51,636 bases of DNA, from assembly GCA_017541205.1 (NCBI GenBank), contig JAFXZO010000088.1, positions 1 through 51,636 on the forward strand, read 5' to 3'. Positions 1 through 51,636 of this stretch are shown here, piece by piece. The notes beneath the pieces were generated by a model that did not search any database, was not told the DNA's origin, and was given only the letters and a program-made list of their open reading frames with translations. Numbering within the stretch: the stretch's first letter is position 1; each line of letters begins with the position of its first letter. Source of the stretch: Clostridia bacterium (GTDB taxonomy: Bacteria > Bacillota > Clostridia > Christensenellales > Aristaeellaceae). A program made the position numbers and the translations under genes.

Positions 1-963
1 ATCGACGAAATCGACGCCATCGGCAAAAAACGGGACAACGGAAATGATGAACGCGAGCAAACGCTCAACGCGCTGCTGACCGAAATGAGCGGCTTTTCCG
101 GCGGCGACGGCATCATGGTGGTCGCGGCGACCAACCGCGTGGATACCCTGGACGACGCGCTGCTGCGCGAAGGGCGGTTCGACCGGCGGATCGAGGTGGG
201 CCTGCCCGATCAGGATCAGCGGTTCAAGATCCTGAAGGTCCATGCGAAAAATAAACCGCTGTCCCAAGACGTGCGCTTGGAAAGCTGGGCGCGGCGGACG
301 TCGCTTTTTTCCGGCGCGCAGCTGGAAACGCTGCTCAATGAAGCCGCTATCCGCGCGGCGCGGCGCGGCGGGGATGCCGTGGAGGAAGAGGACATGGACC
401 GCGCCTTTTGCAGCCTGACCGTGGGCGATGAGCAGCCCAGGCGCATGACGGATCAGGAAAAGCGCACCCTGGCCTATCATGAGGCCGGGCATGCGCTGAT
501 CACTTTTTTGATGCTGCCGGAGCAACGTTTGTCCCGCCTGACCGTGATCCCCTCCTCCAGAGGCGCGGCGGGCTATTCCATGAGCGAGCAGCCGGATCAG
601 CTCCTCTATGGCCGGGGAGAACTGTTTGCCATGATCTGCGCGGCGCTGGGGGGCCGGGCCGCGGAGGAAGCGCTCCTGGGCGCTCAAAACGTGACCACCG
701 GCGCAAGCAGCGATCTGAAAAAGGCGCGGGAGATCGCCCGCGCCATGGCCGTGGAATTTGAAATGGGAACCGGGATCGATTTTAAGGAGGACGAAAAAAT
801 CATCCTGCGGGAAGCGATGGAAAAGACGCGGCGCTCAATTCAGGAAAACCGCGCGGCGCTGGATGCATTGGCCGAAGCGCTGTTTGCGCGAGAAACCCTT
901 CGCGACAATGAAATTTATGATCTCCTGAACCGGACGCGGGCGGAGGAAAAGCCGGAAGGATGA
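1..963 (+). CDS. ftsH: FtsH-type ATP-dependent zinc metalloprotease, 3' part
   Basis: This is the C-terminal 320 residues of a membrane-bound AAA+ protease; the gene begins before the window. The fragment opens in the Walker B strand (IDEIDAIGKKR), followed by the second region of homology with its arginine finger (ATNR...GRFDRR). The peptidase M41 zinc site is HEAGH at fragment residues 160-164, and the third ligand is probably the Asp near residue 238 in TTGASSDLKKA. Proteins of this family unfold and degrade membrane and regulatory proteins. The sequence is fairly divergent from housekeeping FtsH (for example LREGRFDRR where LRPGRFDRQ is usual), so it could be a second, sporulation-time or lineage-specific paralogue. 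It ends 13 bases before the convergent M32 gene. Confidence 0.93.
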   Translation: MDEIDAIGKKRDNGNDEREQTLNALLTEMSGFSGGDGIMVVAATNRVDTLDDALLREGRFDRRIEVGLPDQDQRFKILKVHAKNKPLSQDVRLESWARRTSLFSGAQLETLLNEAAIRAARRGGDAVEEEDMDRAFCSLTVGDEQPRRMTDQEKRTLAYHEAGHALITFLMLPEQRLSRLTVIPSSRGAAGYSMSEQPDQLLYGRGELFAMICAALGGRAAEEALLGAQNVTTGASSDLKKAREIARAMAVEFEMGTGIDFKEDEKIILREAMEKTRRSIQENRAALDALAEALFARETLRDNEIYDLLNRTRAEEKPEG

Positions 964-978
964 TTGCCGCGCATCCTT
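956..978. terminator. Inverted repeat at the convergent gene ends
   Basis: AAGGATG (956-962) and CATCCTT (972-978) form a 7-bp stem with a 9-base loop that spans the stop codons of both the FtsH gene and the convergent carboxypeptidase gene. There is no T-run, so it is at best a weak bidirectional terminator or an RNA-end stabiliser. Confidence 0.3.
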
Positions 979-2479
979 AGAGCCCGTAAACGTCCTTGCA
1001 CTTTTCTTCCAGGTAATCCAGATAATACGTTGGGTCGAACGGTTCGCCCAGCACGTTTTCCAATATTTTAGCGGGCGTCAGCAGGCTGCCGAACCGCCAG
1101 ATCTGCTCGCGGTTCCATTGATTGATCGCGGCGAAATCGCCTTTTTCGAGCGCTGCGTCCACATCGACGGTTTCGCGCATTTTCTGAAGGAACTGCGCCC
1201 CGTACGCACTGCCCAGGGCGTAGGAGGGGAAATAGCCGACGGCGCCGAAGCTCCAATGGCTGTCCTGCAATACGCCGCGGCGGTCGTCCGGCACCTGGAT
1301 GCCCAGGTATTCTTCATAGAGCCTGTTCCACGCTTCTGGCAGCTCAGGCACCTTGAGGCCTCCGGCCATGATCTTTTTTTCGAGCTCATAGCGGATCATG
1401 ACATGCAGGCAATAGGTCACTTCGTCGGCCTCCGTACGGATCAGGCTGGGGGAGACGCGGTTGACGGCGCGGTAAAAATCCTGCCAGGTATAGGCCTTCA
1501 TTTCTTCGGGGAACAGCTCCTGTATTCTGGGGAACAGGAAGCGGCAGAAGGGCTTGCTGCGGCCCAGGATGTTCTCATAGAAGCGGCTCTGGCTTTCATG
1601 GATGCCCATGGAAACGCCGCCGTCAAGCACCGTGTAGGCAAGGTCCCCGTCCGATCCGGTATCGTACAGGGCGTGGCCGCCTTCATGGATGACGCTGAAC
1701 ATGGAATACGATACGTCTTCCCGGTAATAGTGGGTGGTGATCCTTTCATCCAGGTGCGAGCCCAGGGAAGTGGTGAAGGGATGCTCGGTGGTGGAGAGGC
1801 CGACGCGGTCCATGTCCAGCCCCATGACCTCCATCAGCCATTTGGCCAGCTTTTCCTGCTTGTCTTCCGAAAAATCGCCTTTGATGCAGGCATCGCTCAC
1901 CTGCGGCTTCCCGGCGCATTTGCGGATCAGGGGCACCAGGCGCGCCTTCAATTGCCCAAAGAACGCGTCCACCTTTTGGGTGGTCAGCCCCTCTTCATAT
2001 TCATTGAGCCAGAAGTCATAGGGGTCCATGTCCGGGTTGACGTAATGCGCGAAACGGATGCGGGAATCAAAGATTTTTTCAAGATACGGCGCGAAGGCTT
2101 TGTAATCGTTTTCAACCTTGGCCTTGCTCCATACGCTCTCGGATTCCACCACCAGCTTTTCATACGCCACATATTCATCCATGGGGATCTTCTGCAGGAA
2201 GCGGATGTCCTTGATAAGCAATTCCACCATCCGCTGTTCCTTTTGGGAGAGCTCTTCTTTTCGGCTGTCCAGGTATTCCAGCAGCTCCACCGTTTCTTTG
2301 CCGGTGGAAAGCTTATAGACGGCCTCGGTCAATATGCCCATGGCATGCGCGCGGTTATCCGCGGTGCCCTTGGGCGCCGTTGTTTCGCCGTCATAGCTGA
2401 GCAGGCTCAGGGCATGGTCATACGCGCTCATTTCATCCTGGAGGGTGATGAGCCGTTCTCTTGCGTTTGTCAGATCCAT
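977..2479 (-). CDS. M32 family metallocarboxypeptidase (carboxypeptidase Taq type)
   Basis: 500 residues, the usual M32 length. It removes C-terminal amino acids from peptides using a metal ion, in the cytoplasm. The HEGGH motif lies at residues 265-269 (VIHEGGHALYDTG), and a downstream Glu in GIHESQSR (about residue 295) is the expected third ligand. There is no signal peptide. The ATG at 2479 is preceded by AAAGGCGG. A good promoter lies directly upstream, so it is probably a single-gene transcript, divergent from dpaA-dpaB. Confidence 0.95.
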   Translation of the reverse strand: MDLTNARERLITLQDEMSAYDHALSLLSYDGETTAPKGTADNRAHAMGILTEAVYKLSTGKETVELLEYLDSRKEELSQKEQRMVELLIKDIRFLQKIPMDEYVAYEKLVVESESVWSKAKVENDYKAFAPYLEKIFDSRIRFAHYVNPDMDPYDFWLNEYEEGLTTQKVDAFFGQLKARLVPLIRKCAGKPQVSDACIKGDFSEDKQEKLAKWLMEVMGLDMDRVGLSTTEHPFTTSLGSHLDERITTHYYREDVSYSMFSVIHEGGHALYDTGSDGDLAYTVLDGGVSMGIHESQSRFYENILGRSKPFCRFLFPRIQELFPEEMKAYTWQDFYRAVNRVSPSLIRTEADEVTYCLHVMIRYELEKKIMAGGLKVPELPEAWNRLYEEYLGIQVPDDRRGVLQDSHWSFGAVGYFPSYALGSAYGAQFLQKMRETVDVDAALEKGDFAAINQWNREQIWRFGSLLTPAKILENVLGEPFDPTYYLDYLEEKCKDVYGL

Positions 2480-2514
2480 ATACGTTGTTCCGCCTTTCTT
2501 TATTTTCTGCGTCC

Positions 2515-2543
2515 ATTATAATTCCGTTTTCCTATCTTGTCCA
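2515..2543 (-). promoter_or_regulatory. Promoter of the M32 carboxypeptidase gene
   Basis: On the minus strand TGGACA (2538-2543), a 17-base spacer and TATAAT (2515-2520) match the vegetative sigma-A consensus closely. The start codon is 36 bases downstream of the -10 element. Confidence 0.7.
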
Positions 2544-2571
2544 TATGCGCAAGGCCGATTTTTCCATCCCG

Positions 2572-2600
2572 CACCGAACGCGGTTTCTTTTCATACGATG
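2572..2600 (+). promoter_or_regulatory. Possible sigma-K-like promoter of dpaA-dpaB
   Basis: CACC (2572-2575), 16 bases and CATACGATG (2592-2600) resemble the mother-cell sigma-K pattern (mACm, N16-17, CATAnnnTA), with one mismatch in the final TA. In Bacillus the dipicolinate synthase operon is a sigma-K target, which makes this the best candidate in the 150-base gap. The -10 ends only 27 bases before the start codon, so the leader would be very short. The assignment is inference. Confidence 0.4.
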
Positions 2601-2627
2601 GAAGCAGCAAAGGAGGGAGGAAAAAGC

Positions 2628-3371
2628 ATGAACCTATTATTGACGGGGAATGGAGAAAGGGAAAAATCCCTGCGCGCCCTGTGCGAACAGCGCGGGCATC
2701 GCTTGCCGGAGCACGGCCCGTGGGACGCGGTGATCCTGCCGCTGCCGCAGTCGCGGATCGACGAGGAATACGCGGATCAGCTGCCCCGCGGGCAAACGGT
2801 GGTCTGCGGGAAAACGGACGCCTTCTTCGACCGCCTGGCGGACCGCAGGGGATGGGACCTGAAAAAAGTGCTGGAGGATGAACGGTTTACGAAGGAAAAC
2901 GCGGCGCTGACAGCGGAAGGGGCCGTCTATACCGCGATGGCGCATAGCGATCGCAGCCTGATGGGCGCGCAGTGTCTGGTCACGGGCTATGGCCGCATCG
3001 GCAGGGACCTGACGCGGCTCCTCCGCGCGCTCGGATCAATCGTGACCGTCGCGGCGCGGCGAAGGGAAAGCCGGGAGGAAGCGGGACCAAACAGCATCGA
3101 TATGCCGGATATCCACGATGTGACCGGGAAGATGGATCTCATCTTCAACACCGTACCGGCACGCGTCTTTTCGATCGACGCGCTGCGCAGGATCCGGCTC
3201 CACGCGCTCCTCATCGATTTGGCAAGCGCGCCGTACGGCGTCGATCCTGCGGACGCGGAAAACCTGGGCGTCCAATATCGCCTGGAAAGCGGCCTGCCGG
3301 GGCGGTACTGCCCTTTGTCCGCCGCCATGATCCTGCTTGACTATGTGGAACGGGAGGTTCGCCATGAGTAA
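2628..3371 (+). CDS. dpaA: Dipicolinate synthase subunit A
   Basis: 247 residues. DpaA and DpaB together convert the dihydrodipicolinate-pathway intermediate to dipicolinic acid in the mother cell during sporulation; dipicolinate is then loaded into the spore core. An N-terminal region of about 110 residues is followed by a Rossmann NAD(P) domain with GYGRIG (GxGxxG at 120-125). The tail AMILLDYVE is also typical. The ATG at 2628 follows AAAGGAGGGAGG; the open frame extends upstream but without a ribosome site. It is shorter than usual DpaA (about 290-300 residues), the shortening lying in the N-terminal part. Its last 8 bases overlap dpaB. Confidence 0.88.
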   Translation: MNLLLTGNGEREKSLRALCEQRGHRLPEHGPWDAVILPLPQSRIDEEYADQLPRGQTVVCGKTDAFFDRLADRRGWDLKKVLEDERFTKENAALTAEGAVYTAMAHSDRSLMGAQCLVTGYGRIGRDLTRLLRALGSIVTVAARRRESREEAGPNSIDMPDIHDVTGKMDLIFNTVPARVFSIDALRRIRLHALLIDLASAPYGVDPADAENLGVQYRLESGLPGRYCPLSAAMILLDYVEREVRHE

Positions 3372-3960
3372 AACGCGGGTAGGATTTGCCCTGACAGGTT
3401 CGTTCTGCACGTTCAGGGCGATTTTCTCGGTGATGGAACAGCTGGTGCGCTCCGGCTATGATGTAACGCCGGTCCTTTCTTATCATTCCGCGCAGGAAGA
3501 TACCAGATTCTATTTGAAGGACACGGTCTGGAAGAGGCTGGAGGAAATCACGGGCAAAAAGCCGCTCTCCAAACTGTCGGAGGTGGAGCCGATCGGGCCG
3601 AAAAAGCTCCTGGACGCCTATGTGATCGCGCCGATGACCGGGGCCAGCATGGGCAAATTCGCGCACGGGATCTTTGATACGCCGGCGCTGCTTGGCGCGA
3701 AATCGCACCTTCGCAACGGAAGGCCCGTGCTGGTCGCCCCCTCCACGAATGACGGGCTAAGCACCGCCGCGGAAAACCTCGGGAAGATTTTGGCCATGAG
3801 AAACGTTTATATGGTGCCCTTCGGCCAGGACGACCCGGCGGGAAAGCCGCGGTCCCTGGTGGCGGATTTTTCCTTGATCCCGGAGGCGCTCGCCGCGGCG
3901 CTCGCGGGAGCGCAGGCGCAGCCCATCCTGCTGGGCACCTTGAAAAACGAAGGGAAATAG
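3364..3960 (+). CDS. dpaB: Dipicolinate synthase subunit B (flavoprotein)
   Basis: 198 residues, normal for DpaB. The protein is of the flavoprotein/phosphopantothenoylcysteine decarboxylase fold: it begins RVGFALTGSFCTF and carries APMTGASMGKFAHGI and VAPSTNDGLS in the flavin-binding loops. It is the partner of DpaA in spore dipicolinate formation. The ATG at 3364 overlaps the dpaA stop by 8 bases (ATGAGTAA), with a GGGAGG site inside dpaA, so the two are translationally coupled. A longer frame from 3337 is unlikely because it lacks a ribosome site. Confidence 0.92.
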   Translation: MSKTRVGFALTGSFCTFRAIFSVMEQLVRSGYDVTPVLSYHSAQEDTRFYLKDTVWKRLEEITGKKPLSKLSEVEPIGPKKLLDAYVIAPMTGASMGKFAHGIFDTPALLGAKSHLRNGRPVLVAPSTNDGLSTAAENLGKILAMRNVYMVPFGQDDPAGKPRSLVADFSLIPEALAAALAGAQAQPILLGTLKNEGK

Positions 3961-3968
3961 GGTATACT
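3940..3968 (+). promoter_or_regulatory. Promoter in front of the DUF3298-like gene
   Basis: TTGAAA (3940-3945), a 17-base spacer and TATACT (3963-3968), overlapping the 3' end of dpaB. It would separate the next genes from sporulation control of dpaA-dpaB. Confidence 0.6.
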
Positions 3969-3988
3969 ATCGGTATGGAGGTATTGCC

Positions 3989-5248
3989 ATGAAACACTTT
4001 GCGCTTTTGAGCGTCAGCGTGCTTTTCGCCGTTCTTCTTTTGATCCCCGCATCCTTCGCCGTGGGCGAGGAAGCGGCGGCCCTTCCCATCAGCGTGCGCA
4101 GGGAGGAAGCCTGGGGCCCGGTGGACGATCTCAACGGGAAGGAAGCCGATTCTTACGTCTTCTACCCGGTTTTTGAGACCGCGGACGAAGCGCTCCTGCC
4201 CGCCATCGAAAAAATGAACGCGGCCATTCAGGAAAAGGCCCGCATCCCGGAATATACCCGGCTGGTATCCACGATCGCGCCGGGCGGCACAGGGCTCAAA
4301 ATGGATTATGCCCTGGGGCTGACGCGCGATTATGTTGATGGAAACGGCCCCAGGATCAGCGATTGGTACGTGTCCATCCTCTTTAGCGCGGAGGGCAAAA
4401 TGCTGCAAGGCCGCCCTTCGCACGTCTATTATCCCATGACGTTTGATATGCGAACGGGCGAAGAAGTGTCCTTTGACCAATTGTTTACCGACCCGGACGG
4501 CGCGAGGGCTTTCATCGAGGAATACCTGGAGGCGGAAATCGAACCCACGCTGTCCACCTACCTGGAAAACAGCCAGCTCTTTCCCGTGCCGTACGAACGC
4601 TTTTTCCTGGATGCGTACGGCCATGTGATCCTGGTATATGAAAACAGCCAATTGTCCTTCTTATCCGGCGTATCCGGGGCCGTATCCCTTCGGTACAGCC
4701 AATTGGAGCCCTGGCTTGACGAAACGGAGGAGGGCGTCGTTTCCCACCTGCCGTGGCTCAGTTTCCACGACGCGCAGAGCACGGACGGGTTATGGAACTG
4801 GCTCAAATGCGATGCCCTGATTCTGTCTGACGGCCCCGCCCTCACGCTGGGAACGAAAATGGACGAGGTTTGGCAGTCCTTCCATGCCGCCGCCGATTCG
4901 GAGTTTTACCCAGGAGGCGCGTGCTATGAACTGGAGGAGCCCGTCTATCGCGGCGCGCTGATGATCACCGACGAAAACGAGGAAACCGTGACCGGCGTCC
5001 AGACTTGCGAATGGGATTTCGGCGCGATCCAAACGGGCAAAACCGCCCTCAGCGACGCCATATCATTCCTGGAAAAGGAGCCGGACGCCATCATCCCGCT
5101 GGACGATACCGCCGCGGCGTTTTACCGCGTCTGTCCCGGCTTGGCTTACATCTATACCCTGGCGGATTATTCCGGGAAGGCGCTGACCTTCACCTTCTAT
5201 GCGGATCAGGACGACGTCGTGCAATACGTCAAATTATCCTTGGATTAA
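3989..5248 (+). CDS. Secreted DUF3298-like protein
   Basis: 419 residues with a clear Sec signal peptide (about residues 1-25, cleaved near SFAVGEE). The middle part (TFDMRTGEEVSFDQLFTD, then a region ending in a conserved hydrophobic strand LDAYGHVILVYE) resembles the DUF4163/DUF3298 domains found in extracytoplasmic proteins such as RsiV-type anti-sigma factors. No enzyme motif is visible. The C-terminal 170 residues are not recognised. The start follows GGAGG with 7 bases spacing. ftsK starts 13 bases after its stop, so the two are probably co-transcribed. Function unknown. Confidence 0.65.
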   Translation: MKHFALLSVSVLFAVLLLIPASFAVGEEAAALPISVRREEAWGPVDDLNGKEADSYVFYPVFETADEALLPAIEKMNAAIQEKARIPEYTRLVSTIAPGGTGLKMDYALGLTRDYVDGNGPRISDWYVSILFSAEGKMLQGRPSHVYYPMTFDMRTGEEVSFDQLFTDPDGARAFIEEYLEAEIEPTLSTYLENSQLFPVPYERFFLDAYGHVILVYENSQLSFLSGVSGAVSLRYSQLEPWLDETEEGVVSHLPWLSFHDAQSTDGLWNWLKCDALILSDGPALTLGTKMDEVWQSFHAAADSEFYPGGACYELEEPVYRGALMITDENEETVTGVQTCEWDFGAIQTGKTALSDAISFLEKEPDAIIPLDDTAAAFYRVCPGLAYIYTLADYSGKALTFTFYADQDDVVQYVKLSLD

Positions 5249-5261
5249 GAAAGAGGAAATC

Positions 5262-8200
5262 ATGAGCGCAACGACCGCGAAAAACAAAAAACAAGCGCAG
5301 CCCGCCCTTGCCACCACTGGCCGAGGCGCGGCTTTGTATATCACGCTTGGCATCTTCTTTTTGACTTTGGGCGCTTCCTTTGTCCTGTCGCTCATCAAAA
5401 CGGAGGGAAGCTATGCCCTGGAGCAGCTTCATATGATGCTGCTGGGGCTGTGCGGCTCCCTGTACGCCGCGCTTCCGCTGCTTTTGATATGGGGCGGCGC
5501 GAAGCTGATCGTATCCAGCCGCCACCGGGTGTCCGTGCGGAATTATCTGATCGTGTGCGCCCTGTTTCTGCTTTTGCTCGCGGGGAATACGCTGACGGCC
5601 AAAACGTCCGCCGGCCCGTACCTGGACGTTGTAAAAAGCACGGCTTCCGCCTCCAAAAGCGCCTGGACGAGCGATTATTCCCTGTGCCTCAACCAGGCGT
5701 ATATCCAGGGCGGCTCCGGCGCGGGCGGCCTGATCGGCATGGCGATCGCGTATCCGCTGGCGCATGTGCTCACGCGCCTTGGCGCGGCGCTGCTGACGGG
5801 TGCATTGATCGCGGCGCTCATTTTGACGCTGTTCCGCCTGAATCCCGGCGCGCTTTTCCGCAAGGCGTCCGACGCGGGCGAAAAGCATCGCTTGAAGATG
5901 CTGGATAAGCGCAGGGAGCAGCAGCAAACCGCAAAGGACCGTCCGCAGGGCTACCCGAGAGAGCAGCGGCCCATGCCCGCGCAGGAAGCAAACGAAGCGC
6001 CCGCGCCGGATTATTATTCCGCCGCACCGGTCTATCAGGCCCAGCCCGTGCAGCAGGATGCGCAGGGCTTTTATCCCGTTGTTCCCGATCTGTATGAAGA
6101 GCGCTTTCCGCAGGCGGAGCAGCCCCGCGCGCCTATGACGCAGCCCGATTGGCGAAAGCCAGCGCAGGAGGCGGACAAGAAACCGCAGCCCGCTTCCTCC
6201 GTGAAGGCTGAAAACGCCGGCTTCGGCGGCAAACTCAGCGGCCTCATCAACAAACTGATCACCCCGGAACCGGCTGAAGATAAACCGCAGCCGGTATCGC
6301 AGCCGCGCCCGCAGCCCCAGCCTGCCCGCGCGCAGCAGCCCGCTGGACAAGCCGTTCAGCCGCCTGTGCAGCAGACCCAGGCATTGGATGATGAAGAGGA
6401 CGATTTGCCTTGGGACGTTCCTGCCGCGCCTTCCCCGCAGATGGAAAAGGAGCCTGCCCCTTCCTCGCCTAAACGCGCGGAGGCAAAGCCCGCGGAAACG
6501 CCCAAACCAGCCAAGGAAGAAGAGAAAGCGTATAAGCCCCGGCACGCGGCCAAGCCCGCCGCGCAGCCCGCGCCTTCCCAAAAGCCTTCCGAGCCTGCCC
6601 CGTCAAGCTGGGCGGCCCAGGTGACCCAGAAACAAAAGGAGCTGGAAAAGCCATCTTTGACTTCTGCGAAATCCAGCGAGGCCAAGCCGGTCTATACCGA
6701 TCCCGTCATGCCGATCACAGGGGAAAGGATCGCCATCAGCCCCGCCAAGGAAATGAAGGAATTAGAGGCGGGCCAGCGCCTGGACGGCACGTCCGCGCCC
6801 AAGGTGAAGCAGCATCAGATGAGCATGGTGATCCCGTACCAGGCTCCGCCGATCCGGCTGCTCAAGGAAGCCAAGCCTGTGGCCCAATCGGACGCCGCGC
6901 AGGAGGACGAGCGCCGCGCGCAGATCATCGAAGGCACGCTGCGCTCCTTCGGCGTGGAATCCGAAGTCAAGCAGATCATGCACGGCCCCTCCATCACCCG
7001 TTTTGCCATCCAGATCGCTCCGGGCGTCAAGGTGAGCCGCGTTGCCAACACGTCGGACAATCTGGCGCTGGAGCTCAAAACCCAGCACGTGCGCGTTGAA
7101 GCGCCTATCCAGGGCACCAATTACATCGGCATCGAGGTGCCCAACCAATTGGTGAGCACCGTGGCGCTGCGCGAGGTACTGGACAGCCCGGAAATGCGCG
7201 CCAATCCCTCGCCCCTGCTGGTGGCGCTTGGGAAAGATATCGCCGGCGCGCCCGTTCTATGCGATCTGAGCAAGATGCCGCATTTGCTGATCGCCGGCGC
7301 GACCGGCAGCGGCAAATCCGTGTGCATCAACTCGATCGTTTGCAGCCTGCTTTACCGCACCTCGCCCGAGCAGGTGCGCCTGATCATGATCGACCCCAAA
7401 CAGGTGGAATTGAGCGTATACAACGCGATCCCGCATCTGCTGGTGCCCGTTGTTTCCGATCCCAAGAAAGCCGCGGGCGCGCTGTCCTGGGTAGTGCAGG
7501 AAATGCTGGAGCGCTACGGCAAATTCAGCGCCCAGGGCGTGCGCAACCTGGCGGGATACAACAAGGCCAACCAGGGCACCGACAAGGTATTGCCCAATAT
7601 CGTGGTCATCATCGACGAAATGGCGGATCTGATGGAGGTCTGCTGCAAGGATGTGGAAGAATCCATCCGCCGCCTGGCAGCGCTGGCACGCGCCGCCGGC
7701 ATCTATATGGTATTGGCGACCCAGCGCCCCTCCGTGGACGTTATCACCGGCGTCGTCAAGAACAATATCCCCAGCCGGATCGCTTTCGCCGTTTCCTCCG
7801 GCACGGACAGCCGCACCATCATCGATATCAACGGCGCGGAAAAGCTGATGGGCAAGGGCGATATGCTCTATAAGCCCACCGGGACTTCCGCCCGCCGCGT
7901 GCAGGGCTGCTTTGTGAGCGACGAAGAAGTGAACGCCATCGCCGAATATATCGGCAGCCGCTATCAGACGGATTATGATCCCAACATCGTGGATCATCTG
8001 GAAAACGCCGATAAAGAGCGCGGCGCGGATGAAATCAGCGGCAGCGGAGACGAGGAGAGCACGGTCAGCGGCGACGGCAGCTTCCAGGACCTTTTGCAGC
8101 AAGCCATTGAAATGGCCGTGGAGGACGGACAGACCTCCACCAGCATGCTCCAGCGCCGCCTGCGCGTCGGGTACGCGAGGGCTGGCCGGCTGATCGACGA

Positions 8201-8300
8201 AATGGAAAAGCGAAACATTATCAGCCAGTCCGAAGGCTCCAAGCCTCGTAAAACCCTCGTCACCCGCGAGCAGTACGCCGAAATGATGCGGGATCAATAG
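5262..8300 (+). CDS. ftsK: DNA translocase FtsK/SpoIIIE
   Basis: 1012 residues. This motor pumps chromosomal DNA across a division or sporulation septum. Four membrane segments occupy about residues 25-200. A long Pro/Gln/Ala/Glu-rich linker follows (about 215-560) and then the motor: Walker A GATGSGKS at 679-686 and Walker B IIDEMADLM around 785. The winged-helix gamma domain is at the C terminus (TSTSMLQRRLRVGYARAGRLIDEME). The ATG at 5262 follows AAGAGGAAAT; the longer frame from 5199 overlaps the previous gene without a ribosome site. The linker is longer than in Bacillus SpoIIIE (about 790 residues in total). Whether it serves division, sporulation or both cannot be told from sequence. 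Confidence 0.95.
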   Translation: MSATTAKNKKQAQPALATTGRGAALYITLGIFFLTLGASFVLSLIKTEGSYALEQLHMMLLGLCGSLYAALPLLLIWGGAKLIVSSRHRVSVRNYLIVCALFLLLLAGNTLTAKTSAGPYLDVVKSTASASKSAWTSDYSLCLNQAYIQGGSGAGGLIGMAIAYPLAHVLTRLGAALLTGALIAALILTLFRLNPGALFRKASDAGEKHRLKMLDKRREQQQTAKDRPQGYPREQRPMPAQEANEAPAPDYYSAAPVYQAQPVQQDAQGFYPVVPDLYEERFPQAEQPRAPMTQPDWRKPAQEADKKPQPASSVKAENAGFGGKLSGLINKLITPEPAEDKPQPVSQPRPQPQPARAQQPAGQAVQPPVQQTQALDDEEDDLPWDVPAAPSPQMEKEPAPSSPKRAEAKPAETPKPAKEEEKAYKPRHAAKPAAQPAPSQKPSEPAPSSWAAQVTQKQKELEKPSLTSAKSSEAKPVYTDPVMPITGERIAISPAKEMKELEAGQRLDGTSAPKVKQHQMSMVIPYQAPPIRLLKEAKPVAQSDAAQEDERRAQIIEGTLRSFGVESEVKQIMHGPSITRFAIQIAPGVKVSRVANTSDNLALELKTQHVRVEAPIQGTNYIGIEVPNQLVSTVALREVLDSPEMRANPSPLLVALGKDIAGAPVLCDLSKMPHLLIAGATGSGKSVCINSIVCSLLYRTSPEQVRLIMIDPKQVELSVYNAIPHLLVPVVSDPKKAAGALSWVVQEMLERYGKFSAQGVRNLAGYNKANQGTDKVLPNIVVIIDEMADLMEVCCKDVEESIRRLAALARAAGIYMVLATQRPSVDVITGVVKNNIPSRIAFAVSSGTDSRTIIDINGAEKLMGKGDMLYKPTGTSARRVQGCFVSDEEVNAIAEYIGSRYQTDYDPNIVDHLENADKERGADEISGSGDEESTVSGDGSFQDLLQQAIEMAVEDGQTSTSMLQRRLRVGYARAGRLIDEMEKRNIISQSEGSKPRKTLVTREQYAEMMRDQ

Positions 8301-8315
8301 CATAGCGTTTTTTCC

Positions 8316-8353
8316 GGGGGAACCGCTCTTTGAGCCCCAAGAGCGGTTCCCCC
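8316..8353 (+). repeat. Perfect 15-bp inverted repeat downstream of ftsK
   Basis: GGGGGAACCGCTCTT (8316-8330) and AAGAGCGGTTCCCCC (8339-8353) form a strong hairpin with an 8-base loop, 15 bases after the ftsK stop. No T-run follows on either strand, so it is not a standard intrinsic terminator; it may still block read-through or protect the ftsK 3' end. The rest of the gap to 8422 holds a weak TATAAC near 8390. Confidence 0.6.
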
Positions 8354-8421
8354 AATCCCTCTCCGAGAAAAACGGATCGGGAAGGATACTATAACCAAGA
8401 AATACAAAAGAGGTGCGCGCC

Positions 8422-10641
8422 ATGCGGTATGCAATCGATCTGAAAGGCCATCAGGTTTCACAGGTACATTCCTTGGGCGGGGATTTTTCCGGCACAGATC
8501 CGTCCGGCGACCGGCTGTCCATCAACAGCTTCTATTTTGAGAAGAACGGCAGGCCTTTCTATCCCGTCTCCGGCGAATTCCATTACAGCCGGATGGACGA
8601 CCGCCGCTGGGAAGACGAGCTCATCAAAATGCGCATGGGCGGCATCAATGTCGTTTCCACTTACCTTTTCTGGAATCACATCGAAGAAGAAGAAGGCGTA
8701 TTCGATTTTGCCGGTCGCAGGGATCTGCGCCGCTTTGTCTCGCTGTGCAAAAAGCACGGCTTGTATGTGATCCTGCGGGTGGGGCCCTTCGACCACGGCG
8801 AAGTGCGAAACGGCGGACTGCCGGACTGGCTCTACGGCAAGCCCTTTGAGGTGCGCACCACGAACCCGGAGTTTTTGCAATATGTGGAACGCCTGTACGC
8901 GAAAATCGGGGAGCAGGTAAAGGGCCTGTTCTTTGGGGACGGCGGGCCCATCATTGCCGTGCAGTTGGACAACGAATACATGCACTCCTCCGCCCCCTGG
9001 GAAATGACCACGGGCATTTCGGGCGAATGGGTGTTCAGCGGGAACGAAGGGGAAGCGTATATCCTCAAGCTTCGGGAGCTGGCGCTCCAATGCGGCCTTA
9101 AGCCGGCGTTTTTTACCGGAACCGCCTGGGGCGGCGCCGCCTATTCGGAAAGGGTCTTGCCCCTGTGGGGCGGCTATGCTTACCGTCCCTGGATTTTCTA
9201 TTCCCATAAGGGCGAGCATCCCGCCACGGAAGAATATATCTACCAGGATTACCACCGGGACGGGATCGAGTGCACCGACGATTTTGAACCCGCGTACCGG
9301 CCTTCCGAACGCCCCTACGCCTGCTGCGAAATGGGCGGCGGCATGATGTGCTGCTACTATTATCGGTTCATTTATCCTTACAAGAGCGTGGACGCGCTGG
9401 CGAACATCAAGCTGGGCTCCGGCTGCAATTTCCTGGGCTATTACATGTTCCAGGGCGGCACCAACCCCATCGGCAAAAACGGGACGTATCTGAACGAATC
9501 CCAGGTGCCCAAAATCAGCTATGACTACCAGGCTGCGCTGGGGGAGTTCGGGCAGCTTCGGGAAAGCTACAGCCGCCTGAAAGCCATCCATTTCTTCACC
9601 CGCTTCTTCGGCGACCGCGTCGCGCCCATGGAAACGGTGCTGCCGGAAGGGGCTTCCCAGATCGACCCGAAAGACCTAACCACCCTGCGCTTCGCTGTGC
9701 GCACCGACGGGGAAAGCGGCTTCCTGTTCATCAACAATTTCCAGGATCACCGCATCATGCCGGATAAGAAAAACGAACAAGTCATCATTCAAACAGCAAA
9801 AGAAACGTATACGTTCGATATTTCCATTGCCTCCGAGGAAAACGCCATCCTGCCCTTCCATTTTGATCTGGACGGCATATTGCTAAAGCGGGCTAACGCC
9901 CAGCCGGTGCTTCGGACGGAAATCAAAGGCCGGGCGGTATATGCGTTCATGGTGCCTGAGGGCGGTTCTTTCCGGTTTGAAGAAGAAGCGAACGTGACCG
10001 GCGGCAGCCAGCTTTTCACCGTCCAGAAGGGGGACAAGACGGTGGATATCCTGCTGCTCACCCGGGAGGAAACCAACCGGCTGTTCATCCTGCGGGACGG
10101 AAGCCTGATCCTCACCGACGCCGCGCTGCTGGAGGATGAAAACGGCGCGCTTCGACTGGAAACGGTCAAGGCCGAAAACACCCTGTATTGCTATCCGGCG
10201 GACAGATTGCAGGGAAAAGCCCAGCGCCTGAACGATCAAGGCCCCTGGGGGATGTATCAGGCAAACACACCTGAGAAGAAAATCGCGATCGCCTGCGAAC
10301 CCGCCGCCCCCTGCCGCTGGAAGCTGAGCATCCCCGAAAACGCCCTGGAAGGCCTCAAGGACGCGCGCCTGCAAATCGATTACCGGGGCGACATCGGCAT
10401 GCTGTTCCTGAACGATGTTTTGATGAACGACAATTTCTGCAACGGCGATACCTGGGTAGTGGGCCTCATGGAGCACAGGGATAAGCTGCCGGGCACCATG
10501 GTGCTCAAAATCTCTCCCATCCGGGAAGGGGCCAACGTGAACGTGGAATCCGCCATGGCCGCGCGGAACGAGGAAGTCAAGGCCCTGATCGCGGATTTGC
10601 AGCAAATCAAAGTCCAGCCCGTCTATGAAATCAAGCTGTAA
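8422..10641 (+). CDS. Glycoside hydrolase family 35 (beta-galactosidase)
   Basis: 739 residues without a signal peptide, so cytoplasmic. GH35 enzymes remove terminal beta-galactose from oligosaccharides with retention. The TIM barrel fills the first 380 residues: SGEFHYSRMDDRRWEDELIKMRMGG is typical. IAVQLDNEY places the acid/base at Glu185, and the nucleophile candidate is Glu303 in YACCEMGGGM. The barrel closes with MFQGGTNPIGK and SYDYQAALGEFG. The C-terminal part is beta-sandwich-like. The ATG at 8422 follows AGAGG at 8 bases; a GTG at 8413 overlaps that site. It forms a unit with the DUF5107-TPR gene 12 bases downstream. Confidence 0.9.
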   Translation: MRYAIDLKGHQVSQVHSLGGDFSGTDPSGDRLSINSFYFEKNGRPFYPVSGEFHYSRMDDRRWEDELIKMRMGGINVVSTYLFWNHIEEEEGVFDFAGRRDLRRFVSLCKKHGLYVILRVGPFDHGEVRNGGLPDWLYGKPFEVRTTNPEFLQYVERLYAKIGEQVKGLFFGDGGPIIAVQLDNEYMHSSAPWEMTTGISGEWVFSGNEGEAYILKLRELALQCGLKPAFFTGTAWGGAAYSERVLPLWGGYAYRPWIFYSHKGEHPATEEYIYQDYHRDGIECTDDFEPAYRPSERPYACCEMGGGMMCCYYYRFIYPYKSVDALANIKLGSGCNFLGYYMFQGGTNPIGKNGTYLNESQVPKISYDYQAALGEFGQLRESYSRLKAIHFFTRFFGDRVAPMETVLPEGASQIDPKDLTTLRFAVRTDGESGFLFINNFQDHRIMPDKKNEQVIIQTAKETYTFDISIASEENAILPFHFDLDGILLKRANAQPVLRTEIKGRAVYAFMVPEGGSFRFEEEANVTGGSQLFTVQKGDKTVDILLLTREETNRLFILRDGSLILTDAALLEDENGALRLETVKAENTLYCYPADRLQGKAQRLNDQGPWGMYQANTPEKKIAIACEPAAPCRWKLSIPENALEGLKDARLQIDYRGDIGMLFLNDVLMNDNFCNGDTWVVGLMEHRDKLPGTMVLKISPIREGANVNVESAMAARNEEVKALIADLQQIKVQPVYEIKL

Positions 10642-10653
10642 GGAGAAACAGCC

Positions 10654-13600
10654 ATGAACAAGACAAGCGTTTACGAGCAGAGGATCATCTTTCCCACCTA
10701 CAGGGCGGGCCGCCTGGAAAAAAACCCGCTGTTCATTGAAAAGCGGGCGTACCAGGGCTCCACGGGCAAGGTCTATCCCGTGCCGATCTGCGAAACGATC
10801 AGCGATACCAAGGAGGACGTGGCGTATAAAGCCGTCATCCTGGAGAACGATTATCTGTACGTGATGATCCTGCCTCAGCTTGGCGGGCGCATCCAGCGGG
10901 CGCTGGACAAAACCAACAACTATGATTTCGTGTATTACAATCGGGTGATCAAGCCCGCCCTGGTGGGCCTGGCGGGGCCGTGGATCTCGGGCGGCATCGA
11001 ATTCAACTGGCCCCAGCATCACCGCCCCTCCACCTTCATGCCGGTGGATTACGCCATATCTGAGAACCCGGACGGTTCCGCCACGGTGATCCTTGGCGAA
11101 ACGGACCGCATCAACGGCACCAAAGCCAACGCCGGCATCACGCTCTATCCCGACAAAGCCTACATCGAAATCAAAGGCCAATTGTTCAACCCTACGGACT
11201 ATCCCCAGACCTTCCTGTGGTGGGCCAATCCCGCCGTGCACGTGAACGACGGCACCTTCTCCGTGTTCCCGCCCGATGTGAACGCCGTCATGGACCACGG
11301 CAAACGCGCGGTTTCCACCTTCCCCATCGCCACCGGCGAATACTACAAGGCCGATTATTCCGCGGGCGTGGATATTTCCCGGTATAAGAACATCAAGGTG
11401 CCCACCTCCTACATGGCGGCGCATTCCGATTTTGATTTCGTGGGCAATTTCGATGAAGGAAAAGACGCGGGCCTGCTTCACGTGGCCGACCACCATATCA
11501 GCCCCGGCAAGAAGCAGTGGACCTGGGGCAACGGCGATTTCGGCCGCATGTGGGATAAGAACCTCACCGACGAGGACGGCCCTTATATCGAGCTCATGAC
11601 CGGGGTGTTCTGCGACAACCAGCCGGACTTCGCATGGCTGAAACCGCATGAAGAAAAGAATTTCGTACAGTATTTCATGCCCTACAAGACCGTGGGGAGG
11701 GTCAGCAACGCCACCAAGGACGTGATCCTTGGCGTGGATTTCCTGGACGGTCAGGGAAACGTGATCGAACCCGATCCCTTCGCCTATGGAAAAGGAGCAA
11801 ATGAAGCCGTTCAAAAGAAAGCCGCCAAAGCCCGCGTCAAGGTCTATGCATCTGGCGAATACAAAAACGCACAGATCATGATTTGGGCGGACGGCAGGGA
11901 AATGTACCGCAAGACCGTCGATTTAACGCCCAAAGCCGCCTTTGTGGACACGGTGGATGGGCTGCATGATTACCGGATAGAAGTGCGGGATGAAAACGGC
12001 AATGTGCTGTGTGCGTACAAGGAATATGTAAAAGAGAACCGGCCCATTCCCGAACCCGCCGAAGCCCTGAAAAAACCGGAGGAAATCCAATCACTGGAAG
12101 AGCTTTACCTGGCCGGGCAGCATCTGGAGCAGTACCGCCACGCCACCTTCCTGCCCTCTGATTATTACCTGGAGGGCCTGCGGCGCGATCCCACCGATAT
12201 CCGTCTGAATAACGCCTACGGCTTGCATCTGCTGCGCAACGGTCAGGTAGGGGAAAGCGCGCCCTATTTCCGGGCCGCCATCAAAAAACAGACCTGGCGC
12301 AACCCGAACCCTTACGCGGGCGAAGCGTATTATAACCTGGCCCTGGCGATGGAATTGCTGGACAAGCTGCCCGAAGCCTGCGACGCTTTCTTCAAAGCGG
12401 CCTGGAGCGCGGAGACGGCGGGGGCCTCTTTCTTCCATCTGGCTTGCATCTCGATCAAACAAGGGAATCCCAAGCAAGCCCTGCAATTCGCAAACGAAAG
12501 CCTGCTGCGGGGCTGGCACGATATGAAAGCCCGATCCCTGAAAGCGTCCATCCTGGCAATGCTGAACAAGGACGGCAAAGAATACCGGCGCTTTTTGGAT
12601 GAAAGCCTGGCCATCGATCCTTTGTATCTGTCACTCCTCTACAGGAACGCTGACCACGCCGCCTTTGAAAAAGCCACCGGCGGGCGGATCGAGGAATACT
12701 TAAATGTAGCCTATGAGTTCCTTGCCTTCGGCTGCTGGCAGGATGCCGCCGACGCGCTGGCCCGCTGCCCCGCCGAACATCCCATGAAGGATTACGCCAT
12801 AGCCTATGCGGAAGGAAAACTGGGAATGACGGACGCGGCGAAGGCCGACGCGGAAAAGGCCGAAAGCCTGACGACCGATCTGTGTTTTCCGAATAAATTG
12901 ATCGAAAAGCGGATCCTGGAATACGCCGTTTCCATCCTGCCCGCCGCGCCGAAAGCTCATTATTATCTGGGCGAACTGCTCTATGACAAAAAGCAGTACG
13001 ACGCCGCCATCCTCCACTGGCAGGCGGCGGTCCGGGAGATGCCCGATTTGGCCCCGGCCCACCGCAGCCTGTCCATCGCCTATTACAATCACGGGGACAG
13101 AAACCTTGCCGCCGGGGAAATCGCCGCCGCCTGCAAGCTGGAGCCAAAGAACAGCCGCTTCCTGCTGGAGCAGGAGCAGCTGTTCAAGCGCCTGGAACGG
13201 CCGGTCAAAGAGCGGCTTGTCCTCCTGGAAGCCCACAAAGAAATCATTCCCGACCGGTATGCCCTCATGCTGGCCTATATCTCCCTGCTCAATCAGGACG
13301 GGCAGCATGAAAAGGCCCTGGACCTTATGACCCATTACACCTTCCACGTCTGGGAGGGCGGCGAAGGCAAGGTTGCGGACGAGTACAAGACCGCGCTGTT
13401 CGCCCTGGCGGAAAAGGCGCTTTCCGAAAACAAGCCGGAGGAAGCCATCGCCTATGCCAAACGCACCCTCTCCTATCCCGTGAACCTGGGCGAAGGCAAG
13501 CTGGAAAACGTGCCGGACAACCGCGCCTATTATACGATGGGCTGCGCCTACAGATTGCTTTGCGATCATGAAAAAGCCGAGGATTGCTTTGAAAAAGCCA

Positions 13601-13899
13601 TCCTCGGCTCCCAGACGCCGGAACCCGTGCGCTATTACAACGATCAGCCCTCGGATTACATCTATTATCAGGGCCTGGCCTACGCTGCGCTGGGCGATCT
13701 GGAAAAGGCCAAAAAGTCCTTCCACCAGCTCATCATTTTCGGCGAGCGCCACATCTTCGACCGGGTGGGATACGATTTCTTCGCCGTTTCCATGCCCGAG
13801 CTCGAGGTCTACCAGGACGACATGCAAAAGCGCAGCGACGATTACTGCCGCCGCATGATGGCCTTAGGGCGCAGGGGCCTTAAAGAAATCGAAGCATAA
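10654..13899 (+). CDS. DUF5107 and tetratricopeptide-repeat protein
   Basis: 1081 residues, no signal peptide. The first 370 residues form a DUF5107 domain (ILPQLGGRIQRALDKTNNYDFVYYN, then GGIEFNWPQHHRP), a beta-sandwich resembling aldose-1-epimerase/galactose-mutarotase folds. From about residue 490 to the end come many tetratricopeptide-like helical pairs (for example YYNLALAMELLDKLPEACDAFFKAAW, YYTMGCAYRLLCDHEKAEDCFEKAI), expected to be a protein- or sugar-binding solenoid. The gene starts 12 bases after the GH35 gene with AAGGAGAAACAG in between. Genes of this type accompany glycosidases in gut bacteria; the activity is not established from sequence. A sugar-binding or hydrolytic role on galactosides is inference. 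Confidence 0.85.
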   Translation: MNKTSVYEQRIIFPTYRAGRLEKNPLFIEKRAYQGSTGKVYPVPICETISDTKEDVAYKAVILENDYLYVMILPQLGGRIQRALDKTNNYDFVYYNRVIKPALVGLAGPWISGGIEFNWPQHHRPSTFMPVDYAISENPDGSATVILGETDRINGTKANAGITLYPDKAYIEIKGQLFNPTDYPQTFLWWANPAVHVNDGTFSVFPPDVNAVMDHGKRAVSTFPIATGEYYKADYSAGVDISRYKNIKVPTSYMAAHSDFDFVGNFDEGKDAGLLHVADHHISPGKKQWTWGNGDFGRMWDKNLTDEDGPYIELMTGVFCDNQPDFAWLKPHEEKNFVQYFMPYKTVGRVSNATKDVILGVDFLDGQGNVIEPDPFAYGKGANEAVQKKAAKARVKVYASGEYKNAQIMIWADGREMYRKTVDLTPKAAFVDTVDGLHDYRIEVRDENGNVLCAYKEYVKENRPIPEPAEALKKPEEIQSLEELYLAGQHLEQYRHATFLPSDYYLEGLRRDPTDIRLNNAYGLHLLRNGQVGESAPYFRAAIKKQTWRNPNPYAGEAYYNLALAMELLDKLPEACDAFFKAAWSAETAGASFFHLACISIKQGNPKQALQFANESLLRGWHDMKARSLKASILAMLNKDGKEYRRFLDESLAIDPLYLSLLYRNADHAAFEKATGGRIEEYLNVAYEFLAFGCWQDAADALARCPAEHPMKDYAIAYAEGKLGMTDAAKADAEKAESLTTDLCFPNKLIEKRILEYAVSILPAAPKAHYYLGELLYDKKQYDAAILHWQAAVREMPDLAPAHRSLSIAYYNHGDRNLAAGEIAAACKLEPKNSRFLLEQEQLFKRLERPVKERLVLLEAHKEIIPDRYALMLAYISLLNQDGQHEKALDLMTHYTFHVWEGGEGKVADEYKTALFALAEKALSENKPEEAIAYAKRTLSYPVNLGEGKLENVPDNRAYYTMGCAYRLLCDHEKAEDCFEKAILGSQTPEPVRYYNDQPSDYIYYQGLAYAALGDLEKAKKSFHQLIIFGERHIFDRVGYDFFAVSMPELEVYQDDMQKRSDDYCRRMMALGRRGLKEIEA

Positions 13900-13941
13900 C
13901 CGCAAGGCCCGGACAGCGAAGCGCGGTTTCCCTCACAATAT

Positions 13942-15330
13942 TTATTTGCTTTTCAGGTATTCGTCGATGGCCGCGGCGGCATTTTTGCCCGCGCCCATGG
14001 CCAGGATCACGGTGGCTGCCCCGGTGACGGCGTCGCCGCCGGCATACACGCCGGGGCGGGAGGTCAGGCCCGTATTTTCATCCGCGATGATTCCGCCCCA
14101 TTTCTGGGTTTCCAGGCCTTCGGTGGTGGATTTGATGAGGGGATTGGGGCTTGTGCCAAGCGCCATGATGACGCAGTCCAGATCGAGGGTAAATTCACTG
14201 CCCTCCTTGGGCACGGGACGGCGGCGGCCGGAAGCGTCCGGTTCGCCCAATTCCATTTCCTGGCACCGTACAGCGCTGACCCAGCCCTGTTCATTGCCCA
14301 GGATCTCCAAGGGGTTGGTGAGGAACTTAAAGACGATGCCCTCTTCCATCGCATGCTCCACTTCCTCGCGCCGCGCGGGAAGCTCGGCCTCGGTGCGGCG
14401 GTAAACGATGGTCACATCCGCGCCAAGGCGCTTGGCGCAGCGGGCCGCGTCCATGGCAACGTTGCCGCCGCCGACGACGGCCACGCGCTTGCCGTGCTGG
14501 ATGGGGGTGTCGCTGCCGGGCTGATAAGCCTTCATGAGGTTGATACGGGTGAGGAACTCATTGGCGGAATAAACGCCCTTCAAGTTTTCGCCGGGAATGC
14601 TCATAAACTTGGGCAGGCCCGCACCGGAGCCGATGAACACGGCCTCGAACCCGTATTCCTGCTGAAGCTCGTCGATTGTGATCGTTTTGCCGATGACCAC
14701 GTTGGTTTCGATCTGCACGCCGAGGTCACGAAGCGTATTGATTTCCTTTTGCACGATGGATTTGGGCAGACGGAATTCGGGAATGCCGTATACAAGCACG
14801 CCGCCGGCCAGGTGCAGCGCCTCAAACACGGTGACCTGATAGCCCATCTTCGCCAGATCGCCCGCGCAGGTGAGCCCGGATGGGCCGGAGCCGATCACGG
14901 CCACCCTATGCCCGTTTGAAGCGGGCTTTTGCGGCTTTTGCGTGCTGTTCGCATTATGCCAGTCAGCGGCGAAGCGCTCGAGCCTTCCGATGCCGACAGG
15001 CTCGCCCTTGATCCCGCGCACGCACTTGCTTTCACATTGGGTTTCCTGCGGGCAGACGCGGCCGCAAACGGCGGGAAGAGAAGAGGACCTTGCGATCACC
15101 TGATAGGCGGTTTCAAAATTCCCCTCGGCCATTTCCCTGATAAATGCAGGGATGGCAACGCGCACAGGACACCCGGAAACGCAGGGATGGTTTTTGCAGT
15201 TCAGGCAGCGCTTCGCCTCGTCAATCGCCATTTCGGCGGTATAGCCCAGCGCCACTTCCTGAAAATTATGGTTCCTTACATCCGCCGCCTGGGAGGGCAT
15301 CGGATTCTTTTTCGGGGCCATGTTGGGCAT
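13942..15330 (-). CDS. nfnB: NADPH-binding subunit of Nfn (GltD-like)
   Basis: 462 residues. The N-terminal Fe-S domain carries CLNCKNHPCVSGCPV and CGRVCPQETQCESKC, and two Rossmann folds bind FAD (VIGSGPSGL) and NADPH (VVGGGNVAMDAAR). With NfnA it forms the NADH-dependent reduced ferredoxin:NADP+ oxidoreductase, which couples exergonic and endergonic hydride transfers by flavin bifurcation in anaerobes. Alone it would be called the glutamate synthase small subunit, but no large glutamate synthase subunit is adjacent and NfnA is. The start at 15330 follows GGAGG, one base after the nfnA stop; the longer frame to 15462 is an extension inside nfnA. Confidence 0.9.
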   Translation of the reverse strand: MPNMAPKKNPMPSQAADVRNHNFQEVALGYTAEMAIDEAKRCLNCKNHPCVSGCPVRVAIPAFIREMAEGNFETAYQVIARSSSLPAVCGRVCPQETQCESKCVRGIKGEPVGIGRLERFAADWHNANSTQKPQKPASNGHRVAVIGSGPSGLTCAGDLAKMGYQVTVFEALHLAGGVLVYGIPEFRLPKSIVQKEINTLRDLGVQIETNVVIGKTITIDELQQEYGFEAVFIGSGAGLPKFMSIPGENLKGVYSANEFLTRINLMKAYQPGSDTPIQHGKRVAVVGGGNVAMDAARCAKRLGADVTIVYRRTEAELPARREEVEHAMEEGIVFKFLTNPLEILGNEQGWVSAVRCQEMELGEPDASGRRRPVPKEGSEFTLDLDCVIMALGTSPNPLIKSTTEGLETQKWGGIIADENTGLTSRPGVYAGGDAVTGAATVILAMGAGKNAAAAIDEYLKSK

Positions 15331-15331
15331 C

Positions 15332-16171
15332 TTATTTCGCCTCCTTGAACAGATTGCAGGCTTCCTCAAAGGCATGGCGCTCAAAATCCTGATAGGTTCT
15401 GCCACGCGCCATGGCCTCGTCAAAATCGATTTCATGGCCGTCAAATTCCGGGCCGTCCACACAGGCGAACTTCGTTTTGCCGCCGACCGTCAGGCGGCAG
15501 CCGCCGCACATGCCCGTGCCGTCGATCATGATCGGGTTCATGCTTGCGATGGTCTTGACGCCGTATTCCTTGGTGAGGCGGCAGACGAATTTCATCATGA
15601 TCAGCGGGCCGATGGTGATGACCTCGTCGTACTGTTCGCCGCTCTCGATCAGCTTTTTGAGCGCGTCGGTCACCAAACCCTTTTCGCCCCAGGAGCCGTC
15701 GTCGCTCATGCGGATGAATTTGGTGCTGTGGGAAGCGAATTCATCCTCCAGGATGACCAGGTCTTTATTGCGGAAGCCGGCGATGGCGTGGACCTGGGCC
15801 CCTTGCTCAAAGAGCTTTTTCGTGACCGGGTACGCGATGGCGCAGCCGACGCCGCCCCCCACCACGGCCACTTTTTTGAGCCCTTCGGTATGCGTCGCAC
15901 GGCCAAGCGGGCCGACAAAATCGTGAATAAAGTCACCCTCGTTCAGATGATTTAGCTTTTCCGTCGTAGCGCCTACGACCTGGAAGATGATGGTAACGCT
16001 GCCCTTTTCCCGGTCATAATCCGCGACGGTCAGGGGAATGCGCTCGCCGTTTTCATCCACCCTTAGGATAATGAACTGCCCCGGTTCGGCCTTGCGGGCC
16101 ACCAGCGGCGCGTCCACGACCATCAGGGTCACGGTGGGGTTCAGGCATTTTTTCACCAAGATTTTATTCAC
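15332..16171 (-). CDS. nfnA: NADH-binding subunit of Nfn (ferredoxin-NADP reductase-like)
   Basis: 279 residues. An N-terminal flavin-binding beta barrel (EPGQFIILRVDENGERIPLT) precedes a NAD-binding domain (VVGGGVGCAIAYPV). A C-terminal [2Fe-2S] site, DGTGMCGGCRLTVGGKTKFAC, has the Asp and three Cys ligands known from Nfn small subunits. It is the first gene of the nfnA-nfnB operon. AAGGAGG lies in front of the ATG at 16171, and a TATACT -10 element can be read on the minus strand at 16243-16248. The protein oxidises or reduces NAD(H) and passes electrons to NfnB. Homologues are also named sulfide dehydrogenase subunit beta. Confidence 0.92.
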   Translation of the reverse strand: MNKILVKKCLNPTVTLMVVDAPLVARKAEPGQFIILRVDENGERIPLTVADYDREKGSVTIIFQVVGATTEKLNHLNEGDFIHDFVGPLGRATHTEGLKKVAVVGGGVGCAIAYPVTKKLFEQGAQVHAIAGFRNKDLVILEDEFASHSTKFIRMSDDGSWGEKGLVTDALKKLIESGEQYDEVITIGPLIMMKFVCRLTKEYGVKTIASMNPIMIDGTGMCGGCRLTVGGKTKFACVDGPEFDGHEIDFDEAMARGRTYQDFERHAFEEACNLFKEAK

Positions 16172-16308
16172 GATTCAAGCCTCCTTGAGAAAATGGGTAA
16201 GAAATCAGCCTTTTTGACGCGTCTTTGCACCGCGTCCCATACAGTATAGCAGAAATCCGGAAAAATGGCGAATGAATACAAAAGAAAAGCAGTCCGAACG
16301 CATTTTTC

Positions 16309-16337
16309 TTGACGGGGCGGCTGCTTCGCGGTATCAT
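16309..16337 (+). promoter_or_regulatory. Promoter of the Gx transporter gene
   Basis: TTGACG (16309-16314), a 17-base spacer and TATCAT (16332-16337). It argues against the upstream start at 16272, which would lie before the transcription start. Confidence 0.65.
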
Positions 16338-16400
16338 AGAGACGGAAACATACGAATCGTATTTGGAAGGACGTTTTCACTTTTGAAAGAAGCTGCCGCT

Positions 16401-16934
16401 ATGAACGCGTTCCAGGGGAAGCGAAGGGTGCGATCCGTTCGCCAAGCCACGCTGCGCACCGCGTATTCCGGCCTGCTGATCGCCACGATGCTGGTGCTTG
16501 GCTATGTGGAGAGCCTGCTGCCGGCCGTGGGCACGGTGCCGGGGATCAAGATGGGGCTGAGCAACAGCGTGCTCATCTTCGCCGTGTATATGCTGGATCT
16601 GCCGACGGCCTGGATGCTGATGGTCTTAAAGGTGTTTTTGACCGGCCTGCTTTTTGGCGGAGCCACCACCATCCTGTATTCTATGGCGGGCGGCGTATTG
16701 AGCATGCTGCTGATGACGGTGCTCAGCCGCCTTGACGGCGTGCATCCGGTCACCGTCAGCATGGTGGGCGGGGTCATGCACAATGTTGGCCAGGTTTTGA
16801 TGGCCATGCTGCTGTTCCATACGCGCCAGCTGCTGTACTATATGGCCGTATTGATCGGGGTCGGCATGGTCTGCGGCGCGCTGACCGGCGTGTGCGCGTC
16901 GAGCGTGATGAAGCATCTTCGCGCGGCAAAATAA
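16401..16934 (+). CDS. Gx transporter family membrane protein
   Basis: 177 residues with about five membrane segments. The sequence (VGTVPGIKMGLSNSVLIFAVYMLD, then FGGATTILYSMAGGVLSMLLM) matches the family annotated as Gx transporter or heptaprenyl diphosphate synthase component I, related to ECF substrate-binding (S) components. The substrate is not known. The ATG at 16401 is preferred, because the promoter ends at 16337 and excludes 16272. An in-frame TTG at 16383 with GGAAGG 12 bases upstream is an alternative giving six more residues. Confidence 0.8.
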   Translation: MNAFQGKRRVRSVRQATLRTAYSGLLIATMLVLGYVESLLPAVGTVPGIKMGLSNSVLIFAVYMLDLPTAWMLMVLKVFLTGLLFGGATTILYSMAGGVLSMLLMTVLSRLDGVHPVTVSMVGGVMHNVGQVLMAMLLFHTRQLLYYMAVLIGVGMVCGALTGVCASSVMKHLRAAK

Positions 16935-17005
16935 AGCAAGCGAAACGAAAAACGCTACTTTTCATTATCCCCGTTTTCTTCGCATATCCTGCCTTGGAGG
17001 TGCGC

Positions 17006-17980
17006 ATGGAGAACGGGGTTTTTTGCGTGATCGGCGCCATGGTAGGCGCGGGGTTCGCGTCCGGCAGGGAAATCATGGCTTTCTTTTCCCGATACGGCGC
17101 TTATTCCTGGGCGCTGATCGCGCTTTGCGCCTTCTTCATGACAAGCCTGATGCATGCCGTGATGCTGCGCGCGGAAAGCGTCGCAGCATTGACGCCGAAG
17201 GGGATCGCCGCGCCGCTTGGACGGGCGGTTTGGCGGCTTCTTTTCACGTTTACGGGCGGCGCGATGCTGGCCGCGGCAGGTCAGATGGGAGCGCTGACCG
17301 TTCCGATCCGGTACGCGCGGGAGCTCAGCGCGTTTTTCACGCTGCTTTTTTGTGTATTTCAGCCAAGGGACGCCGATAAGATCGGCGCGCCGATGGGAAA
17401 GCTCCTGATCCCGGCCTTGATCGCCGCGCTCATTTTGTGCCTTCGCTCGGAAGGAAGCGCGGTCCTTACGCCCAAATGGACCGGGAAAGAGGGAATAATC
17501 GCCTTGATTTCCGCGCTTGGGTACGGCGCGCTGAACGTAAGCCTGTCCGCGGGCGTGATCTGCGAGGCGGGGCAGGGGAAAAGCAAACGTGAAAAGCGAA
17601 AAACCGCTTTGCTTTCCGGGATAGCGCTCGGCGCGCTTTTGCTCATAGAGAACAGCGCACTCCTCCTGCATGGGGAAGCCGTCGACGCTGCGCTCCCGAC
17701 CGTGCTTGTGCTGAACCGATTCGGCAAGGAAGGCTTTTATCTTTCCGCGGCGGTGCTGTATCTGGCCGTCGTGACCACGCTGAACGCGCAAATCAGGGGA
17801 TTATCTTCGCTGCTGCCGGAAAAAGGGAATCGCATCCTGTGCTTTTTTATGACGGCGGCGGCGTCTCAGCTTGGCTTTCAAGGCATCGTGCAAACTGTTT
17901 ACCCGGCGCTTGGCTGGGCCGCGGCGGTCCTGGCGGGGATCGCCCTTTTCGGCAAACGCGCGGAAACGTCCTCCGGATAA
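17006..17980 (+). CDS. YkvI-like polytopic membrane protein
   Basis: 324 residues with about nine or ten membrane segments. The first helix GAMVGAGFASGREIMAFFSRYG is the signature of the YkvI family, distant relatives of APC/sodium-symporter-type carriers. The transported compound is unknown. The ATG at 17006 follows TTGGAGGTGCGC; the open frame from 16892 overlaps the previous gene. The 71-base spacing to the Gx transporter gene suggests a shared transcript. The downstream gene is convergent. Confidence 0.75.
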   Translation: MENGVFCVIGAMVGAGFASGREIMAFFSRYGAYSWALIALCAFFMTSLMHAVMLRAESVAALTPKGIAAPLGRAVWRLLFTFTGGAMLAAAGQMGALTVPIRYARELSAFFTLLFCVFQPRDADKIGAPMGKLLIPALIAALILCLRSEGSAVLTPKWTGKEGIIALISALGYGALNVSLSAGVICEAGQGKSKREKRKTALLSGIALGALLLIENSALLLHGEAVDAALPTVLVLNRFGKEGFYLSAAVLYLAVVTTLNAQIRGLSSLLPEKGNRILCFFMTAAASQLGFQGIVQTVYPALGWAAAVLAGIALFGKRAETSSG

Positions 17981-17989
17981 GCGCATATC

Positions 17990-18016
17990 AAAAACCCCCT
18001 GCGCATCGGCAAGGGG
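17990..18016 (-). terminator. Terminator of the nucleotidyltransferase gene
   Basis: Read on the minus strand, CCCCTT...GGGGG is followed by TTTTTG, 22 bases after the stop codon. The stem is imperfect in the middle (GC CGAT GC pairs inside the loop). Confidence 0.6.
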
Positions 18017-18037
18017 CAAGCAAGCGGAAACACAAGG

Positions 18038-18952
18038 TCACCACAGGGAATACGGATATACGCCGTCCTTTTTCATCTGCGCGATGGCGGCCTGTACCTG
18101 GGGCATGTCCGCCTGGTAGGTGATGCCGTACCATTTTTCCGTGCAGGGCAGCACGCGCACGCGCGCCTTCCTTTCGGCAATCAGCTGATTGGGGATCAGG
18201 GGCAGGAAGTATTCGCATTTGAGCGGATTCTTGGGCAGGTTTTCCCTGAGGAAAGAAGCGAAGCGCCCTTCGATCTCGGCGAGGATATCCGGGGTGAAGC
18301 CCCAGAAATTCATGGATACCGTGGTGCCGGAGGGCAGGAAAGTATAGGTTTTCCCATCGTCTTCCGTAAAGGCGGCGCCGCCGTCGCGGGGCTCGATGCG
18401 CGTGCGCTCGATGATGCCGGAGAGATACTGGCCGCTTTCATCCATCGCGCAGACGCCGCGGGCGACATGGCCGTTTTCGGTCAGCGTATTTTCCACCTGA
18501 TAACCCACCATCGCGTATTCGTTTTCGGGGTGATCGCCCGTCAGAAACCGGTGAATGATCTTGAAGGCGTCCTTGCCGTAGAAATCGTCCGCATTGATGA
18601 CGGCGAAAGGCGCGGTGATCGCCTTCTTCGCGCAGAGGACCGCGTGCGCGGTGCCCCAGGGCTTTTCGCGGCCTTCAGGCACGGAAAAGCCTTCGGGCAG
18701 TATTTCTTTGATTTGATGGACATATTCGATTTCGGCCGCGCCGCCGATGCGCTTGCCCAGGGTATCCCGGAACAGCGCTTCGTTTTCCGGCTTCACGATC
18801 AGAATGATCTTGCCGAATCCGGCGCGAACAGCGTCAAATATGGAATAATCGATGATCCAATGGTTCTGCGCGTCCACCGGCGCCATCTGTTTGAGCCCGC
18901 CGTACCGGCTGCCAAGCCCTGCCGCCATGATGACCAATTGCGGTTGCTGCAT
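18038..18952 (-). CDS. Sugar-phosphate nucleotidyltransferase (UTP-glucose-1-phosphate type)
   Basis: 304 residues. The N-terminal NTP_transferase domain starts VIMAAGLGSRYGGLKQ, the variant of the GxGxRxxxxxxK nucleotide-binding loop seen in UDP-glucose pyrophosphorylase-like proteins; AVINADDFYGKDAF is the metal-binding Asp region. It is expected to join a sugar-1-phosphate to a nucleotide for glycan building. The exact sugar and nucleotide cannot be read. It has its own promoter and terminator. The start follows a weak GGGGG-type ribosome site. Confidence 0.85.
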   Translation of the reverse strand: MQQPQLVIMAAGLGSRYGGLKQMAPVDAQNHWIIDYSIFDAVRAGFGKIILIVKPENEALFRDTLGKRIGGAAEIEYVHQIKEILPEGFSVPEGREKPWGTAHAVLCAKKAITAPFAVINADDFYGKDAFKIIHRFLTGDHPENEYAMVGYQVENTLTENGHVARGVCAMDESGQYLSGIIERTRIEPRDGGAAFTEDDGKTYTFLPSGTTVSMNFWGFTPDILAEIEGRFASFLRENLPKNPLKCEYFLPLIPNQLIAERKARVRVLPCTEKWYGITYQADMPQVQAAIAQMKKDGVYPYSLW

Positions 18953-19009
18953 GCGAATTCCCCCTGTGTTTGTGTTGGCTTTGATAGGAGCTATGGAAGG
19001 ACCGCCCCT

Positions 19010-19038
19010 ATTATAGTCTACTTTTCACGATTTGTCCA
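19010..19038 (-). promoter_or_regulatory. Promoter of the nucleotidyltransferase gene
   Basis: Minus-strand TGGACA (19033-19038), 17 bases and TATAAT (19010-19015). The -35 element lies inside the last codons of the ABC-F gene. Confidence 0.7.
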
Positions 19039-20538
19039 CCGAAAAACAGGGTCGTCCAGCTGGAGCACCTTCGCACCGATGTTTTGCAGGAAGGCCTGAT
19101 CGTGCTCCACCAGGATCATGGTAGGCTTGAATGCCTGGATCAAGCGTTCAAGCTGCATGCGGGAGAGGACGTCGATATAGTTGAGCGGCTCATCCCAAAT
19201 ATACAAATGCGCGCGCTGGCACAGGCTCCTGGCGAGCAGCACCTTTTTCTGCTGTCCCGCGCTGTAAGCGTCCATGGGCTTTTCAAACTGATCGCGGGAG
19301 AAATTGAGCTTTCTGAGGATGGTTTTGAACTGCGTTTCATCCATGCCCTCCGCCCGGATCAGATCGCGAAGCGAGCCTTGCAGGCAAGCCTGCTGGGGAA
19401 CGAGGGAAACGATGAGACCGCTGGATAGGCGGATCTCCCCGGACAGAGGCGCGATTTCACCGGTGAGCGCTTTGATGAGGCTGGTCTTCCCGCATCCGTT
19501 CCTGCCCGTCAGGGCCAGGATATCGCCGTTATACAGGGTGAAGCGCAGATCGGAAAGCACCTTTCGATCGCCGTAGCCGATACACGCGCCGCGGCATTCC
19601 ACCAAGCGGCCCGAGGGATGTGCAAGCGGGAAGATTTTAAGATCATCGCTTAGCTCCAGGTTTTTGAGCAGGCTTTCCTTTTCCTCGATTTCCCGGTCCA
19701 TCCTCGTTTCCAGGTTCTTTCTGCGCTGCTGCATGCGCCGGGACTGCTCGCCCGCGTAAGCGCGCGCGTTCTTGGGCTTTTCATGCGAATCGGGCGATAA
19801 GCCGAACTTGCTGCTTTCCACCTTGTCCGCGAAGGACCGCGCCTGGCGCGCGGCGGCGCGAAGGGAGGATATTTCCCGCTTGAGCTTCTCATTCTGATTG
19901 ATTTCAAATTCATCCTGGCGGCGCTTGTTTTCTTCCCACGTGGAGAAATTGCCCTTCTGCACCTCGATATTCGCCCGATTGATGGACAGGACATGGTCTA
20001 CGCATCCATCCAGGAACGTCCGGTCGTGCGATACGAGGATGAATCCCTTTTTGCCGTTCAAATACCGGCTCACGATTTTCCTGCCCCGCATGTCCAGGTG
20101 GTTGGTGGGCTCGTCGATCAGGAGAAAACGGTTTTCCCGGGAAAAGAGCGCGGCAAGCAGCACCTTGGCCTGCTCTCCGCCGGAAAGGGAGGAAAACGGG
20201 CGGGACAGTGTTTCCTGCTCAACCTCCAGCTCCGCAATTTCCTTCATGAACCGCCAAATCTGCCCCTCTGCGTCCATATCCGCGGCAATTTCAAGCGGCG
20301 TTTTTTGCTGGTCATGAACAGAAAATGGGAAATAATCAAACTTTACCGGAGCGCTTACCGCGTTTCCTCCGTCCAGATCCCCACTCAATATCCTGAGCAG
20401 CGTGGTTTTGCCCCGGCCGTTGCGGCCGATAAAGCCGAGCTTCCAATCCGTGTCGATCTGGAAGGAAGCGTCGTCGAAAATAAGATCCGGGCTTCCTTCA
20501 TACCCGAATGTCAAATGCGAAATCTGTATCCTTGCCAT
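19018..20538 (-). CDS. Lsa-type ABC-F ribosomal protection protein
   Basis: 506 residues with two ABC domains and no membrane segment. Proteins of the Lsa/Vga group bind the ribosomal E site and displace lincosamide, pleuromutilin and streptogramin A antibiotics. The opening IQISHLTFGYEG and WKLGFIGRNGRGKTTLLRIL (Walker A with Arg at the fifth position) are typical of Lsa. The first signature is FSSLSGGEQAKVLLAALF; the second ABC has GRNGCGKTS and YSAGQQKKVLLARSL. A charged coiled linker of about 90 residues lies between them. The start at 20538 follows GGAGGT at 8 bases. A 215-base leader with a tiny reading frame and hairpins precedes it, suggesting antibiotic-induced attenuation. Confidence 0.88.
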   Translation of the reverse strand: MARIQISHLTFGYEGSPDLIFDDASFQIDTDWKLGFIGRNGRGKTTLLRILSGDLDGGNAVSAPVKFDYFPFSVHDQQKTPLEIAADMDAEGQIWRFMKEIAELEVEQETLSRPFSSLSGGEQAKVLLAALFSRENRFLLIDEPTNHLDMRGRKIVSRYLNGKKGFILVSHDRTFLDGCVDHVLSINRANIEVQKGNFSTWEENKRRQDEFEINQNEKLKREISSLRAAARQARSFADKVESSKFGLSPDSHEKPKNARAYAGEQSRRMQQRRKNLETRMDREIEEKESLLKNLELSDDLKIFPLAHPSGRLVECRGACIGYGDRKVLSDLRFTLYNGDILALTGRNGCGKTSLIKALTGEIAPLSGEIRLSSGLIVSLVPQQACLQGSLRDLIRAEGMDETQFKTILRKLNFSRDQFEKPMDAYSAGQQKKVLLARSLCQRAHLYIWDEPLNYIDVLSRMQLERLIQAFKPTMILVEHDQAFLQNIGAKVLQLDDPVFRWTNREK

Positions 20539-20603
20539 AAAGCAAACACCTCCGAATCCATGGATCCGCAGGCCGGCGCCGCTCTCTATCCGTTTCTTCA
20601 GCA

Positions 20604-20636
20604 CAAAAAGAAAAACGCAAAAAGACGCGCGTTTTT
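20604..20636 (-). terminator. Terminator-like hairpin in the ABC-F leader
   Basis: On the minus strand AAAAACGC (20629-20636), a 10-base loop and GCGTTTTT (20611-20618) form an 8-bp stem running into TTTTTCTTTTTG. It lies about 65 bases before the ABC-F start and 80 bases after the three-codon reading frame, as expected of an attenuator. An 8-bp complementary pair, GCAGGCCG (20637-20644) and CGGCCTGC (20568-20575), encloses it. Confidence 0.5.
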
Positions 20637-20716
20637 CGGCCTGCCAGGGTATCAAAACAAAGCGGGAGAACCCCGGATGCTTTTCCCCTTTTGTCTTTCT
20701 CAGACGGCAGCACCGA

Positions 20717-20728
20717 TTACTTGCGCAT
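20717..20728 (-). CDS. Three-codon leader reading frame (Met-Arg-Lys) upstream of ABC-F
   Basis: ATG CGC AAG TAA, preceded by AGAGGTGGAAGG, starts about 25 bases into the transcript predicted from the promoter at 20760-20788. Leader frames of a few codons control ABC-F resistance genes in other Firmicutes by drug-induced ribosome stalling and antitermination (listerial lmo0919/vgaL and Bacillus vmlR are regulated by ribosome-mediated attenuation). The segment GGATGC around this start codon (20725-20730) is complementary to GCATCC at 20675-20680, so an occupying ribosome would alter leader folding. The assignment rests on position and ribosome site only. Confidence 0.5.
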   Translation of the reverse strand: MRK

Positions 20729-20759
20729 CCTTCCACCTCTTTCTTCTCTGGATGTCCCT

Positions 20760-20788
20760 ATTATACAGGCAAATTTGGAAAAAGGCAA
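20760..20788 (-). promoter_or_regulatory. Promoter of the ABC-F gene
   Basis: Minus-strand TTGCCT (20783-20788), 17 bases and a perfect TATAAT (20760-20765). The transcript would begin near 20753 and carry a leader of about 215 bases. Confidence 0.75.
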
Positions 20789-20799
20789 GGTCAAAATAC

Positions 20800-20831
20800 A
20801 AAAAAGGAGGCAGACACAAGGCGCTGCCTCC
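20800..20831 (-). terminator. Intrinsic terminator of the secreted-protein pair
   Basis: Minus-strand GGAGGCAG (20824-20831), a 10-base loop, CTGCCTCC (20806-20813) and a run of T. It lies 12 bases past the stop at 20843 and directly upstream of the ABC-F promoter, insulating the two units. Confidence 0.9.
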
Positions 20832-20842
20832 CGCAACACGGT

Positions 20843-22372
20843 TCAGGGCGCTACCGTCGCAAGGGGGATCATGTTCCCAAGGCCGCTGGCCTGGGTCAGG
20901 AGGGTGGCAAAGTTGGTGATCTTGCCGATCCAGCTTTGCAGCAGGGCATTGCGGGCATCCTGCGTCATCAGGTCCAGGCGTACGGCGCCGGTCAGGCTGG
21001 AAGGCGCGGTGTACGCGAAGGGCGATGCCGTTACGCTCTCCAGGGTCGCGGTGATGGCGGAATCGGTATCCATATCGCGCCAGGTGAGGGAACCGTTGAG
21101 ATGGGTCGGGGCGCGCGGGGAGCTTTTGGAGCTGAAGTTCAATTCCAGAGAGAGCGCCTGTACGGGGAATTCGCCTTCGGTAATGGGCCGGATCAGGAGG
21201 GAGGCGCGCATGGTGCGGGTGAAAAGATCGGTCGAAATGTCATATCCTTCTTCGCCGGGATCCCAGGAAAGGTTGAAGCTGAACGCGACGCGCTTTTGCT
21301 CCGGTTCCTCATCGCTGACCACGAAACTCGTTTGATCGTTTTCGGGCACCAGCAAATTCACTTCGCCGGTATAGATCCCATCGCCGGAATCCAGGCATAG
21401 GATGGAGAAATCGGAGCCGGTATCTGATTTGCCCTGGATCTCGTACTGTTTTCCATCCTCCCGCGCGGCGGCGGAAATGAACAGCGTTTGGATCTTGCTG
21501 TCCTTCGTGAAGGGCAGGGAAATGCTTTCCAGCAGGGAATTGCCCTTGGCGTCATAGCGGCGCACCAGCTCCACCTGGCCGTCCAGCTGCAATTGATCGA
21601 TCATGGCGAAGAAGGTATCCCGCATGGAGGGCTGCAGATAGGCTGCGGCTTCCTGGGCGGATACCACTTCGCGGAGCATGGTCAAAAGCTCGCCGTCGTT
21701 ATAGATATCATACAGCAGCTGCTTGATTTCCTGCTTGACCGACGCGGCGGGAATGGTGAAAGCGATCTGGGTATAGGAAACGCCGTCTTCCTTGCCGATG
21801 GAATAGGAAGCGAAGCTGTTCAGCCACAGCTCCAGCGAGGCTTCGTACAATTCGAGCTTAGGCGCGGCTTTTTGCTTCCATTCGTCGGACGCGCCGTTTA
21901 CCGCCAGGAGCATCCTCCACACGGGCGGCCAATCGTTTTCGCCCTGGATGTAGGACTGCATGAGCCGCGTCCAATCCCAATCCCGGGCAGCGGTGTAATA
22001 GGTGTTGTCGCCGCCAAGCAGCGTGCTGCTGACCGCCACCAGCTTTTCATCGTACATCACGGTCGTTTTGGCGTTTTCCTTATCATCCAGCAGGAGCGTG
22101 ACCGTCGCCTGGCCTTCGTCGCCGACGCGGCTTGCCGTATGGCTGAGCGAAAGCTTCAGCCTGGGCGCCAGGATCTTCAGGATGACCCAGGTCGTATCAT
22201 CGATGGCCGCGCTGCCGTCCCCTTCCGCAGAAAAGGTGATCGTTCCGCGGTAGGCGGATTCCACAAAGGCCTGCTGATAAAACTTCTCTTCGATGGTATA
22301 GCTTTCCGCCAGGGCGGAAACAGCGGTCAGCGCCATCAGGCCGGCCAGCAAAAGCGCCGCGATTTTTTTCAT
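20843..22372 (-). CDS. Secreted protein of unknown function (distal gene of pair)
   Basis: 509 residues. A standard signal peptide MKKIAALLLAGLMALTAVSA is cleaved near ALA-ES, and there is no lipobox or cell-wall anchor. The rest is soluble, rich in beta strands with alternating polar residues, and resembles lipid- or ligand-carrying beta folds only in general appearance; I recognise no family. Repeated phrases such as GEGYD-type strands and the central helix TMLREVVSAQEAAAYLQ are visible. The ATG at 22372 follows AGGAGG. It lies 47 bases downstream of a second secreted protein of similar size and layout, so the two are one transcript ended by a strong terminator. Confidence 0.7.
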   Translation of the reverse strand: MKKIAALLLAGLMALTAVSALAESYTIEEKFYQQAFVESAYRGTITFSAEGDGSAAIDDTTWVILKILAPRLKLSLSHTASRVGDEGQATVTLLLDDKENAKTTVMYDEKLVAVSSTLLGGDNTYYTAARDWDWTRLMQSYIQGENDWPPVWRMLLAVNGASDEWKQKAAPKLELYEASLELWLNSFASYSIGKEDGVSYTQIAFTIPAASVKQEIKQLLYDIYNDGELLTMLREVVSAQEAAAYLQPSMRDTFFAMIDQLQLDGQVELVRRYDAKGNSLLESISLPFTKDSKIQTLFISAAAREDGKQYEIQGKSDTGSDFSILCLDSGDGIYTGEVNLLVPENDQTSFVVSDEEPEQKRVAFSFNLSWDPGEEGYDISTDLFTRTMRASLLIRPITEGEFPVQALSLELNFSSKSSPRAPTHLNGSLTWRDMDTDSAITATLESVTASPFAYTAPSSLTGAVRLDLMTQDARNALLQSWIGKITNFATLLTQASGLGNMIPLATVAP

Positions 22373-22419
22373 GCCAATGATCCTCCTATTGCGTTGATAC
22401 CGGATATGCGATCGCCGGA

Positions 22420-23814
22420 TCAGGAATCCCCGTTCATCCATTCATCCGTGCGCAGATCGTGCAATAAATGGGTACGTTCGTTTTCCTCAAGGCCGCTGAA
22501 CAGATCGGCGAGCAGGGAAGCAAGGGGAGACAGCTCCTCGATCGCCGCTTCCCGGATGCGCTGGGCCGTTTCGCCGCGCAGGTCCTTCGCGCCGGAAATG
22601 GGCTTTGCCTCCGGCGCGCCGGCGGTCAGAAGCAGCCGGGCAGTTCCCTTCAGCGTAACCGCGTTCCCCGTCTTCCTTTGCAGCTTGATGTCCCCCTTAA
22701 GCCCATCGTCCGTAAACGTCAGATCCGGCTGGATGGTCCAGGCGGTTTTCTCCTTGTTTTCCGTCATGGTAATGGAAAGTTTGCCGGTCCATTTTTCGCT
22801 TTCGTCCGTCACCTGGTTTTTGAGGGTGGCTTCCAGCTCTCCGGAAACGCTGATGCTGTCAAGCTTTCGGGTGTAGGAGCCTTCCAGGGCCAGGGTATGC
22901 AGCCCGTTCTTTTCGGACAGCTGCGCGGCCAGGTTTGCTTTCCAGGTGTTTTTCCCGCTCACGGCGGGCAGGGAGAGGGAAATGTAGCCGCCCTTGTTCG
23001 GCGTCCAGCCGCCAAAGAGCGTTATCTTGCGTTCGTCGCCATCCTTTTCGGCCTGGCCGGTGAACTGCATGCCCATATCGCCGTTTTCCTTATCCAGGAA
23101 GCGCTTGAAGCGGCATTCCCCGGTAAAGGTGACGGAACGAAGCAGGGGCTCGACCCTGGCATACAGATAGGGCTGATCGGAAAGGACGGTTTTGATGGCG
23201 GGCAGGATGATCCCGAGCAGGTCCGGCCAGGCGCCGTTCATTTGTTCGGCCGAAAGCAGATAGTTTTCGTAGGAAGTGGAGGCGGAAGCGTTCTTGATGG
23301 AGGTGCGGTCCGGCACCGCTTTGGGATCGACGATCGTTTGCAGATGATCGTACAGCGCGCTCGCGATCTGGGCGTAGGCGGCGGGCAGGCGGGAAAGGTT
23401 CGTGAGCGCCCAGTTATCATCGGAGAGCAGGGAAAGCATGTCCCCCGTATTATCGTCCGTCAGATACGCGGCATTGGAGGGGCCGAAAGATGTGAGCGTT
23501 AAACCCTGCTGCTGCCGCTGGCTGATGGAAAAGACGCTCTCGCCGTCCATCGAAAGATCCATCAGGGATGAATCGCCAGTGCCAACGAGGAACGACGCCC
23601 TATCGAGCCATTCATTGACCCTTTGCAGCGAGCTTTCGCTCAGCGGCGTCAGGCTTTCCAGCTGAAACGAGAGCTGCGCCGTCATGCCGTCCCTTGCTTC
23701 CAGGGCGGTATACCGCGGCGAAAAATCAGCCAGCGCGCCCGCGCAGGAAAAAAGGATTGTTCCAGCGCACAGCAAGGCCAGGACCCGCTTCCAAATGCCA
23801 GGCATCCATGCCAT
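22420..23814 (-). CDS. Secreted protein of unknown function (proximal gene of pair)
   Basis: 464 residues. The N terminus has a basic start (IWKR), a hydrophobic core and a probable Sec cleavage after GALA. A Cys in LFSC is a poor lipobox. The body alternates beta strands of the pattern KWTGKLSITMTENKEKTAW and LKGDIKLQRKTGNAV with helices, as in its downstream neighbour. Both proteins carry helix-rich middles ending in a loss of charge, hinting at a shared ancestry that I cannot confirm. The ATG at 23814 follows GGGAAAGGAA; the open frame to 23946 lacks a ribosome site. First gene of the pair; function unknown. Confidence 0.7.
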   Translation of the reverse strand: MAWMPGIWKRVLALLCAGTILFSCAGALADFSPRYTALEARDGMTAQLSFQLESLTPLSESSLQRVNEWLDRASFLVGTGDSSLMDLSMDGESVFSISQRQQQGLTLTSFGPSNAAYLTDDNTGDMLSLLSDDNWALTNLSRLPAAYAQIASALYDHLQTIVDPKAVPDRTSIKNASASTSYENYLLSAEQMNGAWPDLLGIILPAIKTVLSDQPYLYARVEPLLRSVTFTGECRFKRFLDKENGDMGMQFTGQAEKDGDERKITLFGGWTPNKGGYISLSLPAVSGKNTWKANLAAQLSEKNGLHTLALEGSYTRKLDSISVSGELEATLKNQVTDESEKWTGKLSITMTENKEKTAWTIQPDLTFTDDGLKGDIKLQRKTGNAVTLKGTARLLLTAGAPEAKPISGAKDLRGETAQRIREAAIEELSPLASLLADLFSGLEENERTHLLHDLRTDEWMNGDS

Positions 23815-23893
23815 TTCCTTTCCCTTCCCTTCATTAGAACGATAGAACCTATGGATTTCTTGCAGGAATTCAGGAACATTTTCCAACAAATCC

Positions 23894-23922
23894 ATTATAA
23901 CGCAAGTTTTGCAAAATGAAAA
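23894..23922 (-). promoter_or_regulatory. Promoter of the secreted-protein pair
   Basis: Minus-strand TATAAT (23894-23899) with TTTTCA (23917-23922) at 17 bases. The -10 is perfect, the -35 moderate. The leader would be about 73 bases. Confidence 0.55.
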
Positions 23923-23991
23923 GGGTGGGAAGGGATGGATTTTCAAAGATTTTCAAAGAAATTGAAACACTTTTGTTATTTTCAAACCGGA

Positions 23992-24020
23992 TTGACCTGG
24001 AGAGGCCGATATGGTATCCT
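23992..24020 (+). promoter_or_regulatory. Promoter of the GH113-like gene
   Basis: TTGACC (23992-23997), a 17-base spacer and TATCCT (24015-24020), 39 bases before the start codon. An A/T-rich stretch lies just upstream (23940-23990). Confidence 0.6.
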
Positions 24021-24059
24021 TTATGACAGGATGAGGGGGAGGAAGGGAAAAAGGATCAC

Positions 24060-25022
24060 ATGTTTATCAAAGGGTTTACGTACGGTTATGACGGGCGGCG
24101 CGGCATGTACGGGACAGAGGAAGCGCGTCGATCCATGGAAAGAATGGCCGCCCTTGGCGGCAATTGGACGGCGCTTGCTTTCGCTGTGATGCAGGATTCC
24201 TTTTCATCCACGCTGATCCGGCCGGATTATCGCTTTACGGTAACGGACAGGGACGTGGAAACGGCGGTCCAAAGGCTGCACGGCCTGGGGCTCAAGGTTT
24301 GCATGAAGCCGATGGTCAACTGCGCGGACGGCGTATGGCGCGCGCATATCGATTTTCCGGAATGCGAATGGGGCGACCGCGACTATTGGCGGGATTGGTT
24401 CTCATCCTATACCGCTTTCCTGTGCCATTACGCGGAAATCGCCCAGGATACGGGCTGCGAAATGTTCTGCGTCGGCTGCGAAATGCTGGGCACGGAACGG
24501 AAAGAAGCATCCTGGCGCGATGCCATCCGGGAAGTGAGAAAAATCTATACGGGGCCGCTTGTATACAATACCAACCACGGCAAGGAGGCGTCCGTTCCCT
24601 GGTGGGACGCGGTGGATCTTATCGGCACCTCCGCGTATTATCGGGTGGCAAGCGTGCCAGGGGACAGCCTGGAAAACATGAAAGCGGCCTGGGACGCGCA
24701 GAAAGCCCGCCTGTCCGAGATCTCCAAAGCGCATGGCGGCAAAAAGATCCTGTTCATGGAAATCGGCTGCCGAAGCGCCCGGGGCTGCGCCATGATGCCC
24801 TATGATTTCTCTCACCGGGAATTTCCGTTCGATGAAGAAGAGCAGGCAAGGTTCTATGAATCCTGCCTGGAATCGATGTGGGAGGAAGACTGGTTCGGCG
24901 GCTTTTTCTGGTGGGATTGGGGCACGAACCTGCCCAGGATGAGGGAAAACACCGGCTTTTCCATCGCGGGGAAAAAGGCGGAGCAGGTGATCAAACGCTG
25001 GTATCAGAAACCAAGGCCCTGA
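24060..25022 (+). CDS. GH113-like glycoside hydrolase (beta-mannanase type)
   Basis: 320 residues, about the size of a bare GH113 catalytic barrel, with no signal peptide. GH113 enzymes hydrolyse beta-1,4-mannan or manno-oligosaccharides with retention. The start MFIKGFTYGYDGRRGMYGTEEARRSM is typical. The acid/base candidate is Glu141 in FCVGCEMLGTE and the nucleophile candidate is Glu234 in ILFMEIGCRS. The barrel ends in FFWWDWGTN. As a cytoplasmic enzyme it would act on imported manno-oligosaccharides. The start codon follows AAAAAGGATC. It stands alone between its promoter and the next promoter at 25094. Confidence 0.85.
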   Translation: MFIKGFTYGYDGRRGMYGTEEARRSMERMAALGGNWTALAFAVMQDSFSSTLIRPDYRFTVTDRDVETAVQRLHGLGLKVCMKPMVNCADGVWRAHIDFPECEWGDRDYWRDWFSSYTAFLCHYAEIAQDTGCEMFCVGCEMLGTERKEASWRDAIREVRKIYTGPLVYNTNHGKEASVPWWDAVDLIGTSAYYRVASVPGDSLENMKAAWDAQKARLSEISKAHGGKKILFMEIGCRSARGCAMMPYDFSHREFPFDEEEQARFYESCLESMWEEDWFGGFFWWDWGTNLPRMRENTGFSIAGKKAEQVIKRWYQKPRP

Positions 25023-25093
25023 TCTGCAAACAGCCGGCGAAGCTTGCGCCGCCGCGATAAAACGTCAAAATCGTGTCAGAGCGCCCGGAAACA

Positions 25094-25123
25094 TTGACGT
25101 ATCCGCGAATAAAGTGCTACAAT
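25094..25123 (+). promoter_or_regulatory. Promoter of the membrane-anchored binding-like gene
   Basis: TTGACG (25094-25099), 18 bases and TACAAT (25118-25123). It starts a transcript of one gene that ends at the terminator at 25884-25918. Confidence 0.65.
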
Positions 25124-25176
25124 AAAAAATGTAAGCGGCGTATCGCTTTTATTTTTCTTAAAGGAGCATACCTTTC

Positions 25177-25863
25177 ATGCGTTTGAATACCCCCATCAAC
25201 CAGGAAACGGTTAAAAACCATCTCACATACAGCTTTTGGAAATATGCGCTGATGGGTATTTGCGTGGTCTTGGGCTGGAGCCTGATCTATACGGTGACGG
25301 CCTATCGTTCGCCGCAGAATAAACGCGTGGATGTGTATATCCAGTCCTCCACCTCCACCAGCGACGTGGTGGACGCGTTTTTGGAGCCGATCTGGAAATC
25401 CACCGTGCCGGAAATGGAAACCGTTTCCTCCGTTATCCTGATGCCGACGGACGATTATACCACGTCCATGCAGCTGATGGCTTACATGGCCGCCGGCGAG
25501 GCCGATATCTATTTTTTGAACGAGCAAACGTTTAAGTCCTACGCGGCCAACGGGGGCTTCCTGGAATTGGAGGACCTGGTGGAGGACGGAACGCTTCAGG
25601 TCAGTGATGTTGATTTGACCAAAGGCTATGTGACCTTCGTTGAAGATTACGACGACAATGGAAAGCCCACCGCCACCTCGCTCCATCTGTACGGTATCCC
25701 GCTGGACAGCTTCTACGGCTATATGGGCGGCATGCTGCTGGACAACCGCTCGATGTTCGCGGTCATCACGGTGAATAACCAAAATGACGAAAACGTGATC
25801 CCCTTCTTCAACGCCTTGCTCCAGGCGGGCCGCGGCGAGAAAGAGGATTGGATCACCGAATAA
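25177..25863 (+). CDS. Membrane-anchored protein resembling part of a solute-binding protein
   Basis: 228 residues: a cytoplasmic N terminus, one membrane helix at about residues 23-42 (YALMGICVVLGWSLIYTVTA) and an extracytoplasmic domain. The segment VILMPTDDYTTSMQLMAYMAAGEADIYFLNEQTFKSY looks like lobe I of a sugar ABC binding protein (the stretch in which the helper loop GEADIYF sits). Only about 180 residues follow the membrane helix, half the size of a complete binding protein. It has no ABC permease or ATPase nearby. The start follows AAAGGAG at 9 bases. A role in sensing or substrate presentation is possible but unproved. Confidence 0.6.
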   Translation: MRLNTPINQETVKNHLTYSFWKYALMGICVVLGWSLIYTVTAYRSPQNKRVDVYIQSSTSTSDVVDAFLEPIWKSTVPEMETVSSVILMPTDDYTTSMQLMAYMAAGEADIYFLNEQTFKSYAANGGFLELEDLVEDGTLQVSDVDLTKGYVTFVEDYDDNGKPTATSLHLYGIPLDSFYGYMGGMLLDNRSMFAVITVNNQNDENVIPFFNALLQAGRGEKEDWITE

Positions 25864-25883
25864 TATCCATCGCAAAAAGTAAG

Positions 25884-25918
25884 CAGGAAGGAAGCACAAA
25901 CGCTCCTTCCTGTTTTTT
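25884..25918 (+). terminator. Intrinsic terminator
   Basis: CAGGAAGGA (25884-25892), an 11-base loop, TCCTTCCTG (25904-25912) and TTTTTT. It lies 21 bases after the stop at 25863. Confidence 0.95.
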
Positions 25919-25948
25919 GACGGCAAGAAATGGGGCCGCCTTACGCCC

Positions 25949-27058
25949 TTAGTAAATCTGATAATACCCGGCCAGCATGAGCAGGCAGAAGAAATACAGG
26001 CAGTTATCATAGTAGCGCCGTTTGCCCTTGCGAAGCGGCGTATTCCAGAAATGCAGCAGGTATTCGTCGGCATACGGGCTGTCGCTGACGATGGAGGCGG
26101 CGGCCAGCACCGCCGTGATGGCGACCGGGTGCATGGCGGGCTCCTCCGTTAAGGTCCCGTCGATCTGGTACGCGCGGTAATCCGCCTGGGGAATGCCGTG
26201 GAAATAGTTTTGCAGCCTGGTCACGACGGCCGCCAGATCCGGCTTTTTTCCGAACCAAAGCCCGTCCAGGGCAATGTTCATTGCCACGCGGTAGGCGTCG
26301 GAATAGTAGGTGAAGGGCTTGTTGAACAGAAGCCTGGGCGTTCCGTCGTATTCCGCGTATTCGGGGCTCATGCCGGTCGCAGGATGCGCGCTTTTGACGA
26401 TGTACGCGCGGCTGGCTTCGGCGGCGGCGCGCCAAAACGCGCGGTCTTCCTCATTTGCGCGCTGGGCGAACAGATCGTAAAAGTGGGGGAGATGATAGCT
26501 GGGATCGGAGAAATCCACGCCGGGCACGAAGCGGATCAAATGGTTTTCTTCATGCCACATCGCGCTTCCTCCCGGCCGGAGCTCCCGCTGGTGCACGCAA
26601 TGGCGCAGGATGTCCCGCGCCTGCGCCGCGTAGGCGAAGATCCCTTCGCCCTCGCCCCAACGCGCGGAGGCCATGAACAGCGCCATAGCGAAGTATTCCT
26701 CGCCGTCCGGCGCGGGCCCTTCCGCGTTATGCCGTCCGTCCAGCTGTGTGGACCAGGCAAAATACCCTTCGTTTGGGCCGCCGGTCAGGCGCATGTAACG
26801 AACGGAAAACTGCCACAGCTTATCAAAGAGGTCCTTGCGGTCCATTTGCACCGACATCATCATGCCGTAGCTCATGCCCTCGGTGCGCGCGTCAACGTTG
26901 CCTGTGTCCACCATGCAGCCGCTGTCCGCGTCCACATCCTGATAAAACTTCTCCTCGGGATCAAAGAAGATCGTCTGAAAGCTGTCCGTCACTTTTTTGA
27001 GCGCTTCCGCATCGGAAACGCCGATCCGGCTGAACTGATTGAGGTATTTTCTTTGCAT
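25949..27058 (-). CDS. GH8 reducing-end xylose-releasing exo-oligoxylanase (Rex type)
   Basis: 369 residues, cytoplasmic. GH8 is an inverting (alpha/alpha)6 barrel family; Rex removes xylose from the reducing end of xylo-oligosaccharides. The general acid is Glu60 in VDARTEGMSYGMM, with Asp118 in PAPDGEEYF and Asp254 in YYSDAYRVAM at the spacing known from the Bacillus halodurans enzyme (Glu70, Asp128, Asp263). MHP in EPAMHPVAI is in the position of the loop that blocks the +2 side in Rex enzymes. The ATG at 27058 follows GGAGGAAT. It sits 67 bases after an orphan solute-binding protein gene, probably in one transcript. Confidence 0.92.
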   Translation of the reverse strand: MQRKYLNQFSRIGVSDAEALKKVTDSFQTIFFDPEEKFYQDVDADSGCMVDTGNVDARTEGMSYGMMMSVQMDRKDLFDKLWQFSVRYMRLTGGPNEGYFAWSTQLDGRHNAEGPAPDGEEYFAMALFMASARWGEGEGIFAYAAQARDILRHCVHQRELRPGGSAMWHEENHLIRFVPGVDFSDPSYHLPHFYDLFAQRANEEDRAFWRAAAEASRAYIVKSAHPATGMSPEYAEYDGTPRLLFNKPFTYYSDAYRVAMNIALDGLWFGKKPDLAAVVTRLQNYFHGIPQADYRAYQIDGTLTEEPAMHPVAITAVLAAASIVSDSPYADEYLLHFWNTPLRKGKRRYYDNCLYFFCLLMLAGYYQIY

Positions 27059-27125
27059 GTTTATTCCTCCGTATGCGGGACAAAATGAGGGCCGGAACGC
27101 GGAACGGCGCGTTTTGAGCCCCAAA

Positions 27126-28211
27126 TCAGTTTGATCTGTTCATTACGATATCCATCCAGGCCAGGTTGATATCCTCGCGTCCGCGGAACGCGTTTTCCCA
27201 TTTTACGCCCAGATCGTGTTCGATCAGCCAATCGGTATCGACGGAGCCATGGGGGATTTCCGACATGCTCCTGAATACGGAATGCATATACCCTTTGAGG
27301 ATCAGCGTCTGCGCTTCTTCGCTGAGGAACCACTTTTCCACGGCGGCGCAGGCCTCGGCGTTTCCGTTTTTGCTGTGCTCCGCAGCTACGGTCATGACCG
27401 TGGAGGGGATCAGGATCACGCCGTCCTCGGGATAGATGCATTTTAGGCTGGTCAGCGGCGCGCCCGCTCCTTCCGCATCCTCCAGCGCCTTTAGCACGGA
27501 TTCCTCCAGGATCATGGCCGCGGCGATTTCGCCGTTTTGCACCCGGGCAATGGCGGAGGAGGCGGATTCGATCGCGACGTCGTTGGCGGCAAGGCGCTTC
27601 AAATACTGACGCCCGTAATGGTTGGCCTGGATGAGCGAGGCGACGGCGGCGAACGTGGTGCCGCTGGAAAGCGGATCGCCCATGGAAATAAACCCCTTCA
27701 AAGCCTGGTCGGACGCGAAGCGGGCAAAGGACCTGGGGATGGAGACGCCTTTTTCGGCCCAGGCAGCCTCCAATTCCGGGTTATAAACCAGCACCATATC
27801 GCACACGCGCACCGGATACCAATAGCCTTCTTCATCATAGGGAAAGCGAAGCAGCTCTTCCGGATGATCGATTTCCACGGGCGCCAGATACCCGGCTTCT
27901 TTCAGCTCCAGGCTCAGCGACGGTTCGGCCAAAAGCATCATATCGCATTCCAATACGCCGCTTTTCATCTGGGAATAGATATTGACGATCAGCGAGCTGC
28001 TGCCGCCGTAGCAGAAAAAACTGTCCCCGTTGCCCGGCGTCAGGTTCGGGAATTCTGCTTTCAGCGCTTCATCCAGCATATCCAGCACAAATTGATACAT
28101 GGAAGAATAAATGACCAATTCGCCGCTCACGCTTTCATCGGCCGCCAGGGCCGCCTGGCACGCGCACAGCGCCAGTATTGCCGCCAACAGGATGGAAAGC
28201 AGCTTTTTCAT
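27126..28211 (-). CDS. Extracellular solute-binding protein, iron/2-aminoethylphosphonate-type fold
   Basis: 361 residues. The signal peptide MKKLLSILLAAILALCACQA is cleaved near ALA-AD; a Cys in LCAC gives a poor lipobox. The mature protein begins SGELVIYSSMYQFVLDML, as in FbpA/PotD-like binding proteins, and contains GDPLSSGTTFAAVASLIQ and IPSTVMTVAAEHSKNGN. No permease or ATPase adjoins it; a GH8 gene follows at 67 bases. The substrate is unknown: iron would fit the fold, but a sugar-related role fits the neighbour. The ATG at 28211 follows AAGGAGGAAC. The promoter is at 28278-28306. Confidence 0.85.
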   Translation of the reverse strand: MKKLLSILLAAILALCACQAALAADESVSGELVIYSSMYQFVLDMLDEALKAEFPNLTPGNGDSFFCYGGSSSLIVNIYSQMKSGVLECDMMLLAEPSLSLELKEAGYLAPVEIDHPEELLRFPYDEEGYWYPVRVCDMVLVYNPELEAAWAEKGVSIPRSFARFASDQALKGFISMGDPLSSGTTFAAVASLIQANHYGRQYLKRLAANDVAIESASSAIARVQNGEIAAAMILEESVLKALEDAEGAGAPLTSLKCIYPEDGVILIPSTVMTVAAEHSKNGNAEACAAVEKWFLSEEAQTLILKGYMHSVFRSMSEIPHGSVDTDWLIEHDLGVKWENAFRGREDINLAWMDIVMNRSN

Positions 28212-28277
28212 CGCGTTCGTTCCTCCTTTTCTTTTGCAGCCCGTCCGAGGGGCGGAGGGGGGAAGGCTTCTTTGGAA

Positions 28278-28306
28278 AGCATAGCAAACCGAACGTGTTC
28301 TGTCAA
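28278..28306 (-). promoter_or_regulatory. Promoter and overlapping inverted repeat upstream of the binding-protein gene
   Basis: Minus-strand TTGACA (28301-28306), 17 bases and TATGCT (28278-28283), a near-perfect promoter. A 7-bp inverted repeat, TTCTGTC (28298-28304) and GACAGAA (28316-28322), overlaps the -35 element and could be an operator; it follows the uvrA stop at 28323 by less than one base. It has no T-run. Confidence 0.75.
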
Positions 28307-28322
28307 CCTATTCCTGACAGAA

Positions 28323-31142
<2,820 letters not shown>

Positions 31143-31171
31143 GCTGCCCTCCGTTTGGTTGTTACCGGTGC

Positions 31172-31200
31172 ATTATAGCACATTTGTTCCCCTTTGTGAA
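31172..31200 (-). promoter_or_regulatory. Promoter of uvrA
   Basis: Minus-strand TTCACA (31195-31200), 17 bases and TATAAT (31172-31177), 30 bases before the start codon. No clear LexA box was recognised. The remaining 31201-31403 contain only a weak GGCG...CGCC hairpin with T-rich tail on the minus strand (about 31224-31246), possibly ending the HD-GYP transcript. Confidence 0.7.
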
Positions 31201-31403
31201 GAGGGCAAATCATTGCCGCAGCGAAAAAACGGCGAAAGAAAGCCGCCATTCCGCCTGCGCAGAACGGCAGCTGAAATCAAAATCAGGATTTGGGTTTCGT
31301 TTGGGGCGTCTGTTTCCCACAGAACAGCGTCGTCAAATGCTTCGCATGCTCCGATTCCTGTTTTCTCATAGACTTCCTTCATTCCGAAGCGTCTTTATCG
31401 GTT

Positions 31404-33701
31404 TTATGCGTCCGTTTCCGCGACGGCGAAAACAGGGGAGAAGGAGCTGCTTCCGTTCATCCGATAATATCCCCGGGTGATACGGTCCACGGCGATTTGC
31501 ACCCCTTCCATGCTTGAACCGAGCAGGATAATCAGGAATTGCTGGCGGCTGTAGCGCGTAATCACATCCACATTTCTGATCGTCTGCTGAATGGCCTGCT
31601 CCATGTAATACATGGATTTTTCCAGCTCTTCCAGGTGATAGCTTTCTCCCTCGGCCGCTTCAAGCGTCACCATGATCAGCCGGAAAGGATGCGAAAAGCG
31701 CGTTTTGATGTTTTCAATAAATTCATAGAGCATGGCGAAGTGCCTGTACTCCACATCCAATGCGCCTTTATAGCTTCCGCTGGTTCGGATGTTGCTGACG
31801 ATCTTGTTGACATCCACCGTTTCCGTCCGGAACGATTCGGAATCCTGGCTATAAAACTGATAGCTGTTCTTGCCGTGCTGCTTCACAAAATACAGCGCCT
31901 GATCCGCACGGTTATAGACTTTCATATAGTTATCGGCGGGCGTGCACATGGCCAGGCCGGCGGATATCGTCGCCATGGCGGTTTCGGCGTCCGCGTTTTT
32001 CTTTCCGTCGAAATCGCTGATGATTCTTTGGACCCTCTCGCTTGCCTCATCCTGCGCAACGTCCTCCAGAAAACAGAGGAATTCATCTCCGCCAAGCCTG
32101 CAGCAGATGCTGTTTTCGCTGTTGTCCATGAGCGTATCGTCCATCATCCGCAGCGCCCTGTCGCCTGCTTCATGGCCGTAATTGTCGTTGATTTTTTTCA
32201 GATTATCCACGTCAAGAAACACAAGGCATCCGGATCTGACCTTCATGGCTTCCGCGATAGCGAGTTCTCCGGCGCTTCTGCTTTCGAGGCCCGTGATGAT
32301 GTCGATCTCCTCCGCCATCCCCTGCGCGACAAATTTTCCAACGACCTCCTGCAGCAGCGCGGAAGACGCTTCCGTATTTTCAAAGTCCTCATCCGAATTG
32401 ATCCCGGCGATATCGTCCAATCGGCCCTGATCCCACAAATCGATGAATACATCCGTAAAATGGGGGTCAAACTGCGTCCCTTTTCCCTCCGTCAGTTCTT
32501 TATGGATGTATTGGGGATCGTACATTTTTCTGTAGGCGCGGTTCGAGTTCATTGCGTCAAAGGCGTCCGCGATCGAAACGATCCGGGCTTCCTCGGGAAT
32601 CTCTGTTCCTTTCAATCCGCGCGGATAGCCTGTTCCGTCATATCTTTCGTGGTGGCTTCTCGCCACGTCTTCTGCGATTTGAAGGATGATCTTGCTTTTG
32701 AGGATGTCTCCGCCCATGTCGGTGTGGGACTTGACGATCCCATACTCCACCTCCGTCAGCTTCTTGGGATTGGTCAGGATCGAATCCGGCACGCCGATCT
32801 TGCCGATGTCGTGGAGCAAAGCGGCGTATCTTAGATCATTGATCCGCTCCTCCTTCCATCCCAGGGCTTCCGCGATCCGGACCGCGTACTGGCTGACGCG
32901 GTTTGAATGGTTTTTGGTATAGATCCCCTTTGCGTCGATGGTGTCCGCCAAAGAACGGACGATCTGCAAAGAGAGATGCTTGTTTTCGTTTGCTTTTTTC
33001 TCTAACTCGTTGGAAAGCTGTTCCTGCCTGCGCACATAGGGCCGCACGATGATCAGAGACAGAACCGCCGATGTCAGAAGCATCACGAGCAGGATGATGG
33101 AATAGGTGATGATCGTGTCCTTGGTCCGCATGGATAACTGCGATTCAAACCATGTATCTGAAAAATCGGCGGCGATGATGCCCGCACTTTCCCGGACGAG
33201 TTGAAGACGGGACTGTAGGCGCTGTAAAACGTGCCCCACGCATCCGTATAGGGAACCTTGTCCACGGCCGCCGTTCCTTTGCTTGCGATTTCAAGCGCTT
33301 CGGTGTATTTCACTTCCGAGCCAAAGGGGCCGGGGTCAACCAGGGCGGGATCCACGGTGAAGGTAAATCTGCCGTCGCCTTCATCCTTGATCCCATATAC
33401 GTATTCCAGCTCCACATTGTCCCGGAAAACCGCAAGGATATTATAGATTTCCCGGTATTCCGGCGTATCCGCGTCTTCGGCCGTCAGTTTTTTCCAGGAT
33501 ATCGCCGTTCACCGAACCCGAAGCGCAGTTTGCGATATCCAGCATGCGCTGCTGGATGGATTGCCGGATGCCGTACCTGCTGTTGATAATGGAAACCACG
33601 CAAAACACACTGCCGGAAAGGAGCAGAACAACTTCTACCAAAAGGATGATCTTCGTGGAAAGCGTTGTCGCCTTCATGCTCTTTATTTGGTTTTTTCGCA
33701 T
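31404..33701 (-). pseudogene. HD-GYP/GGDEF cyclic-di-GMP protein, reading frame broken twice
   Basis: Reconstructed length about 766 residues: N-terminal membrane helix (IILLVEVVLLLSG), extracytoplasmic sensor, second membrane helix, HD-GYP phosphodiesterase domain (HDIGKIGVP, HHERYDGTGYP), GGDEF domain (RLGGDEF, no RxxD inhibitory site) and a third, degenerate GGDEF-like domain (RYSRQQF). Two single-base changes break it. An extra A in the A6 run at 33488-33493 (five expected) switches frame, and a missing base near 33184-33189 (GTGCGGGC where GTGGCGGGC is expected) restores it. Between them about 300 bases are read in another frame, where the sensor sequence remains well preserved (MELEYVYGIKDEGDGRFTF). 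Catalytic domains are intact from 33239 on. Assembly errors are likely. Confidence 0.85.
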
Positions 33702-33793
33702 AGGCCACAGCCTTTCCTGAACAGCGGGCTTTCCTCTGCGTTTCCGTACGCTATTTTGTGCCGTGCACTTGAATATAACGCTTTATCGGCACT

Positions 33794-33822
33794 ATTATAT
33801 AGAATAATTCGCTTCAAGGCAA
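33794..33822 (-). promoter_or_regulatory. Promoter of the HD-GYP/GGDEF gene
   Basis: Minus-strand TTGCCT (33817-33822), 17 bases and TATAAT (33794-33799); the start codon at 33701 lies about 85 bases downstream of the predicted transcript start. The rest of 33702-33882 shows nothing else. Confidence 0.75.
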
Positions 33823-33882
33823 GAGAAAAAATTGGGGAAAACGGCGATCGTTACAGCGTCATACGTCCGATCCCCAAACCTC

Positions 33883-34635
33883 CTATGCCGTCAGGGATGG
33901 AAATGCGGACGGATCGTCGCTTTTTATCAATCGCTCCAGCTGCATCCAGCGCACGATGCGGCGGCCCAGGGAGATAAATTGCCTCTCGCCTGTTTTTTGG
34001 AGGGAAAATTCCTTGTCCGTCCCATCGGAAAACCGGACGTGCCCTTTCGTCCAATACGCGTCATGGGGAAAATCGGCCCGCAGCGTGAGGGCCATTTCAT
34101 CCACCTGCACATCCCGGCCAAAATCCAGACGGCACCAGGCGTCTTCCCTTGCGCCGATCCCCCAGCTTTGATAGGGCCATTCGCCGTGAAACGTGTTGAA
34201 GCGCAGGCCGTCGATGACATTCCGGGCGCAGAAGCAGGCTTCGTTTCTTGTTTCCACGTTTGCGGTGCAGTGGGGGTAAAAATCCGTATCGCCTCGCAGG
34301 TCGGCAGGATTGCAGGCGAGGTTCCTTCGCGCGGCGATTTCATCCTTAGACAGCGCGCGGGCAGAAATCACATGCCGTTTTGCCTCAAAGATACCGGGCG
34401 CGTAAGCCAGGCGATGCTCACCTGCCGGTACGTTCCAGGTCATTTTTTCTTTGGGCAGGAAGATTTCACCGCTTGGCATCGCCTGGTCCATCTGAACAGA
34501 CAGATGCTTTGCGCCGGAAATGATGATCTGATCCCCGGGCTGATACACGCGATCCGCACACAAAAGCGCCTCGATGGGGTGAACTGCGGCGGCGATCAGG
34601 CTTCCGGAAGCATCTTTCACTTCGATGGTAATCAT
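33883..34635 (-). CDS. Discoidin (F5/8 type C)-like domain protein of the uronate operon
   Basis: 250 residues without a signal peptide. The first 90 residues form an unrecognised beta domain. Then a linker leads to NVETRNEACFCARNVIDGLRFNTFHGEWPYQSWGIG, the typical start of an F5/8-type C (discoidin-like) beta sandwich, followed by CRLDFGRDVQVDEMALTLRADFP. Such domains bind carbohydrates or act as accessory modules. It is the last gene of the heparinase-DUF2264-GH88 operon, 12 bases after GH88. Start supported by AAGAGGT. As a stand-alone cytoplasmic protein its role is unknown; a lectin-like partner or a cryptic enzyme are both possible. Confidence 0.7.
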   Translation of the reverse strand: MITIEVKDASGSLIAAAVHPIEALLCADRVYQPGDQIIISGAKHLSVQMDQAMPSGEIFLPKEKMTWNVPAGEHRLAYAPGIFEAKRHVISARALSKDEIAARRNLACNPADLRGDTDFYPHCTANVETRNEACFCARNVIDGLRFNTFHGEWPYQSWGIGAREDAWCRLDFGRDVQVDEMALTLRADFPHDAYWTKGHVRFSDGTDKEFSLQKTGERQFISLGRRIVRWMQLERLIKSDDPSAFPSLTA

Positions 34636-34647
34636 TGCTCAAACCTC

Positions 34648-35757
34648 TTACAGCCACAGCATGGGATCGGTCCCGTTCAGCTTGGCCAGCGCCTCCATCA
34701 GAAAATAATCGCCGTAGACGATATTGGTATGCCGTCCCGCGCCGTCGTCATGATAGCTGGCCGTGCATTTGGTCAGCAAACCGCAGTGATTTTCCGTCCA
34801 ATCACAGCACAACTGAAGCATTGCGTCGACCAGACGCAGCGCGGACGCCCGGTACGGCGTGCGCTCGGTGATTTTATAAAGCTCCAGCAATCCGCAGGCG
34901 GCGATCGCGCCGGCAATGTTGTCGATGCGTTCTTCCGTATCGGGCTGGCAGAAATCACAGTCCGTCAGCCCATCCGGGCGGATGTGCGCCATAAAATTGG
35001 CGGCGATCTTTTCCGCGGCGTCCAAATAGCGGGCGTCCTTCGTGTTGAGATAGGCCAAAGCAAACCCATACAGCCCCCAAGCCTGCCCCCGGCTCCACTG
35101 CGAGCCCAGGGCACAGCCCTGCCCGGCGTGCTCCCGCACCCGTTTGCCCGTTTCCGGATCAAATTCTATGATGTGGCTGACGGACCCGTTCGGGCGGAGA
35201 AATTCCCGCAGGGCGGTATCGGCGTGGATCTTTGCCACTTTGGCAAAGCGCGGATCTCCCGTCTGGCGGGAAGCCCAGAACAGCAGGCTCAGGTTCATCA
35301 TGCAGTCGATGATCACGAAACCCGCCTGATTTCCGCCGTTCCATGCCCGGAGATAGCCCGCCGGGTTGAATCGCCCCATCAAAAGGCTTGCGGCGTGCAG
35401 CGTGTCCCAAAGCGCTTCCTCATTGCCCGTGATCTTGGCGTCCGCGCCGCAGGAAAGCAGATACATGAAGCCCACATCATGGCTCAAAGCGCGGAAGACG
35501 CGGAACTCATCAACGAGCAGCTTTTCCACCCGTCTTGCTTCTTCAAGGAAAAACGAATCTTTCGTCGCGGCATAGCATTGCCACATCAGCCCCGGCCAAA
35601 ATCCCCCTGTCCACCAGCCGTTGCCCTCATAGGGGGACGCGATCCATTGCCCGTTTTCGCTCTTGTAGGGGATCAGATCGGATTGGGCTGCCGACACAGC
35701 CGTACGGCGGATTTTTTCGGCCGCTTTTTTTGCGGCGTCCTCATAACGATTCAGCAA
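34648..35757 (-). CDS. GH88 unsaturated glucuronyl hydrolase
   Basis: 369 residues. GH88 enzymes remove the 4,5-unsaturated uronic acid left by polysaccharide lyases by hydrating its double bond. Catalytic Asp94 (ALSHDVGF) and Asp151 (VIIDCMMN) correspond to Asp88 and Asp149 of the Bacillus enzyme; WTGGFWPG and SQWSRGQAWGLYG are typical of the (alpha/alpha)6 barrel. The start codon is TTG at 35757, chosen because AGGAGG lies 9 bases upstream; the coding region overlaps the upstream DUF2264 gene by 17 bases. It is expected to finish what the heparinase-like lyase starts. No signal peptide. Confidence 0.93.
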   Translation of the reverse strand: MLNRYEDAAKKAAEKIRRTAVSAAQSDLIPYKSENGQWIASPYEGNGWWTGGFWPGLMWQCYAATKDSFFLEEARRVEKLLVDEFRVFRALSHDVGFMYLLSCGADAKITGNEEALWDTLHAASLLMGRFNPAGYLRAWNGGNQAGFVIIDCMMNLSLLFWASRQTGDPRFAKVAKIHADTALREFLRPNGSVSHIIEFDPETGKRVREHAGQGCALGSQWSRGQAWGLYGFALAYLNTKDARYLDAAEKIAANFMAHIRPDGLTDCDFCQPDTEERIDNIAGAIAACGLLELYKITERTPYRASALRLVDAMLQLCCDWTENHCGLLTKCTASYHDDGAGRHTNIVYGDYFLMEALAKLNGTDPMLWL

Positions 35758-37546
35758 GATCCTTTACCTCCTGTGGTATATTTTCCGGGCAGCGATCCTG
35801 TGCATCGGCAAACACGGCGCAAATCAGGACATGCTCTCCGGGCGGTAATTGCGCGCGCAGGGTGGGCAGCACCGTTCGCGGATAGACGAGGTTGGTATTG
35901 GGCTCCGTATGGATGATTTCGCCCCGGCTGTATCCCTGAAGGGCGAACAGGGCGCTGGTGCCAAACGCCCCGTGCGCGGCGGCAAAACGGCCGTTTGCGG
36001 CGCATGCGGAGGAAATACGGTCGCAGGGCCGCGCGCCTGCCCAGTCCTTCCGCACGGCAAAGGCGCCCTCCGCCGCTTCGATTTCGTAGGCGGTGCGGAT
36101 GATGTGCTTTCGCACGTGCCACATCCCCATAGGCGCAATTACCGTATCGATGGATACGCCCTCCATGGGCGACCAGGTGAAGGCCACCCGGTTTTCCGTC
36201 AGAGAAAAACTGCCGCATCCGCTGCGCGCGTGCCATAAATCCCTGCCGGTTCGTTTGACGGCCAGCATGGAATCAAAAGCTCCTTTGTTCAGCGCCGTCG
36301 CTTCCTTGGTGACGGAGAAAGCAAACTGCGTGGAATAGGCGAATTTTTCGTATTTTTCATCCTCGTGCATGTGCTCCCAGGCGTGGTTCCCCGCGGTATA
36401 GGCGATCACCTGGCGGTTCTGGGCATCCCGGGTCAAAAGCAGGCGCACCTGTTCGTCCAGGAATTTTTCGGGCGGCGTATAGGGCGATTCCTCCGCCTGC
36501 CAGAAGGGATGATCCTCAGGCAGCGCCAGGGCGAAAAACGTCTTCATGGCCCAGTAAGGAGAACCTGGCGCGTTGTAGCCTTCCGCGGCGCACAGGTTGG
36601 GATAGCCGTAGCCAACGGTCAGCGCCCCGCCCCGGTCAAAGATCGGCATTTTCAGCCATGCGCGCAGATTGCCCAGCAGCATATGCTTCATGCCGCCCCA
36701 GCCGATTTCTTCCGCTTCCACCCCGGCAAAGGCCATGGCCGCCCAGAAGCTGCCCAGGGCGAAGCGGTAGGTCAGGCTGCGGCCATAGGGCAGGGCCCGG
36801 CCTTCCCGGTCGAACCAGCAGGCGAACCGCGGCGCGATCAGCTTCGTCCTTTCGATAAAACGCCGGCACCGCTCCGCATCTTCCTGACGCATGGCGGCGG
36901 CATACAGCAGGCTGTAATAGTGAAAGCCCCAGATGGTGTAATAATCCCGCTTGGTGGGATAATCAAAATACCAACCGTCGCCTGCATAATGGCTTTCCAT
37001 CATATCCAGGTCTTCTGTCAGACGGGCCTGATCCACGCTCCGGCCGACCTTCAGAAAGCCGATATTGACCAGGATGCGGAAAAAGCGCCAGTTGTTTTTG
37101 GGCATGTCATAACGGTTGATTTGATTCAGCCACTGAAAAAGATTGTCCTGCTGGGCTGCGGTCAATTCACGGTAGAATCTGTCCGGCGCAAAGCACAGCC
37201 CCGTGCCGATCACCGCCATTTCAACCATGCGCTGGTCATAATCGCCGATGCCGCCCCAGTATTCCGGATGAGCAGGATCGGTGCCGTTGATGATCCCCTC
37301 TTTCCACAGCTTCCAGTAGGGCTCCGCTTCCGGGCATTTGCCGATCAGCATGGGCACGAGCGCCCACAGCACCCGGGAAAAACCCTCCATCCCGGCGACA
37401 TCTTCCGAATAATGGGCAGAACCTTCGCCCACGATCATACGGGCTTTGCCGGGCGTCAGGCAGGAAACAAGGGGCGCGATCATTTGCACCGCGGCATCCG
37501 CCATGTCCCGCCGGGTCCGCAGGGGATTGTTTCTTAGATCCTTCAT
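35741..37546 (-). CDS. DUF2264 family protein (probable GH154-type glucuronidase)
   Basis: 601 residues, no signal peptide. The sequence (GEGSAHYSEDVAGMEGFSRVLWALVP, WGGIGDYDQRMVEMAVIGTGL, NNWRFFRILVNIGF) identifies DUF2264, an alpha/alpha-barrel family. Members studied in Bacteroides were assigned beta-glucuronidase activity and family GH154 (as I recall; not verified here). The start codon overlaps the heparinase stop by 4 bases (ATGA), and the 3' end overlaps GH88 by 17 bases, so translation is coupled. Fits a pathway for uronic-acid-containing polysaccharides. Position of the catalytic acid cannot be stated. Confidence 0.88.
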   Translation of the reverse strand: MKDLRNNPLRTRRDMADAAVQMIAPLVSCLTPGKARMIVGEGSAHYSEDVAGMEGFSRVLWALVPMLIGKCPEAEPYWKLWKEGIINGTDPAHPEYWGGIGDYDQRMVEMAVIGTGLCFAPDRFYRELTAAQQDNLFQWLNQINRYDMPKNNWRFFRILVNIGFLKVGRSVDQARLTEDLDMMESHYAGDGWYFDYPTKRDYYTIWGFHYYSLLYAAAMRQEDAERCRRFIERTKLIAPRFACWFDREGRALPYGRSLTYRFALGSFWAAMAFAGVEAEEIGWGGMKHMLLGNLRAWLKMPIFDRGGALTVGYGYPNLCAAEGYNAPGSPYWAMKTFFALALPEDHPFWQAEESPYTPPEKFLDEQVRLLLTRDAQNRQVIAYTAGNHAWEHMHEDEKYEKFAYSTQFAFSVTKEATALNKGAFDSMLAVKRTGRDLWHARSGCGSFSLTENRVAFTWSPMEGVSIDTVIAPMGMWHVRKHIIRTAYEIEAAEGAFAVRKDWAGARPCDRISSACAANGRFAAAHGAFGTSALFALQGYSRGEIIHTEPNTNLVYPRTVLPTLRAQLPPGEHVLICAVFADAQDRCPENIPQEVKDLAESL

Positions 37547-39354
37547 GTATTCTTCCTCCTGACGGCAAATAAAGCTTCAAAAGACGACGCGGGCGCGCCA
37601 GTAAGCTTTACCCGAAACAAGCTGCCGGGAAAGCTCCGGGCCATGCGGCTGTCCGTGACGGGGATTTCTTCAATCTCACACTGCAATTCTTGCGGGAAAG
37701 TGATTTGGATGCCGCCGGAATGCAGCGTATTTCCGACGGCGGATGGACGGTTTTTCAGCATCCAGATCCAGGCAGCGGGAGCGGGCCGGCGTAAACGGAT
37801 CTGGTCGCGCAGGGTGAATTGACTTTCCGCCAGTTCCATGCTCCTTTGCAGCGATTCGATCCCCGCCGCCGCGTCATACGCCTTTGCCATGTCCAAGAAA
37901 AGGCCGTCCGGCAGACAGCGGACCTGCTGCGCCGCGTGCTCTTTTCCGGGCTGCTGTTCGTTCCCTCCGATCAGGGGCAGGTTATGGTAGGCTGCCCGAA
38001 CATTCCATAGGGTATAACGCGCGTCCGAAAACGTTTTGGCAGTATAGGTCATATTGCCTGCGTCCACGATTTGGGGCTGCCCGTCCACATACAGCATGAA
38101 AGAGCCCACGTCGTTGTGATTGTGGCTTTCGCCGTTGTGGCCGCCCTTGCAGCACAGGACCATCCCGCCCCGGCGCACGACGCGAAGCTGCAGATCCGGC
38201 AGCCAGACGTCCTGCGGTTGGGGAGCGTCAGCTTCCTGCCCGGAAGGATGGAACAAAAGCTTCAGAAGCCGGCTGAAATGCGGCACGTCCCTGATTTGAT
38301 CGCTCAGGGTCCCCCGCATACGAATCCCCATGGAAGTGAGCGCAGGATCGCCCAGCTTTTCCCCGGCATATTGCATTCGTTCTCCTGAAAGGAAAGGCCT
38401 GGCGTCGCAATCGGCAAAATTGACGAACCATCCGCCGCCCAGCGCTGCCTTCATGGGGAAGGAAAGAATATTGCGGATCTTTTCATCCTGCCAAAAAGTC
38501 ATCCGGCCGTCCGTCGCCTGCTCCAACAATTCCAGACAATCCAGCAGCGCGCCGCCCGCCATGTTCCAATAGCCCGCCCCTTCATCGCAGCCGCCGTCGG
38601 CGGGCACCGCGTCCAGCCAGCGATCCAGCATCCGCAAGGCCCGGTCCGCAAGCGCCGCCAGCGCGTCTTTCTCCCTAAGCCAAACACAGGCGCACAGCAT
38701 CACGTTGGAAACGATCCAGGGCGTCCAGTTGCACAGGTCCTTCCGCCGGAAGCCCATCCACCAAAAATCGTCCGTTTCCATGAAAGGCGCGATGATACGG
38801 CGAAGGATCTCCGATTTGATCCGCTGCCCGATCAAAGGCGTAACGGCGTTCAGACGATCCTTCAAAAGACAGTGAACCAGCGAAAGGATCATGCCCGTCT
38901 GCGCGGAAAACAGGTCGATATACGGCTTTTCCACATCGGGCAGGGGAAGATCCCGGGCCTTTGGCGCTCCGGGAATGGGGTTTACATTGTGGGCGCTGAT
39001 GACCCAGCTGCTTTCCTCGCAAATACACCAGATCCCGTCGATCACATCGTCTGCGGCAGCCGCTTGATCCAGGCAGCACTTAAGCGCCGAAACGCACAGC
39101 TTTCGCCGCCGGAAGAAATAGGGCCCTTCATCCGCCGCCCGGCTTCCCGTGCGAACAAATGCCAGGAAATCCGTCGCTTTTCGCATGGGATACGGCTCCG
39201 CGGCATATTGCGCCGCCATCTGCCTGATTTCCTGACGGAATGCATCCGGCAAATTTTCCCATGCGGCACGGTCCTCTGACGGCGGAGCAAGGCAAAGATC
39301 GCTTTGCGTCAGCAGCGTCCGAATGGGATGCTTCTCCAAATACTCAGAAAACAT
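37543..39354 (-). CDS. Heparinase II/III-like polysaccharide lyase
   Basis: 603 residues without a signal peptide. The N-terminal (alpha/alpha) toroid contains NWTPWIVSN at 209-217 and DEGAGYWNMAGG at 257-268, where the catalytic residues of family PL12/PL21 lyases lie. The C-terminal beta-sandwich starts with GGHNGESHNHNDVGSFMLY (405-422), the His/Asn-rich metal and active-site strand, then DAGNMTYT. Lyases of this group cleave uronate-containing glycans (heparan, alginate-like or similar) by beta-elimination. First gene of the operon. It starts at 39354 after AAGGGGAAC. The leader is described at 39375-39705. Being cytoplasmic, it would act on imported oligomers; substrate unknown. Confidence 0.9.
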   Translation of the reverse strand: MFSEYLEKHPIRTLLTQSDLCLAPPSEDRAAWENLPDAFRQEIRQMAAQYAAEPYPMRKATDFLAFVRTGSRAADEGPYFFRRRKLCVSALKCCLDQAAAADDVIDGIWCICEESSWVISAHNVNPIPGAPKARDLPLPDVEKPYIDLFSAQTGMILSLVHCLLKDRLNAVTPLIGQRIKSEILRRIIAPFMETDDFWWMGFRRKDLCNWTPWIVSNVMLCACVWLREKDALAALADRALRMLDRWLDAVPADGGCDEGAGYWNMAGGALLDCLELLEQATDGRMTFWQDEKIRNILSFPMKAALGGGWFVNFADCDARPFLSGERMQYAGEKLGDPALTSMGIRMRGTLSDQIRDVPHFSRLLKLLFHPSGQEADAPQPQDVWLPDLQLRVVRRGGMVLCCKGGHNGESHNHNDVGSFMLYVDGQPQIVDAGNMTYTAKTFSDARYTLWNVRAAYHNLPLIGGNEQQPGKEHAAQQVRCLPDGLFLDMAKAYDAAAGIESLQRSMELAESQFTLRDQIRLRRPAPAAWIWMLKNRPSAVGNTLHSGGIQITFPQELQCEIEEIPVTDSRMARSFPGSLFRVKLTGAPASSFEALFAVRRKNT

Positions 39355-39374
39355 AGCTGTTCCCCTTACCGATC

Positions 39375-39402
39375 AAAAGCCTTTCCATGGAGAAAGGCTT
39401 TT
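39375..39402 (-). terminator. Terminator-like hairpin between permease relic and heparinase
   Basis: AAAAGCCTTT (39393-39402 on the minus strand) and AAAGGCTTTT (39375-39384) form a 10-bp stem with an 8-base loop; the 3' arm itself ends in TTTT. In an intact transporter operon it would follow the last permease gene. Here it stands 20 bases before the heparinase start and could attenuate that operon. Confidence 0.6.
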
Positions 39403-39416
39403 GGATCAATATGCGA

Positions 39417-39533
39417 TTATCCTTTCAGGCCGCTGGTGGCGATGCCTTCGATGAAGTACCGCTGCAGGGCCAGGAACACGGCGGATACGGGGATCAGGGA
39501 AACCACGGAAGCGGCCATAATCAAATTTTTCAT
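39417..39533 (-). pseudogene. C-terminal relic of a sugar ABC transporter permease
   Basis: 38 codons, starting MKNLIMAASVVSLIPVS and ending FLALQRYFIEGIATSGLKG, read exactly like the last part of a MalG/LacG-type permease (last membrane helix and the conserved QRYFxEGI...GxxKG end). Everything before NLIMAASV is missing. It lies directly upstream of the polysaccharide operon and inside its leader, and it still has an apparent ribosome site (AAAGGCGGAAG). It looks like the scar of a deletion that removed the operon's sugar importer. A frame continues upstream to an ATG at 39671 (MKHPPVHPQ...), but that part is unlike a permease. Confidence 0.7.
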
Positions 39534-39676
39534 ATCTCTTCCGCCTTTCTGCGGTAAGCGGCGGCGCGCCGCGCCGGGATCGAAGGTTTTCAGGAGGCTG
39601 AAAAGAAACTGGCTGACGCCTGCTTCTAAAAACGCCGCGAATATTTGAGGATGGACAGGCGGATGCTTCATTCCTG

Positions 39677-39705
39677 ATTATACAGGAAAAACAAAGCCCA
39701 GACAA
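39677..39705 (-). promoter_or_regulatory. Promoter of the uronate-polysaccharide operon
   Basis: Minus-strand TTGTCT (39700-39705), a 17-base spacer and TATAAT (39677-39682). A small CCTG...CAGG repeat brackets the -10. It would give a leader of about 315 bases before the heparinase start, containing the permease relic and the hairpin at 39375-39402. Whether it belonged to the lost transporter operon is unknown. Confidence 0.6.
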
Positions 39706-39819
39706 GGGCCGAAAAACAAAAAAGGACCGGGGGCAAGCAAATTCGGCGCCGGAAGATACGCCGGGAAGCGCCAAAGAGAACAGACAGAACGGCAGCGCAA
39801 GAAATTTGAAGAAAAACGG

Positions 39820-39849
39820 TTGCGGAAAAGCGGGATGCCATGCTATAAT
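39820..39849 (+). promoter_or_regulatory. Promoter of the MoxR operon
   Basis: TTGCGG (39820-39825), 18 bases and TATAAT (39844-39849), 30 bases before the start codon, which makes the open frame from 39820 impossible upstream of 39880. It points away from the uronate operon. Between the two promoters (39706-39819) nothing else was seen. Confidence 0.65.
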
Positions 39850-39879
39850 TTTTCCAATAAAACCGCGAAGGAGAGCGCC

Positions 39880-40824
39880 ATGGAATATCGGGATATTTCC
39901 GCCCTTGCCAGAAAAGTCAACGACAACGTGAGCAAGGTGATCCTGGGTAAAGAAGAGAAAATCGATCTGATCTTATCCGCGCTGCTTGCGGACGGCCATG
40001 TGCTTTTGGAGGACGTTCCGGGCACCGGGAAAACGGTGATGGCAAGGAGTATCGCCAAATCCTTGCAGTGCGGTTTTTCCCGCCTGCAGTTTACGCCTGA
40101 TCTTCTGCCTGCGGATGTAACGGGCATGCGCGTGTATCAGCCGAACGAAGGCACGTTTTCCTTTGTGCCCGGCCCAGTTTTTACGAATATCCTGCTTGCC
40201 GACGAAATCAACCGCGCGACGCCCCGCACCCAATCCGCGCTGCTGGAATGCATGGAAGAAAAACAGGTGACGGATGGGGGAGAGAGCCGCCCGCTTCCGC
40301 CGCCGTTCCTGGTGATCGCCACCCAGAACCCGGTGGAGACGCAGGGCACCTTTCCTTTGCCGGAAGCGCAGCTGGACAGGTTTTTAATCAAGCTCGGCAT
40401 GGGCTATCCGACGGAAGAAGAATCGCTGGAGCTGATTGAGCGCTTTATCCGCGACGATCCGCTGACAAAGCTTGCGCCTGTGGCCGAAAAGGAAGAGATC
40501 GTGGCGGCGCAGGCGCTGATCCGGGACTGCAATGTATCCGCGCCGGTGATGGGCTATATTTCCGCGCTGTGCGCGGAAACGCGGAAAGAAGAAAGGGCGA
40601 TTTTGGGCGTTTCCCCGCGCGGCATGCTCGCGCTGCTGCGCGTGAGCCAGGCGTACGCCGCCATCCAGGGCAGGGATTACGTGATCCCCGACGATGTGAA
40701 AAAGCTGGCCGTGCCGGTGATGGCGCACCGCGTGATCCTGCGGGGCATGTACGGAAAAACGGGCGAAAGCGAAAAGGTGATCTCCCAGATCCTGGATCGC
40801 GTTTCCCCGCCGACCGAGGCGTAA
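39880..40824 (+). CDS. MoxR-family AAA+ ATPase
   Basis: 314 residues. MoxR ATPases act as chaperones for membrane or metal-protein assembly, typically with DUF58 partners. Walker A is EDVPGTGKTVMARSIA, Walker B is LLADEINRATPRTQSALLECMEE, and IATQNPVETQGTFPLPEAQLDRF is the sensor 1/arginine-finger stretch. The C-terminal lid follows (SPRGMLALLRVSQAYAAIQGRDYV). The start at 39880 follows GAAGGAG. First gene of a three-gene operon; the DUF58 gene starts 3 bases after its stop. Confidence 0.95.
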   Translation: MEYRDISALARKVNDNVSKVILGKEEKIDLILSALLADGHVLLEDVPGTGKTVMARSIAKSLQCGFSRLQFTPDLLPADVTGMRVYQPNEGTFSFVPGPVFTNILLADEINRATPRTQSALLECMEEKQVTDGGESRPLPPPFLVIATQNPVETQGTFPLPEAQLDRFLIKLGMGYPTEEESLELIERFIRDDPLTKLAPVAEKEEIVAAQALIRDCNVSAPVMGYISALCAETRKEERAILGVSPRGMLALLRVSQAYAAIQGRDYVIPDDVKKLAVPVMAHRVILRGMYGKTGESEKVISQILDRVSPPTEA

Positions 40825-40827
40825 GCG

Positions 40828-41907
40828 ATGAACGGCTTTGTGCTGGTGCTGGCGCTCGTTGCGCTGGCTTTCGCGCAGAATACCGCCGTGCGGCGCTTTG
40901 GCCTGAAAGGCCTTCGCTATACGCGCAGGTTTTCCCGCCGGACGGCGTTTGAGGGCGAGGACGCGGAAATGGTCGAGGTGATTCGGAACGACCGGCTCCT
41001 GTTCATCCCCTGGGTGCGGGCGGAAAGCAGGCTTTCTCCCTATCTGCGTTTCGGCAGGCAGGAAAACCTGTCCATCAGCGGCGAGCGCTACCACAAAAGC
41101 ATTTTTACCCTGGCCCCCTTTCAGCAAATCACGCGGCGGCACAAAGTGCGTTTGGCGCACCGCGGCGTTTACGACGCGGGCAACGTGACCTTGTCCGCCG
41201 GCGATCTGCTGACCGGCGGGGAGGGCGTGGCCGAAATGCATTCGCCCGCTGTCATTACCGTCTACCCCAAATTGCTTGGTGAAAACGAGATCGCCGTGCC
41301 CTTTTCCCGCCTGCAGGGCGAATGGGTGATCCGGAGGCGGCTGATCCCCGATCCGTTCTGGATCAACGGCATCCGGGCGTATCAGCGCGGGGACTCCGTG
41401 CGCGATATCCATTGGCCCGCGTCCGCGAGGATGGGGGAGATCCAGGTGAAAACCCATGACGATACGGCGGATACCAGGCTCCTTACGGTCATCAACGTCC
41501 AAATGAGCGAGGACCAGTGGGGCGAATTGATGGAATACGAGCAATCGCTGATCGAATACGCGATTTCCCTGGCCGCGACGGTGAGCATAAAAGCGCTTGC
41601 ATCCGGCATTGCGGCGGGCTTTGCCGCGAATATGCCCATGGGAGAAACGGATACCCCCGCCCTTTTGCCGCCCGACGCTTACCAGGGCAGGGAGGAAGAG
41701 CTGCTTGCCGCGTTCGCGGCGCTTCGCATCCACAGGTGCCGGAATTTCCTTTCCTTCCTGGATGATCTGACCGTGTTCCATGGGACGGATATGCTGCTCA
41801 TTTCCGCATATATGAGCGAAGCGGTGGAAGAAAAAATCAAAGCGCTTCGGACGCTTGGCAATACCGTGACGGTGCACCTGATCGAAAAGGAGGCGGAGCG
41901 GGCATGA
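40828..41907 (+). CDS. DUF58 family protein
   Basis: 359 residues. One hydrophobic N-terminal segment (LVLALVALAFAQ) anchors the protein, followed by a beta-rich part. The DUF58 motif comes next: GDSVRDIHWPASARMGEIQVKTHD, with a von Willebrand factor A-like fold including the DxSxS-like region being poorly conserved. DUF58 proteins work with MoxR ATPases; the process served here is not known. The start codon is 3 bases after moxR, and its stop overlaps the next start by 4 bases. Confidence 0.9.
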   Translation: MNGFVLVLALVALAFAQNTAVRRFGLKGLRYTRRFSRRTAFEGEDAEMVEVIRNDRLLFIPWVRAESRLSPYLRFGRQENLSISGERYHKSIFTLAPFQQITRRHKVRLAHRGVYDAGNVTLSAGDLLTGGEGVAEMHSPAVITVYPKLLGENEIAVPFSRLQGEWVIRRRLIPDPFWINGIRAYQRGDSVRDIHWPASARMGEIQVKTHDDTADTRLLTVINVQMSEDQWGELMEYEQSLIEYAISLAATVSIKALASGIAAGFAANMPMGETDTPALLPPDAYQGREEELLAAFAALRIHRCRNFLSFLDDLTVFHGTDMLLISAYMSEAVEEKIKALRTLGNTVTVHLIEKEAERA

Positions 41908-43175
41908 AGGAAAGGCTTTCGATCCTGCCTATGAAAGCGCTTGCCGCGCTGGGGCTTGTGCTGGGCATCGCTCCGATCTGCCTGGTCGCGGGGCGACATT
42001 TTCTGCCCATGGAGCCCGTTCGCTGGGTGCTGCCCTTGCTGTTTGCCTGGACGTGGGGGATCCTGATCTTCCTGATGCCGGGCCGGGGCAGGGTTCCGTT
42101 CGCCGTGGCCGGCGTTTTTGCGCTCGCGCTGCTGGGGGGGATCATGTACCGTGCGGCGGGCTTGGGGATGCTGCTGATCCTGGGGCCCTGCGCTGCGGCC
42201 CTGTTTTTGATGCCGCCCGCCTATCCGCGTCTTTATTGGGAGGAATGGCCGCCCGGACTGTGGGTCGCCGGCGTGCTGGCGCATCTGATTTGCCAATTCA
42301 TAGCCTCGCAGCCATCCTATGCGGGCGTGGACGTTTATCTCAAATGCGCGTTTGTTCCATATATTTTCCTGCTGTTGATCTGCTTTAACCGGACGGGCCT
42401 TCGCAGCGGCATGCACGGCGCGGCCAAAGCGCCCGCGGCGCTGCGGGCCAGGAACGGCATTTTGACTGCCGGCCTTTTTCTGATCGCGCTGGCCGCCTCG
42501 CTGTGGGGTCGGCTGGCCCAATGGGCGGACGCGGCGTGGCGGGCGATCCTGCGCTTGATCCTCACGATCGTCGATGCCATCATGAGCCTTTTTCCCGAAT
42601 CGTCCGGCGGCGCGGGCGACGGAGGCGGGAGCATGAGCTTTGGCGAATTGGCGCAGGAGGGGGAAACCAGCCCGCTTGCCGCGTTCCTGGAAAAGGTGCT
42701 GATGGTGATGACGGCGGTCATCGCCGTCCTGTTGGCCGTGTTTGTGATTCGCTTTCTCGGGAAAAGACTGATCCAACTGGTTAAAAGGATAAAGGAACGC
42801 CTGCGCGCGTATTCCGCCCTCTCCGCCGAGGACTATGTGGATGAAGCGGAAAGCACGCTGAATTGGGAAGAAAAGACAAAATCGCTTCGCGAAAAAATCG
42901 GGAAATCCCTCGCGCGGACTCCGCGTCCAACGCCCTGGGAGCAGCTGGACGGGCGGCAGAGGGTGCGCAGGCTCTATCAGCAGTATTTGAAAAAACGCCC
43001 TGAAATGAAGGGCAAAACTGCCCGGGAAGCTTTGGCCCAGGACGGCGCGATCGATCAAAAGCAGGCAGCCGTTTTTTCGGGCCTGTACGAAAAAGCCAGG
43101 TACAGCGATCACGATATATCCGCAGCCGCGGCGGATGAACTGCGTCGATCCGTCCGGGACGCCGTCAGCCTGTAA
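41904..43175 (+). CDS. Multi-helix membrane protein with DUF4129 domain
   Basis: 423 residues. About eight membrane helices fill the first 270 residues and one more sits at about 270-290 (MVMTAVIAVLLAVFVIRFLG). After it comes a cytoplasmic C-terminal region with the DUF4129 end signature (RVRRLYQQYLKKRP ... GLYEKARYS). In related operons the third protein also carries an external transglutaminase domain; none is found here (no Cys-His-Asp region of that size). The start overlaps the DUF58 stop (ATGA). Probably a membrane component of the MoxR-DUF58 system. Confidence 0.8.
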   Translation: MKERLSILPMKALAALGLVLGIAPICLVAGRHFLPMEPVRWVLPLLFAWTWGILIFLMPGRGRVPFAVAGVFALALLGGIMYRAAGLGMLLILGPCAAALFLMPPAYPRLYWEEWPPGLWVAGVLAHLICQFIASQPSYAGVDVYLKCAFVPYIFLLLICFNRTGLRSGMHGAAKAPAALRARNGILTAGLFLIALAASLWGRLAQWADAAWRAILRLILTIVDAIMSLFPESSGGAGDGGGSMSFGELAQEGETSPLAAFLEKVLMVMTAVIAVLLAVFVIRFLGKRLIQLVKRIKERLRAYSALSAEDYVDEAESTLNWEEKTKSLREKIGKSLARTPRPTPWEQLDGRQRVRRLYQQYLKKRPEMKGKTAREALAQDGAIDQKQAAVFSGLYEKARYSDHDISAAAADELRRSVRDAVSL

Positions 43176-43198
43176 ACAATGAAAGGAGAGAACCCCTC

Positions 43199-44662
43199 AT
43201 GCAAAAGCACTTTGATGCAACCTTCTCTTCCCTGCGCGAATACGAAGCGCCCAAATGGCTGCTGGACGCAAAATTCGGCATCTGGAGCCATTGGGGCCCT
43301 CAGAGCGTGCCCATGTTCGGCGATTGGTACGCCCGGAACATGTACATTGAAGGCACTGCCCAGTATGAGTACCACGTGCGCCGCTACGGCCATCCCTCCA
43401 AGTTCGGCTACAAGGATATCTGCGCCTTATGGAAGGCGGAGAAATTCGACCCCGAAGGGCTGATGGAAAAATACCGCAAAGCCGGCGCGCGGTACTTTAT
43501 GTCCCAGGGCATGCATCATGACCACTTCTTTAACTATCGATCCGACTTTAACTGGATGAACAGCGTGAACGTCGGCCCGCACAAGGATATCCTGGCGCTG
43601 TGGAAAGTGGCCGCGGATCGGTTCAAAATGCCCTTTGGCATCAGCGAGCATTTGGGCGCGTCCTTCTCCTGGTGGCGCGTCAACAAGGGCTGCGATCAGT
43701 TTGGCCCCTATGCGGGGGTGCCCTACGACGGAAACGACCCCGCTTATCAGGATTTCTATCACGCCAATCAGGAGCACGGCACCAAGAATCCGTCGGACGC
43801 CTCGCCCTGGTATACGCAGAACAAGGAATTCCGCGATTACTGGCTCCGGTGCGTCAAGGAAATGATCGACCGCTTCCATCCCGATCTGCTGTATACCGAC
43901 GGCTCCCTGCCCTTCGGCGGCAGCTGGTGGGGCGAGGAAGCCAATAAGCCGATCCTTGACGCGGATTACAAATGGGGCCTGGAAGCGGCCGCGCATCTGT
44001 ACAATACCTCCATCGGCGATCACGGCGAAAACCGGGCCGTGTACCTGCAAAAGGACAGGCGGGAGGAAATCTTCAGCATCGGCGTCCTGGACATCGAGAA
44101 GAGCCAGCTGCCCGGCATCATGCCCAAGCCCTGGCATACGGATACCTGCATCGGCAATTGGTTCTACGATGTGCATTATCCCTACAAGCGGCCTGAACAG
44201 ATCGTGGAAATGCTGGTGGACATCATCTCCAAGAACGGCGTGATGCTGCTCAACGTGCTCCAGCGCCCGGACGGCACCATCGACGAGGATGCGGAATACA
44301 TCCTGCAAAAGATCGGCGAATGGTTCGCGATCTGCGGGGAAGCGGTGTACGGCACCCGCCCGTGGCGTATCTTTGCGGAAGGGGATACCCTGGTCAAGAT
44401 CGAAGGCTTCACCGAGAATAAGACCGATTGGGCCCGCAGCGATTTCCGTTTCGTGCAGAAGGACGGCTTCGTTTACGCCTTCCTGATGGGCGCGAAGGGG
44501 GGCGAGCCCGTGGTGCTTCGCAGCTTTGCGGATCAAAAGATTTCGAGCGTGGAGATTTTGGGCTATGGCCCCGTTCCCTTCAGGCAGGAATACGGCGTGC
44601 TGATCGTTTCGGCGCCGGAAAAGCTGCCCGCCTTCTGCGCCAACGCCCTTAAAATCAAATAA
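43199..44662 (+). CDS. GH29 alpha-L-fucosidase
   Basis: 487 residues, no signal peptide. GH29 enzymes release alpha-linked L-fucose from host or plant glycans with retention. KFGIWSHWGPQSVPMFGDWYARNMY and GARYFMSQGMHHDHF are the family's sugar-binding motifs; the nucleophile is Asp234 in LLYTDGSLPFGG. The C-terminal part is a short beta sandwich. The start follows AAAGGAGAG at 8 bases. The gap to the DUF4129 gene is 23 bases and no promoter was found there, so read-through from the MoxR operon is possible. A strong terminator follows. Confidence 0.95.
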   Translation: MQKHFDATFSSLREYEAPKWLLDAKFGIWSHWGPQSVPMFGDWYARNMYIEGTAQYEYHVRRYGHPSKFGYKDICALWKAEKFDPEGLMEKYRKAGARYFMSQGMHHDHFFNYRSDFNWMNSVNVGPHKDILALWKVAADRFKMPFGISEHLGASFSWWRVNKGCDQFGPYAGVPYDGNDPAYQDFYHANQEHGTKNPSDASPWYTQNKEFRDYWLRCVKEMIDRFHPDLLYTDGSLPFGGSWWGEEANKPILDADYKWGLEAAAHLYNTSIGDHGENRAVYLQKDRREEIFSIGVLDIEKSQLPGIMPKPWHTDTCIGNWFYDVHYPYKRPEQIVEMLVDIISKNGVMLLNVLQRPDGTIDEDAEYILQKIGEWFAICGEAVYGTRPWRIFAEGDTLVKIEGFTENKTDWARSDFRFVQKDGFVYAFLMGAKGGEPVVLRSFADQKISSVEILGYGPVPFRQEYGVLIVSAPEKLPAFCANALKIK

Positions 44663-44670
44663 GCCAAAAC

Positions 44671-44717
44671 GATCAAGAACCGATCCCGTTTCGCAGGGGT
44701 CGGTTCTTTTCTTGATC
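44671..44717. terminator. Strong bidirectional terminator between convergent genes
   Basis: AAGAACCGATCCC and GGGGTCGGTTCTTTT pair, and an outer GATCAAG (44671-44677) pairs with CTTGATC (44711-44717). On the plus strand a TTTT is included in the stem end. It ends the GH29 gene and probably also the ABC permease gene. Confidence 0.85.
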
Positions 44718-44761
44718 CTCGTTTCGTCTTCCCGGAATGCGCAGGCCTGCTCATCCGGCCG

Positions 44762-46231
44762 TCATCGCTTGTCCTTGTCGATCAATTCAAGGGCGAGCGT
44801 GGCCAGCAGGGCGAACGCCATGATAAACAAGCCCAGCATGATCCAATTGATGATGATGTTTTCCGGCGTGCGCTCATATTCCGCTTTCCAGGCTGCCTGG
44901 GCGGTCTTTTCCTCCACGGCTGCTTTGATGTTTTCTTCGCCAACCAGGTCAAACACATCGCCGATGGTCAATTTGACGGTCACCGTTTCCTCCCGCTTGG
45001 ACTGCACCCATTCGTTTCCGCTGAGGAAATCAATGGCTTCACCCAGGGTAATGGGCTTGTTCAGCGGAACGTCGCCATCGCTCTGCGCCAGCTCGTCCAG
45101 GCGAAGCGAGCGGATTGCGTCGTCCACGGTGATTTCGGAGGTCAGGCTTTGATCGGAAAGCCCGTTTTCACGGCATACGTTCAAAAGCAGCCGGATCATA
45201 TCGCTGGCCTTCATGTTCTCGCCTTCCGCTTCTGTGGGCAGGTCCTTGTCCTGGAGCTCCTGAAGAGCGTCGTTTGTCAAAATCTGATTCAGCACATCTT
45301 CCACCGTCATCGCGGGGATGACGACCTTATCTTTTAATTGAAGCGCGTCCGCCACCGTACCGGTAAAGTTCGCCGCTTCCTGTACGGTGTAGGAGGGAAC
45401 GATCACGGTGTCCCGGCGTTTCTGGGCGGCGTCGGACGCCGTCAGGTCCAGGAGCTGCCCCACCGTAACGGTGCCGCCGATCTCGCTGTTCCGCATGCCC
45501 TCCAGGGTGTTCCAGGCGGTCACCATAGGCATTTCGTTATAGCCCGACTGGGCGGCGATGGCCCGGATGCCGTAATTGGAAATGGTGAAATCGGAAAGCG
45601 TCTGGCTCCAGGCGGGCAGCGGGATGATGCCGCCGGAGAACACCAATTGGAAAATCAGGATGAAAGGCATCACCGTCATGGCCCCGGTGGTGGTATGGGA
45701 AATGCTGGAGATGAACAGGCTCATCATATCAGAAGCATAGGTGATGAGCAGCAGGGTGATGCCGATATCCACGATCATCCAGGAAGTCATAAACCCTTCC
45801 TTGGGAAACTGAACGCCCATAATTTTCATCATGTACATGGAAAGGCCCGTCTGCGCCGCGCACAGCAGAAACTGATAGATCATATGCGCCGTCACGTAGG
45901 CGGATATATGCATGCCGGAGCGGTGCTCGCGCTTGACGATGGGGCGTTCCCGGCAAACGGACTGGATGGAATTGAAGCAGCCGTTCCAGATACCCACGCA
46001 GGTGAGGGCGAACGCGCCGATCAAGCTGCCTTCCATGTTGATAAAAAAGCGTTTGCGAATCACCATGCCCACCAGCGCGGCGATCACCGCCGCCATGGGC
46101 AGCACCTTCCAATCGTGTTCATTGAAGAAGAAGCGAAGGTGCTTGCCAATATAAATGATGACCTGGTTTTCCCTGCCGCGGTGGCGAATCCTTCTGACCT
46201 TGGCTTTTTTATTCATATTCGTTTCAGCCAT
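44762..46231 (-). CDS. ABC-2 type (ABCG-like) permease with repeat-bearing extracellular loop
   Basis: 489 residues with about six membrane helices. The first five lie between residues 43 and 205. VGIWNGCFNSIQSVCRERPIVKREHRSGMHISAY is the ABC2/ABCG coupling-helix type sequence. A 250-residue extracytoplasmic loop (about 206-458) then separates the last helix (NWIMLGLFIMAFALLATLA). The loop carries at least seven copies of a short motif of the type T-V/L/I-x-D/E/Q-A/L (TVGQLLDL 256, TVQEAANF 282, TVADALQL 292, TVEDVLNQ 309, TVDDAIRS 368, TLGEAIDF 395, TIGDVFDL 422). The substrate is unknown. It overlaps its ATPase gene by 8 bases. Confidence 0.85.
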   Translation of the reverse strand: MAETNMNKKAKVRRIRHRGRENQVIIYIGKHLRFFFNEHDWKVLPMAAVIAALVGMVIRKRFFINMEGSLIGAFALTCVGIWNGCFNSIQSVCRERPIVKREHRSGMHISAYVTAHMIYQFLLCAAQTGLSMYMMKIMGVQFPKEGFMTSWMIVDIGITLLLITYASDMMSLFISSISHTTTGAMTVMPFILIFQLVFSGGIIPLPAWSQTLSDFTISNYGIRAIAAQSGYNEMPMVTAWNTLEGMRNSEIGGTVTVGQLLDLTASDAAQKRRDTVIVPSYTVQEAANFTGTVADALQLKDKVVIPAMTVEDVLNQILTNDALQELQDKDLPTEAEGENMKASDMIRLLLNVCRENGLSDQSLTSEITVDDAIRSLRLDELAQSDGDVPLNKPITLGEAIDFLSGNEWVQSKREETVTVKLTIGDVFDLVGEENIKAAVEEKTAQAAWKAEYERTPENIIINWIMLGLFIMAFALLATLALELIDKDKR

Positions 46232-47579
46232 GCTGCACCTCCGCGTATTTTAGGATGAATTCATCCGCCCGGCCTTCGCCGCCTTCTTCCTCGCGGTTGA
46301 TGGACTTGACGATTTCTTCCATTTTTTCTTTGCCGAAGAAGGTTCGCGCTTCCTCAATGGGGCCGAAGAAGGCCAGCCTTCCGGTGCGCTTCATGTCCTT
46401 GGCCAGCACGATCACGTCGTCGAACAGGTCGATCACCCGGTCCGGGGTATGGGTAATGACGATAATGATCTTGCCCTGGTCGGCGATTTGACGCAATTGC
46501 TGGAACAGCTCCCGCGCCATCACGCCGTCCAGGCCGCTGTCCGGTTCATCCAGGATAAAGAGGGAGGGGTTTGAAATGAATTCCATGGCGATGGACAGGC
46601 GCTTGCGCTGGCCGCCGGAAAGCTTGCTCACCAAATTGTCCTTGACCGGGGTCAGGCCGAAAATCTTCATCACTTCCTCCACCCGGGCCTGCCTCTCCGC
46701 GCGGGTAAAGCTCTTTGGCAGGCGCAGGGTGGCGGCATCGATCAAGGTGCGGTATACGCTGTCCGAGCCGCGCATCAGATCCAGCTGCGGAACGAAGCCG
46801 ATGTCGTATTTCATCTGGCTGTATTCTTTGTACATGTTGCTGCCGTTGAGCATGACCTCGGCCTTGGCCTTTTCATAGCCGTTCACGGCGTTCAGGAAGG
46901 TCGTTTTTCCCGCGCCGGAGCCGCCCAGCAACAGCACCATATGCCCGGGCTGGATATACATATGGATATCCCGCAGCAGATATTTTTTCTTGAACGCTTC
47001 GGTGGCGGTGCGCTCCTCCAAGTTGACGGTAAGGCCCTGATCCATCACGCTGGCTTTTGAGCCGGAGAAGAAATCCGCCGCTTCGCTGCTCAGTTCTTTG
47101 ACCGTCCACTGGGGCTGGTATTTTTTCAGAAAGCCCCACAGGAAGGCAGCGATGCCGTCGGCGAAGGTCCACAGCAGCACCCAGATCTTTTTGCGGCCGA
47201 AGTTTTCCGCAAGGCCGATATAGATGCGAATGCAGTACATGAGGAAAACAAGGCTGACCACAATATCCATTATGTTGAGAAAGATGGTAAACCGGCCTGC
47301 GGACGCCGGATCGTCAGGCGAAAACAGCTTGATGAATTCCACAAGGATGCTGATCCCCTGCGTCACGGCAGCCACGCGGCCTTCCTCCGCCCGGTTTGCC
47401 GCCCGGCCAAGCAGCTCTTCGCGCGCGCAGGGGATCAGCGCCCACCAGCCCTTGATGCCGCACTTTGTAAATATCTTCCACAGCCCGATGGTATAAAGCA
47501 CGCCAAGGACCAGGAAGAAACCCTGGTCGCTGGAGGCCCTCAGGAACACCGTCGTCAGAAAATTGATCACCGTGGACAT
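46224..47579 (-). CDS. ABC transporter ATPase fused to an N-terminal membrane domain
   Basis: 451 residues. About four membrane helices occupy residues 15-150 (beginning FFLVLGVLYTIGLWKIFTKCGIKGWWALIP, a DUF5684-like domain). The ATPase domain follows: Walker A GGSGAGKTT at 219-227, signature KLSGGQRKRLSIAMEF, Walker B LFILDEPDSGLDG and the switch HTP (THTPDRVID). The ABCG-like signature and the overlapping permease suggest an exporter of lipid, peptide or drug type. The start follows CAAGGAGATG at a normal distance. Between 47580 and 47687 no strong promoter was found. Confidence 0.85.
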   Translation of the reverse strand: MSTVINFLTTVFLRASSDQGFFLVLGVLYTIGLWKIFTKCGIKGWWALIPCAREELLGRAANRAEEGRVAAVTQGISILVEFIKLFSPDDPASAGRFTIFLNIMDIVVSLVFLMYCIRIYIGLAENFGRKKIWVLLWTFADGIAAFLWGFLKKYQPQWTVKELSSEAADFFSGSKASVMDQGLTVNLEERTATEAFKKKYLLRDIHMYIQPGHMVLLLGGSGAGKTTFLNAVNGYEKAKAEVMLNGSNMYKEYSQMKYDIGFVPQLDLMRGSDSVYRTLIDAATLRLPKSFTRAERQARVEEVMKIFGLTPVKDNLVSKLSGGQRKRLSIAMEFISNPSLFILDEPDSGLDGVMARELFQQLRQIADQGKIIIVITHTPDRVIDLFDDVIVLAKDMKRTGRLAFFGPIEEARTFFGKEKMEEIVKSINREEEGGEGRADEFILKYAEVQHG

Positions 47580-47687
47580 TCCGCGTTCATCTCCTTGCCG
47601 GATACCGTTTTCTCAGAGAAGAAATAAGATCCGATATATGAAAGAATCCTTTTTTACGCCGGGCCTGCATCGAGGAGAAGGATGATC

Positions 47688-48488
47688 CTATTGCTCGCTG
47701 GCCGATTTAAGGGCCCGTTTATGTTCATACATCAATTGATCCGCCTGGGCCCAAAGCGCCTCGAGATCGTAGCCCGCTTCGCCGTACACAAAGCCGCAGG
47801 CGATGACGCATTGGATGCCATCCTCCCTTTGATTCAGCTCCGTCAGCCCCGCTTCCCAATCTCTGCGCAGCCGCTCCGCCTCCTCGCGGGTCACATGGAT
47901 CGCCACCACCACGAACTCATCTCCGCCGACCCGGAAGGGCAGCACATTGCGTTTTTCGATCCTGTGCAGGCTTTCGGCAGCCTTTTTGATGAGCTTGTCC
48001 CCGGCCTCATGGCCGTAAGTATCGTTCATGCGCTTCAGGTCATTTACGTCCATGTTGAACACGGCGATGGCGTCCTGCTCCCGGAAAACGGTCCTTTTCA
48101 TTTCCAGGAATTTGCCCTTGTTGTACAGGCCGGTCAGGCTGTCATGGGACTTTTCTTCCTGCAGATGCTTGGAATAATCCGTCATCTCCCGGTATATTTC
48201 CATATACAGACTGGTATCCACCAGATGATGGATCTGGAGCAAGCGGCCGTCCTCGGAAAGCGTGGAGGAAATGACCATATACGATTTCCCGCTGCCGGAG
48301 TGCAGCAGATCCCAGGCTTCGCCCCGCTGCCCTTCCCGCAGGGGCGGGCAGGCAAAAGCCCAGTTGGTTTTTTCCCGCCCGATAAAAGCGGTCTTTTCAT
48401 CTTCATAGAGCACTTCGCCGGATGCGCCGGTAATCCGAATGCCGCCGATATCATCCCTGAAAAAACGAAGGATCATGTCGTCAATCAA
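47688..48488 (-). CDS. Diguanylate cyclase with PAS-like N terminus
   Basis: 266 residues. The N-terminal 130 residues look like a PAS-type sensor (IRITGASGEVLYEDEKTAFIGREKTNW, later GKSYMVISSTLSEDG), then a linker helix leads to the GGDEF domain (DSLTGLYNKGKFLEM, FNMDVNDLKRMNDTYGHEAGD, FRVGGDEFVVV). The catalytic site is intact; no RxxD inhibitory site stands five residues upstream. It makes cyclic di-GMP in the cytoplasm. The start codon is TTG at 48488, preferred because GGGAGG lies about 8 bases upstream; an in-frame ATG at 48476 is too far from it. Confidence 0.9.
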   Translation of the reverse strand: MIDDMILRFFRDDIGGIRITGASGEVLYEDEKTAFIGREKTNWAFACPPLREGQRGEAWDLLHSGSGKSYMVISSTLSEDGRLLQIHHLVDTSLYMEIYREMTDYSKHLQEEKSHDSLTGLYNKGKFLEMKRTVFREQDAIAVFNMDVNDLKRMNDTYGHEAGDKLIKKAAESLHRIEKRNVLPFRVGGDEFVVVAIHVTREEAERLRRDWEAGLTELNQREDGIQCVIACGFVYGEAGYDLEALWAQADQLMYEHKRALKSASEQ

Positions 48489-48608
48489 AGGAATCCCTCC
48501 CGCGCGTTATTTGCCTATTTGAAAAAACAAGATCGCTTACTTAAGCAAAACCATGTTCATCCATAAAACCGAGATCAGGCAAGCCAAACCGTGACAAAAA
48601 ACTGAAAT

Positions 48609-48644
48609 AGAAAAAACCCAGGAAAGTGTTGGTTTTCCTGGGTT
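48609..48644 (-). terminator. Terminator downstream of the rpsI 3' end
   Basis: Minus-strand AACCCAGGAAA (48634-48644), an 8-base loop, TTTCCTGGGTT (48615-48625) and T6. It stands 12 bases after the rpsI-like stop codon and is probably the original rpsI operon terminator. Confidence 0.9.
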
Positions 48645-48655
48645 CGAGCGTGTTA

Positions 48656-48706
48656 TTAACGTTTGGAGAACTGGGGGGCGCGCCTCGCCGCTTTGAGACC
48701 GTACTT
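48656..48706 (-). other. rpsI: 3' end of rpsI: attachment site of an integrative element
   Basis: Reading the minus strand, the last 16 codons and stop give KYGLKAARRAPQFSKR, the invariant C terminus of ribosomal protein S9. Before that (above 48706) the frame reads VLNSASY, unlike S9, which has ERK there. So only this short piece of rpsI is present, followed by a proper terminator. Integrative elements of Firmicutes use the 3' ends of conserved genes, including rpsI, as att sites and restore the full gene at the other end. The piece is therefore read as the distal att site, the full rpsI lying beyond 51636 or elsewhere. Confidence 0.7.
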
Positions 48707-48818
48707 CACAAGGTTGCTCGCGCTGTACCCCTTGAAATGCCTTAGTTTTTTGAAAACCCCAGGAAATTTAACCCCTTCTTAAACCCATCTTTCAAGATAC
48801 TCGAAACATTGCCTGTAA

Positions 48819-49007
48819 TTACTGCCCGAAGGCTTCATTTACCACGGTGGCAAGTTCCCTGGGTTTATTATACTTCGCTTTTGCATAAATGTCCATCATT
48901 ATTTTGCTGTTCTCATGTCCAGCCAAGTACTGAACGGTTTTCGGATCAACGTGGGCGTAAATGAGATTTGTAATATATGTATGACGCAGCTGGTGTGGAG
49001 TGACCTG
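48819..49007 (-). pseudogene. C-terminal fragment of a tyrosine integrase
   Basis: In one minus-strand frame: QVTPHQLRHTYITNL, then VDPKTVQYLAGHENSKIMM and DIYAKAKYNKPRELATVVN, ending in a stop at 48819. These are the HxxRH box, the H/W box region LAGHENS and the catalytic Tyr (DIYAKA) of phage/conjugative-transposon integrases. About 62 codons remain; the core-binding and N-terminal domains are absent, and homology ends at about 49007. Its distance to the rpsI att site (113 bases) and its orientation fit the int gene of an element integrated there. Between 48707 and 48818 no gene is seen. Confidence 0.8.
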
Positions 49008-49008
49008 A

Positions 49009-49221
49009 CAATCTAAGCTGAAAGTCCTTTATCCGCTGATACGAACCTTGAGCATTGATCCCAAGCTCGTTTTCTATCCCGAACACAGTCAGGAATCGCC
49101 AGCCTATAAGCAGCTTCAGCAGATGATCGAGGGCTGCAGCGAAAAAGAAGTAACTACGCTCCTGGTAGTCGTCCGAGATATTCTTGCTGCGCTGCGTTCA
49201 ACAGATTATATAAGTATTTGA
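49009..49221 (+). pseudogene. C-terminal fragment of an HTH (XRE-type) regulator
   Basis: In one plus-strand frame, opened by a stop at 49006: QSKLKVLYPLIRTLSIDPK, then LVFYPEHSQESPAYKQLQQM and LLVVVRDILAALRS, ending in TGA at 49219. It resembles the C-terminal half of short helix-turn-helix regulators carried by integrative elements (the helix after the HTH followed by FYPE and a dimerising tail). The HTH itself is absent. It meets the integrase fragment head-on at about 49008, which looks like a deletion junction. Identification is from memory of the family and is moderately sure. Confidence 0.55.
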
Positions 49222-49232
49222 TCCTCACGATT

Positions 49233-49265
49233 GATGCCTGCATCTTGCAAAAAGACGCAGGCATC
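49233..49265. terminator. Hairpin between HTH fragment and KTR gene
   Basis: GATGCCTGC (49233-49241) and GCAGGCATC (49257-49265) form a 9-bp stem with a 15-base A-rich loop. It could terminate both convergent reading directions; no long T-run follows. Confidence 0.55.
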
Positions 49266-49268
49266 AGC

Positions 49269-49451
49269 TTACGACATGGGCGCTTTCTCTACGGTCATTT
49301 TCCGTTCCACAAGCGAGATGATATACTCTTTCCTGCACCACGGACAGAATAGCGGAAAGTGAAGCAGCACCGTCTTTTCCAATACCTTCGTTCTTGTTTT
49401 TCTCTCACAATACGGGCATTTCAACCAAAGTTCATTATTTTTTTCGTCCAT
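49269..49451 (-). CDS. Cysteine-rich KTR domain protein
   Basis: 60 residues. CPYCERKTRTKV and LFCPWCRKEYI give the CPxC...CPxC zinc-binding pairs with the eponymous KTR. Such proteins are small cargo of integrative conjugative elements and are intact here. The ATG at 49451 follows GGGAGATAAGC. Their function is unknown. Adjacent to the integrase and HTH fragments, it marks the segment as element-derived; the surrounding 48.8-49.5 kb is visibly less GC-rich than the rest of the window. From 49452 to 49548 no gene was seen. Confidence 0.85.
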   Translation of the reverse strand: MDEKNNELWLKCPYCERKTRTKVLEKTVLLHFPLFCPWCRKEYIISLVERKMTVEKAPMS

Positions 49452-49548
49452 TGCTTATCTCCCAAACAAGCTGCTTTGCGGCTGGCGTCTGGCTATATGC
49501 TGTCCAAAAAGCAGCAATTATGTTCGTGTTTCCGCTGTTTATTCTGAT

Positions 49549-50738
49549 TTACTTATGTGTGATGCGTTTTGTTCCCGGCCTGATTGCCCGCTGGGGACAC
49601 ACCAGGATGCACAAATGACAGCTCACACAGTTTTTCCCATTGAGCACCGGGCGGCGGTTTTCGTCCAGGCGGATGGCCTGATGCCCACCGTCCGCGCAGG
49701 AAATCTCGCAACGCCCGCAGCCGATGCAGCGTTCCCGGATGAACTGCGGGAAGATCACCGTATCTCGCTCCAGGGTATCGGTGGTAGGGTTGAGCGTATC
49801 CAGAGCAAGCCCCATAGCTTCCTTGACGCTGCCAAAGCCCTTTTCCGTCAGGTACAGATTTAGCCCCGCTTTCAGATCGTCGATGATCCGATAACCGTAC
49901 TGCATCACGGCGGTGGTAACCTGGATGGAGTTGCCGCCCAGCAAGATAAATTCCAGGGCGTCCCGCCACGTTTCCACGCCGCCCATGGCGGAGAGGTGCA
50001 TTCCCTGCAATGCCGGGTTCTGGCCCAGCTCCGCGATGAACCGCAGGGCGATAGGCTTCACCGCATTGCCACTGTACCCTCCCACAGCACTGTGCCCATG
50101 CACGGCAGGGGCGGACACATAGGTGTGCGGGTTGATGCCAACGATGGATTTGATGGTGTTGATGGCGGCGATGCCATCCGCGCCGCCGCGTTTGGCTGCT
50201 TCGGCAGCAGGGCTCATGGTAGCCACGTTGGGGGTCAATTTGGCCAGCACGGGGATATGGCAGGCTTGCTTCGCGGCGCAGGTGAAGCGCTCCACCAATT
50301 CCGGAACCTGGCCGATGTCGCTGCCCAGGCCACCTTCCGCCATGTTGGGGCAAGAGAAATTGAGTTCGATGGCATCCGCGCCGTTTTCCTCGCAGAGTTT
50401 TGCCAATTCGCCCCATTCCTGCTCGTTCTGCCCCATGATGGAAGCCAGGATGAATTTGGTGGGATACTCCGATTCAGCCTGCGGAAGATCTCCATGTTTT
50501 CCGCCATGCTGTGATCGGAAAGCTGCTCGATATTCTTGAATCCGATAATGCCGCCGTCGCTGCCGGACAGGGCGGAAAACCGGGGCGAGGCTTCATGAAT
50601 ATCCAAGGTGCATATCGTTTTTAAGCAGGCTCCCGCCCAGCCCGCCTCAAAGGCCAGGTCGCACATATCGTAGGTGCTTGCCACCACGGAGGAGGACAAC
50701 AGGAAGGGGTTTTCAAGCGTTATGCCGCCAGATCGCAT
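49549..50738 (-). pseudogene. preA: Dihydropyrimidine dehydrogenase subunit PreA, one frameshift
   Basis: About 396 residues if repaired. PreA reduces uracil/thymine with FMN and Fe-S clusters. The FMN barrel starts LENPFLLSSSVVAST and continues IELNFSCPNMAEGGLG, VLAKLTPNV, GGYSGNAVKP and AMGGVETWRDALEFILLGGNSIQV. Two [4Fe-4S] motifs are at the end: CIGCGRCEISC and CVSCHLCILVCP. One base is missing near 50471-50476 (CTGAATCGGAG where CTGAAATCGGAG is likely), which splits the gene into an N-terminal frame (50738 to about 50475) and a C-terminal frame. The missing base is in a short A run, so an assembly error is likely. It overlaps the upstream Fe-S gene by 19 bases. Confidence 0.85.
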
Positions 50739-51013
50739 TTCAGCCGATCTTCATTTTCCGGGATCGGCGTATCACATTCCGGCTTCACCTGATAGTACAG
50801 CCGGTTGACCAGATCCCGGATGGGCACCTCTCCTGCCCGGACGCAGGCACGCTCACAGGGCGCGTCGCACAAAATACAGGGATTTTCCTCCGGCAGGCGC
50901 AGGGCTGCCGTTTGTTCATTGGCAAACCAAACGGAGCGTAACGCTTCTGATGGTGACAGCTTCTCACACGCCCTGTCGCAGGGGGCGTTCCGGCACAAAG
51001 CGCAGCGGATCAT
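50720..51013 (-). CDS. Small Fe-S protein resembling the PreT/GltD N-terminal domain
   Basis: 97 residues with two groups CALCRNAPCDRAC and CILCDAPCERAC, the cluster pattern of the Fe-S domain that heads PreT, GltD and NfnB. The flavin/NAD(P) domains of a full PreT are missing. It probably passes electrons to PreA, with which it overlaps by 19 bases. The ATG at 51013 has no ribosome site. A better-placed ATG at 51049 (preceded by AAAGGAG) is in frame, but an in-frame TGA lies at 51020-51022 after MIPIESSVQ. Either the start is restarted after that short frame or the TGA is a nonsense change. Confidence 0.65.
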   Translation of the reverse strand: MIRCALCRNAPCDRACEKLSPSEALRSVWFANEQTAALRLPEENPCILCDAPCERACVRAGEVPIRDLVNRLYYQVKPECDTPIPENEDRLKCDLAA

Positions 51014-51053
51014 GTCTGTTCATTGAACGCTGGATTCAATGGGAATCATGCGC

Positions 51054-51636
51054 TCACTCCTTTCCTTCCCCGTGCAGCGGCGGCAGCTCGTGGATGTCAT
51101 AGGTCTCATAGTAGATTTCAAACGCCGTTTTCACGTCCCCGGACAATTCGATCAGCGCGCCGGCCTGGAACATGGTGGAAAGCGTTCCGCTGGGAGCGCG
51201 CCAGGCGGCGTTGCTGGCGACCTTGACCGGGCTGTCCCGGAGGATGGCTTCCGCGCCGAACAGCAGCGTGCCGGTAGCGATATGGTAGTCGCTGGAAATC
51301 ACAGCGATCTGCTGAACCTGCGGGCAATGCTCCTCCAGAATGTCGAAGGTGAAAATGGCGTTCTGCGCCGTGGTGATGGATTTGTCCTCCACATAGACGC
51401 GGGACGGATCGACATCCTGTTCATGAAGCCATTCCGCCATCCTGCCCGCCTCGGTGGCGGTGGGATCGTCCGCCGCGGTGCCGCCGCCGGTGCAGACGAT
51501 GACGGCCTGCGGATATTGTTCCGAAGCCGCCAGCAGCACCTTCAGCCGCTCGATCAGTTCGTCCCGCATGGTCCCGTCCGGATTCAGCTGAAAGCCCAGG
51601 GCCACCAGACAGAGCGTATCATCTTTCGGTAGATCG
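51054..51636 (-). CDS. YdcF/SanA-type DUF218 protein, 3' part
   Basis: The gene starts beyond the window; 194 residues are visible. LVALGFQLNPDG, VIVCTGGGT, AEWLHEQDVDPSRVYVEDKSITTAQNA and AVISSDYHIATGTLLF are the DUF218 pattern (acidic and Arg residues round a Rossmann-like cleft). Members of the family bind nucleotide-like cofactors; some affect envelope integrity. The stop lies 7 bases in front of the ATG at 51049, with the ribosome site for the next gene overlapping the end, so the Fe-S protein and preA are in its operon. Confidence 0.85.
   Translation of the reverse strand, partial: DLPKDDTLCLVALGFQLNPDGTMRDELIERLKVLLAASEQYPQAVIVCTGGGTAADDPTATEAGRMAEWLHEQDVDPSRVYVEDKSITTAQNAIFTFDILEEHCPQVQQIAVISSDYHIATGTLLFGAEAILRDSPVKVASNAAWRAPSGTLSTMFQAGALIELSGDVKTAFEIYYETYDIHELPPLHGEGKE

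Follow-up and report, generated by a model that had tools for sequence, protein, structure and literature searches.

The window analysed here is a whole contig (C18) of 51,636 bases from a draft genome (G000; 121 contigs, 3.0 Mb, 84.9% complete, 2.1% contamination). Other G numbers denote comparison genomes and L numbers denote fetched loci. On the minus strand, positions 48706-48656 encode KYGLKAARRAPQFSKR followed by TAA, which are the C-terminal 16 codons of ribosomal protein S9 (rpsI). When a degenerate codon pattern covering most of this peptide was applied with up to two mismatches, one match was observed in the window and none in 100 shuffled sequences. The remaining part of rpsI is not found upstream of this orphan end. 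A terminator-like hairpin with a T-rich tail (48614..48645, minus strand) lies behind the orphan end and is also present in G006, but a terminator scan around it gave two hits against 1.4 expected, which is not significant by the scan alone. The original prediction, that the last 16 rpsI codons and their terminator are present without the gene body, was thus confirmed.

The C-terminus of a tyrosine integrase (48819..49022, minus strand; PF00589, E-value 2.6e-10) adjoins the rpsI end and consists of 67 codons and a stop (TAA at 48819-48821), the N-terminal part being lost. It aligns to residues 330-401 of the 401-residue integrase of G006 with one stop inside, and the nucleotide identity to G006 is 94% over 48660-49026. 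The window copy is not the complete protein expected of a functional integrase. An integrase fragment had been noted 113 bases from the rpsI end; the fragment is there and the spacing is 112 bases. The spacer between integrase and core (48708..48818, minus strand) contains arm-like repeats at about 48765-48791. On the other side of the orphan gene end, 48547..48655 (minus strand) resembles the left tip of an rpsI-targeting element in which the arm-type repeats have decayed. Similarity reaches to about 48547, with 86.6% identity to the left end (attL) of G006 over 164 columns (48547-48707) and 76.8% to G021.

Homology to G006 stops near 49026, and a putative deletion scar with approximate limits (49023..49047) separates the integrase from a small-protein fragment (49048..49221, plus strand). 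This fragment has no Pfam match and shares 40% identity with a protein encoded next to the KTR gene of L164. It is followed by a gene for a cysteine-rich KTR protein (49269..49451, minus strand; PF14205, E-value 3.4e-19) that is probably element-borne. The KTR protein has matches in four of the 210 fetched loci (52% identity in L164, 38-42% in the others), and in L188 the matching gene is found beyond the junction. The KTR gene and the neighbouring fragment occur together in just one of these 210 loci, L164, about 2 kb before its integrase. The stretch from about 49451 to 48547 (about 0.9 kb) therefore probably derives from an element and has lost sequence near 49023-49047, and the KTR part is assigned to it from one precedent.

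The remnant is flanked by two genes that are not considered part of the element, a GGDEF protein gene (47688..48488, minus strand; PF00990) and a preA-like gene with matches to DHO_dh and Fe-S domains (49549..50738, minus strand). The latter is read in two frames, and its split near 50440-50470 is either a frameshift or a sequencing error. The window contains no tRNA as integration target. No rpsI gene and no second element are present on contig C18, which ends at 51636.

The intact integrase of G006 was used as the query for a survey of genome_contigs and viral_contigs. The survey set consists of 86 loci (the best 80 of 198 confirmed genome_contigs relatives and 6 viral loci), which are not independent as nearly identical ends are common to many of them. 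The S9 C-terminal peptide was found on the same strand in 82 of the 86 loci. It starts 100-227 bases past the end of the integrase match in 80 loci and 555 and 960 bases past it in two others (L144 and L167), and it is absent from the remaining four (L150, L156, L158 and L201). As a control, 11 loci of distant integrases from G000 and its relatives (24-31% identity to the query) were searched and the peptide was found in none. At least two integrase C-termini matched in 67 of the 86 loci. This integrase group docks at rpsI 3' ends, and the window contains an attachment site of such rpsI-targeting elements, as originally predicted, with a spacing like that of the 80 relatives in which the rpsI end lies no more than 300 bases from the integrase.

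The position of the exchange was read from loci L173-L198. Twenty-four of these 26 loci share a 35-base right end (...GATTGAA before the gene end), past which the sequences vary first like synonymous rpsI codons and then as unrelated host sequence. As these 24 loci switch to host-specific rpsI at one base, one exchange boundary can be placed at the third base of the Lys codon before Tyr-Gly-Leu. Element and host have a tract of about 8-12 bases in common, not one of 50. No published account of the crossover of this integrase group was found in the literature searched, and the att-related wording in the IMESag-rpsI paper amounted to a single match, in the reference list. This 35-base right end recurs across many named gut genera, as if one rpsI-integrating element were widely spread.

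Element-like repeats behind a partial rpsI were found in two of the 86 loci (L139, clear; L203, weak) and also in G012. Since the repeat motif was tuned to near relatives, this count is an underestimate. Several other fetched loci show related arrangements. L141 (5325-7320) contains, behind one integrase, two rpsI 3' ends 1.95 kb apart with a shorter third piece between them, and looks like an accretion array. L068 (7129-8588; G041:C5) combines within 1.5 kb the end of a full rpsI, a gene for a HAD hydrolase, the C-terminal fragment of an integrase and a partial rpsI, which resembles a miniature relic with both junctions on one contig. L069 (9074-11737; G012:C118) has two tandem integrase genes, then a partial rpsI and repeated ATGGGTGAAA motifs, and appears to be another junction of the element-element type.

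When the attachment sites were compared, the window was aligned with the empty site (attB) of G042 and with attL and attR of G006 over 60 bases upstream and 54 bases downstream. In G042, rpsI is directly followed by an MscS-like gene (named by eye). The same gene (97% protein identity) lies behind an integrase and a partial rpsI on contig C25 of G006 (attR), and on contig C46 of G006 a full rpsI with a differing end leads into an AntA antirepressor gene (attL); the two junctions are assumed to belong to one element. In G003 and G021 the rpsI end is of the same kind and is followed by genes for an antirepressor (AntA or ANT) and ParB, to which G003 adds a ParA-type ATPase gene. Downstream, attR is identical to attB at 54 of 54 bases, and upstream, attL is identical to attB at 59 of 60, which validates the G006/G042 pair.

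The window agrees with attR at 59 of the 60 upstream bases (the last before the core, within the spacer), and with attL and attB at 13 and 14. Downstream the relation is reversed: 51 of 54 bases are identical to attL and 41 each to attR and attB, with 49/54 for G003 and 50/54 for G021. The orphan rpsI end (48656..48706, minus strand) is thus of the element-borne, AGG-codon type rather than that of the empty site. Between the two sides lies the crossover tract GAAGTACGG (48699..48707, minus strand); GAAGTACGGCCT is common to attB, attL and attR, and the tenth base is T in the window. Element sequence flanks the crossover on both sides. With an attR-like upstream and an attL-like downstream half, the core joins the right end of an element to the left end of an element, such as is found in attP or where two elements stand in tandem.

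An S9 search of G000 found a single full rpsI, on contig C29 (15751-16110); this search did not report the partial copy of the window. The end of this gene is identical to the window copy at 37 of 51 bases (14 differ), which rules out a common core of about 50 bases. A full rpsI with this same core at the other junction had been foreseen; it was not found, and the rpsI of C29 has a different left end. As the draft is 84.9% complete, the second junction may still be missing from the assembly. The sequence behind rpsI on C29 aligns to G033, from another family (78% over the gene end and terminator, 77% at 351-753 bases). The rplM-rpsI bodies of the two are 67% identical, and part of the 78% match is the shared gene end. 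It looks like the C29 rpsI is followed by the left end of another rpsI-integrated element, so rpsI in G000 would have been a target. This is not the element of the window, as the left end matches G033 and not the window.

Two ORFs lacking Pfam matches lie behind rpsI on C29 (L002, 6114-7793), one small and cysteine-rich, the other of 323 aa. The former has a counterpart of 81% identity in G033, also behind rpsI. Downstream (L002, 12725-13675; L066, 2570-4750) are a Nif11-domain peptide (PF07862, barely passing the threshold) and a C39-peptidase ABC transporter, a close relative of which is also behind rpsI in G024. No second rpsI fragment was present in the three stretches of C29 read, the gene itself aside. 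No further copy of the window gene end and tip was found in G000, a weak test because two full rpsI genes, those of C29 and G042, escaped the same query. No close integrase was found in G000, which has three distant ones (24-31%). A distal context like that of G006 was also rejected: the MscS gene of G000 is on C121, and the 20 kb read there contain no fragment of rpsI.

In relatives, orthologs of the GGDEF protein (63-68% identity) were found in five of the 28 other genomes of the genus, and none of the five has an rpsI fragment beside the gene (6.4-20 kb read in each). In G044, the preA gene, a 97-aa ORF, the GGDEF gene and YdcF are clustered in another order, without the relic or an rpsI fragment. 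The relic would thus either have been moved from rpsI by rearrangement or have come by another route.

Our preferred explanation, which we consider reasonably likely, is that the window carries the relic of two elements accreted at rpsI that later decayed and were rearranged. Elements of this family use a tyrosine integrase to recombine their attP with the final codons of rpsI, and they bring along their own version of the last 16 codons together with a terminator and a repeat-bearing left tip. Because the gene end is element-borne, integration would exchange the end of rpsI without breaking the gene and push the old end to the far side. At the junction in the window, the right end of one element (KTR gene, integrase C-terminus and arm sites) is joined to a left end (gene end, terminator and about 100 bases of tip) from the same or another element, as is the case where two elements adjoin in tandem or where one is circular. 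Two elements would thus have accreted at rpsI, most of both would have been deleted, and a rearrangement would have followed. We infer the tandem origin and the order of events from this arrangement and, from the truncated integrase, that function was lost. Several findings speak against a tandem origin. Contig C18 carries neither rpsI nor a second element, so a tandem at rpsI is not directly visible, and G000 yielded neither a further copy of the gene end and tip nor a close integrase. The preA/GGDEF/YdcF cluster of G044 suggests a place unrelated to rpsI, though the order of the genes differs. G003 and G021 have the left tip without a close integrase, and the two can therefore occur apart. 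In the S. salivarius composites as described, two ICEs or two IMEs of the same superfamily never occur in tandem (PMC7563491), which speaks against two like elements.

An unlikely but still noteworthy alternative is that a circular element, or a piece with an intact attP, entered a locus other than rpsI by some other route and decayed there. The clustering of the neighbouring genes in G044 without rpsI, the GGDEF flanks of all five relatives and the location on C121 of the MscS gene that lies behind rpsI in G042 and G006 are in favour of such a capture. However, when the edges were examined for repeats, no sign of another recombinase or a transposon was observed and the repeats around the relic are not transposon-like; moreover, the gene order is unlike that of G044, and what follows rpsI varies within the genus. 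It is more doubtful still that the junction is a simple attR, with one element between the full rpsI and the fragment and the fragment being the displaced end of the host gene, as the original prediction of a short duplicate left at the distal end had it. The orientation and the 112-base spacing fit the integrase family, and the end of the contig at 51636 leaves room for such an arrangement, but the gene end is of the element type (51/54) and not of the host type (41/54), and the full rpsI of the assembly is both different in sequence and followed by another left end. An artefact of assembly or binning, in which element reads were joined to a chromosomal contig, is very improbable; the fragmented and incomplete draft with its slight contamination would allow it, but a truncated integrase and a degraded left tip fit an old insertion and not an active circle.

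An intact attP away from rpsI, with a gene-end mimic and a terminator, might offer rpsI-targeting elements a second place to land. We give this idea a slim chance; if true, new elements could insert with the ribosomal gene untouched. For an integrase group of many gut Firmicutes, a set of empty-site, attL, attR and attP-type sequences is now available, together with one crossover boundary placed to a single base. When a short orphan gene end lies next to an integrase, it is not necessarily the displaced end of the host gene, which matters for the automatic delineation of elements.

The 3' end of rpsI is described as a site of ICEs, IMEs and prophages (PMC4701971, PMC5704250, PMC7487436). Like the group in the window, the ICESt3-related ICEs of streptococci and IMESag-rpsI are reported to combine a tyrosine integrase with this target (PMC4701971, PMC5704250), a likeness drawn from target and integrase class. 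Unlike in these elements, the hosts here are a Christensenellaceae-related genus and other gut bacteria, and the window copy is a relic. Closer in host is ICE_RhoA2-183_rpsI, described as a putative ICE in rpsI of the clostridial gut bacterium Roseburia hominis and as host of a tetracycline-resistance IME (PMC12904643), which is likened to the window by its description. In S. salivarius, 16 of 37 tandem composites are reported to be at rpsI, as are CIMEs and microCIMEs of 130-220 bp (PMC7563491). Tandem accretions, CIMEs and microCIMEs with a chimeric attI resemble the window in their internal junctions of same-target elements, their decay and their frequency at rpsI (PMC7563491, PMC5704250). 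In contrast to those accretions, the relic is known from a contig without rpsI, and its flanks look rearranged. On the best reading, the window carries a decayed element-element junction of this known kind of mobile element, from a common family, and it is unusual in the detail that the gene end it duplicates seems to be the element's own and not the host's.
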